From positions 1 through 55,767 of the IMG/VR virus record IMGVR_UViG_3300019776_000206: 55,767 nt of DNA; one strand, 5' to 3'. Shown in pieces: positions 1 to 55,767 of the stretch (position 1 is the stretch's first letter; each line of letters begins with the position of its first letter). A model generated the notes under the pieces. That model was not told the DNA's origin. It made no database searches and was given only the letters and a program-made list of their open reading frames with translations. Position numbers and translations under genes: made by a program. The stretch is from a virus.

Positions 1-66
1 GTAGAACGAAGTACAAAGGATTTCCGGTGGGATTATGAGCAAAATAATAAAAGCAAACTTCAATAA
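1..66 (+). CDS. C-terminal part of a small gene cut by the window edge
   Basis: An open frame runs from base 1 to a TAA at 64-66 (22 codons, start missing). It is in phase with the open gene leaving the right edge at 55,767, which ends ...NKNWWE there; joined, the two give a 53-residue protein reading ...WWEVERSTKDFRWDY... and ending KLQ. That the halves fit is inference from frame and from uninterrupted reading. The next gene's ATG (35) lies inside this frame, the same tight overlap seen among its neighbours. Function unknown. Confidence 0.45.
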   Translation, partial: VERSTKDFRWDYEQNNKSKLQ

Positions 67-208
67 AAACTATCAAGTTGAGTCAGAAATGCGCGATGCC
101 ATACGCGATGCGATTTCAAAGTTTCAATTTGAAACATCACTTGCAAGCACGCTTGGCGTTTTAGAAATAGTTAAAAAAGAATTGATGCAGGAGGCAGAAA
201 ATGATTGA
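35..208 (+). CDS. Small phage protein of unknown function, 57 aa
   Basis: ATG at 35 with a G-rich stretch (CCGGTGGGA) just upstream; stop TGA at 206-208 overlaps the next gene's ATG (ATGATTGA), the usual sign of translational coupling in this block. The product starts MSKIIKANFNKNY and has an amphipathic helical middle (EMRDAIRDAISKF). I recognise no family. Frame, overlap and codon use support it as a real gene. Confidence 0.6.
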   Translation: MSKIIKANFNKNYQVESEMRDAIRDAISKFQFETSLASTLGVLEIVKKELMQEAEND

Positions 209-635
209 CGAACATCGCGCGGCTTATGAAGCACTACAGAAAGAGAATGCAGAGCTGAAAGCAACAATCTCAAATCTGACAAAGGCTTACGAGCGCGAAT
301 CAAATGATTGTTTAAAGGCACTAGAAGAACGCGACTATTGGTATGAGAAAGCCGATTCTCTAGCAGACAAGATCAGTGAGGTTTTTGACGTGCCAATTGG
401 CGAGCATTCAAACGTAAATTGTCCGTTTGATGAAGCCAATAAAATACTTGATGGTGAGTATGTGACAAAGTTTGATAAAGAATCCGCAGCACAGGCAAAG
501 CGGATAGCTGAGCTTGAGTCTGTAGTTTTGGCAAACCATGAGCACCATCTAGAACATGACGATTATGGCGGCTATGAGTTTAGCGAAATGTTCGACAAGA
601 ATATGGCTGCTTTATCAGCACAGAAAGGCACATAA
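201..635 (+). CDS. Coiled-coil early protein, 144 aa
   Basis: ATG at 201 has a strong ribosome site (AGGAGG) 8 bases upstream. Residues 1-55 are rich in Glu, Lys, Ala and Leu in heptad order (EALQKENAELKATISNL), so a coiled coil is likely; residues 95-110 form a second helix. It contains no membrane segment or recognised catalytic motif. The stop overlaps the next ATG by one base. Such coiled-coil proteins are common in phage early operons; function unknown. Confidence 0.7.
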   Translation: MIDEHRAAYEALQKENAELKATISNLTKAYERESNDCLKALEERDYWYEKADSLADKISEVFDVPIGEHSNVNCPFDEANKILDGEYVTKFDKESAAQAKRIAELESVVLANHEHHLEHDDYGGYEFSEMFDKNMAALSAQKGT

Positions 636-862
636 TGAACAAGAAATTACACGTAGCAACAAGTCCACTATCAAACACAATTTTTGCAGGAACGATTTTG
701 AAAGATGGTAGAACATGGTCGGCGTCAAAGCAGGACGTAACTACCGATGCACTTGTTGCTGTAGCCGAGCATGTATTGGCATTTGGGAAGCCCGTTTTAA
801 TCACCAACGATGGTAAGCCAGAATTTGAAATTACCGTTAAGAAATTCGAGGCGTCGCCATGA
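635..862 (+). CDS. Conserved phage protein, 75 aa (DUF7446-like)
   Basis: The sequence MNKKLHVATSPLSNTIFAGTILKDGRTW followed by a helical stretch with VAEHVLAFGKPV matches my recollection of a widespread small phage family of unknown function (starts KLHVATSP.T.TIFAGT). The product is at family length and looks complete. It is coupled at both ends: ATG overlaps the upstream stop and its TGA overlaps the next ATG (ATGA). Family assignment is from memory, not a search. Confidence 0.7.
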   Translation: MNKKLHVATSPLSNTIFAGTILKDGRTWSASKQDVTTDALVAVAEHVLAFGKPVLITNDGKPEFEITVKKFEASP

Positions 863-1035
863 CACTACGCACAGCAACCTACGACGACACCAAGTTTAAG
901 ATCGTGCCGATTGAGCCGACAGAGGCGCAAATTAAGTCAGCTAACGATCATCATGAGGGAGGATATTATTTGCCTGTCTCGCTGTATAAATCCATGATCG
1001 CAGCAGCACCAGAATACAAGGAGAGTGAAGGATGA
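859..1035 (+). CDS. Small phage protein, 58 aa
   Basis: ATG at 859 overlaps the preceding TGA (ATGA). The product starts MTLRTATYDDTKFKIVPIEPTEAQ and has YYLPVSLYKSMIAAAPEY near its end. Short proteins with an IVPxEPTxxQ motif and a trailing ...M..AAP recur in phage early blocks, and such motifs usually sit in proteins of unknown function. It is followed by a 12-codon frame at 1,032 that I do not call. Confidence 0.6.
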   Translation: MTLRTATYDDTKFKIVPIEPTEAQIKSANDHHEGGYYLPVSLYKSMIAAAPEYKESEG

Positions 1036-1113
1036 AAAAATCAACTTGTATAAATTCAGCAAAAAATTAAACATATCACTGACAATGTGTATAAAAACCG
1101 AGGAAATTTAAAC

Positions 1114-1326
1114 ATGAAACTTAGAATGTACATGGATTTTTGGCCGACTTCCCCGCAAGAAGGAAAAATTCATACAGCTACAACAGCGCCAAATATAAAA
1201 ATGCTTGGAACTGTTCGAGTTGCTTTTGATGTGCATATTCCAGATGATATTTTGCACGATCCAGATCGCATCGCAAATGAAGTATCAAAAGCAGTCAAAG
1301 TTCAAGATGTAGTTAGTGATGATTAA
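1114..1326 (+). CDS. Phage protein of unknown function, 70 aa
   Basis: The start at 1,114 is chosen because GAGGAA lies 8 bases before this ATG; an in-frame ATG at 1,087 has no ribosome site and would add nine residues. The product, MKLRMYMDFWPTSPQ..., ends with an acidic helix (DPDRIANEVSKAVKVQDVV). It stands between the coupled genes to the left and the MazG-like gene to the right. No family recognised. Confidence 0.65.
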   Translation: MKLRMYMDFWPTSPQEGKIHTATTAPNIKMLGTVRVAFDVHIPDDILHDPDRIANEVSKAVKVQDVVSDD

Positions 1327-1359
1327 ATAGAATCAAATCAATTTTAATAGGAGAGTAAA

Positions 1360-1725
1360 ATGATAAGTAACCAAGTAAAACATGCAGCAAATATCTTACA
1401 AGAAACATGCCACTCAGCAGCGGCAAATTGGTGGAAAGATGGCGACACTCAAAACCCGCTAATGTTCAGCAATAAACTTTGCTTGATCCATTCTGAAATC
1501 AGCGAAGCTATGGAAGGTGATCGCAAAGGATTGAAAGACGATCACTTGCCTCACCGTGACATGCGCGAGGTGGAATTGGCAGATGCTGTTATTCGCATCT
1601 TTGACTTAGCTGGTGCGTATGGAATGGACATCGGCGGCGCGATTGAAGAGAAATTAGCTTATAACGCGCAAAGAGCAGATCACAAGTTAGAAAACCGCGC
1701 CAAAGTTGGCGGAAAATCGTATTAA
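1360..1725 (+). CDS. MazG-like nucleotide pyrophosphohydrolase
   Basis: The 121-residue protein has the all-alpha MazG-like signature: a helix LIHSEISEAME (Glu residues of the EExxE-type metal site) and a second acidic helix EVELADAVIRIFDLAGAYGMD (E/D pair). MazG-type enzymes hydrolyse (d)NTPs to monophosphates; phage versions are thought to clean the nucleotide pool or lower ppGpp. The start has a clear AGGAGA site. Family call is solid, substrate is not knowable from sequence. It is a single-gene unit separated by 34 and 22 bases from its neighbours. Confidence 0.85.
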   Translation: MISNQVKHAANILQETCHSAAANWWKDGDTQNPLMFSNKLCLIHSEISEAMEGDRKGLKDDHLPHRDMREVELADAVIRIFDLAGAYGMDIGGAIEEKLAYNAQRADHKLENRAKVGGKSY

Positions 1726-1747
1726 ACCACTTAACTAGGAGAACAAA

Positions 1748-2119
1748 ATGAACTCACAACCAAACAAAGAAACATTACAGAATACAATCGCAATCACTGC
1801 ACTTTACAAAGTTGCGTTTAACCGATTACCAGATGCAGAGGGTTTAGCATGGTGGTTGAATGACATGGCAAATGGTCAAACCTTTTCACAAGTCGCGCAT
1901 TCTTTTGCGCCTCACTTGCCATCGTTTGGCTATGAGTCTATGGAGAAAATCATTGATACATTTTCCATGAATGCATTCGGACGTGAAGCGCGGGATGATG
2001 TTCAAAACCATTGGCAAATTATGGCGATTAATGCCGTACCAAGCTATGAGCTAGTAAAAAGCATGGCACTTGAATTAGTCGGGCAACCTCTTAATTCTTG
2101 GGCTTATCCAGTCGTATAA
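1748..2119 (+). CDS. DUF4214-type protein, 123 aa
   Basis: The N-terminal part ITALYKVAFNRLPDAEGLAWWLNDMANGQTFSQVAHSF fits the DUF4214 pattern (LY...L.R.PD..G..YW...L..G......A..F), a short helical module found in secreted RTX/S-layer proteins and in several phage genes. Ribosome site AGGAGA sits 6 bases before the ATG. It has no signal peptide. What such a module does in a phage early block is unknown; it could act as a protein-binding domain. Confidence 0.7.
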   Translation: MNSQPNKETLQNTIAITALYKVAFNRLPDAEGLAWWLNDMANGQTFSQVAHSFAPHLPSFGYESMEKIIDTFSMNAFGREARDDVQNHWQIMAINAVPSYELVKSMALELVGQPLNSWAYPVV

Positions 2120-2142
2120 ATTCAACTTAAAGAAAGTAACAA

Positions 2143-2712
2143 ATGAAACTGAAAGAATACCAAGAATCGGTAATGCGATCACAAATTGATGTACCTGCGA
2201 ATGTTGCGGCGATGCGTTTAACATCGGGAAACGGTCATCTATGCAATACGATAGCTCAGGCATGGATGCAATTACCATTTGTCCCAGAGTCCATCGCTGA
2301 ACATATGGGCGACATGATGCGCGATGCCGCTATTATCGCATTTACAGAGTCGATTGATATTGATTCGTTGATCGTTGATCCGGCAACCGCGAGTGATATG
2401 TCAAACGAATTAGCGGCGGCCGTACTTGGCGCGAACCCTGTTGCACTTGCTTTGATGACCTCAAAGTTTAGCGGGAATATTGCAAATGCTTACGCTACCT
2501 ACTTCGATCAAGGGCATCTTGATCTAACGTATTTGAAACATAACTTACAGCTACTTGTAACCACAATTGCGTTACTTTCAGATCTACATGATTTTAGTTT
2601 TGAATCGGTCTTGTTGAATGGAAGTATTAAATGTTTAGCGCAAGAGTTCCCCGAGATTTACCATGATGTAGATGTAACTCAGTCAACGCGAAATTTGATC
2701 GTCACTGAGTAA
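2143..2712 (+). CDS. Helical phage protein of unknown function, 189 aa
   Basis: Ribosome site AAAGAAAG precedes the ATG. The protein is mostly alpha-helical by composition and follows the MazG-like and DUF4214 genes as the last of the rightward block; its final 11 bases overlap the converging gene at 2,702-3,010. Segments SGNGHLCNTIAQAWMQLPFVPESIAEHM and AALVGANPVALAL-like stretches give no family match that I recognise. Confidence 0.65.
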   Translation: MKLKEYQESVMRSQIDVPANVAAMRLTSGNGHLCNTIAQAWMQLPFVPESIAEHMGDMMRDAAIIAFTESIDIDSLIVDPATASDMSNELAAAVLGANPVALALMTSKFSGNIANAYATYFDQGHLDLTYLKHNLQLLVTTIALLSDLHDFSFESVLLNGSIKCLAQEFPEIYHDVDVTQSTRNLIVTE

Positions 2713-3010
2713 TTTGCTCGACCAATTTAACATGATTCGGCTGCACTAATGTTTTATGCCGATGTTCTTGGTATTGAATAAATACTTGCTCTATGGCCTT
2801 ACGACCCGCAACTGATTGAATAAACATTTTCAATCCTTGCGGGTTTTTTTGTACATCGTAAGAAAGCCATTCAAGTTGGTCATCATCTAATGATAGCCTG
2901 AGATAATTTGCGATTGGATTGAAAGTCAAAATATCGCGCATTGAAATACCATTCCGTGCGACATATTCAGAAGCGAATACCATCATTTGATCTTTAGATA
3001 AATTGAACAT
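2702..3010 (-). CDS. Phage protein of unknown function, 102 aa
   Basis: ATG at 3,010 is preceded by AAGGAG at 7 bases. The product begins MFNLSKDQMMVFASEYVARN and is helical throughout, with no membrane segment. It is the last gene of the leftward late block and converges with the rightward block, overlapping it by 11 bases; I see no terminator hairpin in the overlap. Function unknown. Confidence 0.65.
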   Translation of the reverse strand: MFNLSKDQMMVFASEYVARNGISMRDILTFNPIANYLRLSLDDDQLEWLSYDVQKNPQGLKMFIQSVAGRKAIEQVFIQYQEHRHKTLVQPNHVKLVEQITQ

Positions 3011-3064
3011 GATTGACTCCTTTAAAACGCCCCTAGGATCGTTAAATCTTCGGGACGTATAAAA

Positions 3065-3865
3065 CTATGAGACTCGAGTATTTGCCGCTGCTTGAGTGCC
3101 AGAACCAGCCATAGTGCCGCTATTGAATATAGTCTGCCCTTGGCGAACAACTTGAATATCATTAGCTAAATTTGCAACCGTTGCCGATAAGTTGGCAAGG
3201 ATTTGGAATTGTTGCTGTTGTTGATTTTGCGCTTGCAATTGCGCTTGGTTTTGACTTACAGTCTGAGTTACATCAACACGAACGCCATCAGTTGCGCGAG
3301 CTGTTCTAACCTCTGCTAGTTCCGCTTGCAAATTGGCAATCGTGCCTGCATCAATTTTTGAACTTAAGCCGCAAATTGCATTTAAAATACTTTGAGTGTT
3401 TTGATTGCCAGACTGCAAAAGAACTGTCCCAGTATTAGTGACAGAATCTTTTACGTTTGAAAATCCTTGGCTAGTACCTAGCGCAAACGAAGCGATTGCA
3501 TTTTGAATTGCGTTTTGCGATTCTAAAATGGCGTTTTGAGTCTGCAATGCATTAGAAGGAACTGCGGCTGTCAGTCCATTGACTCCATTCATAATCGATT
3601 GATCAAATGCTGCTTGTGCTGGAGATACCCCATCACCACATCCATCGCCGCCGAATAAACCTCCGCGCCGATTCCCAAGCAATGCGCCGCCCAATAATCC
3701 GCCCACTAAACCAGCACCAAAACCGCCACCACCTAAACCCATTCCATCGTGACCCCCCATGTGAGGTTTGAAGATGTTTTCAATTTTATCTGTTACGCCA
3801 TGTTCCATGATATTCTCCTTGTGAATTGCTGCATGTGCGGCATCTAATGAACTGTATTCGTCCAT
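3065..3865 (-). CDS. Gly/Gln-rich virion-associated candidate, 266 aa
   Basis: GGAGG lies 6 bases before the ATG at 3,865, so I start there and not at an in-frame TTG 12 bases upstream. Domains: a polar head (1-35), a Gly-rich hydrophobic stretch (GGGGFGAGLVGGLLGGALLGNRRGGLFGG, about 45-72), then a Gln/Asn/Ala-rich helical region with QNAQLQAQNQQQQQF. Many phages carry a protein of this style near virion genes; role unknown. It may be structural or membrane-interacting. Position after the lysis genes gives no further clue. Confidence 0.65.
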   Translation of the reverse strand: MDEYSSLDAAHAAIHKENIMEHGVTDKIENIFKPHMGGHDGMGLGGGGFGAGLVGGLLGGALLGNRRGGLFGGDGCGDGVSPAQAAFDQSIMNGVNGLTAAVPSNALQTQNAILESQNAIQNAIASFALGTSQGFSNVKDSVTNTGTVLLQSGNQNTQSILNAICGLSSKIDAGTIANLQAELAEVRTARATDGVRVDVTQTVSQNQAQLQAQNQQQQQFQILANLSATVANLANDIQVVRQGQTIFNSGTMAGSGTQAAANTRVS

Positions 3866-3924
3866 GATGACCTCCAATAAGTAAAATTAACAAAGCGATA
3901 TGCTTGGACGTGATTTAACCCCGA

Positions 3925-4119
3925 TTAATCGGAGGATTTTAAATCAGATTGAGATTGCGCGATTTGCGCTATTTTTGGTGCTATCTTACTTAGCCTAGCA
4001 CCAACTTGAAGTTTTGTAATTGATTTGCAATTAGGGCAGCGAAGTTCAAAAACATCGCCGTTTCCTTCGCCTAATTTACGTCTGCATCCTGCACAATAAA
4101 CCGATATGATTTCGCCCAT
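3925..4119 (-). CDS. Com-like zinc-finger protein, 64 aa
   Basis: Two CxxC pairs (CAGC at 9-12, CPNC at 28-31) frame a core ...RRKLGEGNGDVFELRCPNCKSI..., the pattern of the phage Mu Com family of zinc-binding translational regulators. Mu Com binds mom mRNA to allow its translation. Mom was not recognised in this window, so the target here is unknown. Ribosome site TGGAG precedes the ATG. Placement among lysis genes is common for Com-like genes of lambdoid and Mu-like phages. Confidence 0.6.
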   Translation of the reverse strand: MGEIISVYCAGCRRKLGEGNGDVFELRCPNCKSITKLQVGARLSKIAPKIAQIAQSQSDLKSSD

Positions 4120-4202
4120 AGCGACTCCATTAATTTATCGGCTTAGTGCCTTGAATTGACAGCTTTTAGCTGAAACAAATAATATACCTTTACGAAATAA
4201 AT

Positions 4203-4697
4203 TCAAGGATAGAATCCGTTTTCTTTTATCCATTTCTGACATGATCTTAATTGAATTACTGTTTCATCGGCTTTTCTTGCGAGGTCGAAAAGACCGTTTT
4301 CAATTCGCTCAGGAAGTCGGTATCCACTGGAGTCATTATCTTTTGCGGCGCTATTGGTTTCGGGAGTTGCGGCAAGTCCTGTACATGCACTTTCTGGCAA
4401 GCGCAACCCGCCAGCATTACGCAAAGCAGCAATACGCCTATCGTAGCTATTTTTTTGGTCACTAAGTTGTTTTTCATAATCATCCATTACTTTTTTATTG
4501 ACTTCTAAATGCTGAACTTTTAACGCTTCAATTTCATCATTTCGCTTGATTATGGCTTGTCTTGAAGCCTCTGCGTATTGCGACTTAACTTCTTGTCGCC
4601 CGACTTCTTTAAAGTGCTCAGGAACCCATATAGCAACGCCAATCAATGCCGCCGATGAAATACCGATACCAACTAATTTAAGCTCTGTCGCTATCAT
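4203..4697 (-). CDS. Rz: Rz-like inner-membrane spanin
   Basis: 164 residues: an N-terminal membrane anchor (LVGIGISSAALIGVAIWVP, about 8-26), then a long charged periplasmic coiled coil (SRQAIIKRNDEIEALKVQHLEV...), as in i-spanins that link inner and outer membranes in the last step of lysis. The small lipoprotein gene lies wholly inside it in another frame, the classic Rz/Rz1 arrangement. Its start overlaps the end of the upstream membrane protein gene by 20 bases. Confidence 0.85.
   Translation of the reverse strand: MIATELKLVGIGISSAALIGVAIWVPEHFKEVGRQEVKSQYAEASRQAIIKRNDEIEALKVQHLEVNKKVMDDYEKQLSDQKNSYDRRIAALRNAGGLRLPESACTGLAATPETNSAAKDNDSSGYRLPERIENGLFDLARKADETVIQLRSCQKWIKENGFYP
4256..4477 (-). 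CDS. Rz1: Rz1-like outer-membrane spanin lipoprotein
   Basis: This gene is embedded in Rz in a different frame. It has a signal peptide (NLVTKKIATIGVLLLCVMLAGCACQ) ending in a lipobox LAGC, and a Pro-rich mature part (LPQLPKPIAPQ), both typical of o-spanins. It should be lipidated at the Cys and sit in the outer membrane, pairing with Rz. I start at the second ATG (4,477), which has GGATGA upstream; an ATG two codons earlier is also possible. Confidence 0.85.
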   Translation of the reverse strand: MKNNLVTKKIATIGVLLLCVMLAGCACQKVHVQDLPQLPKPIAPQKIMTPVDTDFLSELKTVFSTSQEKPMKQ

Positions 4698-5001
4698 CTT
4701 TTTTTTCCGGTTCTTGCTTATTGAAAACTACCTTCGCAACTAATGGCGTTACCCATAGCCCACCATACATCGTAAAGTATCCCTCTGTTAGTTTCCCATT
4801 GATTTGCAGATCGATGATGACCCACGTAGTCACGCCGAGAACCAACATAAACGCCACTGCAATTTTATCCACCTTGCCACGGTTCATCACCAAGTCAAAC
4901 ACGTTAAATTGCAACACCTTAGATTTGTGCGCCGTGTAGAACGAGAAAGCGATCACAACAAAGGCAATCGCTAGAATAATTTGCATTGATGAAATGGTCA
5001 T
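4678..5001 (-). CDS. Lysis-cassette membrane protein, holin candidate, 107 aa
   Basis: Three hydrophobic segments (IILAIAFVVIAFSFYTA, IAVAFMLVLGVTTWVIIDL, GGLWVTPLVAKVVF) and a charged tail (PEKKDDSDRA) fit a holin or antiholin. The ATG at 5,001 overlaps the endolysin TGA (ATGA) and has AGGAAAG upstream, so this start is preferred over an ATG 57 bases further out. A second holin candidate lies just upstream of the endolysin; which one forms the lethal hole cannot be told from sequence. Confidence 0.65.
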   Translation of the reverse strand: MTISSMQIILAIAFVVIAFSFYTAHKSKVLQFNVFDLVMNRGKVDKIAVAFMLVLGVTTWVIIDLQINGKLTEGYFTMYGGLWVTPLVAKVVFNKQEPEKKDDSDRA

Positions 5002-5432
5002 TCTATTTTCTTTCCTGCTTGCAAATCTTGGATAGTCAAACCGCCAGTATATTGACAATGAATTGCTTCTCGAAATTTACCCTGCCAACGTCCCGCCCAC
5101 TCAAGACCGACAGATTCAGCGATGATCCCACACTTTTTAAAAAGCTCTGAATCATTCCATTGACACTTACCATTGACGATAGGGCAGAAGTCAAAAGCAA
5201 CGCCGTAATTATGGAATGATTGACCGCCTCGCGCGTTAGTGACAATCGCGCCTTTAGTGGTTCGCCCTTGCGCGTAAAGCGCGTCTTGGGCTTCATTTGA
5301 CCTTGTAGTACATGTAATTAACACGTCAACACCTTGTGCTTTACATGTACTCACAAAAGCGGAGCACATCGCGGCAACTTTAGGATGAAGGTCTTTTAAA
5401 TCGCGGGAGTTAATCATGTCTGGTAATCTCAT
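4998..5432 (-). CDS. Endolysin, L-alanyl-D-glutamate peptidase type (M15 family)
   Basis: The 144-residue protein has the VanY/T5-endolysin motifs: SFHNYGVAFDF (SxHxxGxAxD, zinc His and Asp) around 72-82 and W..KFREAIHCQY (ExxHxQ-type) around 117-129. Members cut the L-Ala-D-Glu bond of the stem peptide. No signal peptide, so a holin is needed, and holin candidates flank it. The start overlaps the upstream gene by 23 bases; an ATG five codons in is an alternative. Confidence 0.88.
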   Translation of the reverse strand: MRLPDMINSRDLKDLHPKVAAMCSAFVSTCKAQGVDVLITCTTRSNEAQDALYAQGRTTKGAIVTNARGGQSFHNYGVAFDFCPIVNGKCQWNDSELFKKCGIIAESVGLEWAGRWQGKFREAIHCQYTGGLTIQDLQAGKKIE

Positions 5433-5679
5433 TCAATCGCAATTTGGCCTGTTGGTGCTCAAGATGCGCGGTTTTTACTTGAATCAATTTATGCCAAAGG
5501 ATCACGCAAGAAATAACGATACCAAGTACCATCGATATGACTGTAAGCCATGATTGCACTTGCGCAAGCGCAGATAGTGTGCCAAGTGCAGCAGTCGCAG
5601 CAGGAACCGCGATAGCCGTTTTTTGGTTATGCATTATCGCATCGCTTATCTGCGCTCCTGCGTCTCTCATTAAGCTCAT
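5410..5679 (-). CDS. Holin candidate, 89 aa
   Basis: Two membrane segments (TAIAVPAATAALGTLSALAQV and WLTVISMVLGIVISCVILWHKLI) separated by a short turn, then a charged C-terminal helix (KTAHLEHQQAKLRLNEI). Length, topology and position immediately before the endolysin are those of class II type holins. Start ATG at 5,679 lies 5 bases after the upstream stop. Confidence 0.72.
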   Translation of the reverse strand: MSLMRDAGAQISDAIMHNQKTAIAVPAATAALGTLSALAQVQSWLTVISMVLGIVISCVILWHKLIQVKTAHLEHQQAKLRLNEITRHD

Positions 5680-5684
5680 CTGTT

Positions 5685-6098
5685 TTACCTTTTAAAACAA
5701 ATTCTACGCAAATTAAAATCATGGTAAGGAACGTCACTAACCCTATAATAATCATCGACAGGGTTTGTATCGTCATGTCTATTCCATAGTAGTCTGAAAA
5801 TTTGAGCGATGTGTAGAATTATTTGTACTTGATTATAAGAATCAGGCGGTAAATACAGCATGTAAATAACATATCCGTATGCATGTACAGCAATCCATGT
5901 AATATGAATCACTTGCAAATCCCGAGCAATTTTCGAATATCGGAAAAAGCCCAGCATACATACAGTGAAGATTCCCGCCAGCCCTGCATAAAAATATTGG
6001 AACGGGTAATCATTCATGTCTGCTATTGTAATGCTATATGCAAAATCTATGCCGTATAACAATACAAATAAAGCCAGTCTAATTACCAGCGTTTCCAT
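5685..6098 (-). CDS. Membrane protein in lysis cassette, 137 aa
   Basis: Four hydrophobic segments are visible (VIRLALFVLLYGIDFAYSI; FYAGLAGIFTVCMLGFF; IHITWIAVHAYGYVIYMLYL; VQIILHIAQIFRLLW), with a polar C-terminal tail of about 30 residues. It lies between fibre genes and the holin gene, in the same direction. I recognise no family; it could assist lysis or superinfection control. Ribosome site weak. Confidence 0.6.
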   Translation of the reverse strand: METLVIRLALFVLLYGIDFAYSITIADMNDYPFQYFYAGLAGIFTVCMLGFFRYSKIARDLQVIHITWIAVHAYGYVIYMLYLPPDSYNQVQIILHIAQIFRLLWNRHDDTNPVDDYYRVSDVPYHDFNLRRICFKR

Positions 6099-6103
6099 AA
6101 TCT

Positions 6104-6232
6104 TTATGGCTTCTCTGTTGGTGTAGTTGGTGACTCGCTAGGCGGTTCATCTTGCGGTGGAGGTGGAGGCTCTGGAGGTGGACGTTGACCGCCGGGATTC
6201 GTTGCCATAAAAATTTCTAAATGTTTTTTCAT
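6104..6232 (-). CDS. Proline-rich microprotein, 42 aa
   Basis: ATG at 6,232 with AAAGGTG upstream; stop TAA at 6,104 lies 6 bases before the next gene. After MKKHLEIFMATNPGGQ the chain is nearly all Pro, Glu, Ser and Thr (PPPEPPPPPQDEPPSES). No family. Such flexible Pro-rich tails occur in phage genes between fibres and lysis. An internal ATG (MATNPGG) might be the true start. Confidence 0.5.
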   Translation of the reverse strand: MKKHLEIFMATNPGGQRPPPEPPPPPQDEPPSESPTTPTEKP

Positions 6233-6243
6233 GATCGCACCTT

Positions 6244-6612
6244 TTAAGTAAATTGCACTTGGTTAGTAAATTGAATGGATTCCCCGAGATTCAAAGCAAC
6301 TCCAGTAAAGTCGCCCTTCATAAACAAATTACCTGCCGTTGATGCATCAAATAAGCCTGCATTAGTAATTGTTTTATTCGCGTCTGCGATCAACGTTCCG
6401 ACTACTTGATAAGTGTCGTTTGTCGTTGTCGTGGTCACTTGTGACGATGTACCAGCCACGCGAGTTTCAGATGCTTCCGTGAATAGTGTCGTGTCGGTAA
6501 TTGCAGCAGTTCCCGCGCCAGTTCCCCAAGCTACATAGTTTGGCTCGGTTCCCGATCCTTTAATGCGATTTGTGGTAATTGCTTTGCCTGCATTGGTTAG
6601 TACTGTAGCCAT
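6244..6612 (-). CDS. Phage tail-region structural protein, 122 aa
   Basis: The protein is beta-rich (many Thr, Gly, Val) and reads NYVAWGTGAGTAAITDTTLFTEASETRV...; the end NAGLFDASTAGNLFMKGDFTGVALNLGESIQFT matches a pattern I know from small proteins of fibre modules in many phages. Its role is not established; a fibre or tip accessory is the natural guess from context. Confidence 0.65.
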   Translation of the reverse strand: MATVLTNAGKAITTNRIKGSGTEPNYVAWGTGAGTAAITDTTLFTEASETRVAGTSSQVTTTTTNDTYQVVGTLIADANKTITNAGLFDASTAGNLFMKGDFTGVALNLGESIQFTNQVQFT

Positions 6613-6636
6613 GATTATGACCCTTTCAAAATTAAA

Positions 6637-6873
6637 TTAGACTTCGGAAAAAGTCAAAACAACAGATTTGCCATCGGTGAAAAACTCTTCTGCTTGCGTG
6701 ATTTGCGCAGGCTCAGAGAATACCAATTTAATAGTCCCGCTTGCGCCATCGGTAGGCGTTAATTGGACTTCGAGAGAATCAACAGTTGCCTGAACAACCG
6801 CGCCATTTGCTAGTGTCGCATTAACTGGAGCTGGTTGACGATTCGCGGAAAATACCGAGTAAGTTTTATTCAT
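6637..6873 (-). CDS. Small beta-rich tail-module protein, 78 aa
   Basis: Begins MNKTYSVFSANRQPAPVNATLANG and is a string of predicted strands ending VVLTFSEV. No charged helices or membrane segments. The ATG overlaps the preceding gene's end by 8 bases, so it is part of the same coupled fibre module. No family recognised. Confidence 0.6.
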   Translation of the reverse strand: MNKTYSVFSANRQPAPVNATLANGAVVQATVDSLEVQLTPTDGASGTIKLVFSEPAQITQAEEFFTDGKSVVLTFSEV

Positions 6874-7042
6874 GGTTAAACCTCATTTTAAAGAATTGAC
6901 GGATTTTAAAAGCCCACCGTTTAAGTGGATTACGATGCCAGTAATTAATGACCCCGTAATCTTTTTTCAGCGTCCCATCAGCATTGAATACTTTTAAGGA
7001 TTGCTGCATCATGACGGGTGATTTTGCTTTTGAGTTTTTCAT
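6866..7042 (-). CDS. Small basic protein in fibre module, 58 aa
   Basis: ATG at 7,042 overlaps the TGA of the upstream gene (ATGA), and the stop at 6,866 overlaps the next ATG by 8 bases, which makes a real gene likely. The product includes MMQQSLKVFNADGTLKKDYGV and a basic C-terminal half (NPLKRWAFKIRQFFKMRF). No known family. Confidence 0.6.
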   Translation of the reverse strand: MKNSKAKSPVMMQQSLKVFNADGTLKKDYGVINYWHRNPLKRWAFKIRQFFKMRFNHE

Positions 7043-7341
7043 TTTTCCACCGAAACAGGAAGGATTGCGCGACCAACTAAAATTTGGTTTGGCGTGTTGG
7101 CGGTTATTTGCAGATAGTAATAGTTGCCATTGATTCCGCCTTGAACCGACTGAGATACAATCGTGCCATTGATAACAGGAACGCCTACCAGCATAGTATT
7201 CATATCAGGATCAGTAACGCCTGATTTAAGCGTAATCGTGGCAGTTGCCGATGTGATAGACTCATTCAATGCCAAGTTGTTGACAAAATCCATGCTGAAA
7301 ACTTCATTTTCATTTGGATTTTTTTGAGTGAATGTATTCAT
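7039..7341 (-). CDS. Fibre-tail adaptor-like protein, 100 aa
   Basis: A compact Ig-like beta protein: FSMDFVNNLALNESITSATATITL...GTIVSQSVQGGINGNYYYLQITANTP...LVGRAILPV. Short proteins with this pattern (strain, ...G..Y.L...) sit beside fibres in many siphophages and podophages and are proposed fibre adaptors. Both ends overlap neighbouring genes by 4 bases. Role is inference from context. Confidence 0.6.
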   Translation of the reverse strand: MNTFTQKNPNENEVFSMDFVNNLALNESITSATATITLKSGVTDPDMNTMLVGVPVINGTIVSQSVQGGINGNYYYLQITANTPNQILVGRAILPVSVEK

Positions 7342-8864
7342 ATCTTCGGTATCCTAACTGAGCGTATTTTGCGCATAATATCAACTAATCTTACTTTTGC
7401 CGCCATTCTAACCCCACGAATGCGCTTTGACAATTTTATTGTATAGGCGACATTTGGGCGTATTGCGGCGGCAATTAACCTTAACATGGAAGCAAAACCA
7501 GTTAATGTGGTTTTTAACCGCTTGCCGATTCTCTTAGTTAAATTAACTGAATGTGATGATGTTGCTTTCAATCTAGCAGTAAGTCCTTTTTTAAGACTTG
7601 CCGCCATTGATGAATACGCTTTCATCGAGACAATTGCGCCGCGAGATATTGCGGCGACACCATGCAATGATGCGGAAAATATTAAGCTAATCGCGCTTTT
7701 TACTTTTGCCGAGGATATTGATTGAGCACGTAAAATTCGCCCATTTCGTCTAGCAATCGAAACGGCATGATTCGATGATGCCTTAATGAATTTTCTTAAA
7801 TCGGTAATGATGTTAGATACAGATTGCCCAACTGATTTAATTTTCTTTTCTATGCGCTTAGATACTTTTGCCGCAGTTCCTGAGATAGCATGCCGAATAA
7901 GTCTAAATGATTTTTTAACCTTTGATGTAGTTGATGAATTTGCGGTCATCTTCTTGGCTAAAAATCTAAAGTATGTGATCCTAGCCACTTTTGAAACAGT
8001 CGCAATCATTGTCTTGAATGACTTTTTAGATGCTGAAAGAGTCGATGTCACCGTGGAATTAATTTTTAACTTCCTGAAAAATGCGCGCGCAAATTGGATC
8101 GCATGACCAGAAACGACAGAAATGTTTTTGTATATTTTTCGATTGATTTTAACCGTATGCGAGGCATAAGCATTCAACCGTCTAGCGATTAGCTGAACTC
8201 GTGCAATTGTTTCTAGTACGTTTGATGATGTGAAAATGCGCTTACGAATCGACTTAATTATCTTCGCTGATTTTGAAACAGTTGCGCGGAGTTTCTTACC
8301 TATTGACTTGCGAACTTTTGCAACATAACCAGAAGTAGCACGGAGTTTTCTGCCTAGCGTTTTTCTTATTCTTGAAGTAGATGAAACCGTTTTACGAATG
8401 AACATAGATTTCATTCGTTTGATTCTTGCGGTTGATGTTGGTATAGCTTTTATCTTACGTGCCATCGCTCGTTTAATTTTACGAACGCTTGACGATACAA
8501 CTAACATTTTGCGCTTAACGGATTTTTTTACCTTGGCTAAATAAGAGCTAGTCGCTTTGACTTTCTTCTTAACCATCCGTTTTAATCGTGCCACAACAGA
8601 ACTCGAAGCAATTAAAGTTTTTAGCTTTTTACGCTTGCGAACCATATTCAAAACAGCCATGGCAGTGGCTTTAATTTTGCGGCGAATGGATTTTTTAACG
8701 AAACCAGAAACCGCGCTAGTCGCTTTACGCTTTAAACTTATGCGCGATCTCTTAACAAACTTTGCGACAGAGGACACGGCGCTTAATGTCTTCAAATATA
8801 AGACATATATTCGGGATTTACCTCCCGATATTGCGTTATCTGAAATTGCGCCGTGACCTAGCAT
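7338..8864 (-). CDS. Lys/Arg-rich 18-residue-repeat protein, 508 aa
   Basis: After a short head MLGHGAISDNAISGG, which resembles the start of a tail-module family, the rest of the chain is about 26 tandem units of 18 (sometimes 17-20) residues with the core KKSIxKKLKATSSxVAKV. Each unit has a basic half and a small-residue half (A, T, S). The net charge is very high and acidic residues are few. Homologues I recall in other phages have similar periodic Ala/Ser/Thr repeats but not this charge. It is coupled to the adaptor-like gene downstream (4-base overlap). Possibly a fibrous virion part or a DNA/envelope-binding protein; unknown. Confidence 0.75.
   Translation of the reverse strand: MLGHGAISDNAISGGKSRIYVLYLKTLSAVSSVAKFVKRSRISLKRKATSAVSGFVKKSIRRKIKATAMAVLNMVRKRKKLKTLIASSSVVARLKRMVKKKVKATSSYLAKVKKSVKRKMLVVSSSVRKIKRAMARKIKAIPTSTARIKRMKSMFIRKTVSSTSRIRKTLGRKLRATSGYVAKVRKSIGKKLRATVSKSAKIIKSIRKRIFTSSNVLETIARVQLIARRLNAYASHTVKINRKIYKNISVVSGHAIQFARAFFRKLKINSTVTSTLSASKKSFKTMIATVSKVARITYFRFLAKKMTANSSTTSKVKKSFRLIRHAISGTAAKVSKRIEKKIKSVGQSVSNIITDLRKFIKASSNHAVSIARRNGRILRAQSISSAKVKSAISLIFSASLHGVAAISRGAIVSMKAYSSMAASLKKGLTARLKATSSHSVNLTKRIGKRLKTTLTGFASMLRLIAAAIRPNVAYTIKLSKRIRGVRMAAKVRLVDIMRKIRSVRIPKI
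7365..8765 (-). repeat. Tandem ~54-bp coding repeats in the basic repeat gene
   Basis: The protein repeat of about 18 residues corresponds to about 54 bases. Copies are well diverged at DNA level and only the residue pattern is kept, which suggests long-term selection on structure and not a recent expansion. Limits given are approximate. Confidence 0.7.
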
Positions 8865-8874
8865 CTAATTCGCC

Positions 8875-9387
8875 TTAAACATTGGAAACAAAAAACACTT
8901 CCATTTCGATGCAATCTAAAAACAGCTTTTGTGCAGTGGTCAGACCATTTTGAAAAAGCGCATAAACCGTTGCATCATTTAACTGAGCGACATCAATCGA
9001 AGTTGCTCCCCATAAATCAGCATCGCCGCCTACAATCTTAGTTGCTAAAACATTGGATTTGATTGCTGTCATACCGCGACCACTTACGCCGTCAACGCCT
9101 TGCAATTGCAACCCGCCAGAACCACCGCCCGCGCAGAAAAATCCTGTATTGCCTGTATATTGGCTTTTGCCAGTAATGCGCAACGCAACGCCAACAATGG
9201 TGACATCGGATGGAATCGGATTGTCAAATGCAGATAGTTTCAGAAACGGTACATTGGTATTTTGGTTTGTTAATTGAGACTGCGCTAAACTACCATCCAA
9301 TTGAAGCAACGCCTCTTCATTTGTCCATCCTGAAAATTGAGAACCAATAAGTGATGTAGGCTTGCGAATAATAGATTGAATTGTCAT
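8875..9387 (-). CDS. Tail-module beta protein, 170 aa
   Basis: Reads like a jelly-roll domain: GWTNEEALLQLDGSLAQSQ near the start, ...VTIVGVALRITGKSQYTGN in the middle, and a last strand LDCIEMEVFFVSNV. It shares this order with the next gene upstream (GWTNPNNIFASDNTYA, IDGVEVSIEGKNALSG, FVSITVYYT), so the two are likely distant paralogues. Such domains are common in fibre clusters and may bind glycans; this is inference. Confidence 0.62.
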   Translation of the reverse strand: MTIQSIIRKPTSLIGSQFSGWTNEEALLQLDGSLAQSQLTNQNTNVPFLKLSAFDNPIPSDVTIVGVALRITGKSQYTGNTGFFCAGGGSGGLQLQGVDGVSGRGMTAIKSNVLATKIVGGDADLWGATSIDVAQLNDATVYALFQNGLTTAQKLFLDCIEMEVFFVSNV

Positions 9388-9405
9388 TACATTTCCTTTG
9401 TTAAA

Positions 9406-9960
9406 TTAAACTTCGTGCCAGAAAAACTGCTGAAAATACTGAACGCCTGCGTCTGTGTAATAGACTGTTATTGAAACAAAATCTACGCTGAAAGTTTGTG
9501 CCGATGCATTAATGTTTTGAAACCTAACCCTTACCCCAAACGATGAATCATTAACTATTGATGGGGTTATTGTAGCCGACCATAAAGCCGTGCTACTTCC
9601 AAAAACGTTTGTTGTATCCGTTGTTCCAGACCATGTAGTAGTGGTAGTCACACCAGATGGGCTATTAGTGCTTAAATCCGCACCAGAATATCTTAAAAAA
9701 ATATCGCTACTATTAGCCCTTACCCTAAACCCACTACCAGATAAAGCATTTTTACCTTCTATCGATACTTCAACGCCGTCGATTGTCGCGCTAGATGGGA
9801 CAGAAAAACCATTACCCAATGCGAACAAAGACCCTGTTGTAACTAAGTTTCCTGAACTAGCAGAAACAGCATAGGTATTATCACTGGCAAAAATATTATT
9901 CGGGTTAGTCCAACCCGTTGACCCTGTAGTAGAGCTAACTGTACCAGTAACCGCCGTCAT
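9406..9960 (-). CDS. Tail-module beta protein, 184 aa
   Basis: The pattern GWTNPNNIFASDNTYAVSAS...ATIDGVEVSIEGKN...FGVRVRFQNINASAQTFSVDFVSITVYYTD is a single beta-sandwich domain I know from many phage fibre regions. It is paralogous to the 8,875-9,387 product. Its start overlaps the fibre gene stop (4 bases). Likely virion-associated; not further resolvable. Confidence 0.65.
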   Translation of the reverse strand: MTAVTGTVSSTTGSTGWTNPNNIFASDNTYAVSASSGNLVTTGSLFALGNGFSVPSSATIDGVEVSIEGKNALSGSGFRVRANSSDIFLRYSGADLSTNSPSGVTTTTTWSGTTDTTNVFGSSTALWSATITPSIVNDSSFGVRVRFQNINASAQTFSVDFVSITVYYTDAGVQYFQQFFWHEV

Positions 9961-10838
9961 ACTTGACTACTCGCTGCGCAATGGTAAGTCGTGCCGTCAT
10001 ACCACCAATTAATAATAGCGGATTTATTTGCTATCGTTGTGGAAAATGTCGCACCGTAAAATCTGAAATTTGCAGGCCAAGTTATGCCGTATGCCGCGCT
10101 AGTGCCATCACTAGCAAAAAGGATTTGACCCCTACTATATTGCGGAGGTGTAGTGGTCACCGTATAAGTCACCGCGCCAGTAAGCTCGTTTTGAAGAATC
10201 AAAGCCGCCGCAGCTAAATCCAAGTTAATCGCGCCTGTTGTAGTCGTGATCGTGGTGGGCGTTGACATTGAAAAATTCTTGACGTTTGAAATGCTATTAG
10301 CGCCGAAGTCTGCGTATGTCGTGCTGATTAATGTGCCGCCAACAGGGAAAGTAACCGCCGTTGTTCCTGTCATGGTGAATGTGGAACTATAAGCACCAGA
10401 TGTCGTGAAATTACCCGCTAAAACCAATGTCTTGCCGTTAATCGTTACGTCATTTGCACTTAGCCCATTTGCGCCAAGATCAACGTCTTTCGTTGCGCCT
10501 GTATATGGTACGAAAGAATTGATTAAATTGGCAGGCGCATCGATCCAAACGTGCTTTGTACCAGCAGCAAAGCTTACAAAGGTATTTGCATTACTCGAAG
10601 CATAAACAGTCGTTCGAGTGAGAACCCCACCAGTACCCCATGAACCTAGCCCAACTTCCCAATCTGCCGTTGAATTGCCTGAGCTATCGACTGATTGAAT
10701 CGCATAGTAGAGTGTATCGGCATTTGCACAGACCGCAGAGAATGCCTTGAAGCCTGTCAAAGCACCGCCCAAAGTTAAAGCCCCTGTCCCTGTTGTGGTA
10801 GAGCTTTCTTTAATCCGATCCGCGATAATTAACGCCAT
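9957..10838 (-). CDS. Tail fibre protein, 293 aa
   Basis: The N-terminal 100 residues (ADRIKESSTTTGTGALTLGGALTGFKAFSAV...LTRTTVYASSNANTFVSF) are the attachment domain found at the start of many phage tail fibres and spikes. The middle has FVPYTGATKDVDLGANG, a fibre shaft motif, and the end is a globular tip with WWYDGTTYHC. It lies directly after the J-like gene. Receptor unknown; the C-terminal 80 residues would carry specificity. Confidence 0.8.
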   Translation of the reverse strand: MALIIADRIKESSTTTGTGALTLGGALTGFKAFSAVCANADTLYYAIQSVDSSGNSTADWEVGLGSWGTGGVLTRTTVYASSNANTFVSFAAGTKHVWIDAPANLINSFVPYTGATKDVDLGANGLSANDVTINGKTLVLAGNFTTSGAYSSTFTMTGTTAVTFPVGGTLISTTYADFGANSISNVKNFSMSTPTTITTTTGAINLDLAAAALILQNELTGAVTYTVTTTPPQYSRGQILFASDGTSAAYGITWPANFRFYGATFSTTIANKSAIINWWYDGTTYHCAASSQV

Positions 10839-10869
10839 TTTTCACCTCTTAATTATTGCCAGAATTTTA

Positions 10870-10889
10870 CCCCTTCAAAACTTTAGGGG
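10870..10889 (-). terminator. Weak hairpin after the tip-protein gene
   Basis: A 5-bp stem CCCCT/AGGGG with a 10-base loop stands just past the J-like stop codon. The following bases (TAAAATTC) are only partly U-rich, so termination would be weak; it may only tune fibre expression. Confidence 0.35.
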
Positions 10890-10895
10890 CAATCA

Positions 10896-13800
10896 TTATC
10901 CTATTGCGATCCAACTAATACCAGCACTTGCAACCGCCGCGCCTGTTGCACGATCTTGAGCTTGAAACGTTATTGATGTTGTTGATTTCGCAGTAATAAC
11001 GACAAGTATATTGCTAGTCGATGTGCCAACAGGAGCATAGCTAGTATCAGGGAAGCTCACCGTTACCGTAAGATTACCCGAACCGTCAGCAGCTTGCGCA
11101 CCGCTGAATATCCGCTTGCCCCATGTCGGAGTTGCACTACTTCCAGCACTCGTTAATACTTGACCTGTTGATCCTGCATCCGTATTCAAAAATAAAGGAG
11201 TAGAACCAGTTTTTAGCCTAAATTTGCCAGTAAAACTCGCAGAATAACCTGTGCTAGAATTTGCAACATCTAAAGCAGAATCAGTAGATGTAGAAGTGAT
11301 AAACACTGTTGGCTGTGATGATGCGACCGTATCAATGACAGTAAATGCTGGATTGGCATTATTATCATTTTTTACCGCAGATAATAACGGGCTACCAATA
11401 CCAGAAACCATATTCACATAAGACGTACCGCCTAAAGTAAATTTAGCGCCGCCAGATGCATCAATGTTTCCGTTCAATGACAGCCCTGTTCCATTCCACT
11501 TGATGTTATTACTTAAATTCCCCAAGTGGAACTTATACGATCCACTATCATACCCAAGCCAGAACCCCGCAGTCGTATCAGAGTAGGAAGTTTTCCCACC
11601 CATAAATGATCCAGCAGTGCCAACCGTCAAGCCCCCTGTAACAGTCAATGCACCTGTATTTACCGTGATTGCAGATAAATTGCCGACCTTTAAACTTGAG
11701 ATATAAGGCGTTCCCCATGTAGTATTACCCGTTGCAGGATCAGCGATACCGTCCGATACATAAAGTGAATCTGTACTGCTTGGGTTTGGATCAGTTGCGC
11801 CCCATGTCGCCGCAAATCCCCATGTTGATGTAGATTGCGCACTACTAGGATAAGCAACGTTTGTTGTGGTAACACTTCCCGTTACTGGCGCTGGATTGCT
11901 TGGAACCCGCGCATAACATACCCGCGCGGATAGTCCATTCCCACCAGAATACCCCGCTGCAATGATGCTTGCTGTCGCCCAATTGATCGTTGATGTAGTC
12001 GCCGCCGCGCCATCCGTAACCGTGATATTTGCCGCCCAAAGCGTAAAACCCTGCGTTGGCGATGTGCTACTTGAAACCGACCAACCAGAAGGAACCGGAG
12101 TTATCGAACCATCAGCCCAAGTGTAAGTAGATGATCCTGAAATGGTCGGGATAGTCGCCGCCCATTGATATACAGTAGCTTTCGCAGTTTTAGCTCCGCT
12201 AGAACCAGTTGCGCCATTTTGCGACCACGCAGATACCGCCGTGCCAGCCCATGCAATCGTGGTACTTGTTCCCGATCCTGTGACCGATTTTGTTGCTACC
12301 CATAATTGTATAAGTGGAGTTCCGGGATTAGCAGGAACCGCAACAGACCATCCATCACCTCCCGTATAAGAACCATTTGTGGCAGTCGCCCATGTGAAAG
12401 TAGAATTTCCCGTTGGCGTTGATGGCGTAGTAGTTGACCACTGATACAAATAAGCCGTAGCAGTCTGATTAATAACGACTGTATTAGCCACCAAGCCAGC
12501 ACTAGCGCCAAACGTCAAGCCTGATTTATCAAACGAATCATAACCAGCGTATTTGATGTAATACGTTGTTGTATCGGTTAATGGCGTTCCATCTTGCAGA
12601 GTGGTAATCGTGTAGGAAGTATTCGGGCCATCATAAACAAGAGTTGAACCGCTTGGAGTAAATCCGTTTGTAGTGCTGATATGAACCTGAATGCCTGCAA
12701 AGTCTGAATCACTTGGTTTATCGCAAGTAAATACAAACGATTTCAGCCCCGAAACGATCTTGATATTAGACAATGCGCCAATTTGCGTATTAGTGACCGC
12801 TAAAGTTGCGAATGCACCCGCAGCGCCGTTGGCGTTGATGCCTTGAACTTTGATTGTAATTTGTCGCCATGGCCCACCATCAGCTTTAGCATCAGCAGCA
12901 GAATAATCGAACCGCAAAGCATCACCGACATTAACCTGTCTGCGTATGGTCAATGTGCTAGTGTCTAAAATCTGCACGTTGTAACTAGCAGCATTCCCGA
13001 CTTTATCCCATTTGAACTTTGCAGTGTCTAGCGTAAAAGTTCCCTCTAACGCCAAGTTTGCAGGCGCTACGGGAGGTAAGTTAGCCTGCGCACCTGTTAT
13101 CGTGTAGGTGTAAGCGGAAACGTCTGCGAGGCTTTGCAAAGCGCCTTTGTAGAAGTTAAACGCGAGCAACTTAATATAGATCGTTTTTCCGATGTAGTCC
13201 TTAGTTAGAGGCATCTTTGCAATTGCCTCATCACATCGGACAAAAGAAGAACCACTAGCCTTTGAGGTTTGACCGCTTAAATATGCGCCACGGCTTAAAT
13301 TAGGCCCTAGCGTATAGGCATTAGCGCCCGTTAAAGTTGCGGCTTGATATGCGAAAAATTCCCCTCCAACATAACATAGCGTGGTCAATTGCGCCAAGTC
13401 TGTAGCAGACCCCGCCAATAATTGACCGCCAGCGAGTAATGATACCCCTACCGTTTCGTTATACGACCCAGCAGAACCACGACTAGCCATTGATGTTGTT
13501 GTCGTGCCATAACGCGACTTTCCTTGCATCGTGTAGGCGCGTTCGTATGTCGTACCGTCAAGGCTAGTCCAAATCTCGCAACCGCCGTAATTATCGCCGC
13601 CACCTGTCGCAAGCCAAATCTCCAAGCTATCTGCACTTGCCGATGACATCGCCGCGACACCTTCAAAAATGACAGGCGTAAATGCGTTACCCGGTGGAGT
13701 GTTGTAGTTATGTTCAAAACCAGACCCGCTACCAGAAGGATATAAAGTCGCAGATGCAGAACCTTTTGGGAACTCTTCCGCTGTAATAGTTAATTCACCG

Positions 13801-15299
13801 TCTCCATCTTCCTCAATGGTCTTAATTCTAACAGGCTGCAAATTCAAGCCAAGACCAACATCAGTGATAGTGACTAAATCCATTGGCTCAAGAGCGATCT
13901 TGTTCCAACCAACTTTAAATTCGTATTGATTGCGAATGTATAAAGATCGTTGCAGAAGCAATTGCGCGACAATCCGAGCCGTGTCCTTGTCACATATCAT
14001 GTGAGCCTGAACAGTAGCCATTGATCGAAGCCCATAGTTCTCAATGTCAGCTTGATCCTTGGCTTCCATGATTTCGAGATTGTACGAATTGGCACGATTG
14101 CGAAATTCTAATTGAACTCGGTTATATGCATCGGCTTGTGCTGTGCGTGTAACTTTTACAGGCCCATTGTCACCATTAGGCAAAAAGTCATTGTCATTTA
14201 AATCGTAAATAGGCGATGTATTAGGCGTGTAAGTAACGCCGTTGCCAGTAATAGGCATATCGCAGTAAGGTACAAATTTTAAAACGCCCTCAGACCATAC
14301 CATTCCAACATTTGCAATTGCGGAAATTTGCTGTAAGAAATTAACTGCTGGAGCTTGCTCAGTTAAAGCAGGACTTACAAAAATATCTTGTGCTGTGCTG
14401 CTGTTTTTAAAGTCTGTCAATGACCCAATGCTTGCAAGGTTAAACCCCGCGCCGTAAATCGGATTAGACAAGAAATCTTGAACGACATCAGCAGGATTCG
14501 CATCGGGAATAGTTGAACTGAATTGCAAAGCCGCATCGACTTCAAAAGAGTGATTATCTACTTCGGCATTTCCCGTTAGTGCATAGTTAGAACCATACAC
14601 GTAAGAAATACCAGAATAGCCCACTGCCTCGGTAGGATGCTTTGAGGTCAAATATCCCCAAGGCGCTTGACCTTGATAACCATTTGCAAGTGAAAGACCT
14701 AATTCAGCAATCGCGCTTACATTCGCTTGAGTCGAAATATAAACGTAAGTAATCCTAAAATTATAAATTGGTGCTGTCGTGAAAGTATAAACGCCGCCCG
14801 AAGTTACGGTGTAATCAACTCCTTTGACTAGCGCCTTCCAAACTGGCTTGTATTCTGTTTCTTCAAGAATCTGAACACTTACGCTAGATTCAAATGTTGC
14901 AGCATTGGTGACAGTAAAAACCGTGCCGCCTGTTGGCGTAAAGGTCTGAATGGTTTTGACTGTCTTAGTCGTAGTTGCAGAACCGCCATAGATGTTTTTA
15001 CCTTTCCATGCCGATCTAATGCCCAAAATAGGGCCTTCTGCAATTGCCATCATGACAGCAGCAGCATAAGTGTATGTTGTCGTGGACTGCTTAATGCCCC
15101 CCGCGCCGCCCTTGCCACCTGATTGCGTCACCTCTGTGTGTGGTGTAGCGACAAAATCGCCGTACCAAATCAAGTTACCAGTGATGCGAGTTCTACCCCA
15201 TACGATAGGAATAGCAAGCCCATAGCTAGACTGCTGAATATTAACCGCACCAACGGCGGGAGTAACATTACTTATCGTTGCAGGTGATCCACCACTCAT
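10896..15299 (-). CDS. J-like tail tip / central fibre protein, 1467 aa
   Basis: Order, size and content match lambda J-like host-specificity proteins: N-terminal tail-hub part (about 1-480, GLAIPIVWGRTRITGNLIWYGDF, ...VQDFLSNPIYGAGF, ...FLQQISAIANVGMVWSEG), a region with fibronectin III-like modules (about 650-930), and a long Ser/Thr/Gly-rich repeat region leading to the tip. It should form the hub that meets the receptor. It directly follows the NlpC/P60 gene, as in lambda K-I-J. Longer than lambda J (1132 aa); the extra length is in the C-terminal repeats. Confidence 0.88.
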   Translation of the reverse strand: MSGGSPATISNVTPAVGAVNIQQSSYGLAIPIVWGRTRITGNLIWYGDFVATPHTEVTQSGGKGGAGGIKQSTTTYTYAAAVMMAIAEGPILGIRSAWKGKNIYGGSATTTKTVKTIQTFTPTGGTVFTVTNAATFESSVSVQILEETEYKPVWKALVKGVDYTVTSGGVYTFTTAPIYNFRITYVYISTQANVSAIAELGLSLANGYQGQAPWGYLTSKHPTEAVGYSGISYVYGSNYALTGNAEVDNHSFEVDAALQFSSTIPDANPADVVQDFLSNPIYGAGFNLASIGSLTDFKNSSTAQDIFVSPALTEQAPAVNFLQQISAIANVGMVWSEGVLKFVPYCDMPITGNGVTYTPNTSPIYDLNDNDFLPNGDNGPVKVTRTAQADAYNRVQLEFRNRANSYNLEIMEAKDQADIENYGLRSMATVQAHMICDKDTARIVAQLLLQRSLYIRNQYEFKVGWNKIALEPMDLVTITDVGLGLNLQPVRIKTIEEDGDGELTITAEEFPKGSASATLYPSGSGSGFEHNYNTPPGNAFTPVIFEGVAAMSSASADSLEIWLATGGGDNYGGCEIWTSLDGTTYERAYTMQGKSRYGTTTTSMASRGSAGSYNETVGVSLLAGGQLLAGSATDLAQLTTLCYVGGEFFAYQAATLTGANAYTLGPNLSRGAYLSGQTSKASGSSFVRCDEAIAKMPLTKDYIGKTIYIKLLAFNFYKGALQSLADVSAYTYTITGAQANLPPVAPANLALEGTFTLDTAKFKWDKVGNAASYNVQILDTSTLTIRRQVNVGDALRFDYSAADAKADGGPWRQITIKVQGINANGAAGAFATLAVTNTQIGALSNIKIVSGLKSFVFTCDKPSDSDFAGIQVHISTTNGFTPSGSTLVYDGPNTSYTITTLQDGTPLTDTTTYYIKYAGYDSFDKSGLTFGASAGLVANTVVINQTATAYLYQWSTTTPSTPTGNSTFTWATATNGSYTGGDGWSVAVPANPGTPLIQLWVATKSVTGSGTSTTIAWAGTAVSAWSQNGATGSSGAKTAKATVYQWAATIPTISGSSTYTWADGSITPVPSGWSVSSSTSPTQGFTLWAANITVTDGAAATTSTINWATASIIAAGYSGGNGLSARVCYARVPSNPAPVTGSVTTTNVAYPSSAQSTSTWGFAATWGATDPNPSSTDSLYVSDGIADPATGNTTWGTPYISSLKVGNLSAITVNTGALTVTGGLTVGTAGSFMGGKTSYSDTTAGFWLGYDSGSYKFHLGNLSNNIKWNGTGLSLNGNIDASGGAKFTLGGTSYVNMVSGIGSPLLSAVKNDNNANPAFTVIDTVASSQPTVFITSTSTDSALDVANSSTGYSASFTGKFRLKTGSTPLFLNTDAGSTGQVLTSAGSSATPTWGKRIFSGAQAADGSGNLTVTVSFPDTSYAPVGTSTSNILVVITAKSTTSITFQAQDRATGAAVASAGISWIAIG

Positions 15300-15302
15300 T
15301 TT

Positions 15303-15728
15303 TTACGCCCAAAGAGAAAAATATTTAACGTCTCGACCTTCAAAAATTCCCGCATTCATTTTTTCGAGAACCACGCCTATGCCAAGATACGAATGAACGA
15401 TTGTATTGTGATCCACGATGATCCCGCCGTGGCTAAAACATCGACCAAACTTCCATAATGCAATGTCGCCAATTTTAGGCGATTCAACTTCTTTTGCATA
15501 TTGATGCAGCCATCCCATGTATCTTTCACCGTCTCGATGCAAATGCCAATCGGGAGGATATGGCCTAGGATCAACATGAGTGATTAACCCGACCTTTTCA
15601 TAGACCTCGCATAAGATTGTCGCGCAATCCACGCCAACGCCTTTAATGCGTCCTTGGTGATGGTAATTTGTACCGATCCAAGTCTTTACCTCTTCGACCA
15701 CTGCATCACGTTGTTCTTGTTCGGTCAT
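15303..15728 (-). CDS. NlpC/P60 tail-tip peptidase
   Basis: The 141-residue enzyme has the NlpC/P60 catalytic Cys in GVDCATIL (about 32-39) and His in CFSHGGIIVD (about 98-107). Tail-tip hydrolases of this type open peptidoglycan during DNA entry and correspond to the C-terminal half of lambda gpK. Gene order (DUF2163/BR0599 gene, peptidase, J-like) supports this. The stop-start overlap with the upstream gene is ATGA. Confidence 0.88.
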   Translation of the reverse strand: MTEQEQRDAVVEEVKTWIGTNYHHQGRIKGVGVDCATILCEVYEKVGLITHVDPRPYPPDWHLHRDGERYMGWLHQYAKEVESPKIGDIALWKFGRCFSHGGIIVDHNTIVHSYLGIGVVLEKMNAGIFEGRDVKYFSLWA

Positions 15729-16579
15729 GCTGCTGTCTCCGGTACAGGAATAAACTCAAAGCCTTTGAAATTGATCGTATTTGAATACTTACTTGTGCAA
15801 TCGCCTGTCCTCAATTTATCACAGCCGGGAGATATGCTAAACGCCGTGCCTGATGCAATCGGGAAAGGAAACGGATTAGTGAAGTAAATCGTCCCACCTG
15901 AGAATGATTTAACCGTTCTAGTCAGACCAGTATTCGCGCCGCTAGTAAATTTCAATGCGCCCATGTTGAAGTAATTAGCCGCTTGTGCCAATGGCGTATT
16001 AATCGATCCATCAGCATTTGTAGATGTGACCGTGCTAGTCGATGTGAATAGCGACTTCTTGACCGTGCAGCCTTCACTGTAAAGCGTATGCAGGCATGTT
16101 GCTTGATACAGGTTAGGAGGCATTTGAACGTTAAGCGTTTCGAGTCGTGACTTCGCGGTTAATTCGATCATGTTACGCTCAGCAGTAAAATCTGAAACCG
16201 TACCAGTGAATAAGCTAACCGTACCAACAGGCGTACTCCAATTGCTTAGGAATAGCTTTTCAACGACCACAACAGCGCCATCAAATTGACCTTGCACAGC
16301 CGCCGAAATAATCGGTACGCCGTTAATTAATGTCGTTGCATCAGCGCCGATTTTAAGCGTCAAAGTATCGACCTCAATACCGACCGCCCATTTCACACTA
16401 TTGCGAGTGATGTTTAGCCCTTGGCTTGCATACGTCTTGCTGTTGTATGTAATCGGTGATTCTGCCGTGGTGTAATAGATCGTTGTACCATTGTTCATCG
16501 CAATCGTATAAAGATCAGCCATGTAGAACTGATTGCTTGAGTTGATTAACGTAATTAATGGTGCTGATAGAGTTCTCAT
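15725..16579 (-). CDS. Tail tip assembly protein, DUF2163/BR0599 family, 284 aa
   Basis: Markers are LYTIAMNNGTTIYYTTAESPITYNSKTYASQGL at the N-terminus and the Cys-bearing C-terminal half (YQATCLHTLYSEGCTVKKSL...PGCDKLRTGDCTSKYSNTINFKGFEFIP), typical of the BR0599/L-like family that occupies the lambda gpL position. I start at the ATG at 16,579, which overlaps the upstream TGA (ATGA), leaving out 12 residues of a longer frame. Confidence 0.85.
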   Translation of the reverse strand: MRTLSAPLITLINSSNQFYMADLYTIAMNNGTTIYYTTAESPITYNSKTYASQGLNITRNSVKWAVGIEVDTLTLKIGADATTLINGVPIISAAVQGQFDGAVVVVEKLFLSNWSTPVGTVSLFTGTVSDFTAERNMIELTAKSRLETLNVQMPPNLYQATCLHTLYSEGCTVKKSLFTSTSTVTSTNADGSINTPLAQAANYFNMGALKFTSGANTGLTRTVKSFSGGTIYFTNPFPFPIASGTAFSISPGCDKLRTGDCTSKYSNTINFKGFEFIPVPETAA

Positions 16580-17163
16580 CTTGCTGTAACCAATTCTATT
16601 TTTTTCAAAGTCCAAAGGTCTTGCATGAAGTTTTCGTATTCGCTCTCATCTTTTGCAAATCGCACTCGGTAGTAAAAGAATCCAAGCCATTTAATGACCG
16701 CGCCGCTTGCTGGAGCTGTTGCAAATGTAATTGATAGACCATCGTTCGTGATGCCACTAAGCACAGGTACATCATTAACAGTCACCGCCACGATGTTATC
16801 AGTATAGCCGATAGGTTCTACCCATGAGCCTATTTGATGCACCAGTCTGAATGTCTTGGTCGATCCGTTGCCAGTTCCTACGACTTGATAAATTGCGTTA
16901 TTATCTGTCGGGTCTTTATAAAGGAAGTCATCGAATGATCCTTGGCGCAAGTTATAGAACCCCATGATAGACTGAAGTTCTGCATTCACCACATCAGCGC
17001 GAAGAAAATTAAACGATAGAGTGAATCGCCAAATAGGGTTTTGATAGTAAGCCGCGCGAAGTTCCCGACCATTTACAGATCGCTGAATCTTCGTTGACCA
17101 TGTTGGTATCTTAGTCGTTGACCAAGATAACCCCGCCAAAGTTGGAAAAATTGCGTTACTCAT
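16576..17163 (-). CDS. Distal tail protein, DUF2460 family, 195 aa
   Basis: FPTLAGLSWSTTKIPTWSTKIQRSVNGRELRAAYYQNPIWRFTLSF and later MGFYNLRQGSFDDFLYKDPTDN are hallmarks of DUF2460, the lambda gpM-like position protein joining tape measure end and tip. Full family length. ATG overlaps the TMP stop by 4 bases. Confidence 0.86.
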   Translation of the reverse strand: MSNAIFPTLAGLSWSTTKIPTWSTKIQRSVNGRELRAAYYQNPIWRFTLSFNFLRADVVNAELQSIMGFYNLRQGSFDDFLYKDPTDNNAIYQVVGTGNGSTKTFRLVHQIGSWVEPIGYTDNIVAVTVNDVPVLSGITNDGLSITFATAPASGAVIKWLGFFYYRVRFAKDESEYENFMQDLWTLKKIELVTAR

Positions 17164-19697
17164 CTTGTAGCAAAGTTCCTATTTTGATTTTTCAGAGAAG
17201 CGAATAATGCGCTACCGTTTTCCATGAATAATTTCTTCACACTAGCAGCGTCAACAGCGTGAATTGTAACATTCATACCGCCGCCCGTACCGCCATTTTC
17301 TGCCATATTACGAACCGCATCAGCTTGTGCAGCAGGTAGAACCATTTCCTTTTCGTGCAACTGAGTAATAGGATTTAATCCCGATGGAATATCAAACCCG
17401 CCCTCAGCCGATGCGATACGACCAGCAAAGCCAAGAACAACACCAGTTGCAGCAACCGCCGCCGCTGGAGCGATAAAAGGCCCGATTACAGGGATTGCAG
17501 CGAGTGATGCATAAACAGCCGCCGCCGCTTCCCATGCCGATATAGCGATGTTCTTTATCGCCGCCCAAGCCTTTGCCATTATCGACTGAGCCGATGCCCA
17601 CCAATCACTCGCAACACGAACCGCATTACCCCCGATAGTTGCCGCCGTTTGTGCGTTCTCGCCTAAAATCCAAGTCGCTACTTTCTTGGCTACAAATTGA
17701 GAGAAAGCACCGAGGATTCCTTGCCATAATGTTTGGAGTCCTTTGCGCAAGGTCATTGCACCGCTAACCATACCCGCAATCGCACCTTCAAATGATTGAC
17801 GGATCGATCCGAACATATCAGTAAAGTTTTTAGCGCCTTCAATCGTTGTCTTTGATTGAATTTTGCCAATTTCATCACTGTGTTTTTGTTCCATTTCAAG
17901 AAGTTGATCGTTCAACTTTTGACGTTCAACTACACTTCTTGTCGGGTCTTTTTTCAGTAATTCAATCCGATCCAAAATTGCTTTTTCTTGAATCGCAAAC
18001 TTGCGGTTTTCAAATTCTATTTCGCTTTGTAACTCTTGCTCTTTTGTTTGTAATCCCATCGCGCTAAGTTGCTCGGAAAATTGGCGCTCTGTATCAATCG
18101 CCGCCAATCCCATTTTTTCTTGGAACGCAATTTCTTCTTCGCTCAGTGCTTTATTTTCAGCGGCTTGTTTCTTTTGGATCGCAAAATTAATCTCTGCCGA
18201 TTTCTTCTTGACATCGTTTATTTTTGCATCGCCACTGGAAAGGCTTGCGAGCTTCTTATCCCAGAATAGCTTATCATCTTCCAATGACTGCTCGCGCATG
18301 TCGTTTTCAAGCATGTACTTGGTTTTAGCCTCAAGTAACTCTGCCTCCCACAACTTCATGCGCTCATCTTTTCCTTTTTTAGCAGGATCACCTTCGCCGC
18401 CTTTTGATCTTCCGTTTTTTGATGGTGGAGGAGTTTCTAATGGAGTGACTTTTTTAGCAGCGCCAATATCTGCATCAAGTGCTTTTGCAATATCTTCGCC
18501 GCCTCGTTCCGCAATATCGCTGATATTTTTTACTGTGGTTTCAAATGATTTTTCAATATTCTTCATTGCCTCTTGCGATTGGTTTTTAACTTCATCCCAA
18601 TCCAAATGCAATGCAGCTACAGCAATTGCGCCTAGGCTTTTTAGTATGACGATAACCCCATCAATTGCCCCTACAATAATCGCGCAAGCAGTTTCAATAG
18701 CAACCCTAAACTCAATGAATGCAATCTGAACGATTCGAATAACATTCTTGAAAAATTCCATTGGCGTGATGGCAGAACCGCCATCAGAAAATGCATCCGT
18801 AAATATGCCAACGATAGAACCTAATGCCTTTGAAAGAGCATCCCATACAGCTTTTATCGAATCAATTATTGAATCTTGTACGGTTAAGTACCCTTCCATT
18901 GCAACCCTTGTCGCTGCAATAGCATCAGGCCCGATTGATACAAACCAATTAGCCATATTAGTTAATCGTGGGATCATTTCGCGCCCGATAGTTGCGCTAA
19001 TGTTTTCCATCGTTTGATGAGCGTCAACATTTGCCTTTTTATAGGCTTTCATATCTTCGACAAGCTCTTGCCCAATAACTTCGCCCATGAGTTCAGCTTC
19101 TTTGCGCGACTCTTCTGTTTCGCCTTTGAACTTATTCACAGCGGGGGATAATTCACCCCATGATCTTCCGTAAATCTTCATGCCTTCAATATTACGATCA
19201 GTACCTTCACCAAACTCTCTGAGCTTGGCATTGGTTTCCATCATAATATCTTTGGTGTTGCGGAAATTTCCGTCTTGATCGCGTGTAGCTACGCCGAGCT
19301 TTTTAAATGCATCCTCATTTTTATTGAGTTGCATTGTGACCTTGCTCGACATATTCGATAAGGTCTCTTGAGATATGCCGAGGTTATTTGCAGCAGATAG
19401 GAAATAACTTGCCTCAGTCGCGTTAATGCCTAACTGCTTACCGAGTGCGACAGCTTCCGATGTGGCATTGACCGCATCAGATACAAAACTTTTCAATGCA
19501 GAACCGCCAGCAACAGCAGCAGTAAAAGCCGCGAAGCCTGCCGTAATCATGCCGAAACCAGCATTTAGGCTTTCAAGATGCGACTTCATACCGCTAACAC
19601 CGTTTTGCACAGTGTCTTTTGCGGCTTTCATTCCCGCTTCGAGTTCGTCTAGCTTTGCGCCAAACTTTACATAAATACCGTCATTGTCATCGGCCAT
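17160..19697 (-). CDS. Tape measure protein, 845 aa
   Basis: Long, mostly helical, with a coiled-coil centre (about 430-600: ELLEAKTKYMLENDMREQSLEDDKLF...) and hydrophobic segments (about 325-370 and 735-775, ending with AAVAATGVVLGFAGRIASAEGG). The C-terminal part has IPSGLNPITQLHEKEMVLPAAQADAVRNMA, a well known TMP motif. It sets tail length and helps DNA pass into the cell; an 845-residue TMP predicts a tail of roughly 120-130 nm (about 0.15 nm per residue, inference). Located between chaperone and distal tail genes. Confidence 0.92.
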   Translation of the reverse strand: MADDNDGIYVKFGAKLDELEAGMKAAKDTVQNGVSGMKSHLESLNAGFGMITAGFAAFTAAVAGGSALKSFVSDAVNATSEAVALGKQLGINATEASYFLSAANNLGISQETLSNMSSKVTMQLNKNEDAFKKLGVATRDQDGNFRNTKDIMMETNAKLREFGEGTDRNIEGMKIYGRSWGELSPAVNKFKGETEESRKEAELMGEVIGQELVEDMKAYKKANVDAHQTMENISATIGREMIPRLTNMANWFVSIGPDAIAATRVAMEGYLTVQDSIIDSIKAVWDALSKALGSIVGIFTDAFSDGGSAITPMEFFKNVIRIVQIAFIEFRVAIETACAIIVGAIDGVIVILKSLGAIAVAALHLDWDEVKNQSQEAMKNIEKSFETTVKNISDIAERGGEDIAKALDADIGAAKKVTPLETPPPSKNGRSKGGEGDPAKKGKDERMKLWEAELLEAKTKYMLENDMREQSLEDDKLFWDKKLASLSSGDAKINDVKKKSAEINFAIQKKQAAENKALSEEEIAFQEKMGLAAIDTERQFSEQLSAMGLQTKEQELQSEIEFENRKFAIQEKAILDRIELLKKDPTRSVVERQKLNDQLLEMEQKHSDEIGKIQSKTTIEGAKNFTDMFGSIRQSFEGAIAGMVSGAMTLRKGLQTLWQGILGAFSQFVAKKVATWILGENAQTAATIGGNAVRVASDWWASAQSIMAKAWAAIKNIAISAWEAAAAVYASLAAIPVIGPFIAPAAAVAATGVVLGFAGRIASAEGGFDIPSGLNPITQLHEKEMVLPAAQADAVRNMAENGGTGGGMNVTIHAVDAASVKKLFMENGSALFASLKNQNRNFATR

Positions 19698-19952
19698 TTA
19701 AAAACCTCCAAGTGGGAATGCTGCCATTAATTCTTTGGCCGTTTCTTCTTCGCTCTTTTTCTTCGGCTTTTCAATTCCAAAGTATTTAGCGATCATAATA
19801 TGCGCAGGCGGTGAATATTCCCAATACCTGTTTAATGCCTCAAGTCTAGGAATATCGAGATCATGCCTCACTTGGTCAAACGTCATTGATGTTGAGCAAA
19901 CCAAGTGAGCATATAACTCATCCCAATCTAAGGGTTCACCGCCGTCACTTCC
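19698..19952 (-). CDS. Tail assembly chaperone T-part (-1 frameshift extension of G)
   Basis: This frame is open upstream of any good ATG and reads GSDGGEPLDWDELYAHLVCSTSM..., the G-T fusion pattern seen in many siphophages, with a typical NRYWEYSPPAHIMIAKYFGI motif. In the G frame the sequence is TCG GGG GAA; slipping -1 on the five-G run (19,951-19,955) after G residue 100 would give a 184-residue fusion. Position between G and TMP is the canonical one. An independent start at the ATG for MTFDQVRHD is possible but less likely. Confidence 0.75.
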   Translation of the reverse strand, partial: GSDGGEPLDWDELYAHLVCSTSMTFDQVRHDLDIPRLEALNRYWEYSPPAHIMIAKYFGIEKPKKKSEEETAKELMAAFPLGGF

Positions 19953-20251
19953 CCCGACTTGTCGCCGTCCTTCTTAACTAAACCAGACACGTTCATGACA
20001 GCATACATCACGTCCTGCATATTGCTAATGTCCACCAATTCAGCGACACTATCGCGGGTCATTTCAGGGTAGTTTCGCTTGAGCGAAGATGTCAAAGCAT
20101 CGATCACTAAGCCAACATCACTCATGTCGCCATTGTACTTGGCTAAACGACCCTGTAAGGCTTCCACTGCCGCCAAACTTAATGGCGGCACGATCAATGT
20201 TTGACCGTCTGAAAATGTAACCTCAATACCTTTTACGCGCGGCGTATTCAT
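19928..20251 (-). CDS. Tail assembly chaperone G
   Basis: 107 residues: EVTFSDGQTLIVPPLSLAAVEALQGRL...VIDALTSSLKRNYPEMTRDSVAELVDISNMQDVMYAVMNVSG is the usual phage tail chaperone pattern. It should bind the tape measure and load tube protein. It lies between the tube gene and TMP and contains the slip site described for the extension. Confidence 0.82.
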   Translation of the reverse strand: MNTPRVKGIEVTFSDGQTLIVPPLSLAAVEALQGRLAKYNGDMSDVGLVIDALTSSLKRNYPEMTRDSVAELVDISNMQDVMYAVMNVSGLVKKDGDKSGEVTAVNP

Positions 20252-20280
20252 GTCAATCCTTTGTCTAGTTCAGTTAAAAA

Positions 20281-21036
20281 TTAAGCATCAGTCAATGCCC
20301 ATGTAGCGATTTGACCGTCAGATTTTGCGAATGCTTGGAAGTCAAATTCAGGAACCATGAAATCATCCAACTTAGTCGCAAACCCCATTTTACTAGCGAT
20401 ACAGTTCGGGAATGTGAGAATCAAAGTCTTACCTTGATAATTCATGGAAAATTCTGCTGTAAATGTTGGCGCATAACCCATCGGCAAATTCATTACCGTG
20501 GATTTTTTAGCCGTTGTGCTAGTCGCTGTGTATTGATAGTCAATGAATACAGTACGCGCAGAATCAGCAGCAGCAAATGTATAAACACCAGCAGTTACAG
20601 AGTATTGACCCGTAGTCGGAGCACTTGCAACGCGAGTAAATGGAATGCCATTTGAATCACGAACGCCCAAGTCTTTTGACCATGTGCCACTGCCCGGTAC
20701 TGTTGGCGTTACCGATGTTGCCGCAAGTTGACCTGTCGTGTCGAACACGTCTGCAATGATGCCGCTTGTCATCGTTTGACCGAAGAACAAAGAGTTAATC
20801 AAAGATCCGTTTAACTGAGCCATTTTAGCTTTGCCAGTAATCTTGCCTTTGCCGCGACCAACAGCAACCGCAAATTGCAATTGACCGTGTAGCTCTTTTG
20901 TTTCAAAGCTCATGTCAATTGCGATGTCTTGCAATGTGCCGAATAAAACGGGAGTCGGATTAACCAACGCCGCGCCTGTTGCGTCTGTTGTAGGGATGCC
21001 CCAAAGTGTTCCCGCGCCGAATGCGTATTGTGCCAT
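20281..21036 (-). CDS. Major tail tube protein, 251 aa
   Basis: Beta-rich, with MAQYAFGAGTLWGIPTTDATG at the start and SFETKELHGQLQFAVAVGRGKGKITGKAK (about 43-71), a pattern of siphophage tube proteins. Gene order (terminator-like, tube, G/GT, TMP) is canonical. The middle FDTTGQLAATSV... to TYQYTATST segment looks like the Ig-style decoration loop. Ribosome site AAGGAAAA. Confidence 0.85.
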   Translation of the reverse strand: MAQYAFGAGTLWGIPTTDATGAALVNPTPVLFGTLQDIAIDMSFETKELHGQLQFAVAVGRGKGKITGKAKMAQLNGSLINSLFFGQTMTSGIIADVFDTTGQLAATSVTPTVPGSGTWSKDLGVRDSNGIPFTRVASAPTTGQYSVTAGVYTFAAADSARTVFIDYQYTATSTTAKKSTVMNLPMGYAPTFTAEFSMNYQGKTLILTFPNCIASKMGFATKLDDFMVPEFDFQAFAKSDGQIATWALTDA

Positions 21037-21053
21037 GATGTTTTCCTTTACTG

Positions 21054-21221
21054 TTAGTTAGTTTCTGCTTTTGCTTTTGGCGCTGTGACTTCGGTGAAGC
21101 CGTTACTCAAAATCAAAACTTTGTAATTATCTGGCAGGTCGATAGTTCCGTCATCTTCTGCGACATATTCAACACCAGCAATATTGATTCCCTTTACATC
21201 TTTTGGGCATTTAAATTTCAT
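21054..21221 (-). CDS. Small head-tail region protein, 55 aa
   Basis: ATG at 21,221 has a strong AAGGAG site; stop TAA at 21,054. The product, MKFKCPKDVKGINIAGVEYVAEDDGTIDLPDNY..., shows the pattern of small proteins between connector and tube genes (xxGxEYxxDxxGxIxLP) which also fits the product of 22,745-22,939. Function unknown. Confidence 0.65.
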   Translation of the reverse strand: MKFKCPKDVKGINIAGVEYVAEDDGTIDLPDNYKVLILSNGFTEVTAPKAKAETN

Positions 21222-21234
21222 GATCTTTCACTCC

Positions 21235-21666
21235 TTAAGTTACAAGTATTTTGATGGGGACTATTGCTAGTGCTTCATCGCCTAAATTACCTTCAAAAAT
21301 CTGTGTCACGCCTTCGATCCAACAATGATGCACTTTGTTATTAAGCGTCTGTGTCGTGTCATTGGTAGGCTTTAATGCGTTCTCTATTGCGTCTAAAATT
21401 GGATTGAGTATTTGCGCTGCTTCCGATTCATTTTTTCGCACGTTGACCCACAAGCTCGACTCTAAAGTTACGCGAGGCGGTTGACCTCTTACCACTGTTC
21501 TACTTTCGCCGTTCATCTCAAGATACATAGCAGGCTGTGATTCGGGAGCTATCTCAGTGAACAAAGTTAGCTTGCGCGTGAATGTAATTACTTGGCTCGA
21601 TAAATTAGCATCAGCCTTTAAGTGGTCAAACAATGCGTTATAGATTACCTCGCGAGCTAATTCCAT
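21235..21666 (-). CDS. Tail terminator-like protein, 143 aa
   Basis: MELAREVIYNALFDHLKADANLSS..., then PAMYLEMNGESRTVVRGQPPRVTLESSLWVNVRKN and a helix ILNPILDAIENAL fit minor tail/terminator proteins of the lambda gpU group: N-terminal helix, central sheet, helix ILDAIENAL. It sits after the gp10-like gene, as expected. Its start overlaps that gene by 10 bases. Confidence 0.7.
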   Translation of the reverse strand: MELAREVIYNALFDHLKADANLSSQVITFTRKLTLFTEIAPESQPAMYLEMNGESRTVVRGQPPRVTLESSLWVNVRKNESEAAQILNPILDAIENALKPTNDTTQTLNNKVHHCWIEGVTQIFEGNLGDEALAIVPIKILVT

Positions 21667-22139
21667 CTTAATGCCTCTCTAACCGACTTCGCTAAATTCT
21701 CTTTGATTCTTGGCATATTCTCTTCAAACGAATTGCGCAAGAACGGTCTTGCTGAAATACTTTTCATTGCGGGAGGATGCTTTTCTAGATACTTTTGCAA
21801 TGCTGTACCACTTAAAGATCGTGGCCCACCTCTTGCCCCCGCACCTACTTTGCGACTAAATCCCAATTCCCAAAACCGACCATACTTAACATTCGTTCCA
21901 ACGATAGCAGTGAATGTGTCAGTTCCTTCGCCTTCAAACTTTGCGGTAATTGACCTTCTTAATCTACCAGTTTGAACCTGTAACGATTGTCCTGTTAATT
22001 TTTGCTCTTTGACATATCGCACTAAATTAATTGCCTCGCGCATCACTGCTTTTTCAATGACACTGCGAGACTTGCCTTGCATCTCTGAAATCTTTTTTGC
22101 GACATTATCAGTGCCGACTATTTGAACATTGACGTTCAT
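21657..22139 (-). CDS. HK97 gp10-like head-tail joining protein, 160 aa
   Basis: The signature MREAINLVRYVKEQKL...TGRLRRSITAKF...VGTNVKYGRFWELGFSRK...ISARPFLRNSFEENMPRIKENL is the HK97 gp10 family (YA.yvEfGT...ARPFLRPA). It probably takes part in neck/tail completion. ATG overlaps the upstream stop (ATGA-type). Confidence 0.85.
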   Translation of the reverse strand: MNVNVQIVGTDNVAKKISEMQGKSRSVIEKAVMREAINLVRYVKEQKLTGQSLQVQTGRLRRSITAKFEGEGTDTFTAIVGTNVKYGRFWELGFSRKVGAGARGGPRSLSGTALQKYLEKHPPAMKSISARPFLRNSFEENMPRIKENLAKSVREALRWN

Positions 22140-22741
22140 CGTCCCGACTCCGGTACGAAGTTAAAGTAATTGGAAAGAATCGATCTAGCAGCAGCAGGCA
22201 TTCCCTCACTTGCTTGATTAGTTCCCGATGTACCGTCATAAGTGATCGTTTGACCTGCCAATGACTGAGAACCAATCCCCAACCTGTCGCGCTCTTTGAA
22301 TCGAGTCTTAACCCACATACATGCCGCTAGTTTCATATCGCTAGGCCATGGATTGACATCTAAGTCATCGCCAAAACCCGCGCTAAACGTCATCTCAATA
22401 TTTCGGATACCTTCATCAAATCGCAATCCACGCAATACGATTGCGCGATCACCAGACTGATAAATGTACCCAGTTAAATTATTAACGGATGGCTGAATAC
22501 TTCGACCATTGATAATCACCGATGAAACGTTGTTCAAAGGGTAGGAAACAGTCAGCATTCGATACCCGTTATTGCCATCGCGGTACTCGGTGATGTTCTC
22601 CCGATAACCTAACTTGCGATTGCAGAACCCCTCAAAAGCAGGAACAACCGAATCAACCAACATTAGCATAGCTTGGTCAGAACTGTTACCAGTCGCACCT
22701 GCATAAATCTTTGCTTCGTCTAATGTGATTAATGGCTTCAT
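22136..22741 (-). CDS. Head-tail connector, gp6-like, 201 aa
   Basis: Starts KPLITLDEAKIYAGATGNSSDQAMLMLVDSVVPAFEGFCNRKL, the standard beginning of phage gp6-like adaptors (TLeeaK.yL.i....D..l..li..a...ie..tgr.L). The middle has a strand region ending with FSAGFGDDLDVNPWPSDMKLA. It lies right behind the capsid genes, so it is the adaptor under the portal. Confidence 0.84.
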   Translation of the reverse strand: MKPLITLDEAKIYAGATGNSSDQAMLMLVDSVVPAFEGFCNRKLGYRENITEYRDGNNGYRMLTVSYPLNNVSSVIINGRSIQPSVNNLTGYIYQSGDRAIVLRGLRFDEGIRNIEMTFSAGFGDDLDVNPWPSDMKLAACMWVKTRFKERDRLGIGSQSLAGQTITYDGTSGTNQASEGMPAAARSILSNYFNFVPESGR

Positions 22742-22744
22742 TTT

Positions 22745-22939
22745 TTACTCTTCCGCTTTGACTTCTTTTTTGGTTTTCTTTGTTGCTTCTACTGCTACTG
22801 TATAACCGTGGCAACCGATTAAATCGGCAACCGCAGCAGCTGGAACTTCTACCGTTCCATCTTTTGCTACTGTGTAAGTCTGTCCATCAAAGCTAAGACT
22901 AGACGCGCCTTCCGGTGCTGATAACTTTGCTAAATCCAT
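22745..22939 (-). CDS. Small protein between capsid and connector, 64 aa
   Basis: AAAGGGCG lies 5 bases before the ATG at 22,939, which I prefer to an in-frame TTG 15 bases upstream. MDLAKLSAPEGASSLSFDGQTYTVAKDGTVEVPAAAVADL is a short beta head with a Lys-rich tail (ATKKTKKEVKAEE). Such small genes are usual here; function unknown. Confidence 0.65.
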   Translation of the reverse strand: MDLAKLSAPEGASSLSFDGQTYTVAKDGTVEVPAAAVADLIGCHGYTVAVEATKKTKKEVKAEE

Positions 22940-22992
22940 TTTTCGCCCTTTCAAATATCGGGAGCCGTAGCCCCCGATAAGTTCAATTCACA

Positions 22993-24477
22993 TTAAGCGT
23001 TATTGATATTTGAGATGATGCCAATTCCGAACGTTGCATAAATTGCAAGTACAGTCTCAGCATAAACACCAGTCTCATACGCACGAGTACGGATAGGCCA
23101 ATCGACTTGGTAGTAATCGCGGCGAGTCTTAACTTCGACCACGTTAGATACTTCGTTGTTTTGGTAGTACATCGGCAAACGTTCAGCGTAAGCCATGATT
23201 GTACCCGGTGGAACCTTTGGATGGATCTTCACAGGAATAATCGCGCCGCCTTCTGGCATGAATGGATTGTAATAGCTTGACACGATACCGCCAGCCACTA
23301 CGCCGTATGGCTCATTAGAACCAGCGCCAGAATTAGGCGTGTTGTAACGTACCAAAGACCCTTGAGCGTTGACCATGACTTTCTGTGTGATGTTTTTCAC
23401 TTCTTGCGAGTTCACATACAGAACTGTAGGGCTTAACTGGTAGTTATCCCACATCGATTGAAGCATAGTATCAATTTCAACTACTGAGCCGCGACCAGAT
23501 GCAGTCAAACCACCGTTACCATTTGCCAATGTGTTGACATAAGCGGTATTCGCTGGATTCAAAGCAGCAGTCAAAAGACCATCAAACGCGCCTGCATTAG
23601 TGGAGCAATCTACTGTGAAGTTAGATGCCGCCGCTTGACGAGAACCGCCAACCAAAGGAGCAGAGAAAGTTGTGAATGATGTTGTTGTGATCGCTTCCAA
23701 TTTTTCTGAACCAGAAGCACCAACGAACCAAGCATAACCCAACGCACCGCGAACTGGCACAACACTTACGCTCAGGATTTGACCTAGTGTAATAGCTTGA
23801 GAAGCCGCCGCAGATTTGATTGAGGAACCGCCATTAACTGAGTATGTTGAACCATCAGCACCAGTAACAGTGCGAGATTGCGCAATACCGTTTGTCAATG
23901 AAGAGTTGTAATAACCTTCTTGTGTCAATGCCACGCAAATGACAGAGTAAGTCAATGCAGGCAATGTGCCAGTAGAGCCAGCAGCGGCAGTTGTCACCGT
24001 GCCGACTGTGCCCAATGCAAGAGAAGCATTACCGCCCAAGATTGCATTTTCTTCTTTCAACATCATTTTTTGAAGCAACCGCACAGACATAGTTGCGCGT
24101 ACATCTTCAAACGTGCGGCCTGCGCTTTCAGCTTCGAAAGTTACAGAATCTTCTTCGCCCATCGTCACATAGTTGGCGGCTTTTGGTGCAGTTGTGTAAG
24201 ACATGCGACCTGAACGTTGACCTTCTGGAACCCAACCAGAATTATCAAAGCCTGAGCCGACAATGCTAGTAATCGTTTTCCAGTTTGTCGCAACGCCAAC
24301 ACCACCCGCAACGCGAGGAATTGAGTTACGCAAGGGCGTAAATACAGGGTAAAGGTTTTTGGCTGGAGCTTGCAAGTCATAAGCGACTAAGCCCGTTGCC
24401 GTGGTGATTGACTTTGAAATATCGCCGCCAGATAAAGCGGTTTTCATCAGCGCCATTGTGTCATTTGTTGGATTCAT
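22993..24477 (-). CDS. Major capsid protein (HK97 fold) with an inserted Ig-like domain, 494 aa
   Basis: N-terminal and C-terminal parts follow the HK97-type pattern: GFDNSGWVPEGQRSGRMSYT, EESVTFEAESAGRTFEDV-like segment, ...LQKMMLKEENAILGG..., ...VEIDTMLQSMWDNYQLSPTVLYVN..., and a final IPVKIHPKVPPGTIMAY. Between about 172 and 300 a Thr/Ser/Val-rich stretch (YSVICVALTQEGYYNSS...YAWFVGASGSEKLEAITTTSF) looks like an inserted Ig or FnIII domain, likely displayed on the shell. No cut pro-domain: the protease/scaffold is the preceding gene. Confidence 0.88.
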   Translation of the reverse strand: MNPTNDTMALMKTALSGGDISKSITTATGLVAYDLQAPAKNLYPVFTPLRNSIPRVAGGVGVATNWKTITSIVGSGFDNSGWVPEGQRSGRMSYTTAPKAANYVTMGEEDSVTFEAESAGRTFEDVRATMSVRLLQKMMLKEENAILGGNASLALGTVGTVTTAAAGSTGTLPALTYSVICVALTQEGYYNSSLTNGIAQSRTVTGADGSTYSVNGGSSIKSAAASQAITLGQILSVSVVPVRGALGYAWFVGASGSEKLEAITTTSFTTFSAPLVGGSRQAAASNFTVDCSTNAGAFDGLLTAALNPANTAYVNTLANGNGGLTASGRGSVVEIDTMLQSMWDNYQLSPTVLYVNSQEVKNITQKVMVNAQGSLVRYNTPNSGAGSNEPYGVVAGGIVSSYYNPFMPEGGAIIPVKIHPKVPPGTIMAYAERLPMYYQNNEVSNVVEVKTRRDYYQVDWPIRTRAYETGVYAETVLAIYATFGIGIISNINNA

Positions 24478-24549
24478 GGTACTTCTCCTATTTTAAAAAA
24501 TTGGGCTTATGCGGTAGTCGCTCTGCCCCCTACGTTAAAAGCGTCTCTC

Positions 24550-26040
24550 TCACCGTTGATATAGTGATCGACCACCGCCTGAATGAATTGCTTTAATTGC
24601 TGTCGCTGCTTCGTCAATCGTTCCGTCTTGTTTCAATACTGGCTCTACTTTTGGCTCATCGCCTGCCAAGTCTGAAAGCTCGTCACCTTTGCCGACTACT
24701 TTCAAAATTGCTTTTGGCATTTGCGGGAGTGCATCGTAAGACTTTTTCAGCTCGTCATAGTTGGACTTGAGAATAGAGTTTTCTTCTGTGATCGTTTCAA
24801 GTGACTTGCGCAATACGCCAAGTTCCCCCGCGACCTTTTCAAAATCTGCCTTGCTAATGTCATGACTGTGATCGTGCTTTTCAGTGATAACTTCTGGTTC
24901 AGCACATGCCGCGCCTAAGCCCATCAACAAATCATGCGCCTTTTGAATATCTGCCTTGTCTTTGGCAGAGTTACGCGCACCAGCCTTGATGATGTCAATT
25001 AGATCGTTAGACTTTTTTAAATCTTCGGCATAAACAGAATTAGCTACCACATTGTTTAATACTGTGATCGCGTTCTCTGCTTCCTCACCCTTCATCTCTG
25101 CCATGAGTTCGCCTAATTCTTCTTGCGCCATTTCGACTAGAATCTGTCCTGCTTGACCAATCAAATCAGCGAGCTTTGCAGGCAATGGGCTATTATCGCC
25201 TTCATATTCTGCCTCTTCATTTGCGCATCGTTGCAACCATGTAAGGCTATTAATTACATACGCAAAATCAGCTACCGATGTCATACCTTTTTCGATCACA
25301 TCAGCAGATTTTGTAACGTCATCAGCATTTACCTTTAACGCGCCAAACGCCTTTTTGAGTTCAGATACTTGCTTTTCCTCTGCAACTACGATCTGAACTG
25401 GATTGATTTCTTGCGTAGTTTGCGCAGTCTGCAATCCCTTAGCGATACCATCGGCAATAGCTTGAGCAATCATCGACTGCAATTCAGGACTAGCAAGAGC
25501 CTTTGCAATGTCGGATTGACCTCGCACCATTTCAGCCTCATCAGCATTTAAGATTGGCTCATTTTCAGTTTGATTGCCGTTCATATCTTCAGCCTTCCAC
25601 ATAGTTATTACAGCTTCTGGATTAGCAGGACGATCTACCAAACTAATCTCGGTTAATTTAAGCGCGGTGATCGTTTTGGTTAATTTGTCGTAACCGTCTT
25701 TCAACTTAGACCCGCCAATTGAGAACGCTTTATAAACGCCCATTTGAACTTTCTTAACCGCGACAGGATCAACAACTTTGGCAGTGATGTATGTTCGCCC
25801 ATCTTCGCCAATCTCTGCCTTCTCAATTGTACCCGCCGCCAATGGTTGATGCATCTCACGCAAATTACCTGTTCCATATTTAAAGAAGTCAGGCAATGCG
25901 TTTTTCATTGCATCAGCGGTGATAGTCTCACCATGAGCATCTACGCACTCACTAGACGCAATGCCTTCAATCGTGATCGTACCATCATCGGACTCTTCGA
26001 TCTTGGCAAATGGAATGTATAAACCTGTTTTATCGCTCAT
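24550..26040 (-). CDS. Prohead protease fused to scaffold, 496 aa
   Basis: Residues 1-150 are an HK97-type (U35/S78) prohead protease: ITIEGIASSECVDAHGETI, catalytic His in NLREMHQPLA, Ser in KAFSIGGSKL, then TEISLVDRPANPEAVI. Residues about 160-496 are acidic and coiled-coil, as in scaffolds, ending ...AIKAIHSGGGRSLYQR. The protease should clear the scaffold after assembly; an internal start giving scaffold alone is possible but not shown by the sequence. Confidence 0.87.
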   Translation of the reverse strand: MSDKTGLYIPFAKIEESDDGTITIEGIASSECVDAHGETITADAMKNALPDFFKYGTGNLREMHQPLAAGTIEKAEIGEDGRTYITAKVVDPVAVKKVQMGVYKAFSIGGSKLKDGYDKLTKTITALKLTEISLVDRPANPEAVITMWKAEDMNGNQTENEPILNADEAEMVRGQSDIAKALASPELQSMIAQAIADGIAKGLQTAQTTQEINPVQIVVAEEKQVSELKKAFGALKVNADDVTKSADVIEKGMTSVADFAYVINSLTWLQRCANEEAEYEGDNSPLPAKLADLIGQAGQILVEMAQEELGELMAEMKGEEAENAITVLNNVVANSVYAEDLKKSNDLIDIIKAGARNSAKDKADIQKAHDLLMGLGAACAEPEVITEKHDHSHDISKADFEKVAGELGVLRKSLETITEENSILKSNYDELKKSYDALPQMPKAILKVVGKGDELSDLAGDEPKVEPVLKQDGTIDEAATAIKAIHSGGGRSLYQR

Positions 26041-26064
26041 GGTATTACTCTCTTTCTTTAACTT

Positions 26065-28818
26065 TTAATCTTCGTCAGACAATACAGGGAGGAAGTCGCA
26101 TCGGCAATTGTGAGTAACAAAATTCTCAGCAAAGAACCAGCCGCCTTCTGTCTCGATGTTATAAACTTCACCGACATATTCAAACGAAATTACACTAGAA
26201 ACTACTGATTCAATAATCTGCAAATTGCCGTATGTTTTGCGCTTCTCTGCATCGCTTAAATCTTCATCGGTGATAACAGGCATATTGTTTTCTACGCCTT
26301 TATAGTTCCGCTTTGCAATCAAAGTTAAACCATCGTCACCGTCACCGTGGAATTGTGATTTGTCGCCTTTAATTGATTCAGGCTCATCACCCCATAATGC
26401 ATATTCAAACGCCGATTCTACATATACAGGCATGATGTGTTGACGTTCATCAACTGTACCAATTGCAAGGTCTTGATCTGCTGTTTTAATCACTGTGTCG
26501 CCAACCAAAATATCTTTTGCAGGAACCCACCCGCGCAAAGTTAAAATTGGATGATTTGCAGTTACATTCAATGGGCGATCATCGCCTGTAGTAATCTGAA
26601 AAACTAATCCGTCATATTGATGCTTGAAGTATTGTTTTACATTTGCGCCGCATACTACCGTATCAGGCAAAACACAATTCGGATGAGCTGGAGGAACCAT
26701 TTCACCATTCGAGAAATTCTCGTCTAAATCCACGATTTCCCCATTCAGCATGTCGCAGTCATCGCAGCAACCAGCGCCAACAATCCACTCTTTTTTACTT
26801 ACTACGCCGCTTTCCTTGTACAGAATTTCATTGCCTGCGCAATCGGCATTTGCTGTTTCAGTACGCGCTATCGTCTCTGCGCGTTCATCACTGAAAGCGT
26901 AATTATCCGAGAGTAAATCAGCTAATTCATCGTTGCTCATTCCCTCTTCCATCGCTCTGGTAATATCAGCGCGTAGCATTTCGCGGGTAGATTCATCGAT
27001 AGAATAATCAGCGTTTGGATTATCAATAATTTGACCGTCCTTAGTGATCTTCTTACCGACCAATTCAGCGGATCGTTTCTTTGCCCATTGAACAGCATTT
27101 TCATTTGCGAGCGTTAAAGACTCTTCATCATCTAGTCCGATTTGCGCGTATGCTGTAGTCGTGCCAAGTTTAGCAGTCGCGGTCAATGTATCAGTGAATA
27201 GATCGTTGTACGCTTCCCAATCGCTAAACTTAATGCCTTCTAGCGGGTCATCCTCGGACTTGGATAGCTTGCTTGTGATCTTGCTTAGTTGGTCTTTGAA
27301 AATAGCTTTCAAACCTTTAGCTAAAGCCGCTTCGTTCTTCTTGTGCTTTGGTGTATCGCGGTTAATTGGCTTAACTGATTTTTTCGCCTTTTCAATTTTC
27401 GCGGTTTCTTCTTTTGCTTGGTTGTCTGGCTTTGGTGATGTTGGATCGGTTGGCGGCGTTGGTTCTGGCAACTCTTCTACCTCTGGTTTGACAATAGGAA
27501 CATATCCCATGCCCGTCATTACCATTGGCACATCGCCGCCTTCAACTGGATCGTCACCACGCTTGGCGCGAATCTCGTTAATTGACTTAGTGCCATTCTT
27601 AACGCTCATATCATCAATGCGAGCCTGAACTTCTGCATCAGTGACTTTCTCACTGTCCCAATAAAATTCAATGTCGCTATATCCGAAGTATTTTAAGATC
27701 AAATCATCAATAACGCCTTTGACCCAATCCATCATTGGGTATAAGCCCTCTTCTAACGCCTGCTGTTGTGCAGTGTCGGCAGTAGCGCGGTTTTGATCTT
27801 TTACAAATGCTTGAGGCGATACCGAGAAGCAATAACAAATGATGCGAGTAAGCCACTCATCGTAACCATCTTTCAGAATCGCGTCTTTTGTATTTACTGG
27901 AACAACACCAGAAGGAACAAATTGAGCTTTGCGGCGATTAGCCGTATTCCCCGATAAACTATCTTGCCACCAGTCGTTAAAATCCTTAATCTGCGTCATG
28001 TTCCAATCAGCAGGAACTTGGAACAGCAAATCAGGCGTTGACCCATCAGTATAGTATTGGAGTTGGTGCAATGATCTGCGAATGGCAATATTGACAGTCA
28101 TAACAATCTGTTCAACAGGACTCATTCCATACACTTTACTCACCCGCATATTGCGAGGCGCATAAACCAATTCATCGGCAGTGTAATCGACAGCCGGCAA
28201 ACCCTTTAGAATTTGCTGATACGCTGGGAATGGAGCCGCTGGAGTGCGACCACGCGCATCAATAACGCGCTTGATTGTCGTACCGTCTAACAGTTCAAAT
28301 CTGTAAGGCTTGCCGCCGTTAGTCATCCATGGGTAGATTGTAGCCGCATCAGTGACTAACATTTCTTCCATGAGCATACGCAACCATTCAGTCCACGTAT
28401 TCTCACCATCAGGACGGCGAAAGAACTCCATGATTTGATCGCATCGCGCATCCGATTTTTTATCATCGCCGCGCAAACGAACCTTGTAATTCATCTTGGC
28501 AATTTGATCTTTGCGAGTCTCAATAACTAAACGCAAAATATCGCAACCATCAGCCAAAGCCCGCATTTGCTGAAACGTGACAGCCTCATAAGCGCGTGGA
28601 CGATATTGAAGGTTATACCCAACAGGATAGTCAAACTGCCGACCAACTACGGACGGCTGTTGACTTGGAGATACTACGGGAGGAGGTGGATTTTGCGGCC
28701 CAAACCAAGCGCCGCTATCGACAGCAACACCTTGACCAGTCAGGACTTTAAATGCGCCTGATACCCGCGCAATCAAACCAGCGTCAATCGGTGTTTTTTC
28801 TGCCATCATTAATCCCAT
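26065..28818 (-). CDS. Portal protein fused to MuF-like domain, interrupted by a mini-intein, 917 aa
   Basis: Residues 1-470 are a portal (YNLQYRPRAYEAVTFQQMRALADGCDILRLVIETRKDQI..., AILKDGYDEWLTRIICYCFSVSPQAF). After a Pro/Lys-rich linker, about 560-735 are the MuF head-morphogenesis domain (AETIARTETANADCAGNEIL..., GAGCCDDCDMLNGEI...VPPAHPN). Here the chain is broken by a 190-residue intein (715-904); behind it come CRCDFLPVLSDED, so splicing restores the conserved HPNCRC motif. A strong promoter lies directly upstream. The ATG at 28,818 is used; two ATGs three and four codons on are alternatives. Confidence 0.9.
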   Translation of the reverse strand: MGLMMAEKTPIDAGLIARVSGAFKVLTGQGVAVDSGAWFGPQNPPPPVVSPSQQPSVVGRQFDYPVGYNLQYRPRAYEAVTFQQMRALADGCDILRLVIETRKDQIAKMNYKVRLRGDDKKSDARCDQIMEFFRRPDGENTWTEWLRMLMEEMLVTDAATIYPWMTNGGKPYRFELLDGTTIKRVIDARGRTPAAPFPAYQQILKGLPAVDYTADELVYAPRNMRVSKVYGMSPVEQIVMTVNIAIRRSLHQLQYYTDGSTPDLLFQVPADWNMTQIKDFNDWWQDSLSGNTANRRKAQFVPSGVVPVNTKDAILKDGYDEWLTRIICYCFSVSPQAFVKDQNRATADTAQQQALEEGLYPMMDWVKGVIDDLILKYFGYSDIEFYWDSEKVTDAEVQARIDDMSVKNGTKSINEIRAKRGDDPVEGGDVPMVMTGMGYVPIVKPEVEELPEPTPPTDPTSPKPDNQAKEETAKIEKAKKSVKPINRDTPKHKKNEAALAKGLKAIFKDQLSKITSKLSKSEDDPLEGIKFSDWEAYNDLFTDTLTATAKLGTTTAYAQIGLDDEESLTLANENAVQWAKKRSAELVGKKITKDGQIIDNPNADYSIDESTREMLRADITRAMEEGMSNDELADLLSDNYAFSDERAETIARTETANADCAGNEILYKESGVVSKKEWIVGAGCCDDCDMLNGEIVDLDENFSNGEMVPPAHPNCVLPDTVVCGANVKQYFKHQYDGLVFQITTGDDRPLNVTANHPILTLRGWVPAKDILVGDTVIKTADQDLAIGTVDERQHIMPVYVESAFEYALWGDEPESIKGDKSQFHGDGDDGLTLIAKRNYKGVENNMPVITDEDLSDAEKRKTYGNLQIIESVVSSVISFEYVGEVYNIETEGGWFFAENFVTHNCRCDFLPVLSDED
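26107..26676 (-). mobile_element. Mini-intein in the portal-MuF gene, 190 residues
   Basis: Block A begins with Cys1 (CVLPDTVVCG), block B is LNVTANHPILTLRGWVPAKDI with the T-A-N-H motif (intein residues 39-42), block F is EVYNIETEGGWFFAENF, and block G ends HN (189-190) before a Cys in the C-extein. These are the residues needed for class 1 protein splicing. Between blocks B and F there is an 120-residue stretch without a LAGLIDADG or HNH motif, so no homing nuclease is evident. Splicing activity itself is inferred. Confidence 0.88.
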
Positions 28819-28834
28819 TGCTTAATTGCTCGGG

Positions 28835-28862
28835 ATTATATGATGTTGATACTATCTGTCAA
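28835..28862 (-). promoter_or_regulatory. Near-consensus sigma70 promoter before the portal operon
   Basis: TTGACA (28,857-28,862) and TATAAT (28,835-28,840) are separated by 16 bases. Both boxes are perfect consensus. It would transcribe the head and tail genes from portal downward. A further TTGACT lies at 28,874-28,879, so a second overlapping promoter or operator is possible. Confidence 0.75.
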
Positions 28863-28875
28863 TATTTATTTACAG

Positions 28876-29061
28876 TCAATATGCTTTTAAGGCAAGTCTA
28901 ACGCCTTCGCTTGCGTTACCGTCACCGATTGCCTTTGCTTTCTCTATGTCATCAGGCTGTAAGTACATATTGATGCGGCGCGGCTCTGTGAGTGTCTTTT
29001 GAAATCCGCGCTTTCCTTTGACGTTTAGCCTTGTCTTTGGCTTTGCAGTGGTTTCTGTCAT
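28876..29061 (-). CDS. Ribbon-helix-helix-like small protein, 61 aa
   Basis: A basic head (TTAKPKTRLNVKGKRGF) is followed by RRINMYLQPDDIEKAKAIGDGNASEGVRLALKAY, a strand-helix-helix pattern like Arc/CopG regulators. A related product is made from 52,753-52,923 (VWLDSATLNKAEKIGGGSISSGIRLAVGAY). It lies beside the strong head-operon promoter and could control it; that is inference. Its ATG overlaps the upstream stop. Confidence 0.62.
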   Translation of the reverse strand: MTETTAKPKTRLNVKGKRGFQKTLTEPRRINMYLQPDDIEKAKAIGDGNASEGVRLALKAY

Positions 29062-29297
29062 TTATTAACCTCGGGATTTCCTGCCATACCGCAATATCCA
29101 TGCGTAGGAGCATCAACAACGTCAACCCATACAATTTTATGCTGTGGTGACTCGCTCATATTTGTCACAACTTTTTCTTCTTTATGCGTGGTTGCTTTTA
29201 ATTCCCATCGCCATGCCATGCAAGAATCACCCATGCATCTTTCAATATCAACCATTGGGCAGAATTTCTTTTTTGCTTCTTCTATAGTATGGATCAT
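29058..29297 (-). CDS. Cys-containing phage protein, 79 aa
   Basis: The start at 29,297 overlaps the stop of a 13-codon leader (ATGA). The product MIHTIEEAKKKFCPMVDIERCMGDSCMAWRWE is a recurring phage pattern (T.eeA..k.CP......C.g..CMaWrWe), likely a small zinc-type fold with 3-4 Cys. The rest ends in APTHGYCGMAGNP. Unknown function; often near early or DNA-metabolism genes. Confidence 0.7.
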   Translation of the reverse strand: MIHTIEEAKKKFCPMVDIERCMGDSCMAWRWELKATTHKEEKVVTNMSESPQHKIVWVDVVDAPTHGYCGMAGNPEVNK

Positions 29298-29335
29298 AAC
29301 AACCCCTGAGCCTTGAATACTTTGATTGTTTCCAT
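29294..29335 (-). CDS. 13-codon leader peptide, translationally coupled
   Basis: ATG at 29,335 has a strong AAGGAG site at 7 bases; the peptide METIKVFKAQGLL stops at TGA overlapping the ATG of the downstream gene (ATGA). The downstream ATG has only a weak site of its own, so this mini-gene probably feeds ribosomes into it. Confidence 0.45.
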   Translation of the reverse strand: METIKVFKAQGLL

Positions 29336-29347
29336 TACTCACTCCTT

Positions 29348-29980
29348 CTATTGTTTGATGTAAAGCGGGATCAAATGAGGCGTATTGCGTTCTGTGTATA
29401 ACCAATATTTCCCATCTTCTTTAAGTGGAAGCTCGGCATCGTTTGAAATCCACGCTACTGGCTCTTGCTTCACTGGCTCTTGTGCTGGCTGTTGATCCTT
29501 ATCAAGCGCCACGTCCAGTAAGGCTTTAAAGTAGTCAATCGCTTGATGTGTGTGATTGCACGAGTCCTTGAATACTCGCAGGGATTCTTCAGCCATGCCC
29601 TGTACAGTTGCTCGGTTTATGGGTGATGGCTGTTGATCCTTGCCGCCAAAGTGCGAAAGCATCAATGTAGTCAAACCGCCTTTATCGCAAAGCCATTCAG
29701 TAATCGACTCGGGTGATTCGCCTGTTTGTGCTGCTAGTGCGTTCACGGCTTGAACCATTTTCCCGACATCAGGAATATGGTTTGCTGGCTGTTTAGCGTC
29801 ACACTTACCGTCTGCCGTAACTGAGCAAGGTTCGTCTTTGTGGCACAACGATGAACATGATGGCACTGCTGATAGTGATGCTTTCAATTCATCAATAACT
29901 TCATCCGTTTTACTAATCGGTCTAGTCTGCGCAGTGTGATATTCAAGCGCGTCAATCGCTTTTTGTATTAAGTTTTTCAT
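29348..29980 (-). CDS. Modular early protein with QEPVKQEP linker, 210 aa
   Basis: Three parts: a Cys-bearing head (SAVPSCSSLCHKDEPC); a helical module VQAVNALAAQTGESPESITEWLCDKGGLTTLMLSHF that recurs at the end of the 47,108-47,497 product (VQAISIQTGEPVEDITKWLTDEGGLTMLMLSHF); and a linker DQQPAQEPVKQEPVAWIS leading to a C-terminal module ending TPHLIPLYIKQ. The linker DNA matches a 36-base stretch at 54,476 on the other strand. Mosaic proteins of this type are common in phage early blocks. Confidence 0.7.
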   Translation of the reverse strand: MKNLIQKAIDALEYHTAQTRPISKTDEVIDELKASLSAVPSCSSLCHKDEPCSVTADGKCDAKQPANHIPDVGKMVQAVNALAAQTGESPESITEWLCDKGGLTTLMLSHFGGKDQQPSPINRATVQGMAEESLRVFKDSCNHTHQAIDYFKALLDVALDKDQQPAQEPVKQEPVAWISNDAELPLKEDGKYWLYTERNTPHLIPLYIKQ

Positions 29981-30390
29981 TGCTTGAATTCCTTATCTAT
30001 CGAATCTATAAACTCTTTTGCTTTCGAATACCTTTGCAGAAAAAGTCCTATTGATGGCTTATATTCATGATTTTCATCGGCATCGAAACCTTCTACCGCA
30101 CATGCCAATGCAGTTTGGTCTAAGCCCGTAATATTTGATAACATCCTGAAAACAGCATTAGAAGTATGCGCAGCAACGCCACTGACAACCATATCTACCA
30201 TGGACTCTTCTTCAATAACTTCATCAATAAAATACCCAAATATTTTATTTCCTTGTTCTGCAATATCAAAACAATCTAGATACCCAAATTCACCAAAATA
30301 TACATGAACGTCTTCGCTACATATTTCATCAGCCCCGCCTCGCGCATCAAAAAACGCTTTTATTTGATCGATTTCTTCTTTGTCTGTCAT
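29977..30390 (-). CDS. Acidic phage protein of unknown function, 137 aa
   Basis: Very acidic (many Asp and Glu), with segments DARGGADEICSEDVHVYFGEFGYLDCFDIAEQGNK and a helical end. No family recognised. It is the first gene after a likely promoter at 30,423-30,451 and is coupled to the next gene by a 4-base overlap. Could be an inhibitor (DNA mimic-like charge), but nothing more supports that. Confidence 0.6.
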   Translation of the reverse strand: MTDKEEIDQIKAFFDARGGADEICSEDVHVYFGEFGYLDCFDIAEQGNKIFGYFIDEVIEEESMVDMVVSGVAAHTSNAVFRMLSNITGLDQTALACAVEGFDADENHEYKPSIGLFLQRYSKAKEFIDSIDKEFKQ

Positions 30391-30422
30391 TTCTAATCTC
30401 CCGTAAGTTTAACCACGCATAA

Positions 30423-30451
30423 ATCATATACGCAAGAATAAAATAATTCAA
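30423..30451 (-). promoter_or_regulatory. Sigma70-like promoter with flanking direct repeats
   Basis: TTGAAT (30,446-30,451), 17 bases, TATGAT (30,423-30,428). The 10-base repeat ACGCATAAAT occurs at 30,415-30,424 and 30,463-30,472, one copy overlapping the -10 box, the other upstream of the -35, which suggests operator sites. It drives the 29,977-30,390 gene. Confidence 0.55.
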
Positions 30452-30474
30452 GATTTATTTGTACGCATAAATAA

Positions 30475-30493
30475 AAACACGGGTTTAGACCGT
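30475..30493 (-). terminator. Terminator after terL
   Basis: ACGG-loop-CCGT stem immediately behind the terminase stop codon, followed by GUUUUUAUU. Short stem, but a clean U-run; consistent with ending the terS-terL transcript. Confidence 0.5.
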
Positions 30494-30495
30494 TT

Positions 30496-32010
30496 TTATT
30501 GGTTTTTAGTTGATTTGTAAAAATCCATTAAACCTTGATTTTTCAAAGTTGATTTGCAGAATGTAAGCCCGAGAGAATCGGCATTATCAGGCGATCTAAA
30601 TCCGCGCTTTTTCATATCTTCTTTGCGCTCGATTTTCAATGCTGAGTTTGAATCATAGGAATATCTGATTTGCGTTAAATCTGCTTGGAGTTCGTCACTA
30701 TCGGGGATTTGCGCAGGCTGATCTAATAGCCACTCTTTTGTAAGCCCCCATATCTCAGCGCGTTTATTGGAGTATTTAACTTTGTCCGATGGGGCTTCCG
30801 CGCTGTTCACCGCGATTAACAGATTAGGATCAACGACCTCGCATAATCGATCATATACGCCAGCGCCAAGACCGCCAACGTCAATCATTACACGATCACC
30901 GTCACTAGCCTTCATTTCTATTTCATTGATAGCAGACTTAACAAGACCGACCACTTCCATCGTATCCTTTTTTGAATACGATCTAATCCAAGGAACTTTG
31001 CGTCCATGCCTAAAGCAAATAGATGTTCGGTCATCACCGAATCGTGCTGGATCAACCCCAAGCATTTTAGAACCGCTTACCTCTGCGATGGCTTTACGTG
31101 CAACCATAACAATTTCTGGCTGAATGTAAGGATCTTGCCCAGATACTTGAAATGCCTCTGCTGCTGTCGCTGGGTATTCTTGTTTGAATAGGTTTGGGTC
31201 TTTTAATTCAGCAATCTTCAATCTACGCCATACGATCTGCCCAAGATTGAGACCGTAAGCATCCATGTAATCTTTTTCTTCCTGCGTGATTTTAAAATCA
31301 TCAGGTACAGTTTTGGAGTATTCGGATTGCCAGAACCAAGGAACAAAAATAGCAATGTATTCAGAATCACCAGACTCCGCAGCTTGCCATTGTTGGTGGA
31401 AATAATTACCAATACCATTGGCAGTTGATTCCATAATTGATTCGGTATTAGGTTCATCAGGAATAGCCTGCAAAATCCCCGCCGCATGCATTTGTGCATT
31501 AGGCCAGAATGCGACCTCTGAACCGTGGAATAGCTGAATTGTTGATCCGCGCCCTACCGCCTTATTTCCAGCGGTTCCAACTTTATACCCTGAGTCGAGC
31601 TTATCAAAATAAAGCTCTTTGGCATTTGCAGCACCAGTCGAAGGCTTAACCAATGGAGGACAGTTCTCATGATAGCGATCTGCAAGCTCAAATAAGTTAT
31701 TGGTTGCCGACTCATCATGAGTTAGGATAAACGCTCTAGCGCCTTTGGCATGAGTTACGCGCCAATAAAAGCGGCCTTCGACATAAGTTGACGCGCCTTG
31801 CTGCCTACCCTTGAGAATGATTGCGCGAACCTTCCCAGTTCTAGCGCGTTGATCTTCGATGCGTTCATGAATATAGGTCTGTGCCTCATTCATTACAAAC
31901 GGCAACACCTTGCCAGCTTTAGTCCTGATCTTTAAGCACTTAGACGAATAATGCTTAAAGTCATCCTTTAGCCTTTGCCGTATTTCTCGCTCTTTATTAC
32001 TTAAGGTCAT
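30496..32010 (-). CDS. terL: Terminase large subunit, 504 aa
   Basis: ATPase half: Walker A-type KGRQQGASTY (about 66-75; in this family the Lys/Arg lies at the start of the loop) and the Walker B-like strand followed by TESIMESTANG. Nuclease half: GVDPARFGDDRTSI (about 320-333), IDVGGLGAGVYDRL, and SPDNADSLGLTFC near the end, the RNase H-type metal site. It packages DNA into proheads. Its start overlaps terS by 14 bases. Notably the portal gene does not follow directly: three to four small genes and promoters intervene. Confidence 0.93.
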   Translation of the reverse strand: MTLSNKEREIRQRLKDDFKHYSSKCLKIRTKAGKVLPFVMNEAQTYIHERIEDQRARTGKVRAIILKGRQQGASTYVEGRFYWRVTHAKGARAFILTHDESATNNLFELADRYHENCPPLVKPSTGAANAKELYFDKLDSGYKVGTAGNKAVGRGSTIQLFHGSEVAFWPNAQMHAAGILQAIPDEPNTESIMESTANGIGNYFHQQWQAAESGDSEYIAIFVPWFWQSEYSKTVPDDFKITQEEKDYMDAYGLNLGQIVWRRLKIAELKDPNLFKQEYPATAAEAFQVSGQDPYIQPEIVMVARKAIAEVSGSKMLGVDPARFGDDRTSICFRHGRKVPWIRSYSKKDTMEVVGLVKSAINEIEMKASDGDRVMIDVGGLGAGVYDRLCEVVDPNLLIAVNSAEAPSDKVKYSNKRAEIWGLTKEWLLDQPAQIPDSDELQADLTQIRYSYDSNSALKIERKEDMKKRGFRSPDNADSLGLTFCKSTLKNQGLMDFYKSTKNQ

Positions 32011-32419
32011 CTAATGCAGATTCGTGACTGATTACATGGACTTCTGTTTTATCAGTGAATAATTTTAAATGGCGACCTAATAACTCAGCACCTTTCAAAA
32101 CATTTGCAGCGTCAAACTTAAATTCGCCAGATGGCTGACCATTAACTAAAACAGGCTCAGACTGACTACACCGTTCAATTGTTTTTTTAATCGTTTCTAG
32201 GACGTATTCAGCGTTAATCTGAGTCTTTTGAGACCGATTATCCATTTCTTTTTGAATATGTTCGGCTATATGAGGTTTGGTGAGGTTTTCATAACCTGTC
32301 TCTGTTGCTGTTTTTTCGCTATACCCTGCACGAATCGCCGCTTGAGTCGCATTAAGATCAATAAGATATTCCTTGCAAAATAGCAACTGTTTTGCGGTTA
32401 GCTTAGGATCATTACTCAT
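31997..32419 (-). CDS. terS: Terminase small subunit, 140 aa
   Basis: LTAKQLLFCKEYLIDLNATQAAIRAGYSEKTATETGYENLTKPHIAEHIQKEMDN is the Terminase_2 (PF03592) pattern with an HTH for recognising the packaging site. I start at the ATG of MSNDPKLTAKQ (32,419); an in-frame ATG at 32,542 would add 41 residues unlike the family. No strong ribosome site is visible at either start. It is downstream of the tmRNA region on the same strand. Confidence 0.88.
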   Translation of the reverse strand: MSNDPKLTAKQLLFCKEYLIDLNATQAAIRAGYSEKTATETGYENLTKPHIAEHIQKEMDNRSQKTQINAEYVLETIKKTIERCSQSEPVLVNGQPSGEFKFDAANVLKGAELLGRHLKLFTDKTEVHVISHESALDDLK

Positions 32420-33055
32420 AGAATTTAAATTTAACGAATGTTTGTGTATTCGTAGATTAGCATATTTTTTATTATGCTGCGAGGAAATCAAAGGTTCTTG
32501 CATGTTCAATACCGCGCCATTACCAGAACATACTTGAAACATAGAGTCCCGAACCTTCGGATTGTCTTGTTAAAACAGATAGCGCATCCGTTAAAACATC
32601 TATCTATGAGTTTTTAATAACCTGCAAAATATGCTTAGCGATCAACAAAACACATTTTTGCAAATTATCAATTAAATTGGCCTCAGTGTTTTGACGCTAC
32701 CTGAGTCGCAGCGGGCATTGCATAATTAAAACTCGCGCCACCAAGAGGACATTCTTCCGTGCCAGAAAAGCATTATGCGAACTAATATGTATGACTTGCA
32801 CTTGCTGATAAATTTTACTGCCTATCCATTATCAACATAGAAAGTAGCTACCGTTTATTCCCGACATGGCTCCGACGGTAAAGCGGACTTTTTGCGGGAT
32901 ATTCATCTACCTTCTATCTTGATACTGAATTGACCGTACTTTCCGATCTGCCAGATAGTTTCCGTTCTATCTTATACGCCCTTGCGTATTCGGTTCGCTG
33001 CAAATTAGGTAGCCCGTCTTTTGATTATAAGGCTCGGGCAATTCCTCATTTGGCG

Positions 33056-33094
33056 TTAAGCGTTAGCTGCTACCAAAAATTGTGCATCGTTTGC
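33056..33094 (-). other. tmRNA tag reading frame (ANDAQFLVAANA)
   Basis: Resume codon GCA at 33,094-33,092, preceded by AGAAAT; frame GCA AAC GAT GCA CAA TTT TTG GTA GCA GCT AAC GCT TAA. It begins AND, as most proteobacterial tags do, and has VAA in the usual degron place, but runs two codons further to end -ANA. Confidence 0.8.
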
Positions 33095-33180
33095 ATTTCT
33101 GCGTTTTGCTTGATTTGCGGTCATCGCCTACCGTGTCGCCTTTCTCTGCATTCTTGCACTGTCGAAACCAAGTCATCCCC

Positions 33181-33217
33181 ATCAAAAACAGTCGTTAAAA
33201 AAACTGACAACTGCTTT
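33181..33217 (-). other. Spacer joining tmRNA acceptor and coding parts
   Basis: 37 bases between the encoded CCA and the GGGG 5' end. They can form a stem-loop (CAGUUGU with ACGACUG, 7 bp, 11-base loop) followed by UUUUUG. In known permuted pre-tmRNAs this segment is removed to leave two base-paired pieces. Confidence 0.7.
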
Positions 33218-33477
33218 TGGTGGAGATGGCGGGAGTCGAACCCGCGTCCAATACAATTCAACTTCAAAGGAATTACGACAATTCGTTGATACTTTGCAAT
33301 AGCGCCAGTAGATCCTCGAAAAATCCATACTGACGCTTCCGTTAAATTAATGCATCAACACGGCTAAACACTAAACAAGGCTTCACTTCCCATTTCTGGC
33401 GCGGCTGACTACATTCAAAATTTCAGGTATTGAATAAGCCTCTACGTCTTATTTAATGCTTATGCGTCTTAATTCTC

Positions 33478-33529
33478 AAAAAATCCCGACCATCACACGA
33501 CAGTCGGGAAAACTAGCCTTTCGACTAGT
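33478..33529 (-). terminator. Terminator pair upstream of the tmRNA
   Basis: CCCGAC/GTCGGG stem (33,485-33,508) followed by six U on the minus strand, plus a smaller ACTAG/CTAGT stem with UUUU (33,512-33,529). They would stop leftward transcripts from 33,683-34,635, so the tmRNA needs its own promoter; TTGAGA-18-TAAATA at about 33,445-33,477 is a weak candidate. Confidence 0.7.
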
Positions 33530-33541
33530 GGGAGATACCGA

Positions 33542-33619
33542 TTTAATCCTACTATTCCACGATAAGAGCCAAATCTAAAAACTGGATATGGTACGAAATA
33601 ATAGGATTTAAACTTTTTT
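33542..33619. repeat. Long inverted repeat with 40-base interior
   Basis: Arms TTTAATCCTACTATT (33,542-33,556) and AATAATAGGATTTAAA (33,597-33,612) pair with one bulge and one mismatch; an interior stem ATC/GGAT region is possible. Six T follow on the plus strand (33,614-33,619). No plus-strand gene starts or ends nearby. It resembles in outline the IR elements at 39,960, 43,207 and 45,039. Confidence 0.45.
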
Positions 33620-33682
33620 CTACTGCCGCGCAAACAATAGAAATTAAAACTAAAAATAAAACTTGGTAGTTCGTTTATTCTA

Positions 33683-33865
33683 CTACGAAAACTTGAGTAC
33701 GCAAACCCAAACGAAGAAAGCGATGCCTAATAACAACGAAAAAATATCTTCCCCAATTTCCGTTTTTTCCATACGAGGGTGTTTCCCGATTACTCTTGAG
33801 CTACGAACAATTATTCCTAATATTCCGATCCAAAAAACTACCGTCAAATATGTATCAATTCCCAT
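33683..33865 (-). CDS. Small membrane protein, 60 aa
   Basis: Two hydrophobic segments (YLTVVFWIGILGIIVRSS and IFSLLLGIAFFVWVCVLKF) flank a charged loop. AAAGGAG lies inside the end of the upstream gene, 8 bases before this ATG, so the two are co-translated. Function unknown. Confidence 0.6.
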   Translation of the reverse strand: MGIDTYLTVVFWIGILGIIVRSSRVIGKHPRMEKTEIGEDIFSLLLGIAFFVWVCVLKFS

Positions 33866-33866
33866 C

Positions 33867-34460
33867 TTATTCTCCTTTTGATATTCTGTAACCCGCTACT
33901 TTTGACCAATTAAAATCGGTAGGTAATACACTATCTGCATATGTACAATCATTAAATTGCACATCTACTTTTACCGAAGATGGCAATGGGCATTTACCAC
34001 CATCCCAAGTGATCCACCCGTCATCATGTTTTTTACAAGGATAAGCTTTAGCGACGCGGTAAGCTACTATATCGCAATCTCGCGCCCCAGTTCCTTCCCA
34101 TTTGTATTTTGTATCAGTGCCATATCGTATATGACCACTTCCAAACTTTAAATCTACAATCTCATTTTCATTTACTGGGCAACTTCCACCAGACCAACTT
34201 ATCCAACCATCAGCATGGTCCTCTTTCTGGTCTTGCGATACTTTTGGAATTTTTTCAGAAATTACCTTTGTACCTTGTTCATTCCAAATTTGATCTGCGT
34301 CTTCCATACCAAGCGCAAACTGATAAGTAACCATCGCCACCGCTGCCAAAATTAGCGTATCCGTAACCTCGATTGCGTTTGGCACGTATTGCGAGACTTC
34401 TTTTATCGCTTCTTCTCGCGCTTGCTTAGCTTCTTGCTCAAGCTGGTTTAGTGTTTTCAT
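33867..34460 (-). CDS. Phage protein with two W-GG-CP repeats, 197 aa
   Basis: The C-terminal two thirds contain two copies of DGWI.W.GG.CP...VD..F........F.W......AYRV (about 84-135 and 145-195). This repeat is common in phage early proteins of unknown function. The N-terminal 60 residues are helical with a hydrophobic run (LILAAVAMVTYQFALGM). Overlaps the preceding gene by 23 bases. Confidence 0.7.
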   Translation of the reverse strand: MKTLNQLEQEAKQAREEAIKEVSQYVPNAIEVTDTLILAAVAMVTYQFALGMEDADQIWNEQGTKVISEKIPKVSQDQKEDHADGWISWSGGSCPVNENEIVDLKFGSGHIRYGTDTKYKWEGTGARDCDIVAYRVAKAYPCKKHDDGWITWDGGKCPLPSSVKVDVQFNDCTYADSVLPTDFNWSKVAGYRISKGE

Positions 34461-34635
34461 CGCATAACCTTTTCAACTCTGATTCTTGCTCAAATTTAAT
34501 CAATGCAATATACAAATATTGTGGGATTTCTTCAAAATAACACCCATCAAAATTATCAATTCCCCAAAAAAACTTATTTTCTTCTTGCTTTACTTCAAGA
34601 CCACCGTAATAGTTTCCTATTAATCCTATATTCAT
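34438..34635 (-). CDS. Phage protein of unknown function, 65 aa
   Basis: Clear AGGAGA site before the ATG. MNIGLIGNYYGGLEVKQEENKFFWGIDNFDGCYFEEIPQYLYIALIKF fits a small phage pattern (YYGGL.V......W.I......EEIP..LY.AL). First gene of the small cluster that ends at the double terminator. Confidence 0.65.
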   Translation of the reverse strand: MNIGLIGNYYGGLEVKQEENKFFWGIDNFDGCYFEEIPQYLYIALIKFEQESELKRLCDENTKPA

Positions 34636-34795
34636 GATTATCTCCTAGTAATTGGTTTTATCAACAACACATTGGAAGCCAATCGGCTGGTTGAGCGTTG
34701 CATTTAGCTTTGTAGTTATTTAACGGAAAAGCTTATTTAGTTGAATGATATTCCATAGATAAAAAAATCTCTGTAATGAAAAAATCATTTTTTCT

Positions 34796-34848
34796 GTAGG
34801 TATTAGTCTTTCTAAGTGTAGGATAAACACTGTAAGACTAACACCTAC
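34796..34848. repeat. 15-bp inverted repeat with nested stem
   Basis: Arms GTAGGTATTAGTCTT (34,796-34,810) and its complement at 34,834-34,848 differ at one position; inside, AGTGT/ACACT form a second stem. An A/T palindrome (GAAAAAAT c ATTTTTTC) follows at about 34,776-34,792. It lies in the gap between two leftward genes: terminator, attenuator or protein site are all possible. Confidence 0.5.
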
Positions 34849-34863
34849 AAACTAACGTTATGA

Positions 34864-35340
34864 TTAACCAGCATCAACGCCGCTAATTATCCGACCATCC
34901 GCAATAACTGCACTTGGCGCATATCCCCCTTGCGCGACTCTTAGCCATCCTTCATAACTCGCTGTTGACGATCCAAAAGCACTAGCCTCGTTTTCATACA
35001 GCCACTTTGCCAATTCTTCTGGAGTCTCAAATGCTGGGCTTATTGGCGTTCCTTCGCTGCATGTTTCGTACATCATCAAATGCGTTCGTTCGGATTTCGG
35101 CCAATTCGGCATGTAATGATCTGCGTTTGGCCTGCGACCTTCATATTGTTCAAATGAAAGTGTTTTACTTTTTTCACTTACATAATCAGGGAACTCGCCG
35201 CGATCCCACTTTGCACATTCCTCATCCCATTCTGCTGCGCGTTTTTCAAACTTATCGCCTTCAAACAATGAAATGTAATAACCGTTTTCATTTTTTGGAT
35301 GCTGCCAATTAGCAGGAACCATTCTTACTTCTCTACCCAT
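34864..35340 (-). CDS. Conserved phage protein, 158 aa
   Basis: MGREVRMVPANWQHPK...GYYISLFEGDKFEKRAAEWDEECAKWDRG is a conserved phage signature (GREVRxVPxNWxHPK). The middle has HYMPNWPKSERTHLMMYETCSEGTPISPAFETPEELAKWLYEN. Common in phages of several Pseudomonadota; function unknown. Length is as in relatives. Confidence 0.78.
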   Translation of the reverse strand: MGREVRMVPANWQHPKNENGYYISLFEGDKFEKRAAEWDEECAKWDRGEFPDYVSEKSKTLSFEQYEGRRPNADHYMPNWPKSERTHLMMYETCSEGTPISPAFETPEELAKWLYENEASAFGSSTASYEGWLRVAQGGYAPSAVIADGRIISGVDAG

Positions 35341-35352
35341 GATTTTATCTCC

Positions 35353-35568
35353 TTAATCTTCTTCGTTTAACAGGTAAAAATTTTTCAACTGTGCATTTTG
35401 ATGCCAAACTACGCCTATTTCTGAGCCATCATCAAATAATAATTTGTCCAAAACTTTATTTCTAAACTGCTTTTTCCCCGCTGCGAACATCATTTGAATT
35501 TCATCGCTTCTAGAATCTGGACATCTTTGGCTTCTTATTGCCGATATGTATTCGCTTGCGATGCTCAT
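35353..35568 (-). CDS. Phage protein of unknown function, 71 aa
   Basis: MSIASEYISAIRSQRCPDSRSDEIQMMFAAGKKQF, then a beta-like half ending FYLLNEED. The start lies directly after the upstream stop. No family recognised; context is a run of small early genes. Confidence 0.58.
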   Translation of the reverse strand: MSIASEYISAIRSQRCPDSRSDEIQMMFAAGKKQFRNKVLDKLLFDDGSEIGVVWHQNAQLKNFYLLNEED

Positions 35569-35766
35569 TTATGCCTCCATGCCTTCATAATCAGCAAAAT
35601 ATACTTTCCACTCACTAAAGCCTTCTTTGTCGCTCCAAACAGTTTGAACAATCCAAGATTCTTTATGCAAAGATAAAAATTCTTGTGCTTTTGCAAAGCA
35701 AGTAAAAATCTTATGGTTTCCGCGATGCGCTTTTTTTGTGCTTTGAGGTTTGATTTGCCAGCCCAT
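35569..35766 (-). CDS. Phage protein of unknown function, 65 aa
   Basis: I start at the ATG for MGWQIKPQST (35,766), which has GGGGA upstream and begins one base after the upstream gene's stop; a longer frame would overlap that gene by 38 bases. Contains a strand pattern WIVQTVWSDKEGFSEWKVYFADYEG. Confidence 0.58.
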   Translation of the reverse strand: MGWQIKPQSTKKAHRGNHKIFTCFAKAQEFLSLHKESWIVQTVWSDKEGFSEWKVYFADYEGMEA

Positions 35767-35767
35767 G

Positions 35768-35947
35768 TTATTCCCCATCACAATTAGAACGATTAAAGCG
35801 CTCATTAACGCAGCGTTTGAATAAATGATGATCGCTACCTACCGCAGTTAAAAGAAAGTCCTGCACAGCGTCTAATGCGCCTGCGTCCAATTCTTCAATG
35901 TCTGTGTTCAGTAAAATTGCGATCATGTCGCGGTCTGTGAATATCAT
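35768..35947 (-). CDS. Small phage protein, 59 aa
   Basis: ATG at 35,947 with GGAGA seven bases upstream; TAA at 35,768 abuts the next gene. Product begins MIFTDRDMIAILLNTDIEELDAGALDAVQDFLL. No family known. Good ribosome site and tight packing support it. Confidence 0.58.
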   Translation of the reverse strand: MIFTDRDMIAILLNTDIEELDAGALDAVQDFLLTAVGSDHHLFKRCVNERFNRSNCDGE

Positions 35948-35982
35948 TTTTTATCTCCATTGCCCTTTCGGGGCGGTTTGTT

Positions 35983-36252
35983 TTAGTGTGCAATGCGAAA
36001 TTTCGACTCTGAAACAATACGGCCAGCTTCACTTTTAACTTCTTGGCTATAAACCATTGAGCTGGCTGCGATTGTGCCGCGACCTACTGCAAAGCCGTGC
36101 CCGTCAAATTTAATGTCATTTGCAAACTTGCTGCGACTACGTGATGCGTGCAATTGAGCATTTAAACCATGACGCGCTGCCATAATGTGATTTCCTGCAC
36201 GTGCTGCGATTGATGCCAGTTTTAACTCTGCTTTTGCGATTGCGATTGTCAT
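35983..36252 (-). CDS. Phage protein of unknown function, 89 aa
   Basis: GGGAGA lies 8 bases before the ATG at 36,252 and only 2 before an ATG six bases earlier, so the second ATG is chosen. Ala-rich helices (AIAKAELKLASIAARAGNHIMAARHGL), then FDGHGFAVGRGTIAASSMVYSQEVKSEAGRIV. First gene of the unit driven by the promoter at 36,301-36,330. Confidence 0.6.
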   Translation of the reverse strand: MTIAIAKAELKLASIAARAGNHIMAARHGLNAQLHASRSRSKFANDIKFDGHGFAVGRGTIAASSMVYSQEVKSEAGRIVSESKFRIAH

Positions 36253-36300
36253 TTTCATTCTCCCGTTTGTCGCCGCTTAATTGCTGCGTCCATGTGTGAA

Positions 36301-36330
36301 ACTATAATTCATAATTAACTGAGCAGTCAA
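36301..36330 (-). promoter_or_regulatory. Sigma70 promoter
   Basis: TTGACT (36,325-36,330), 18 bases, TATAGT (36,301-36,306), about 50 bases before the 36,252 start. Good match to consensus. The TTGACTG core recurs at 43,360 and 28,874. Confidence 0.7.
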
Positions 36331-36379
36331 TTCATTTTCAACATTTTCTCAAATTATTTTTTAGTGTCGTTTTATTGCA

Positions 36380-36646
36380 TCAATAAAGGTTTTCAGAATA
36401 AAGTCTTTCGCCATCACCACCAACGCGCCTAATTATTTGCCCTGCGTCATGCGCAACTTCCCATGCTTCTTCGCGGGTCATAAATACACCTCTCTGGTCA
36501 ATAAATCCTTGCTCCCACGATGCAGGGGGAACCGCCATCATAAATGGACTCACTTTAATCTGGTTATGCATTGTCATATCAAAATGACGCGCACCGAGAA
36601 CCATTAAATCACCATACTTATTTGCTGCACAAACTACTCTTCTCAT
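36380..36646 (-). CDS. Conserved phage protein, 88 aa
   Basis: GGAGAATAAA places the start at the ATG at 36,646; the TTG 12 bases upstream is in frame but worse. RRVVCAANKYGDLMVLGARHFDMTMHNQI...EQGFIDQRGVFMTREEAWEVAHDAGQIIRRVGGDGERLYSENLY is a widely conserved phage protein pattern (xARHfD, EQGFIDxxG.F..R.EA, GD...LySE.LY). Function unknown. Confidence 0.8.
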   Translation of the reverse strand: MRRVVCAANKYGDLMVLGARHFDMTMHNQIKVSPFMMAVPPASWEQGFIDQRGVFMTREEAWEVAHDAGQIIRRVGGDGERLYSENLY

Positions 36647-36659
36647 TTTATTCTCCAAT

Positions 36660-36929
36660 TTATTGCATCAAAGGTGAAAACCAATTTTGTTGCACGATCT
36701 CTCGAACCTCGGGAACTGGCTTTGTCGCACTGTACAAATTAACTCGCTTGGTGGGAATTACATAAACCTCACCGATCACAAATACCTTGCCACTCGATAT
36801 TAAGTGGTGAATCGCCGCGCTAGTCTTATCGGCGGTTAGTTCCGTCATATTTACCAGTTCTCTTGCCGTTGCGCTCGGTACGGCTTGCAATGCGTTTAGG
36901 ATTATCTCGCTGTCTTTTTTTGGTTTCAT
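36660..36929 (-). CDS. Winged-helix-type phage protein, 89 aa
   Basis: SEIILNALQAVPSATARELVNMTELTADKTSAAIHHLISSGKVFVIGEVYVI has helix, HTH and wing order. Its tail (VREIVQQNWFSPLMQ) resembles the tail of the 53,368 product (VTKQTWFSMIGE), so the two may be related early regulators. DNA binding is inferred. Confidence 0.65.
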   Translation of the reverse strand: MKPKKDSEIILNALQAVPSATARELVNMTELTADKTSAAIHHLISSGKVFVIGEVYVIPTKRVNLYSATKPVPEVREIVQQNWFSPLMQ

Positions 36930-36930
36930 A

Positions 36931-37116
36931 TTAATCTTCTTTTTTTAAATCTTCCATTTGTAAAAATATTGAAACCAAAAAATGAGCGATTAGATAAAAC
37001 GAAGATATTACAGAGGAAAAAATGCAACTGATAAAAACAGTTTCGTCTCCTATGTAAAGCGGCAATATCAAACTTATCCAAAATATACTTAACATTACTT
37101 TTAATTGGTTTTTCAT
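36931..37116 (-). CDS. Small membrane protein, 61 aa
   Basis: Two hydrophobic segments (VMLSIFWISLILPLYIG and VFISCIFSSVISSFYLIAHFLVSIFL) and a charged tail MEDLKKED. ATGA overlap with the upstream gene. Function unknown. Confidence 0.55.
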   Translation of the reverse strand: MKNQLKVMLSIFWISLILPLYIGDETVFISCIFSSVISSFYLIAHFLVSIFLQMEDLKKED

Positions 37117-37310
37117 ATCAATCCTCTTAATCGTTTCTTTTCTTCTGCAATATCAGCCCGTAGGCTGGTCTTTTCTTCTTCGTTTAGTGTTTTAGCGTAC
37201 TCGGCTAAAACGTGGCGCGGTGCTTGCGAAAGTCGCCTTAGTTTGCAACATTCTCGTATTGCGTGAGTTCTTCCGCTGTTTGTTTCGCACCATTCACATC
37301 GATCGATCAT
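37113..37310 (-). CDS. Cys-rich phage protein, 65 aa
   Basis: MIDRCEWCETNSGRTHAIRECCKLRRLSQAPRHVLAEYAKTLNEEEK: CxxC plus CC may bind zinc. The pattern recurs in phage replication blocks. ATGA overlap with the helicase stop, so it is made with the helicase. Confidence 0.62.
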   Translation of the reverse strand: MIDRCEWCETNSGRTHAIRECCKLRRLSQAPRHVLAEYAKTLNEEEKTSLRADIAEEKKRLRGLI

Positions 37311-38653
37311 AAATCAGCCGCTAAGCCTTTACGCTTATAACTCTTTGGTTCCGACGGCTGCCATGCGCGCGCCAAATCTTCAAAGCGAGTTTCTTCACCA
37401 AAATATTTCAACCCAATAAAGCCAGGTGAACCCTGACGCTGCTTTCCGATAATCACTTCGCAAACCCCTTTATCCGGTGAATCATCGTTATAAACCTCAT
37501 CCCGATACAGAAAAACAATGTTGTTCGCATCTTGCTCAATTGATCCTGAACTAGCCAAATCTGCCATTATCGGGCGTTTGTTTGGTCTCTTTTCACAATC
37601 TCGATTTAATTGGCAAAGCAAAATAACCGCTATTCCCAATTCTTTAGCGATACCCAACAGTGCGCGCGTGTATTCTCCGATCGCTTCATGCAGCTTTTCA
37701 GAACTCGCACCAACAATAAACGATAATTGATCTATTACCAGCAAATCTAACCCACTTTTGCGCTTAACTTTGCGCGCCTTGTTGCGTATTGCCAACATAT
37801 TTAATGATGTTTGGTCATCAATATACAAATTCATTTCTTGAGTTTGTCCGAATGCCTTTGTCATTGCATCCCAATAATCTTTCGTTGGGTTTGTTTCGCT
37901 TGGGTTTCTAAGCCACTGAATCGGGATATGACCTAGTGCCGCGATATTACGATCACATACCTGTTCTTTCGGCATTTCCATCGAAAGGAACAATGCAGAA
38001 CCTTCAAATGACACATTGCGCGCGATTCCAAGACCGAACGCAGTTTTACCCATGGCAGGGCGACCAGCAACTACGGTTAAAGTTCCGCGCTCAAGTCCAC
38101 CGCCAAGCTTAAAATCTAAATCTTCAAAACCCGTCTTAATTGGCTTAATCTTGCCGCTCATACGATCTTCTAGTGTTTGCGCATAATCGCCTAACAAACT
38201 TTCCAATCTTTGCGGCTCTTGCTCGGTTCTTCGTTGCGCCAGCTTTTCAAGCTTAGATGCCACAAAATCAACGCATTCCGCGCTTTTCTTAAAAGACGCT
38301 GCAACATCTTCACCTTCGCGCATTATCGCCACCAGCGCGCGTTTAATCGCCTTGTCTACGATAATATCAGCGTACCGTTGAATGTTCGCAGAACTACCGA
38401 CAGAATTTGCAATCATGTTCAAAGTCTGTAAGCAATCAGGTATTTTTGCGCGCAAGCTGTCAAACACCGTTATCACGTCCGCTCGCTTACCCGAGACAAT
38501 CTGTTTTTGCAATTCCTCGAAGTATTGGCGGTTTTCGTGATTGTAAAAATGCTCAGGCAATAAGTCTGCAATACGATCAATCGAATCGTTATCAATCAAC
38601 AGCGCGCCAATGACTGAGTATTCCGCTTGAATTTCTTTTTCGTTATTGTTCAT
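37307..38653 (-). CDS. Replicative DNA helicase, DnaB-like, 448 aa
   Basis: N-terminal DnaB domain (AEYSVIGALLIDNDSIDRIADLLPEHFYNHENRQYFEEL), then a RecA-type core with Walker A GRPAMGKTAFG, H2-H4 motifs (DLLVIDQLSFIVG; VILLCQLNRDCEKRPNKRPIMADLASSGSIEQDANNIVFLYRDE). Full DnaB length. It unwinds the fork. Coupled to the initiator gene by ATGA, so initiator plus helicase form a replication pair like lambda O/P or phage DnaT/DnaB sets. Confidence 0.92.
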   Translation of the reverse strand: MNNNEKEIQAEYSVIGALLIDNDSIDRIADLLPEHFYNHENRQYFEELQKQIVSGKRADVITVFDSLRAKIPDCLQTLNMIANSVGSSANIQRYADIIVDKAIKRALVAIMREGEDVAASFKKSAECVDFVASKLEKLAQRRTEQEPQRLESLLGDYAQTLEDRMSGKIKPIKTGFEDLDFKLGGGLERGTLTVVAGRPAMGKTAFGLGIARNVSFEGSALFLSMEMPKEQVCDRNIAALGHIPIQWLRNPSETNPTKDYWDAMTKAFGQTQEMNLYIDDQTSLNMLAIRNKARKVKRKSGLDLLVIDQLSFIVGASSEKLHEAIGEYTRALLGIAKELGIAVILLCQLNRDCEKRPNKRPIMADLASSGSIEQDANNIVFLYRDEVYNDDSPDKGVCEVIIGKQRQGSPGFIGLKYFGEETRFEDLARAWQPSEPKSYKRKGLAADL

Positions 38654-39465
38654 GATTCGCCTTGAAATCTTTCAGCTTGCTTGCCGATTGTCGTTAAAAA
38701 GTATGCGCCGTTTTGATCTATTGCCCACAATTTAAAATAATTGTTTTCAATGTATTTCTTGAAAGTGCATCGCCAGTCTTTCTGTCGTTTTTCTTGCTGT
38801 GAACCACCCGGCATAAATCTCCGCAAAAATTCAGCCCATGCAAGAGCAACATAATCTTCGCTTATTCCAACTCTTTCCGTGTAGTCCCATAACGATTTGT
38901 AATCGCGCAAAGGTCTTTCGTTTTTCTCTTTGCATTCATCAACAAAAGTCTTTAACGATATAGCCCCCTTTTTTTGTTTAGCGATATGCCCCGAAGGGGT
39001 TTGGGGCGACTCTTCAGGGTTCAGGTTAAAGGAATCAGGAATCAGTAAATCAGGGGGTAGCGGTTCCGTTTTTTTATCGTTGCTTAACGTGTATTTAACG
39101 GTAGTATCTGCAAACCCGCATGTATCAACGCTTTCGCCATTCCAAGCAGGAAGCACACTATCCTTTTCTGTCTTATGTGGAGTCTGATGTTTTTTAAAAT
39201 TCACGATCTGAATTAATGGAACACCATCAACAACGTAACGAACAATAAACTCCATCCGTGCTAGTTCCGTTAAATAACCGTTAATGTCTAGGTTTTCACG
39301 GTATGGAAACGTTTCTGCTTTGATGCGTAACGGTCTATCTTCTAAACGTCCTTCACGATCAGCCAAGCACCACAGACTTTCAAAAAGTAAAGTAATCAAC
39401 GGATCAGCAACGCCAAGCAATTCATTTTTGAAAATTGCTGGTTTAATGTTTCTAGCTCTAGCCAT
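38650..39465 (-). CDS. Phage replication initiator / organiser, 271 aa
   Basis: ARARNIKPAIFKNELLGVADPLITLLFESLWCLADREGRLEDRPLRIKAETFPYRE is the conserved N-terminus of replication organisers (winged helix). Middle is a linker, C-terminus DWRCTFKKYIENNYFKLW is a helicase-contact type region. Pairs with the DnaB-like gene. Start chosen at the ATG for MARARN (39,465); the HNH gene ends inside the first codons. Confidence 0.82.
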   Translation of the reverse strand: MARARNIKPAIFKNELLGVADPLITLLFESLWCLADREGRLEDRPLRIKAETFPYRENLDINGYLTELARMEFIVRYVVDGVPLIQIVNFKKHQTPHKTEKDSVLPAWNGESVDTCGFADTTVKYTLSNDKKTEPLPPDLLIPDSFNLNPEESPQTPSGHIAKQKKGAISLKTFVDECKEKNERPLRDYKSLWDYTERVGISEDYVALAWAEFLRRFMPGGSQQEKRQKDWRCTFKKYIENNYFKLWAIDQNGAYFLTTIGKQAERFQGES

Positions 39466-39925
39466 TGTCTTCACCATTACGATTGTCAGTCAATAATTTT
39501 TCTTTTATGGCTATAACATCATAAATGTTTATATTGCACTTACAAATAGCTCTAGCTATTTCTCCAGATTCATAAGTAAATGGAGCAAATGAATAAAGCC
39601 CGTCATGATGATTTTCATTAAAAAAAGCATGAAGCAACGTTGCCGCTTCCATATACTGAGATGGGCTTATGCTATCAATTACCTCATTTAAAAGATTCTT
39701 TTCTTTGTGGGTAAAGTCATGGCATTCTTTGCATAGACACATGAAATTAGAATTTTCATATTCCCAAGCCATTGCCCATTTTTTGTATGACTTATGATGA
39801 ACATGAAGCATGTTATCTTTGTCATCGCATAATTCGCATTTAAAATCATTTAAAGAAAGAATTTCTAATCTCTTTTTTTGCCAATTCGGATGCGCTAGTT
39901 GTTGCGCGTAAGTTAATTTAGACAT
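39458..39925 (-). CDS. HNH endonuclease, 155 aa
   Basis: Y.QQL.HP.WQ.KRLEIL...FKCELCDDKDNMLHVHHKSYKKW...FMCLCKECHDFTH is the HNH fold: CxxC, HVHH, CxxCH. It lies between an HTH gene and the replication initiator, with a long hairpin element (39,960-40,034) in front. A homing-type or packaging-type HNH is possible; the class of this sequence is usual in phage early regions. Confidence 0.85.
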   Translation of the reverse strand: MSKLTYAQQLAHPNWQKKRLEILSLNDFKCELCDDKDNMLHVHHKSYKKWAMAWEYENSNFMCLCKECHDFTHKEKNLLNEVIDSISPSQYMEAATLLHAFFNENHHDGLYSFAPFTYESGEIARAICKCNINIYDVIAIKEKLLTDNRNGEDNG

Positions 39926-39959
39926 TTTTCAACCTTTCATTTTCGATAGACGAAAAAAA

Positions 39960-40034
39960 GGGTTTTAAACGCTATCTCCGTATTTCTACGGTTGGTCGAA
40001 CGGCACAGTAACCGCCAGATAGCATTTAAAACCC
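39960..40034 (-). repeat. Long IR RNA element 1 before an HNH gene
   Basis: Arms of 18 bases (39,960-39,977 and 40,017-40,034) match except one position; the minus-strand RNA ends in seven U (39,953-39,959). The 39-base interior holds a CCGT/ACGG hairpin and the segments GTTGG-AACGG-TAACC-CGCC that recur in element 3 at 45,039. Terminator, attenuator or structured RNA; the conserved interior favours more than termination. Confidence 0.7.
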
Positions 40035-40073
40035 TACTGTAATTTACGATTGGCGACCAAGCCAACGATTTAA

Positions 40074-40301
40074 TTATACCTTCTTTTTCGGTCTTTGCAC
40101 CAAAACGTATTGACATACTTTAGCTCGACTGTACCGAGTAGGCGCGTCAATCATCTGGTGCAAAAACACGTAGCCAATTGACTCAAGCTCAGGAATACGG
40201 GCTGCAAGTCTTGAAATACCAAGCTGAACTTGGGCTTGATGTGATGTTAATCGACTATTACGGCGAAAATACTTCTCTAATTCAGCTAATTGAGTTTTCA
40301 T
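40074..40301 (-). CDS. Winged-helix DNA-binding protein, 75 aa
   Basis: KTQLAELEKYFRRNSRLTSHQAQVQLGISRLAARIPELESIGYVFLHQ is the phage pattern of a small winged helix (L..yf....iT..qA...lgi.RLaaRI..L...Gy.i). The start at 40,301 overlaps the stop of the next upstream gene (ATGA); a longer frame begins far inside that gene. Likely regulator, target unknown. Confidence 0.72.
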   Translation of the reverse strand: MKTQLAELEKYFRRNSRLTSHQAQVQLGISRLAARIPELESIGYVFLHQMIDAPTRYSRAKVCQYVLVQRPKKKV

Positions 40302-40468
40302 GATACGCTCGTGTAAGTGTAGTGGTTGATACAATCCCGCGCCGTGCTTTCTGGTACTCCGTGTTTTCGTGCAACTGCAAGATACCCGCAACCTTTTACG
40401 CCTTGCTTGTAATCTTTGCGGATTGCTCGAACTTGCTCAGTCGTTAGAACTCTCTTTCTCGTCATCAT
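40298..40468 (-). CDS. Helix-turn-helix protein, 56 aa
   Basis: GGAGATA precedes the ATG at 40,468. LTTEQVRAIRKDYKQGVKGCGYLAVARKHGVPESTARDCINHYTY has the HTH of resolvase/transposase-type regulators (LA..HGV...T.R.). A longer frame upstream lacks a ribosome site. Sits among small Zn and HTH genes; function unknown. Confidence 0.66.
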   Translation of the reverse strand: MMTRKRVLTTEQVRAIRKDYKQGVKGCGYLAVARKHGVPESTARDCINHYTYTSVS

Positions 40469-40640
40469 TATCTCCAAATAAATCAGGTTGATCGTTGCGC
40501 ACCACTTCAATTTTCTTGTTGGAAGAATGCGAGTTACCTAACCCGCGATTCTTGGCGCACGTTGAACCAACTGGATAACCACCAATGAAAAACTCGACTT
40601 TATCCAGTGGTCGGTTACATATCACGCATCTAAGTTTCAT
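40437..40640 (-). CDS. Zinc-finger-like phage protein, 67 aa
   Basis: CVICNRPLDKVEFFIGGYPVGSTCAKN has CxxC...C spacing and PVG as in small Zn-binding phage proteins. The tail is acidic with DLFGDNDDE. Starts one base after the upstream gene stop. The 120-codon frame extending further up is not used. Confidence 0.62.
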   Translation of the reverse strand: MKLRCVICNRPLDKVEFFIGGYPVGSTCAKNRGLGNSHSSNKKIEVVRNDQPDLFGDNDDEKESSND

Positions 40641-40641
40641 A

Positions 40642-40854
40642 TTAAAATAAATCGGTCTGTCTAGGATCAATTTCTTTAGCAATGTAAATAATGTAGTTCC
40701 CGCTTGGAGATAGATCATCGCAATCAGGCAAACCAGCCGCGCGCGCCGTTGCCGTGACTTCGTGGCAAACTTTAGCTCGCTCATGCTCGAATAAACAGCC
40801 AGCACATGACTGGCGCTTTGTCATTTCTTTGGCTGTAAATGGCTGAATATCCAT
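40642..40854 (-). CDS. Cys-containing phage protein, 70 aa
   Basis: QSCAGCLFEHERAKVCHEVTATARAAGLPDCDDLSPSGNYIIYIAKEIDPRQTDLF: Cys pattern CxxC..C..C is seen in small phage proteins beside PAPS-reductase-like genes. It follows the IbrA-like gene at 2 bases. Zinc or Fe-S binding is possible; role unknown. Confidence 0.65.
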   Translation of the reverse strand: MDIQPFTAKEMTKRQSCAGCLFEHERAKVCHEVTATARAAGLPDCDDLSPSGNYIIYIAKEIDPRQTDLF

Positions 40855-40856
40855 AT

Positions 40857-42080
40857 TTACACCTGTTCAATATCTTCGTAAATTTTCCAATCAACGCGCC
40901 GCCTTTTCATAAGCTCAACATACTTTTTATATGCGCTAGTTTTTGTTGGGCTAAATCCAAGACCTTTGCACCAATAATCGTTTCTCAAAATAGTCTTGCA
41001 AATCTTGCGCCACGTTGGAACCTTGCCATAACTTTCTAATCTTACTTCGGCCTTATCAGGTATGCCGTCTTGATAGCCCCTCTTAGACCACCATTTAAGA
41101 TAAACAGCCAACTTGTTTTTATAATGCTCTGCAGTTGGCTTTGGCATTGTATTAAGCAAGTGATTAGCAAAGCTTTCGTATGTGTGATTAGGAGGTAATG
41201 CAATGTGATGATTGCCAAGTACAGCGCCTTTTTCATCAGCATACAAAGCACCAGTATTTGCACCAGCAACACGCAAACAAACCTTTGCCCACATTTCAGG
41301 CTCTACAACTTGATACAGCCAAAGACCTTTTCTAGCCTCATCTCCAAACGGTTCGCAAATACGCATTTGAGATAATTTAATTCCAGCTTGATGCATTCGG
41401 TCATAAAGCTTGTTATACGGCTTTTCAAACTTTGCAAAGTATGTCCAAAGGTCTGTTGTTTTCCAGTCATAAATTGGATAAACATTCCAGCAATCCGCAA
41501 TAACTTTGGTTGTCCATGGCTTACCTTCGTACATTGGCTTATCTCGTGCAATAGTTCTAAAACGATTTAAGCTTTCATCTGCACGAATGCCAATAAATGC
41601 CGCGCATTCTTGCCCTTGTGCGTACCATTCGCCAAAGCATGGGACAAATTCTTCAAACGGCATACCATCAAAATAGAATGGGAATATTGAACCATCAGTA
41701 ATGCTAATTTCATCAGGTTGACGAACCCACAAATCTTTTTTGTTTTTGTCCCATGCTGTCCACTCTGGCTCGAATTGGCTAGTTGCGTTCCATGTTTTCA
41801 TCGGCAATGCTACCCAATATGGGTCAATCCATTCCGCATATTCAGAATACATTTCTTTTGCAAAGCGGATCGTATGGCTTATTTGACATTCCCAATCAAT
41901 AAACAAACAGCCTATTTTACGATTGCGATTTTTTGCCTCATCCATTACTAAATGAAGCATCAAAGTCGAATCTTTCCCAGCACTAAAGCTAATGTAAATT
42001 CGCTCAAAATTATCAAAAGTCCATTTAATACGTTCTTTTGCTGCGGTTAAAACATCAATTCCTAATCCACGTTTAGGCAT
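40857..42080 (-). CDS. ibrA: IbrA-like PP-loop protein (PAPS reductase family, DUF3440), 407 aa
   Basis: ISFSAGKDSTLMLHL (about 30-44) is the PP-loop of PAPS-reductase/ATP-pyrophosphatase enzymes; CLFIDWECQISHTIRFAKEMYSEY and later ISLSQMRICEPFGDEARKGLWLYQVVEPEMW are DUF3440/IbrA markers. With the ParB-like IbrB gene two genes upstream this is the IbrB-IbrA pair found in E. coli and phages; IbrA/B were named for controlling Ig-binding protein genes in E. coli. The reaction is unknown; nucleotide-binding and 3'-phosphate or sulfur chemistry are suggested by family. Confidence 0.83.
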   Translation of the reverse strand: MPKRGLGIDVLTAAKERIKWTFDNFERIYISFSAGKDSTLMLHLVMDEAKNRNRKIGCLFIDWECQISHTIRFAKEMYSEYAEWIDPYWVALPMKTWNATSQFEPEWTAWDKNKKDLWVRQPDEISITDGSIFPFYFDGMPFEEFVPCFGEWYAQGQECAAFIGIRADESLNRFRTIARDKPMYEGKPWTTKVIADCWNVYPIYDWKTTDLWTYFAKFEKPYNKLYDRMHQAGIKLSQMRICEPFGDEARKGLWLYQVVEPEMWAKVCLRVAGANTGALYADEKGAVLGNHHIALPPNHTYESFANHLLNTMPKPTAEHYKNKLAVYLKWWSKRGYQDGIPDKAEVRLESYGKVPTWRKICKTILRNDYWCKGLGFSPTKTSAYKKYVELMKRRRVDWKIYEDIEQV

Positions 42081-42471
42081 TTTTCTCTCCCATCAATTTT
42101 GCTATGTGTTTTTGCTTCCAGTATTCAATTGCTCGGTCTGCGGCTTCATTGGCTAAATCTTGCTGCTCTTCTGTCAAAGTTCTCCATGCAAGCCTAGTAA
42201 TATCTTCTGGTGCGTTATGATTGAAAGCACAAGCAGCGTGACCAATCCAAGCTTGATGATTGATTGACGATGCCGTTAAATTGCACTCACACGAGAAAGG
42301 CCATTCATCAACAACTTTTCGGCAAACCTGCTCAAAACAATCATATTCGATCATTAAATTTCTTGAATATTCCTGCAAGCTTTCCCGCTTTTCAATTGGA
42401 ACCATTCGCCACATATCAGTTTTAAATTCTTCGCACAATTCAAAACGATGAAATATTCTTTTAATCTTCAC
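42073..42471 (-). CDS. Protein between IbrB and IbrA, 132 aa
   Basis: RIFHRFELCEEFKTDMWRMV...VVDEWPFSCECNLTASSINHQAWIGHAACAFNHNAPEDITRLAWRTLTEEQQDLANEAADRAIEYW. The pattern EWP.SCE.NLT..SINR.AWIGHAAC...PE...R.AW..L...Q..LAN..AD.AI is one I recall next to IbrA/IbrB in phages. Its ends overlap both flanking genes (8 and 11 bases), so it belongs to the same unit. Function unknown. Confidence 0.72.
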   Translation of the reverse strand: MKIKRIFHRFELCEEFKTDMWRMVPIEKRESLQEYSRNLMIEYDCFEQVCRKVVDEWPFSCECNLTASSINHQAWIGHAACAFNHNAPEDITRLAWRTLTEEQQDLANEAADRAIEYWKQKHIAKLMGEKNA

Positions 42472-43177
42472 TGATCAATTCCTCATTATCGTTTGAAATA
42501 TCGGTAAAAGATTCTGCTTCCCACGCTTCGGAAAATTCCGAGTCATTGAACAATGAAGCAAGACCAGTAATTTGCGTCAATCGCAAAACTTCATCAGGTT
42601 CCATGCCAAGCTGCTTTGCAATCTTCTCATCAGACCAAAAACGGCGCTTCAATTCCACGACAATATCAGACATGGCATCAACTTTATGTTTTCCGCGAGC
42701 ACGGTTATGGCGAATAGTCGAAGCCATGCGATCAGACTTATCTTCTTGGCTTTCACGAATTTGTACCAGTGGTAAATAGCCATGAACTCGCGATTGAATA
42801 TCGGCGCATTCTTTACCAACGCGATGACGGTGGAACCCATCAATGACCTCAAAACGCCCATCAGGATCAATCATTGAAACAATTGGCTGCGTATATCCAT
42901 CAGCTTCAATTGAAAGGCGCAGCAATTCCATTTCAGGCGGCGCAACGCTATTCGGGTTATAGTCATTTGCATGCACTTCTGTGTTTTTAACCCAGCGCAC
43001 AAAATCAACAGGCTCGGTATTGAATGGGCTATGTGAGTGAATTGTTTCTCTCAATTCATTAATTGCATTAACTAAGTCATCACCTTGAATTTTTTCAAGC
43101 AATGCTTTTAATTGATCGACCACCAAAGCAACTTTATCCTGCTTTGGCGCATCAATAAATAAATCTAAATTCTCCAT
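42461..43177 (-). CDS. ibrB: IbrB-like ParB/Srx-domain protein, 238 aa
   Basis: ANDYNPNSVAPPEMELLRLSIEADGYTQPIVSMIDPDGRFEVIDGFHRHRVGKE is a ParB N-terminal domain (GxxQPI, DGxHR); then ASTIRHNRARGKHKVDAMSDIVVELKRRFWSDEKIAKQLGMEPDEVLRLTQITGL, the IbrB core with HTH. Start at the ATG after AAAGGGATG (43,177). ParB-type domains use CTP in relatives; here a DNA-binding or nuclease role paired with IbrA is inferred. Confidence 0.84.
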   Translation of the reverse strand: MENLDLFIDAPKQDKVALVVDQLKALLEKIQGDDLVNAINELRETIHSHSPFNTEPVDFVRWVKNTEVHANDYNPNSVAPPEMELLRLSIEADGYTQPIVSMIDPDGRFEVIDGFHRHRVGKECADIQSRVHGYLPLVQIRESQEDKSDRMASTIRHNRARGKHKVDAMSDIVVELKRRFWSDEKIAKQLGMEPDEVLRLTQITGLASLFNDSEFSEAWEAESFTDISNDNEELISED

Positions 43178-43206
43178 ATCATCCCTTTGTAATAGTCGAA
43201 AAAAAA

Positions 43207-43286
43207 CCTTCTTGAGTAAAGTGGCTGGGGAATCCAACTTAACTGATTGGTAAAATCAAGTCAGAAAGCCACTTTACTAAAGAAGG
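43207..43286 (-). repeat. Long IR RNA element 2 in the ibrB leader
   Basis: Arms of 20 bases (43,207-43,226 and 43,267-43,286) pair with one mismatch; eight U follow on the minus strand (43,199-43,206). A 40-base interior can form a smaller stem (TGATT/AATCA). It lies between a promoter (43,338-43,366) and ibrB, so transcripts must pass it: attenuation is plausible. Confidence 0.68.
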
Positions 43287-43337
43287 CTATCCAATCTTTT
43301 TTATTGCCCGATCCCCATCGGTTAATGCAATGTAGAT

Positions 43338-43366
43338 ACTGTAAATTAAATTTTATGTACAGTCAA
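43338..43366 (-). promoter_or_regulatory. Sigma70-like promoter for the ibr unit
   Basis: TTGACT (43,361-43,366), 17 bases, TACAGT (43,338-43,343). ACTGTA and TACAGT form a 6-bp dyad covering both boxes. Sequence ATTGACTGTANATAAA is shared with 28,866-28,880. Confidence 0.62.
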
Positions 43367-43632
43367 TTATTTATGTCGTTTTTTACGCATTCATTACAAA
43401 TTTTTGATACGATTATTTTTACGCGCCCACTTCTATATTTCCCTGATGTCGTCAATGTCTGATTACTTAGTTCCTGCGGAAATTTCCACAAACCGCATTT
43501 TCCGCATTCACATTGTTTTAGCTTGCCTTTCTTGGATTGTACTTCTGCCCACTCATGCCATGCAAGATAGCCTTCCGGTGGTTGGCTGCCAACATCGTAA
43601 TCTTTTTGTGCTGTCATGTGTATTAGTTTCAT
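43363..43632 (-). CDS. Zn-binding-like phage protein, 89 aa
   Basis: GGAGATAAGCAA precedes the ATG. KLIHMTAQKDYDVGSQPPEGYLAWHEWAEVQSKKGKLKQCECGKCGLWKFPQEL has CxCxxC and a later CNEC, a zinc-ribbon pattern common in early phage proteins (QPPxGYLAWHEWA). Its stop codon overlaps the -35 box of the ibr promoter. Confidence 0.72.
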   Translation of the reverse strand: MKLIHMTAQKDYDVGSQPPEGYLAWHEWAEVQSKKGKLKQCECGKCGLWKFPQELSNQTLTTSGKYRSGRVKIIVSKICNECVKNDINN

Positions 43633-43817
43633 TTGCTTATCTCCTTTAATTTATACGAATTAGAGCAACGTAAAGGCAAACAAGCTCTTGCAATCGCCAA
43701 TGATTTATTACTTGGGGCTTTAGGATTTCCATTTTCATCTATGCATTCACCAATTAGCGTATTAAATTGGTCGGTTAGCTTATCAATTGCAATTTTTAAT
43801 ATTTCTGATTCTGTCAT
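43629..43817 (-). CDS. Small phage protein, 62 aa
   Basis: Start at MTESEILKIAIDKLTDQFNTLIGECIDENGNPKAPSNKSLAIARACLPL; an upstream extension lacks a site. ATGA overlap with the next gene. Helical; no recognised family. Confidence 0.58.
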   Translation of the reverse strand: MTESEILKIAIDKLTDQFNTLIGECIDENGNPKAPSNKSLAIARACLPLRCSNSYKLKEISK

Positions 43818-43864
43818 GTTGAACACTTTAATTAAGCCGCCTATGTTAGCGCGGCATTTATTGG

Positions 43865-44089
43865 TTAGAAAGTAGTAGGCTGCGCAATGCCGCGAATCGC
43901 CCACATGAAGCCTGTTTGCAATTCAGTCTTTCCGATTGCGACACATCGTTGATCATGTGATGAATTTGCCTGTAACTTCTCAATCCATTCACCTACTTTT
44001 GTGGCAAGCTCTTTGCCCTCGTTCATCATGTCGATTTCGTATTGGCTCAAGTCACGATAGCCTTTGATTTTTTGGTGCTGATTGTCCAT
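43865..44089 (-). CDS. Acb2/Tad1-like hairpin-domain protein (anti-CBASS/anti-Thoeris candidate), 74 aa
   Basis: [36 protein letters not shown]...[27 protein letters not shown] follows the Acb2-type pattern I recall (H..I.GYR.L...ei.lmN..K, aR..lQ.GfM...RaiaqP..f). Acb2 proteins form hexamers that bind cyclic di- and trinucleotides and so block CBASS signalling; some also act on Thoeris signals. Activity here is inferred from the pattern and length; phage homologues are usually 60-100 aa. No ribosome site is obvious. Confidence 0.7.
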
Positions 44090-44134
44090 CTTTCATTCCT
44101 TTTGAAGTTGCCTAAGACCGTTAGGCTCGGTTTG

Positions 44135-44431
44135 TTATTCCCAATCTTCTTTCATTGACTTATGCACTATCGCCAATGGGCAATCATCAATCCAAACATG
44201 CACAAAGATATTTTTACGCAACATGAATTGCTCTTTTTGCGCACCGTCTGTAAAAAATATGCCATCGACTAAATGACCTAGCGCATCTTTGACTTCTTGA
44301 CCGCCGTATTTTTCCTCACGCGATGTTACGCAATAAACTGTGTGGCCTCGTGACTTTGCAGACTTAATAAACTCAGTCCATAAAATCGGATCGCGGGTAA
44401 ATGTCTCATCAAAATCTACCGATATAATCAT
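44135..44431 (-). CDS. HAD-like phosphatase domain protein, 98 aa
   Basis: MIISVDFDETFTRDPILWTEFIKSAKSRGHTVYCVTSREEKYGGQEV: the DFDET and later VTSRE, then HVWIDDCPLAI are HAD motifs I, II and IV. A minimal HAD without cap, as in other phage proteins. Substrate unknown. ATG overlaps the stop of the stranded ninG segment (ATGA), showing this gene was originally coupled to ninG. Confidence 0.72.
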   Translation of the reverse strand: MIISVDFDETFTRDPILWTEFIKSAKSRGHTVYCVTSREEKYGGQEVKDALGHLVDGIFFTDGAQKEQFMLRKNIFVHVWIDDCPLAIVHKSMKEDWE

Positions 44432-44517
44432 TTTGTTAGTTCTTTCAACTTTCGTTTATAAAGCTCTTTGATCTGCTTGAGATCGTCAATAGCTTTGTTG
44501 AATATCGCTTCTTTTTT
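44428..44517 (-). pseudogene. Stranded C-terminal segment of ninG
   Basis: In a frame different from the HNH gene, 29 codons read ...AIDDLKQIKELYKRKLKELTK and stop at TGA overlapping the HAD gene's ATG. The pattern I-D/E-D/E-x-K-x-I-K-x-x-Y-x-x-K-L-K-D/E-L is that of the lambda NinG C-terminus (TIEECKAIKAEYQQKLKDL). It lacks a start and lies downstream of an inserted HNH gene, so it is read as the original 3' end of ninG. Confidence 0.7.
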
Positions 44518-45017
44518 GAAATTCCATATCCAACACCATGATTTTCATGAAATTCATATTTATTATTTGCTGCTTTTCTTGCTGATATTGCATTTTCTAT
44601 TGTTTTAAAATATCCAAGGCATTTTCGTTTTTTATTAGCCGTTATATAAGCTTCCCATTTTTTCAAGCGCTTATCAAAACTAACGCCAACAAATCCGCTA
44701 GTGTTTGTTTTCTGCATAGGTCTGTTTTTATGATTTTCAATGTTATCTACAACACGCAAATTTTCAAATCTATTGTCGCGTCTTACATGATTTTTATGGT
44801 CAATTTGATTGCTCGGCCATTCCCCAGTTATATAAAGCCATACTAGCCTATGTTCTTTATATACTCGGCCATTAAATCTAATTTGCCCATATCCATGAGC
44901 ATCAAAGCTTCCTGCTTGAGATCCTTTTACAATGCCTCTTCTATTTACATTCCAATAGAATCTTCCTTCTGATTCATTAAGAAAAAGAACGTGCTTCAAT
45001 TCTTCTTGAGTAATCAT
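44445..45017 (-). CDS. HNH homing-type endonuclease with AP2-like tail, inserted at the 3' end of ninG, 190 aa
   Basis: Order: N-terminal segment (LLFLNESEGRFYWNVNRRGIVKGSQAGS-like), H-N-H core EHRLVWLYITGEWPSNQIDHKNHVRRDNRFENLRVVDNIENHKNR, then an AP2-like region SGFVGVSFDKRLKKWEAYITANKKRKCLGYFKTIENAISARKAANNKY. AAGGGG lies before the ATG. The last ~25 residues translate the stranded ninG 3' end out of frame. Free-standing HNH-AP2 nucleases are mobile in phages. Confidence 0.86.
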   Translation of the reverse strand: MITQEELKHVLFLNESEGRFYWNVNRRGIVKGSQAGSFDAHGYGQIRFNGRVYKEHRLVWLYITGEWPSNQIDHKNHVRRDNRFENLRVVDNIENHKNRPMQKTNTSGFVGVSFDKRLKKWEAYITANKKRKCLGYFKTIENAISARKAANNKYEFHENHGVGYGISKKKRYSTKLLTISSRSKSFINES

Positions 45018-45038
45018 TTTTAGCCCCTTAAAAGCAAA

Positions 45039-45116
45039 AAGGCTTTAAATGCACCTTCACCTTTCGGAGTTGGAATAACGGGATTGATTACCCCGCCAAG
45101 ATGCATTTAAAGCCTT
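45039..45116 (-). repeat. Long IR RNA element 3 before the ninG HNH gene
   Basis: Perfect 15-bp arms (45,039-45,053 and 45,102-45,116) around a 48-base interior that shares GTTGG, AACGG, TAACC/TTACC and CCGCC blocks in the same order with element 1. Minus-strand RNA ends in five U. It lies between the new ninG stop and the HNH start. Confidence 0.72.
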
Positions 45117-45148
45117 AATCAATTTTGTATCAGATTCCAAGCTGACAC

Positions 45149-45703
45149 CTACATTTTAATTCTTTTTTCCTGACGCTTTGCTTTTTTATTGAAAATATTT
45201 TTTAGTCTGATTAAATAGTCAATACTAAATCTTTTAACTCTTGGCGCATTGTGCAAATATTCAACCTTTTCCGATCCTATTCTTTCAATCAATCTTGGGT
45301 AGTATTCCGCTATGTTTCCACTCAATTGCATATTGCATCTAACGCAAGCCATGTGCAGATTCCACAAGTGAAAACGTAACGCTGAATTTGATCCTCGTGA
45401 TTTTAAATGTGATGCATCGCGCTTAACATCAAATCTATGAGGAGTTCCACAACTAACACAAGGCTTGCCCCAATCTCGCCATTTGACATAGAGATTGACT
45501 GCCTTTTGCGCATCATCAGCGTATTCCCTAGGCTTTTTAAGCTTCTCTGCGCGCACTTTGTCTATGGCGCGAACATTCTTAGCCTCGGCGCGTTTGCGCT
45601 TCTCCAAGAGTTTCAAACCTAGTTCAGCCTCGCATTCGATTGAACAAGTAGTTCGGAATGGTCGGTTAGGCTTGCGGCAAATTTTGCATTTTTTAGTTAG
45701 CAT
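45149..45703 (-). CDS. ninG: NinG/Rap-like recombination protein, 184 aa
   Basis: Cys pattern CKICRKPNRPFRTTCSIECE at the start, then the NinG core: AVNLYVKWRDWGKPCVSCGT...DASHLKSRGSNSALRFHLWNLHMACVRCNMQLSGNIAEYYPRLIERIGSEKVEYL. The C-terminus FSIDYLIRLKNIFNKKAKRQEKR is an acceptable NinG end but a second, older one is stranded 0.6 kb downstream. Rap/NinG is a Holliday-junction-type nuclease in lambda. Upstream gene couples at 1-2 bases. Confidence 0.86.
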   Translation of the reverse strand: MLTKKCKICRKPNRPFRTTCSIECEAELGLKLLEKRKRAEAKNVRAIDKVRAEKLKKPREYADDAQKAVNLYVKWRDWGKPCVSCGTPHRFDVKRDASHLKSRGSNSALRFHLWNLHMACVRCNMQLSGNIAEYYPRLIERIGSEKVEYLHNAPRVKRFSIDYLIRLKNIFNKKAKRQEKRIKM

Positions 45704-45704
45704 T

Positions 45705-45908
45705 TTATTTCAACTTTATGCGCGGCTTTATAATCGGGCTTACTATGCACTGATGATTGAGCGATGTTATTTGTCCATCATCGTATCGCAAGCATTTTAT
45801 GATCGTTCTATTGTTGACAATTACCCGGGTTATTATTTTGAATTTTTGCCCGGTACGCAAAAGCTCAAATCTGCAACCATCAGGTAATTCTCGCAACGGC
45901 ATTTTCAC
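45705..45908 (-). CDS. Phage protein of unknown function, 67 aa
   Basis: KMPLRELPDGCRFELLRTGQKFKIITRVIVNNRTIIKCLRYDDGQITSLNHQCIV: a small beta-barrel-like pattern (L..G..F.......f.i.....) common in Nin regions. The GTG at 45,908 overlaps the TGA of the stranded ninB 3' end; an ATG two codons later is the alternative start. This preserves the old coupling ninB - this gene - ninG. Confidence 0.65.
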   Translation of the reverse strand: MKMPLRELPDGCRFELLRTGQKFKIITRVIVNNRTIIKCLRYDDGQITSLNHQCIVSPIIKPRIKLK

Positions 45909-45988
45909 GTATAAGCCTCATTAGGGTTTGCTGAGTAGATTACGCCAAGATTTGCACCGTAGGCTTCGACTTGTTGCAAGTAGATTTT
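45905..45988 (-). pseudogene. Stranded C-terminal segment of ninB
   Basis: 27 codons read ...IYLQQVEAYGANLGVIYSANPNEAYT and end at TGA overlapping the next gene's start. They are homologous to the end of the intact NinB product (YLTKVESFGANLGVMFYGK) but lie behind the HNH gene. DNA identity to that end is low. Read as the original 3' end of ninB, cut off by the insertion. Confidence 0.78.
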
Positions 45989-45992
45989 AAGA

Positions 45993-46472
45993 TTAAACAT
46001 TAAAAGAATCTTTCCATATTTTTCCCTGAGAAACATAGCAAATGGTTGCTTCACTTACTCCATAATCTTTTGCTATAACTCTTAATAATTCGCCACTATT
46101 CCTACGGATTCTAATTTTAATGGCAATTTCATGGCTTATTTTTCTTCCCGGGTGATATTCACTTCCTTGAATAATTCCTCTTGCTCGACCTTTATTTTTC
46201 ATATCGGTAGTATTGTCTATTGGAAGTGCAACAAATAAATGATCTGGGTTCACGCATTCAGGGTTGTCGCATTTATGGCAAACATACATACCATCTGGAA
46301 TTTCTCCTTTAAATAATAAATATGCAGCGCAGTGAGCCCCTAAATATTTTTCATTCATCCAAAAATTACCATAGCCAGTGGGCTTTTTTGCGCCAGTCCA
46401 TATCCAGCATGACTCTGTTTTTACATATTTAGAGGAAAATCTGATTGATGCTGGTATTTTTTTATTTGCCAT
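45993..46472 (-). CDS. HNH endonuclease inserted at the 3' end of ninB, 159 aa
   Basis: Start ATG at 46,472 overlaps the end of ninB (GGAG just inside it). SCWIWTGAKKPTGYGNFWMNEKYLGAHCAAYLLFKGEIPDGMYVCHKCDNPECVNPDHLFVAL is the HNH_3 pattern (GYG.f, aHr.ay...G.ip.g..v.H.CDNp.CvNP.HL); KISHEIAIKIRIRR...IAKDYGVSEATICYVSQGKIWK is a DNA-binding tail with HTH. Typical free-standing homing nuclease. Confidence 0.86.
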   Translation of the reverse strand: MANKKIPASIRFSSKYVKTESCWIWTGAKKPTGYGNFWMNEKYLGAHCAAYLLFKGEIPDGMYVCHKCDNPECVNPDHLFVALPIDNTTDMKNKGRARGIIQGSEYHPGRKISHEIAIKIRIRRNSGELLRVIAKDYGVSEATICYVSQGKIWKDSFNV

Positions 46473-46908
46473 AAAACATAACTCCCAAATTTGCTCCAAA
46501 TGACTCTACTTTTGTTAGATATTCTGCAAACCCTTTTACTGTTAATTGAGTTGTGCTTCCAATTAATACCCGATCACCTTTAGATGTGTAATCCCATTTT
46601 TTATATCCATCTTTTGTAATTCCTTCTTCAAAATCTTCTGGCAAAAATTCCATTTTCATTTCAATATGCCAAATTTCAGCAGAATAAGTGCGTCCTGCAA
46701 CATAGGCTTGCTCAGCTATGCACTTTAGTTGGCACGACCACATCAACGAATTTTGATCCGCTTTTCTAGGTTTAACCTCTTCCCGTAGGATGAACTCCAA
46801 TGGTTTAGCGGTATCAATAGGCGCATTCTGCAAAATTTTAATAGCGTTCTCGCGTTGGATTTCACCGACTAGGCGCACTTTCTTTTGCGGGTATAATTCG
46901 CGCTTCAT
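46462..46908 (-). CDS. ninB: NinB/Orf-like recombination mediator, 148 aa
   Basis: Start ATG at 46,908 overlaps the upstream TGA (ATGA); an earlier ATG adds six residues. IQRENAIKILQNAPIDTAKPLEFILREEVKPRKADQNSLMWSCQLKCIAEQAYVAGRTYSAEIWHIEMKMEFLP is the NinB family; lambda Orf/NinB binds ssDNA and SSB and replaces RecFOR. The last 17 residues come from the inserted element (see stranded segment at 45,905). Confidence 0.87.
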   Translation of the reverse strand: MKRELYPQKKVRLVGEIQRENAIKILQNAPIDTAKPLEFILREEVKPRKADQNSLMWSCQLKCIAEQAYVAGRTYSAEIWHIEMKMEFLPEDFEEGITKDGYKKWDYTSKGDRVLIGSTTQLTVKGFAEYLTKVESFGANLGVMFYGK

Positions 46909-47111
46909 TTTTTTATGCCTCGCCATTTATTAGATTGAAAACATGAAATAAAATCAGATCTACTTGCCCTACTTTTTACCGCGCTAATCGCATACCAAAA
47001 TTTCCCGTCCCACCATTGCCAAAGACCTTCTTGCACAACTTCGTATAAACCGACATGAGCAGGAACAAACTTTGCACCGTCGAACCAATCTGTTGTTTTA
47101 ATGTTGCTCAT
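46905..47111 (-). CDS. Phage protein of unknown function, 68 aa
   Basis: MSNIKTTDWFDGAKFVPAHVGLYEVVQEGLWQWWDGKFWYAI..., with FISCFQSNKWRGIKK at the end, matches a small early-phage pattern (W.....fVP..vG.YEv......WWdG..W.......WRG). Overlaps both neighbours by 4 bases. Confidence 0.68.
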   Translation of the reverse strand: MSNIKTTDWFDGAKFVPAHVGLYEVVQEGLWQWWDGKFWYAISAVKSRASRSDFISCFQSNKWRGIKK

Positions 47112-47497
47112 GATTGCACCTTTGTAGAAAAATGAGAAAGCATAAGCATAGTTAAGCCTCCTTCATCAGTAAGCCATTTTGTAATATCTTCGACTGGTTC
47201 ACCAGTTTGAATTGATATTGCTTGAACTGCTTTGAATAGCTTATTTTTCAGTTCATCTTCATAATTTAATGACGGCTTTTCTCGGCAAAATCTAGCAACC
47301 AATGAATCAAGATGCTTGTCAGTTGTAAAATGCTCAGGCATGTCTAATCGTGAATAAATGCAATTCCAATTAGTACCGTTTTTGCAAACCTGTAAAACTT
47401 GATAAAAGCCTTTTCCTTCACGATGTGGAATGCCTTCTTTGTCTAGCCAAGATTTAAATTCAGCTAATTTTGATTTGTGCAATAAGCATCTACTCAT
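47108..47497 (-). CDS. Two-part early protein, 129 aa
   Basis: N-terminal module LAEFKSWLDKEGIPHREGKGFYQVLQVCKNGTNWNCIYSRLDMPEHFTTD occurs widely in phages as a separate protein; the C-terminal module VQAISIQTGEPVEDITKWLTDEGGLTMLMLSHF is shared with the 29,348 product. So this is a fusion of two mobile modules. Functions unknown. Confidence 0.68.
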   Translation of the reverse strand: MSRCLLHKSKLAEFKSWLDKEGIPHREGKGFYQVLQVCKNGTNWNCIYSRLDMPEHFTTDKHLDSLVARFCREKPSLNYEDELKNKLFKAVQAISIQTGEPVEDITKWLTDEGGLTMLMLSHFSTKVQS

Positions 47498-47814
47498 GGT
47501 TGCACCTCATTAGGATTGGAGGATAATCCGCGCCATAATTCTTTCTGCCATGTACTTATAGAAGTTTGACCTGCTGCGAATGATAAATCTGCTTTACCCA
47601 GATACCAAATTCCATCTTGAAATCTGCAATAAAGAAGGTTTGAGCCGTCGCCATAATTTCTTTGGTACATTCCATCTCTAACAGGCTTTAAATCCCCGCT
47701 TATCCAATCGGTTAATTGTGGCTCTTGCTTGATTGGCGTGGTCGGGAGATGGGGATATCCCGCAAGGAGTTCACCTACAGAGTCCATTGCTGCTGCTTTT
47801 AGTTTGCTTTCCAT
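47494..47814 (-). CDS. Phage protein of unknown function, 106 aa
   Basis: The C-terminal part DWISGDLKPVRDGMYQRNYGDGSNLLYCRFQDGIWYLGKADLSFAAGQTSISTWQKELWRGL is a single beta module (W......P.r.G.Y.R......y..f.dg.W............S..Q...WRG) found in early phage proteins. The head has the linker word KQEPQ. Function unknown. Confidence 0.64.
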   Translation of the reverse strand: MESKLKAAAMDSVGELLAGYPHLPTTPIKQEPQLTDWISGDLKPVRDGMYQRNYGDGSNLLYCRFQDGIWYLGKADLSFAAGQTSISTWQKELWRGLSSNPNEVQP

Positions 47815-48012
47815 TTATTCCCCCGCCTTTCTAAAATAATCGTGCAGCTTTTGAATGTTGTGAACACTTGGGTTCTTTGTGTCGCCGTTTTGGATTGATC
47901 GAACAATGAAATATTTAATTTCTGTTTCTTCTGCGATTTTATTTAACCGACCTTTATTAGCGTCAAGTTTGCGCTTTACGTACTGGTAAATTGTTTCTAC
48001 TGGCTTATCCAT
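47815..48012 (-). CDS. Cro-like helix-turn-helix regulator, 65 aa
   Basis: TIYQYVKRKLDANKGRLNKIAEETEIKYFIVRSIQNGDTKNPSVHNIQKLHDYF is a minimal XRE-type HTH. It is the first leftward gene beside the divergent control region and so probably acts on the operator-like repeats there. No CI-size partner was found. ATG at 48,012, ribosome site AAAGGA. Confidence 0.72.
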   Translation of the reverse strand: MDKPVETIYQYVKRKLDANKGRLNKIAEETEIKYFIVRSIQNGDTKNPSVHNIQKLHDYFRKAGE

Positions 48013-48050
48013 TTTTAATCCTTTATTGAGTGGGCCCTAACTACACTTAA

Positions 48051-48078
48051 ATTATAGATGAATTAAATAAAAGTGCAA
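48051..48078 (-). promoter_or_regulatory. Leftward early promoter
   Basis: TTGCAC (48,073-48,078), 16 bases, TATAAT (48,051-48,056), about 40 bases before the HTH gene. A dyad (TGCAaCTGT ... ACAGTGCA, about 48,074-48,100) covers the -35 box. Confidence 0.68.
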
Positions 48079-48129
48079 CTGTAAAAAACCAACAGTGCAA
48101 AAATAATTTAAGAAAAGTGTTAAAAGTAC

Positions 48130-48158
48130 TTGCAAATGGTTGGACCCTAAAGTAAAGT
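48130..48158 (+). promoter_or_regulatory. Rightward early promoter
   Basis: TTGCAA (48,130-48,135), 17 bases, TAAAGT (48,153-48,158), 35 bases before the ATG at 48,194. A copy of TGGRCCCTAA lies in the spacer. Confidence 0.55.
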
Positions 48159-48193
48159 AACTACATCAGCAAAACAAAACACCGGAGAAAAAC

Positions 48194-48451
48194 ATGAGCA
48201 AAATTTCTTTTACAGCAAACGAAGTCGAATTAATTACAAAGCGCTTTATTACTGCGTTTGCTAATTGCGAAACCGCGCAACTTCACAACTTTATGGAAGA
48301 TGCGGGATTGGCAGGCGGCGACTTAGACGACATCAGCCAAGCATTAGCGCGTTTATGGGTAATCGATCAAGAATCAGTTTGGGCAGTAGTAGGTGATACG
48401 TTTTACAAAACAATGAAAGCGGCGGCATTGCGCAGCACTTTTGCAGATTAA
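48194..48451 (+). CDS. First rightward early protein, 85 aa
   Basis: GGAGA precedes the ATG. MSKISFTANEVELITKRFITAFANCETAQLHNFMEDAGLAGGDLDDISQALARLWVIDQESVWAVV: helical, with an acidic centre. No family known. As the first early gene it might act on the host or on the switch, but nothing proves this. Confidence 0.62.
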   Translation: MSKISFTANEVELITKRFITAFANCETAQLHNFMEDAGLAGGDLDDISQALARLWVIDQESVWAVVGDTFYKTMKAAALRSTFAD

Positions 48452-48463
48452 TAGGAGATAGAA

Positions 48464-48733
48464 ATGAAAATAACAGCACACGTATGGGTATCGCAAGAAT
48501 TTTGGCAGGAAAATCCTCAATTTATGATTAGCTCGTCTGATTTTTCAGATATGGGTTATGAGTTGGTGTCAAGTCACGAAGTAGAATTTGATGCGCCAGA
48601 AAATTTCAGCAAAGAACAATTCCAATTAAGAAAATTGGCGAAAGAAAAAGAAGCGGCAATTGATGCATTTCACAAAAAGATTGCGCAGATCGAAGACCAG
48701 ATTAAAAAATATCAATGCTTGGAGATGTCATGA
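48464..48733 (+). CDS. Early protein of unknown function, 89 aa
   Basis: Ribosome site AGGAGA. N-terminal half beta-like (ITAHVWVSQEFWQENPQFMISSSDFSDMGYELVSSHEVEF), C-terminal half coiled coil (RKLAKEKEAAIDAFHKKIAQIEDQIKKYQ). Common layout in phage early proteins; function unknown. Confidence 0.62.
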   Translation: MKITAHVWVSQEFWQENPQFMISSSDFSDMGYELVSSHEVEFDAPENFSKEQFQLRKLAKEKEAAIDAFHKKIAQIEDQIKKYQCLEMS

Positions 48734-48942
48734 AAAAATGGACGCAAGCAACAGCATTTATACTAGCCGCGCTCTGTCTAATGTCTTGGATGGATGACGG
48801 CTATGAAGTAAAAGAGATTGCTAATCAAGAGCTAATCGAAGCGCAACAAGCGGCACGTATCGAAGCAGCAGATCGCAAGCTTGAGCGTGATTACTTGATA
48901 GCTAAGGCTGAGTGGATGACTAATGGTAGGGCGATGAAATGA
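48730..48942 (+). CDS. Membrane-anchored small protein, 70 aa
   Basis: I use the ATG at 48,730 (GGAG upstream, ATGA overlap with the previous stop). KKWTQATAFILAALCLMSWMDDGYEV is a signal anchor; the rest is a helical charged tail (IEAQQAARIEAADRKLERDYLIAKAEW). Unknown function. Confidence 0.6.
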   Translation: MKKWTQATAFILAALCLMSWMDDGYEVKEIANQELIEAQQAARIEAADRKLERDYLIAKAEWMTNGRAMK

Positions 48943-49199
48943 GCATAAGTAATCAAGCAATTAAAAGGGAAGTATTTAATGCGGTTGCCGAAACATGCCC
49001 AAAAGTTGATGAAGCATTGAATATGGCTTCTGAATTAATTAAGCAGCAAACTGCTTTGTTGCGAGAAGCATTAACAGAATATGTTGAGCGCGCATTAAAT
49101 GCAGAAGATGAATTATCAACTGCAAATAATACTATTGATGAACTTTATGCAGAAATTCAATCACTTAAAGATGAAATTTCCAATTTAAAAGAGTCATAA
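48939..49199 (+). CDS. Coiled-coil early protein, 86 aa
   Basis: ATGA overlap with the previous gene. Heptad-rich throughout, most clearly in EDELSTANNTIDELYAEIQSLKDEISNL. No family known. Confidence 0.6.
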   Translation: MSISNQAIKREVFNAVAETCPKVDEALNMASELIKQQTALLREALTEYVERALNAEDELSTANNTIDELYAEIQSLKDEISNLKES

Positions 49200-49200
49200 A

Positions 49201-49305
49201 ATGAGCTATCAAATCCCCCGCAAGACAAAACTAAAATGGTTTATCGAAGACTGCAAATGGGCTTTGATAAAATTTAAACGTAACCTTAGAAGGCTTTTCA
49301 AATGA
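49201..49305 (+). CDS. Basic microprotein, 34 aa
   Basis: ATG at 49,201 is one base after the upstream stop; TGA overlaps the next ATG (ATGA). Product MSYQIPRKTKLKWFIEDCKWALIKF followed by KRNLRRLFK: strongly basic, likely one amphipathic helix. Tight packing supports it. Confidence 0.5.
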   Translation: MSYQIPRKTKLKWFIEDCKWALIKFKRNLRRLFK

Positions 49306-49553
49306 GCAATTGGAATGATATTGAAACCGCGCCCCGCGACGGGACATGGATTTTACTTTTTTTCCCTCATGCAGATTTAGTTATTCGAGGGTGCTGGGAA
49401 TTTCAAGGCGAAGCAGATTGGGAATCAGGAATTGAAGATTGGCAAGATTGGTGTACTGATAATGATGTAGTTCTTCAAGAAGACCCATCATATGCACCAA
49501 CTCATTGGATGCCATTGATTGAACCGCCTAAAATTGAGAAACATCATGAGTAG
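49302..49553 (+). CDS. DUF551-type protein, 83 aa
   Basis: WNDIETAPRDGTWILLFFPHADLVIRGCWEF...YAPTHWMPLIEPPKI fits DUF551 (W..I.taP.dG..iL......W......PTHWMPLPePP). A second DUF551-like module ends the 54,126 product. Very common in phage early blocks; function unknown. Confidence 0.75.
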   Translation: MSNWNDIETAPRDGTWILLFFPHADLVIRGCWEFQGEADWESGIEDWQDWCTDNDVVLQEDPSYAPTHWMPLIEPPKIEKHHE

Positions 49554-49755
49554 AATCAAATCACACATCTTTGATAGTTTAGTTGGCGATATCAAAGATG
49601 GTACTGCAAGCCAACAAATTGAATACGATCAACTACTAGGAAAAGACGATGGAAACGAAGAAAGTGTACCAAGCAATAAACGAAGTTGCTTCGGAATTGG
49701 CTCAAATGGGAATTGCGAAGAACTCCAAAAACCAGATGCAGGGATTCAATTTTAG
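49546..49755 (+). CDS. Small protein overlapping the ERF gene, 69 aa
   Basis: ATG at 49,546 overlaps the previous stop region. MSRIKSHIFDSLVGDIKDGTASQQIEYDQLLGKDDGNEES looks like a real phage protein up to about residue 37; the last ~30 residues lie in another frame of erf and lack that look. A lost stop or frameshift near 49,655 is possible. Confidence 0.45.
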   Translation: MSRIKSHIFDSLVGDIKDGTASQQIEYDQLLGKDDGNEESVPSNKRSCFGIGSNGNCEELQKPDAGIQF

Positions 49756-50272
49756 GGGCATTGACGCGGTTTATAACGCACTTGCGCCATTACTAGCCAA
49801 GCATAAGCTTGCAATCCTTCCACGATGCACTGAGCGGGTTTGCGTAGAGCGAACTAACGCCAAAGGAACAGCGCTATTTTACGTGACTATCAAAGCTGAT
49901 TTTGATTTTGTCGGTATTGATGGAAGCATTCACACGGTTTCAACTTATGGCGAGGCAATGGATAGCGGTGACAAAGCGACTAACAAAGCAATGTCAGCAG
50001 CTTACAAGTATGCAGCGTTTCAAGCATTCTGCATTCCTACAGAGGAAACCGCAATTGATGCTGATAGCGAAACGCACGAGGTTGTCAAACCTATTTTGTC
50101 CGATAGCCAATGTGCAGACTTATTAACCGCCATTAACGAGGCTCAAGACGTTAAGCCAATTGGCGCAATGCTTAAATCAGCGGTAACGCAAGGCGCAACA
50201 GAAAAGCAACTTAACGAATTACGCACTGCTGCCACAGCACGTAAAACACAATTATTAGGAGGTCAAGCATGA
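49649..50272 (+). CDS. erf: ERF-family single-strand annealing protein, 207 aa
   Basis: VYQAINEVASELAQMGIAKNSKNQMQGFNFRGIDAVYNALAPLLAKHKLAILPRC...GTALFYVTIKADFDFVGIDGSIHTVSTYGEAMDSGDKATNKAMSAAYKYAAFQAFCIPTE is the ERF core (P22 Erf group). It anneals ssDNA in recombination-dependent replication. Followed by SSB in the same unit (ATGA), the expected partner. Confidence 0.9.
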   Translation: METKKVYQAINEVASELAQMGIAKNSKNQMQGFNFRGIDAVYNALAPLLAKHKLAILPRCTERVCVERTNAKGTALFYVTIKADFDFVGIDGSIHTVSTYGEAMDSGDKATNKAMSAAYKYAAFQAFCIPTEETAIDADSETHEVVKPILSDSQCADLLTAINEAQDVKPIGAMLKSAVTQGATEKQLNELRTAATARKTQLLGGQA

Positions 50273-50670
50273 ATGTAATATGCGTAAGCGGTCAACTTGG
50301 ACGCGATTCTGAAATCAAGTATTTATCAAATGGTGATGCCGTTTGTAATTTCTCTGTTGCAGATTCTCAAGGCAAAGACAAGCATACAATCTGGTGGAAT
50401 TGCCAGCTATTCGGGAAACGTGCAGAGTCATTGAGTAAGTATCTCATGAAGGGGCAATCTGTAACGGTATCAGGCACATTGTCTGAGCGCGAATGGACAG
50501 ACAAAGACGGCAACAAACGCAAGCAGATGGATTTGCGCGTTAATGATGTCGCGCTGCAAGGTGGTCAGCGCCAATCTAGTGATTCTCCGCAAGAGTCGTC
50601 ACAACGTCAACAGCCAAGGCAACGAGCGACATTGCCAGATGATGGCTTACAAGACGACATTCCATTTTAA
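50269..50670 (+). CDS. ssb: Single-stranded DNA-binding protein, 133 aa
   Basis: OB fold: MNVICVSGQLGRDSEIKYLSNGDAVCNFSVADSQ...TIWWNCQLFGKRAESLSKYLMKGQSVTVSGTLSEREWTDKDG. A Gln/Ser-rich linker and the acidic tip DDGLQDDIPF follow, as in bacterial SSB. It coats ssDNA and recruits partners such as NinB and Erf. Confidence 0.92.
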   Translation: MNVICVSGQLGRDSEIKYLSNGDAVCNFSVADSQGKDKHTIWWNCQLFGKRAESLSKYLMKGQSVTVSGTLSEREWTDKDGNKRKQMDLRVNDVALQGGQRQSSDSPQESSQRQQPRQRATLPDDGLQDDIPF

Positions 50671-50710
50671 CTAATCATAGGATTGCGGTAGAAATACCGC
50701 ATTAACACAC

Positions 50711-51463
50711 ATGAATATTTTTATCGACATCGAAACCATACCTGCACAAAATCCAGAAGTAAAAAATGAGTTTTTGAAATTGGCGCAAGAAAACATCAAA
50801 GCACCGTCAACGCTCACAAAAGAACAAGCCGCTATCGATCTTGGCATGACCGACAAAGACGAAATCAAGTTCACTAGCAAAGATTCGATGATTGCCAAGT
50901 GGGTAGAGAAAAAAGGCGCAGAAGCCGCCATTCTTGCAGCAGATGAATCATGGCGCAAAACATCTTTCGACGGCGCATTAGGGCATATTTGCGTTATTGG
51001 ATGGGCTATTGATGATGAGCCTACACAATCAATTTCTTGCGGCATTGCTGATATACGCACAGAAAATATTATGCTTGAGACATTTTCAAACATCATCAAT
51101 AAATTATGCGCAGAACGTCCAAATGAACGGCTTCGGTTTGTCGGACATAATTTGATAGAGTTTGACTTACAGTTCCTATTTCGTCGTCACGTTGTTTTAA
51201 ATGTCAAGCCATCACCATTTATCCCATTCAATGCTAAACCTTGGGATGATTCAGTCTATGACACAATGCAAAAATGGGGCGGTCAGCGCGGCAATAGCTT
51301 GGATAAGATAACTAAGGCTTGCGGGATTGAAGGCAAAGGCGATATTGATGGATCGATGGTCTGGGACTATGTTCGTGATGGACGTATTATTGAAGTTGCC
51401 GAGTATTGCCAGCATGACGTAGAAATTACGCGCAACCTTTACAAACGGATGACTTTTGCATGA
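50711..51463 (+). CDS. DnaQ-like 3'-5' exonuclease, 250 aa
   Basis: IFIDIETIPAQ (ExoI: D-x-E), ..FVGHNLIEFDLQFLFRRH (ExoII: NxxxFD), and EYCQHDVEITRNLYKRM (ExoIII: YxxxD-type) give the DEDD metal site. This is the PolB exo2-type family found in phages next to recombination genes. Likely supplies single strands for Erf or trims ends. Confidence 0.84.
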   Translation: MNIFIDIETIPAQNPEVKNEFLKLAQENIKAPSTLTKEQAAIDLGMTDKDEIKFTSKDSMIAKWVEKKGAEAAILAADESWRKTSFDGALGHICVIGWAIDDEPTQSISCGIADIRTENIMLETFSNIINKLCAERPNERLRFVGHNLIEFDLQFLFRRHVVLNVKPSPFIPFNAKPWDDSVYDTMQKWGGQRGNSLDKITKACGIEGKGDIDGSMVWDYVRDGRIIEVAEYCQHDVEITRNLYKRMTFA

Positions 51464-51630
51464 CCGAAGTACCAAAAGATAGAATAATCGAGCTATACGA
51501 AAAACTGTACTGTCTGCACGATAACGATGCAAAGCGTATAGCTCAAATTCACCGAATAACTGGATCTGATTTCAAATCGGTAACATCAACAATCGCAGAG
51601 TATCAAGAGGCTAACAATGAACGCTTTTGA
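51460..51630 (+). CDS. Small HTH-like protein, 56 aa
   Basis: ATG at 51,460 overlaps the previous TGA (ATGA); the TGA at 51,628-51,630 lies 14 bases inside the next gene. Product MTEVPKDRIIELYEKLYCLHDNDAKRIAQIHRITGSDFKSVTSTIAEY is helical with an HTH-like centre. Function unknown. Confidence 0.58.
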   Translation: MTEVPKDRIIELYEKLYCLHDNDAKRIAQIHRITGSDFKSVTSTIAEYQEANNERF

Positions 51631-51955
51631 CGTATTAGAATTTCTAAAAGCTAACCAAGACAAGAAATATAAGTCGTATGTCTTGGCGCAAAAATTTAAC
51701 GTATCGACTCAAACTATGACCATGACATTGATTGCGCTAGGCGATCAAATCCAAAGCGAAATAAGCGGTAAAAGCCGCGACTTTTGGGTTATGAGCGATG
51801 AGGTACGAAAGCAGCGACAGGAACGGCAAGATCAAATGCAGGCGCAGATTGACAAGCGTAAAAGTGTATATCAACTACCGCAAGCAACCGCCGATGCACT
51901 AGCGCGAGCGCGTGAAGGCCGTGATCCTGATTTTGGCTACATTACTATTTCGTGA
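51617..51955 (+). CDS. Winged-helix-like phage protein, 112 aa
   Basis: FDVLEFLKANQDKKYKSYVLAQKFNVSTQTMTMTLIALGDQIQSEISGKSRDFWVM is helix-HTH-wing; then a charged coil (RKQRQERQDQMQAQIDKRK) and REGRDPDFGYITIS. Overlaps the previous gene by 14 bases. Possibly a regulator. Confidence 0.64.
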   Translation: MNAFDVLEFLKANQDKKYKSYVLAQKFNVSTQTMTMTLIALGDQIQSEISGKSRDFWVMSDEVRKQRQERQDQMQAQIDKRKSVYQLPQATADALARAREGRDPDFGYITIS

Positions 51956-51962
51956 GGAATAT

Positions 51963-52307
51963 ATGCATAAAGATAACGCAAAAGACTATTTGCCGCTTGT
52001 GCAGGCATTGGCAGAGGGTAAGGCGATTCAAAGAGTTCGCAGTGATGGAACGACGTTCGGCACAGAATGGGTTGATGTTGACGATATTGATGTGAACTTA
52101 CCTAGCTCATGCTATCGAATCAAGCAAGCGCAAAAAAAGCAATCATGCCGAATGTTTTTAGCTAAAAGCATAACAGCAAAAACAGGCGAGCCGCTTTATA
52201 CCGCCATAGCATCAAATAGTAATGTGATGGGGATGGTTAATCCTGAATCATCGCCTATTTTCGTGCGATGGCTAACAGATGTCATTGAATACGAAATCCC
52301 AGAATGA
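51963..52307 (+). CDS. Phage protein of unknown function, 114 aa
   Basis: TGAGGAATAT places the start at 51,963. YLPLVQALAEGKAIQRVRSDGTTFGTEWVDVDDIDVNLPSSCYRIK is a common phage module (l..al..Gk.iq........W......yriK). C-terminal half unknown. Confidence 0.66.
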   Translation: MHKDNAKDYLPLVQALAEGKAIQRVRSDGTTFGTEWVDVDDIDVNLPSSCYRIKQAQKKQSCRMFLAKSITAKTGEPLYTAIASNSNVMGMVNPESSPIFVRWLTDVIEYEIPE

Positions 52308-52387
52308 CAGAACTTAGCAGATCAGAATATTGGCAGATAGTTTGGCGATTGCGCGAGAATAAAAAGGCAGAAAATGAAAGTAGCTAG
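52304..52387 (+). CDS. Microprotein, 27 aa
   Basis: ATG overlaps the previous TGA (ATGA). MTELSRSEYWQIVWRLREN recurs in phages as a very short gene. Its tail holds the ribosome site (AAGGCAG) of the next gene, with a 14-base overlap. Confidence 0.5.
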   Translation: MTELSRSEYWQIVWRLRENKKAENESS

Positions 52388-52589
52388 GCGAAAAAAGCAC
52401 GTGCAAAATATATGTGAAATGCAGGCAAATTTTCTTGTTAAAATTGGGATAAAGGCGCGTATTGATGCGGCGACCATGATGGGATTGCTAGAAAATTCCA
52501 TTTGGCAAGCAAATTTAAATTATTCAAATACATCATTTGCTTTTAAGCTAATTACGCAAAAAACAAAAATCATTCACGTTCCTGATTAA
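52374..52589 (+). CDS. Basic phage protein, 71 aa
   Basis: KVARRKKHVQNICEMQANFLVKIGIKARIDAATMMGLLENSIWQANLNYSNTSFAF: helical, basic head. Unknown function. Last gene before a 160-base gap with hairpins. Confidence 0.58.
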   Translation: MKVARRKKHVQNICEMQANFLVKIGIKARIDAATMMGLLENSIWQANLNYSNTSFAFKLITQKTKIIHVPD

Positions 52590-52612
52590 TTTAAAGCGGT
52601 TCCTCTAGGGGC

Positions 52613-52725
52613 AAGCGTATTTAATAGCCACGCTTAGCAAGATCGGTAATCAGTAACCCGATGCCGCAAATTTACAACAGATACAAAATAATGCTTGATA
52701 ATTCTATGGCTATGGCGATAGAATT
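52613..52725. repeat. Three hairpins in an intergenic gap
   Basis: Stems AAGCGT/ACGCTT (52,613-52,635), ATCGG/CCGAT (52,642-52,662) and AATTCTAT/ATAGAATT (52,700-52,725, 8 bp). None has a U-run. No gene fits the gap 52,590-52,752. Could be a control RNA or protein-binding region for the downstream RHH gene. Confidence 0.5.
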
Positions 52726-52752
52726 GCTCATCTTAACTAACAAAACAAAATC

Positions 52753-52923
52753 ATGAAACCAAAAACAAAAAATCCAGTAGGCGCACCAAAGCAGTTAAAA
52801 GACGGTCGCGCGGCGCATGTTTGGCTTGATAGCGCAACATTGAACAAAGCGGAAAAGATCGGCGGCGGATCAATTAGTTCAGGCATTCGATTAGCGGTAG
52901 GCGCGTATGAAAAAGCGAAGTAA
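52753..52923 (+). CDS. Ribbon-helix-helix-like small protein, 56 aa
   Basis: KPKTKNPVGAPKQLKDGRAAHVWLDSATLNKAEKIGGGSISSGIRLAVGAYEKAK resembles the 28,876 product (INMYLQPDDIEKAKAIGDGNASEGVRLALKAY): a basic arm, one strand, two helices with G.. S.GIR.A. So the phage has two RHH-like proteins, one early and one by the late promoter. Ribosome site is weak. Confidence 0.62.
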   Translation: MKPKTKNPVGAPKQLKDGRAAHVWLDSATLNKAEKIGGGSISSGIRLAVGAYEKAK

Positions 52924-53371
52924 TCGCGTAGTGCGTGAAATAAAGATCCCAAAGATCATACCTTTTGTTTCCGCAATTGATGCTTATCCAGAATTAGTCC
53001 TTGAGTTGCATTTGAAATTATTGGCGGCAACAAATGAGCCTAGCATTGATACCATTAACCAATTAAGCAAAGAGTTATGCATTATTGCTGGTTCAATGTC
53101 GATCAGTAACAAAGGCGAGCCAATTAAAGGAAAGCGGGATTTGTCCTCCCTTGCAATACAAAGCGCAATCAATGTTATTGAGTCGATTACAGAACGGCAC
53201 GATAGGACAGGAAAAGTATTTGTAAGTGATCTTGATAAGAAAAGTTTGATTGCCGCCGCGAATGGATTAGATAAAGTTTTATCTCGGGTAAGTAAATTTT
53301 CTTATGAAATTGCGGCGCTAGAAGTTGAAGGATATATTCGACCAAGCAATCTTGGAAATGCTAAAAAATGA
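52907..53371 (+). CDS. Phage protein of unknown function, 154 aa
   Basis: Overlaps the RHH gene by 17 bases. Helical; IDTINQLSKELCIIAGSMSISNKGEPIKGKRDLSSLAIQSAINVIESITERHDRTGKVFVSDLDKKSLIAAANGLDKVL. The alternation of SNKGEPIKGKRD and long helices fits a phage early family I know only as hypothetical. Confidence 0.64.
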   Translation: MKKRSNRVVREIKIPKIIPFVSAIDAYPELVLELHLKLLAATNEPSIDTINQLSKELCIIAGSMSISNKGEPIKGKRDLSSLAIQSAINVIESITERHDRTGKVFVSDLDKKSLIAAANGLDKVLSRVSKFSYEIAALEVEGYIRPSNLGNAKK

Positions 53372-53643
53372 CCCGCAAATCCGAAGAAACAAAAGAGATA
53401 GAGTCAAAAATATCTCAAGCAATGCAAATCGGTAGGCAACTAGCCGCATTTGAAATATCAAATGAAATTGGCGTGTCGGTCAAGAAAGTTGGAAGCATTT
53501 TAGGAAACATGATTAAAGCGGGAGTAATGCACAATGTAGGATGTAAAAAAGGTCATCTAAATAAAATGGTCAATATCTACTGCGTGAATAAAACTCAAAA
53601 GACCGTTACAAAACAAACGTGGTTTTCGATGATAGGGGAATGA
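53368..53643 (+). CDS. Winged-helix-like phage protein, 91 aa
   Basis: ISQAMQIGRQLAAFEISNEIGVSVKKVGSILGNMIKAGVMHNVGCKKGHLNKMVNIYCV: HTH with wing. Tail KQTWFSMIGE is like the 36,660 product tail QQNWFSPLMQ. ATGA overlap with previous gene. Likely DNA binding. Confidence 0.65.
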   Translation: MTRKSEETKEIESKISQAMQIGRQLAAFEISNEIGVSVKKVGSILGNMIKAGVMHNVGCKKGHLNKMVNIYCVNKTQKTVTKQTWFSMIGE

Positions 53644-53644
53644 T

Positions 53645-53926
53645 ATGGAATACATGGAAAGTATGATGAATAATCGTCTTGAAGCATCAATGAGCGAATA
53701 CGAGCAAATGACGGATCGCATCAAAGAGCTAGAGATCCAGCTAGCAGAGGCAAAGAAAGATCAGGCGCGGTATCAGTGGCTATTAAAACAGTTCAAGATG
53801 GTTTCGCCAGACATGGGAGGAAATCATACTTACCAATTGCCATATAGAGCGCACACACTTAGAGGTGGCGATGTTAGCTCGATTATTGACGCAGCTATAG
53901 CATCTATTCAGGAGACAGGGAAATGA
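53645..53926 (+). CDS. Coiled-coil phage protein, 93 aa
   Basis: YEQMTDRIKELEIQLAEAKKDQARYQWLLKQFKMV is a coiled coil followed by DARYRWL-type motif; the end GGDVSSIIDAAIASIQET matches the common phage ending (iD.aId.aI......). Short early protein family, function unknown. Confidence 0.66.
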   Translation: MEYMESMMNNRLEASMSEYEQMTDRIKELEIQLAEAKKDQARYQWLLKQFKMVSPDMGGNHTYQLPYRAHTLRGGDVSSIIDAAIASIQETGK

Positions 53927-54129
53927 AAAAATTAGAAATCACGCCTGCATGCTGGTTTGAAGTTAGTGTTTTTACAGACTATCCGAACGATGTAAGCATC
54001 AATTATATCGAGCACAGCTCAGATCATTGGCACAGCGACAAAGAGACAAACATTGATATTACTAAAGAAAAAGCAGCAGAGATTATTGAATTTTTGCAGA
54101 AGGCTTTTGACAAGGAGAACCAGCAATGA
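53923..54129 (+). CDS. Small phage protein, 68 aa
   Basis: KKLEITPACWFEVSVFTDYPNDVSINYIEHSSDHWHSDKETNIDITKEKAAEIIEFLQ is one beta sheet plus a helix. Overlaps both neighbours by 4 bases. No known family. Confidence 0.6.
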   Translation: MKKLEITPACWFEVSVFTDYPNDVSINYIEHSSDHWHSDKETNIDITKEKAAEIIEFLQKAFDKENQQ

Positions 54130-55166
54130 AAGAGATAACAACGGAAGATATTGACGTTGAATTTTTGAAAGAATGCGCAGATGAAAACGGACATTGCGTA
54201 CTGAAGAATGACGTAACTTTTGCAATTGGTTATAAGTCAGGCTACCAAGCAGCACTATCAGCAGTGCCAGCACAAGAGCCAAAGGGAAGGAATCAGCATG
54301 GTCTAGATGCAAGATACTTTCATGGAAAACTTTCGCTGATCTTGCGCGATATTGAAAACTACAAGCCAGAGGAAATGTATCGAGAGCTTTCTCGATTGGC
54401 TGATGTTCTTTCTACATTGCCAGCACCAACAATGAGCCAGTTTGCGAACAAAGCAGATTATGAAGCTGCTATTGCTCAACAGCCAGCACAAGAGCCAGTG
54501 AAGCAAGAGCCGTGTAAAACCTGTGGCGGTAAAGGGTGGTTCTATAAAAGGGATGGCGAGTCCTATGAGTGTGATGCTTGTTTTGATCAACAGCCAGCAC
54601 AAGAGCCTGTTAAGGCAATCCCTATAGGCTTTGACTACCTAGATAGCGGCCAGTTAGTTGCCACATACGCTGTGCCTGTGAGAGATAAAGGCCATCCGAA
54701 TCTATACACGGCACCACCCGCACAAAAGCCAGTGAAACCGACAGAACAGCAAATTCTTGCGGCAGCAGAAAAGGCGGGGCTTTGGCCTAACACTGTTTAT
54801 ACGTGGCTTCCAGCATTTCACCGCTATCACGCAGAGCTTGCAAAGCTTAATCAAGAGCCAGTGAAGCAAGTGAGCTGGCTGCCGATAGAAACAGCACCAA
54901 AGGGCAAGAAGATCATTGTCAGCTATAAGAATGCTTGCGGAAAAGACAGGACTGTTTTTGCAAAGTACATCGAGAAATTCACAGAAGAATCATCGTGCGA
55001 TAGCGAAATGGACGAATACGACGAGAAAACAGACACATACTACTTGAAAGAAGGTTGGGTAGAGCTGATTGACAATTGGGATGAATTCTCTAGCGTCTAT
55101 TTTGATTCGAAAAATGTGGTTACAGGCTGGATGCCAGCACCACCAGTTAAAGAGGTGACGGAATGA
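54126..55166 (+). CDS. Mosaic early protein with QEPVKQEP linkers and CxxCxxxG motif, 346 aa
   Basis: Modules: ELKECADENGHCVLKNDVTFAIGYKSGY at the head; QQPAQEPVKQEPCKTCGGKGWFYKRDGESYECDACFDQ, a DnaJ-like zinc motif (CxxCGGKG ... CxxC); repeated linkers QQPAQEPVK; PTEQQILAAAEKAGLWPN helical module; and a C-terminal DUF551-like module WLPIETAPKGKKIIVSY...VVTGWMPAPP. Linker DNA is identical over 36 bases to part of the 29,348 gene. It is a product of module shuffling; function unknown. Confidence 0.7.
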   Translation: MKEITTEDIDVEFLKECADENGHCVLKNDVTFAIGYKSGYQAALSAVPAQEPKGRNQHGLDARYFHGKLSLILRDIENYKPEEMYRELSRLADVLSTLPAPTMSQFANKADYEAAIAQQPAQEPVKQEPCKTCGGKGWFYKRDGESYECDACFDQQPAQEPVKAIPIGFDYLDSGQLVATYAVPVRDKGHPNLYTAPPAQKPVKPTEQQILAAAEKAGLWPNTVYTWLPAFHRYHAELAKLNQEPVKQVSWLPIETAPKGKKIIVSYKNACGKDRTVFAKYIEKFTEESSCDSEMDEYDEKTDTYYLKEGWVELIDNWDEFSSVYFDSKNVVTGWMPAPPVKEVTE

Positions 55167-55426
55167 ATCAAATGAAATATGTCGTACTAAAGCCAAATGA
55201 CAAAGAACTGATTTTTATATTTCCAAAATCAATCGACCACGACAGATTTGTTGAAACGATGGAAGCAATGCGCTACGGATCAAGAAGCAATTGGGAAAGA
55301 CTCTACCCAAATCCAATATCAGCAGGCTTTACAGATGGTAAAACATGCTTTGGTCGTAGCGAAACACTAAACCTAGATAGCCGAAAAGATGTTGATACGG
55401 CCTTGCTTAACGGTGCGCAACCATGA
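55163..55426 (+). CDS. Conserved phage protein, 87 aa
   Basis: YVVLKPNDKELIFIFPKSIDHDRFVETMEAMRYGSRSNWERLYPNPISAGFTDGKTCFGRSETLNLDSRKDVDTALL follows a phage pattern (...ViF.......h......................isAGF......cyG.SeSL.l.SR..D..ll). ATGA overlap with the previous stop. Function unknown. Confidence 0.7.
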   Translation: MNQMKYVVLKPNDKELIFIFPKSIDHDRFVETMEAMRYGSRSNWERLYPNPISAGFTDGKTCFGRSETLNLDSRKDVDTALLNGAQP

Positions 55427-55457
55427 CAGACAACAGTAAAGAGGGAGTCGACAAGTG

Positions 55458-55661
55458 ATGAGCAAAGAAGAATGCGGGTATTGCGGATTGACAAAAAGTA
55501 AATACCAAATGAAGCAAGGATGGACTAATTGTTATTATTGCTCAGAACAATGCGAAAAAATCCATGTAAAGCAGGTTCATGACAGCATGCCGGGTGGTAG
55601 ATCGAATTCTTTGCCTAGCCACATAGCGCGACAAATAGAAAATAGATGGTCTGAAAATTGA
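55458..55661 (+). CDS. Cys-rich zinc-type protein, 67 aa
   Basis: MSKEECGYCGLTKSKYQMKQGWTNCYYCSEQCEKIHVKQVHDSMPGG has CxxC, CxxC and C motifs of a small zinc finger. Start at the ATG 55,458, with GGGAG 12 bases before. An 11-codon frame (55,423-55,458) precedes it with ATGA-type overlap and may be a leader. Confidence 0.6.
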   Translation: MSKEECGYCGLTKSKYQMKQGWTNCYYCSEQCEKIHVKQVHDSMPGGRSNSLPSHIARQIENRWSEN

Positions 55662-55671
55662 AAGGTCGATC

Positions 55672-55767
55672 ATGACTAACACACGCACACTAAAGAGCCG
55701 CAATCAGCGCGAGGGATGGTATGCAGGGAAACACAGGGAAATTAACCCAGATAAAAACTGGTGGGAA
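55672..55767 (+). CDS. N-terminal part of a small gene cut by the window edge
   Basis: ATG at 55,672, 32 codons to the edge: MTNTRTLKSRNQREGWYAGK then HREINPDKNWWE. The frame continues without a break into base 1 and ends at 66 (53 residues in total), if the sequence is circular. Confidence 0.5.
   Translation, partial: MTNTRTLKSRNQREGWYAGKHREINPDKNWWE

Follow-up and report, generated by a model that had tools for sequence, protein, structure and literature searches.

A complete two-piece tmRNA gene in a viral genome and a recurrent viral tag class ending in Ala-Asn-Ala

Two-piece tmRNAs encoded by phages have been published, that of phage Melnitz among them, and 53 of the 133 unique phage tmRNA structures reported were of the two-piece kind (PMC9004378); 79 of the sequences in the tmRNA database come from phages (PMC11915505). 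A two-piece tmRNA in a phage is a kind of RNA already known, and what is new in the locus described here is its tag, which belongs to a recurrent class ending in Ala-Asn-Ala (ANA). No paper describing a tag class ending in AANA was recognised in open-access full text by word match. We know of no demonstration so far of the role of phage tmRNAs.

The window, by which is meant the whole stretch of DNA that was analysed, is a virus record in IMG/VR, 55,767 bases long, with genes for terminase, portal, tape measure and tail, a DnaB-type helicase, Erf, SSB and NinB/NinG. The tmRNA gene sits in a 1.3-kb gap between called genes and is on the minus strand like both flanking genes, which are a gene without assigned function at 33867-34460 and, as the next one downstream, that of the terminase small subunit at 31997..32542 (phrog_51, E 5e-37); the terminase large subunit is at 30496..32010, also on the minus strand (phrog_2, E 4.5e-27). 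A position with early-type genes on one side and the terminase genes on the other had been given in an earlier sequence-only reading of this DNA, and it holds. Upstream of the tmRNA gene, the minus strand has a terminator-like hairpin at 33484..33509 (11 bp and a T run, by consensus match only), which probably ends the preceding transcript. The flanking non-coding DNA of the minus strand, at 32550-32940 (about 400 nt) and 33310-33860 (about 550 nt), has no match in Rfam. No SmpB gene was found in the window or in seven records sharing the tag, so a phage-supplied SmpB was rejected and the protein would have to be that of the host. Elsewhere in the window, a gene of the phosphoadenosine phosphosulfate reductase family (40857-42080, minus strand; phrog_2302, E 5e-91) lies beside a ParB-like gene at 42461-43237.

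A permuted tmRNA with the tag ANDAQFLVAANA was called by ARAGORN on the minus strand at 32965-33310, and two Rfam models were matched over their full length with cmscan, RF04321 (tmRNA_permuted) at 33280-33056 with 133.6 bits against a cut-off of 47 (E 4.9e-26), and RF01850 (beta_tmRNA) at 33331-33005 with 127.4 bits against a cut-off of 84 (E 1.6e-38). A chance match to these models is excluded, and it is near certain that the RNA is a tmRNA. The whole gene, permuted and probably of the beta type, runs from 33331 to about 32945, and the end at 32680 assigned in the sequence-only reading was too far downstream; its inner coordinates, namely the CCA ending at 33218, the 37-nt spacer, the 5' end at 33180 and the acceptor pairing, proved exact. 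The 3' half, or acceptor piece, is located at 33218..33280 by Rfam alignment and sequence, and consists of an upstream helix strand, the T arm GCGGG-TTCGACT-CCCGC (33229..33245), the 3' strand of the acceptor stem CATCTCC (33222..33228), which holds U70, and ACCA at 33221-33218 with the encoded CCA. The intervening spacer, 33217-33181, is predicted to form a hairpin continuing the acceptor stem and would be removed on maturation; spacer and acceptor strands together fold with -26.6 kcal/mol against -8.9 +/- 2.4 for shuffles (z -7.3).

The mRNA-like half begins with GGGGATGACTTGGTTTCGAC at 33180, and its mature 5' end is the 5' strand of the acceptor stem, GGGGATG (33174..33180; sequence and Rfam alignment), which pairs with CATCTCC at 7 of 7 positions including G3:U70, the alanine identity pair. 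A resume codon and a tag frame closed by a stop codon are present, the frame called by ARAGORN being GCA AAC GAT GCA CAA TTT TTG GTA GCA GCT AAC GCT TAA at 33056..33094, stop included. The tRNA-like domain and the first downstream hairpin align to RF01850, and the last hairpin of that model is deleted; the structured 3' part, 32945..33055, reaches about 60 nt past the Rfam model and is shared with L119, a viral contig of 44.7 kb. No single-piece 3' end was found downstream of the tag, and no standard tmRNA was called by ARAGORN or cmscan. The Infernal comparison named in the sequence-only reading thus bears out its main claim, that the phage encodes a two-piece rescue RNA of its own, by a complete permuted tmRNA on the minus strand; the tag frame it had pointed to is also there, but the unusual end of the tag, the feature that tells most about this RNA, had been missed.

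Covariation was examined in the ten ANA-tag tmRNAs that have a regular T arm, the RNAs of L126, with a T loop of six bases, and L118 being irregular. In each of the ten the T and acceptor stems are fully paired (12 of 12), and 7 of these 12 tRNA-like pairs show two-sided changes, comprising 4 of the 5 pairs of the T arm helix and three pairs of the acceptor stem, in which U70:G3 is invariant (10/10). None of 500 shuffles matched the covariation score, and the pairing was likewise beyond all 500. Because the stems pair and covary beyond shuffles with G3:U70 unchanged, the comparison indicates that the RNAs of this set are maintained. The RNA of L119 is the closest to that of the window that was found (78% over the tree columns), and the two align over some 400 nt, continuing for about 60 nt after the Rfam model stops, a stretch in which the hairpins 32989-32974 and 32972-32953 change on both sides between the two phages. 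Among sequenced phages no close relative of the window RNA emerged, the matches being confined to the T arm and acceptor region and to short stretches.

No relative of the large terminase of the window was found in the record of L119, which may be a fragment, and in the DNA examined around terminase relatives in viral contigs there is no tmRNA. Since these relatives show none, the lineage of the window appears to have acquired its tmRNA independently, as a recent or often-lost gain, and this speaks for a mere passenger with no role in infection, either a host gene captured not long ago or a remnant of an attachment site. The ssrA gene is a frequent integration site of mobile elements, which also fits such an origin. 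However, no tyrosine integrase gene was found in the window or in seven tag-sharing records, on which ground an attachment-site origin was rejected, and the gene is complete, its helices covary, and the same RNA is retained along the aligned length in L119, where no terminase relative was detected; a passenger is the least credible of the readings considered here.

A degenerate version does exist in the viral contig L118, where the permuted tmRNA at 10966-11236 has a shrunken T arm, C instead of U at position 70, and the tag ANDSTYLIAANA; this RNA may be unchargeable, and not every member sharing the tag need then be functional. Close by, the contig also has a group I intron and two genes for tRNA-Arg. 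The existence of degenerate versions would fit a decoy, an RNA whose tRNA-like domain would compete for SmpB or ribosomes and block trans-translation of the host, as reported for the molecule of mycobacteriophage DS6A, which consists of the tRNA-like domain only, and a DS6A-like molecule of this sort does inhibit tmRNA (PMC4131195; PMC11915505). The copy in the window, however, has a complete tag frame, a resume region, G3:U70, an encoded CCA and downstream structures, none of which a decoy would need, and for the window this explanation is very improbable.

The tag ANDAQFLVAANA keeps the N-terminal AND..F and ends in Ala-Asn-Ala, not in Ala-Ala or a close variant of it. In recognition by ClpXP the terminal Ala-Ala-carboxylate matters most, and a change of the penultimate residue raises KM (PMC7652416). 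With the Ala-Asn-Ala end the penultimate residue is changed and the remaining signal is shifted. Because the penultimate residue of the ClpXP signal is altered, the favoured reading, to which we give about an even chance, is that of a working phage tmRNA whose tag would be a weak degron, with ribosome rescue partly uncoupled from proteolysis. Following known tmRNA biology, a single precursor would be cut at the spacer with the two pieces remaining paired, the molecule would be charged by the alanyl-tRNA synthetase of the host, and SmpB and EF-Tu of the host would bring it to ribosomes that had stalled on broken mRNAs, where Ala-ANDAQFLVAANA would be appended before the ribosome is released. 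The altered end would weaken the Ala-Ala-carboxylate signal for ClpXP, so that ribosomes might be freed during infection with most tagged products spared rapid destruction. Against a weak degron it can be said that ANA keeps the C-terminal alanine carboxylate, so that some ClpXP recognition may be left, that ClpAP, Lon or other proteases may accept ANA, and that one bacterial lineage has an ANA tag in its own ssrA.

The viral sequences were searched with a pattern consisting of the 5' core of tmRNA and any tag AND...ANA of 8 to 18 residues, with the ends fixed and the length free. It matched 14 viral contigs besides the window, and a permuted tmRNA was recognised by Rfam in all 14, including L127, which is cut at the edge of the locus (47.8 bits). 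The length of the tag is exactly 12 residues in every one of them, with the form AND..[FY]...ANA, and the viral ANA tags include ANDSHFLQAANA, ANDSTYLIAANA, ANDANFKVAANA, ANDDTFLLAANA, ANDDTYLLAANA, ANDSSFLMTANA, ANDSTYALRANA, ANDSQFLMMANA, ANDSQFLLAANA and ANDELFLMMANA. The phages sharing the tag are diverse, on contigs of 11-281 kb without a close relative of the terminase of the window. Large contigs with ANA-tag tmRNAs are L124, L125, L128, L130 and L117 (65-281 kb), and L124 also carries genes for a DNA ligase and a ribonucleotide reductase. In a sample blind to the end of the tag, 3 of 78 complete viral tags end in ANA and 75 in AA or VA, two further frames being unusable and outside the 78. 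Among the 159 permuted tmRNAs collected that were left after removal of near-copies, the commonest end is LAA (109), followed by ANA (13), IAA (9), MAA (6), MVA (6), VAA (4) and a few others; ANA is enriched in this set by the targeted search, and ARAGORN may have miscalled a few of the rare ends. That the tmRNA works and its ANA end has drifted neutrally, without consequence, would agree with the variation of some phage tags (MVA, LVA, and RYA in Xanthomonas phage X1, whose tag ends in SVARYA), but the same 12-residue form stands on separate RNA backbones and nearly all other tags end in AA or VA, which makes drift improbable.

The main rival to the weak degron, possible though rather unlikely, is that the same working tmRNA carries in ANA a full degron, matched to the host and read by it or by an adaptor or protease supplied by the phage, with rescue and degradation coupled. 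The fixed length of the tag and the aromatic residue at position 6 look as if read by something, and an ANA tag can serve a cell, since a Ramlibacter/Comamonadaceae lineage has it in its own ssrA. Over 84,980 prokaryote species the AND...ANA pattern, which covers tags starting with Ala-Asn-Asp and stopping with TAA, found 12 loci, of which five are tmRNAs; the corresponding AA pattern picks up 57 of 94 genomes of that class, a sensitivity of about 60%. Three of the five are one-piece ssrA genes with the tag ANDSHYLQAANA in Ramlibacter/Comamonadaceae MAGs (L133, L136, L141), adjoined by ordinary chromosomal genes such as those for a sulfate permease, a methyltransferase, ompA and gyrA, and ANA as a purely phage trait was rejected on account of them. 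In two of these MAGs this gene is the sole one-piece tmRNA found, and the third has a second copy with the tag ANEDNYALAA. Relatives of the lineage have tags such as ANDERFALAA, and the ANA tag occurs in 1 of 401 genomes of the family. Judged from these searches, the ANA ending is very rare in bacteria, and against a full degron stands that a single bacterial lineage among all the species has it, yet the phages sharing the tag are diverse. The ClpX binding loops of the lineage (pore and RKH) are also unchanged, so that an altered ClpX was rejected.

The remaining two of the five loci are on MAG contigs (L135 and L138) with phage genes on the side of the tmRNA. At the first of these (L426 9803-10152 and 10241 onward, equal to L135 1803-2456) a one-piece tmRNA with the tag ADEDYALAA comes first, and 88 nt further on lies a second 5' half, of the permuted type and with the tag ANDDTYLLAANA; both GGGGGTG strands pair with one CACCTCC. 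The neighbours are bacterial genes on the left and phage-like genes on the right, and the locus may represent a prophage inserted at ssrA, a dual tmRNA, or sequences wrongly joined at the T arm during assembly.

In a tree of 168 tmRNAs, built on 148 columns with those of the tag left out and poorly resolved, the ANA label requires 15 changes against 14.6 for shuffled labels, and the starred branches force at least 8. The neighbours of ANA tags in the tree have LAA, MVA and IAA tags, in different places. As the ANA label is scattered over the tree, the simplest reading is that the tag arose repeatedly or that the tag segment was transferred; a single common origin was rejected from the lack of clustering on this poorly resolved tree, which leaves room for exchange of tags by recombination. 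More tentatively, and at rather less than an even chance, many unrelated phages may independently have given their own tmRNA the same 12-residue non-degron tag AND..[FY]...ANA, turning rescue-and-destroy into rescue-and-keep or marking the product for a different reader. With its recurrence on separate RNA backbones of phages and its near absence from bacteria, the ANA tag offers a direct test of whether a phage needs rescue without degradation of the tagged proteins.

A search outward from the window and from the tag-sharing RNAs found permuted tmRNAs, most of them unannotated, in 13 isolated phages (L429-L441) of Xanthomonas, Stenotrophomonas, Pseudomonas, Acinetobacter, Bordetella, Alcaligenes, Brevundimonas and Caulobacter. 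Among them are Stenotrophomonas phages DLP_6, IME-SM1, Marzo and QDWS359, Xanthomonas phages Rb1, XacN1 and X1, Pseudomonas phage PA_L9, Acinetobacter phage BUCT628, Bordetella phage PHB04 and Alcaligenes phage QDWS595. The own ssrA of Xanthomonas, Stenotrophomonas, Pseudomonas and Acinetobacter is one-piece. Because several hosts of phages with permuted tmRNAs thus have a one-piece tmRNA, a two-piece RNA of the host is not a precondition, and the suggestion in the sequence-only reading that the RNA might serve a host with a tmRNA of the two-piece kind is not needed; matching to the host type as the reason for a two-piece RNA is weakened by these gammaproteobacterial phage isolates. Phages can carry a two-piece tmRNA, then, in most cases without annotation, even where the tmRNA of the host is one-piece.

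The listed isolated phages share the RNA family with the window (RF04321, 77 to 137 bits) but differ in their tags, which end in AA except in X1, with ANA in none. With the betaproteobacterial two-piece tmRNA (RF01850, and the general RF04321) the RNA of the window has in common the permuted order, the T arm and acceptor pairing, the tag frame and the first downstream hairpin, but it is found in a phage, lacks the last hairpin of the model, has other hairpins past the end of the model and has a tag ending in AANA. Like the window, Methylophilales phage Melnitz encodes a permuted ssrA and has no integrase found, but its tmRNA clusters with those of Alphaproteobacteria (SAR11) and is controlled by a glutamine riboswitch (PMC9004378), whereas no Rfam riboswitch was found in the window and a Melnitz-style riboswitch ahead of the gene was therefore rejected. 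The tmRNA of mycobacteriophage DS6A, reduced to the tRNA-like domain, is a phage-borne relative but without a tag frame (PMC4131195), whereas the RNA of the window is complete.
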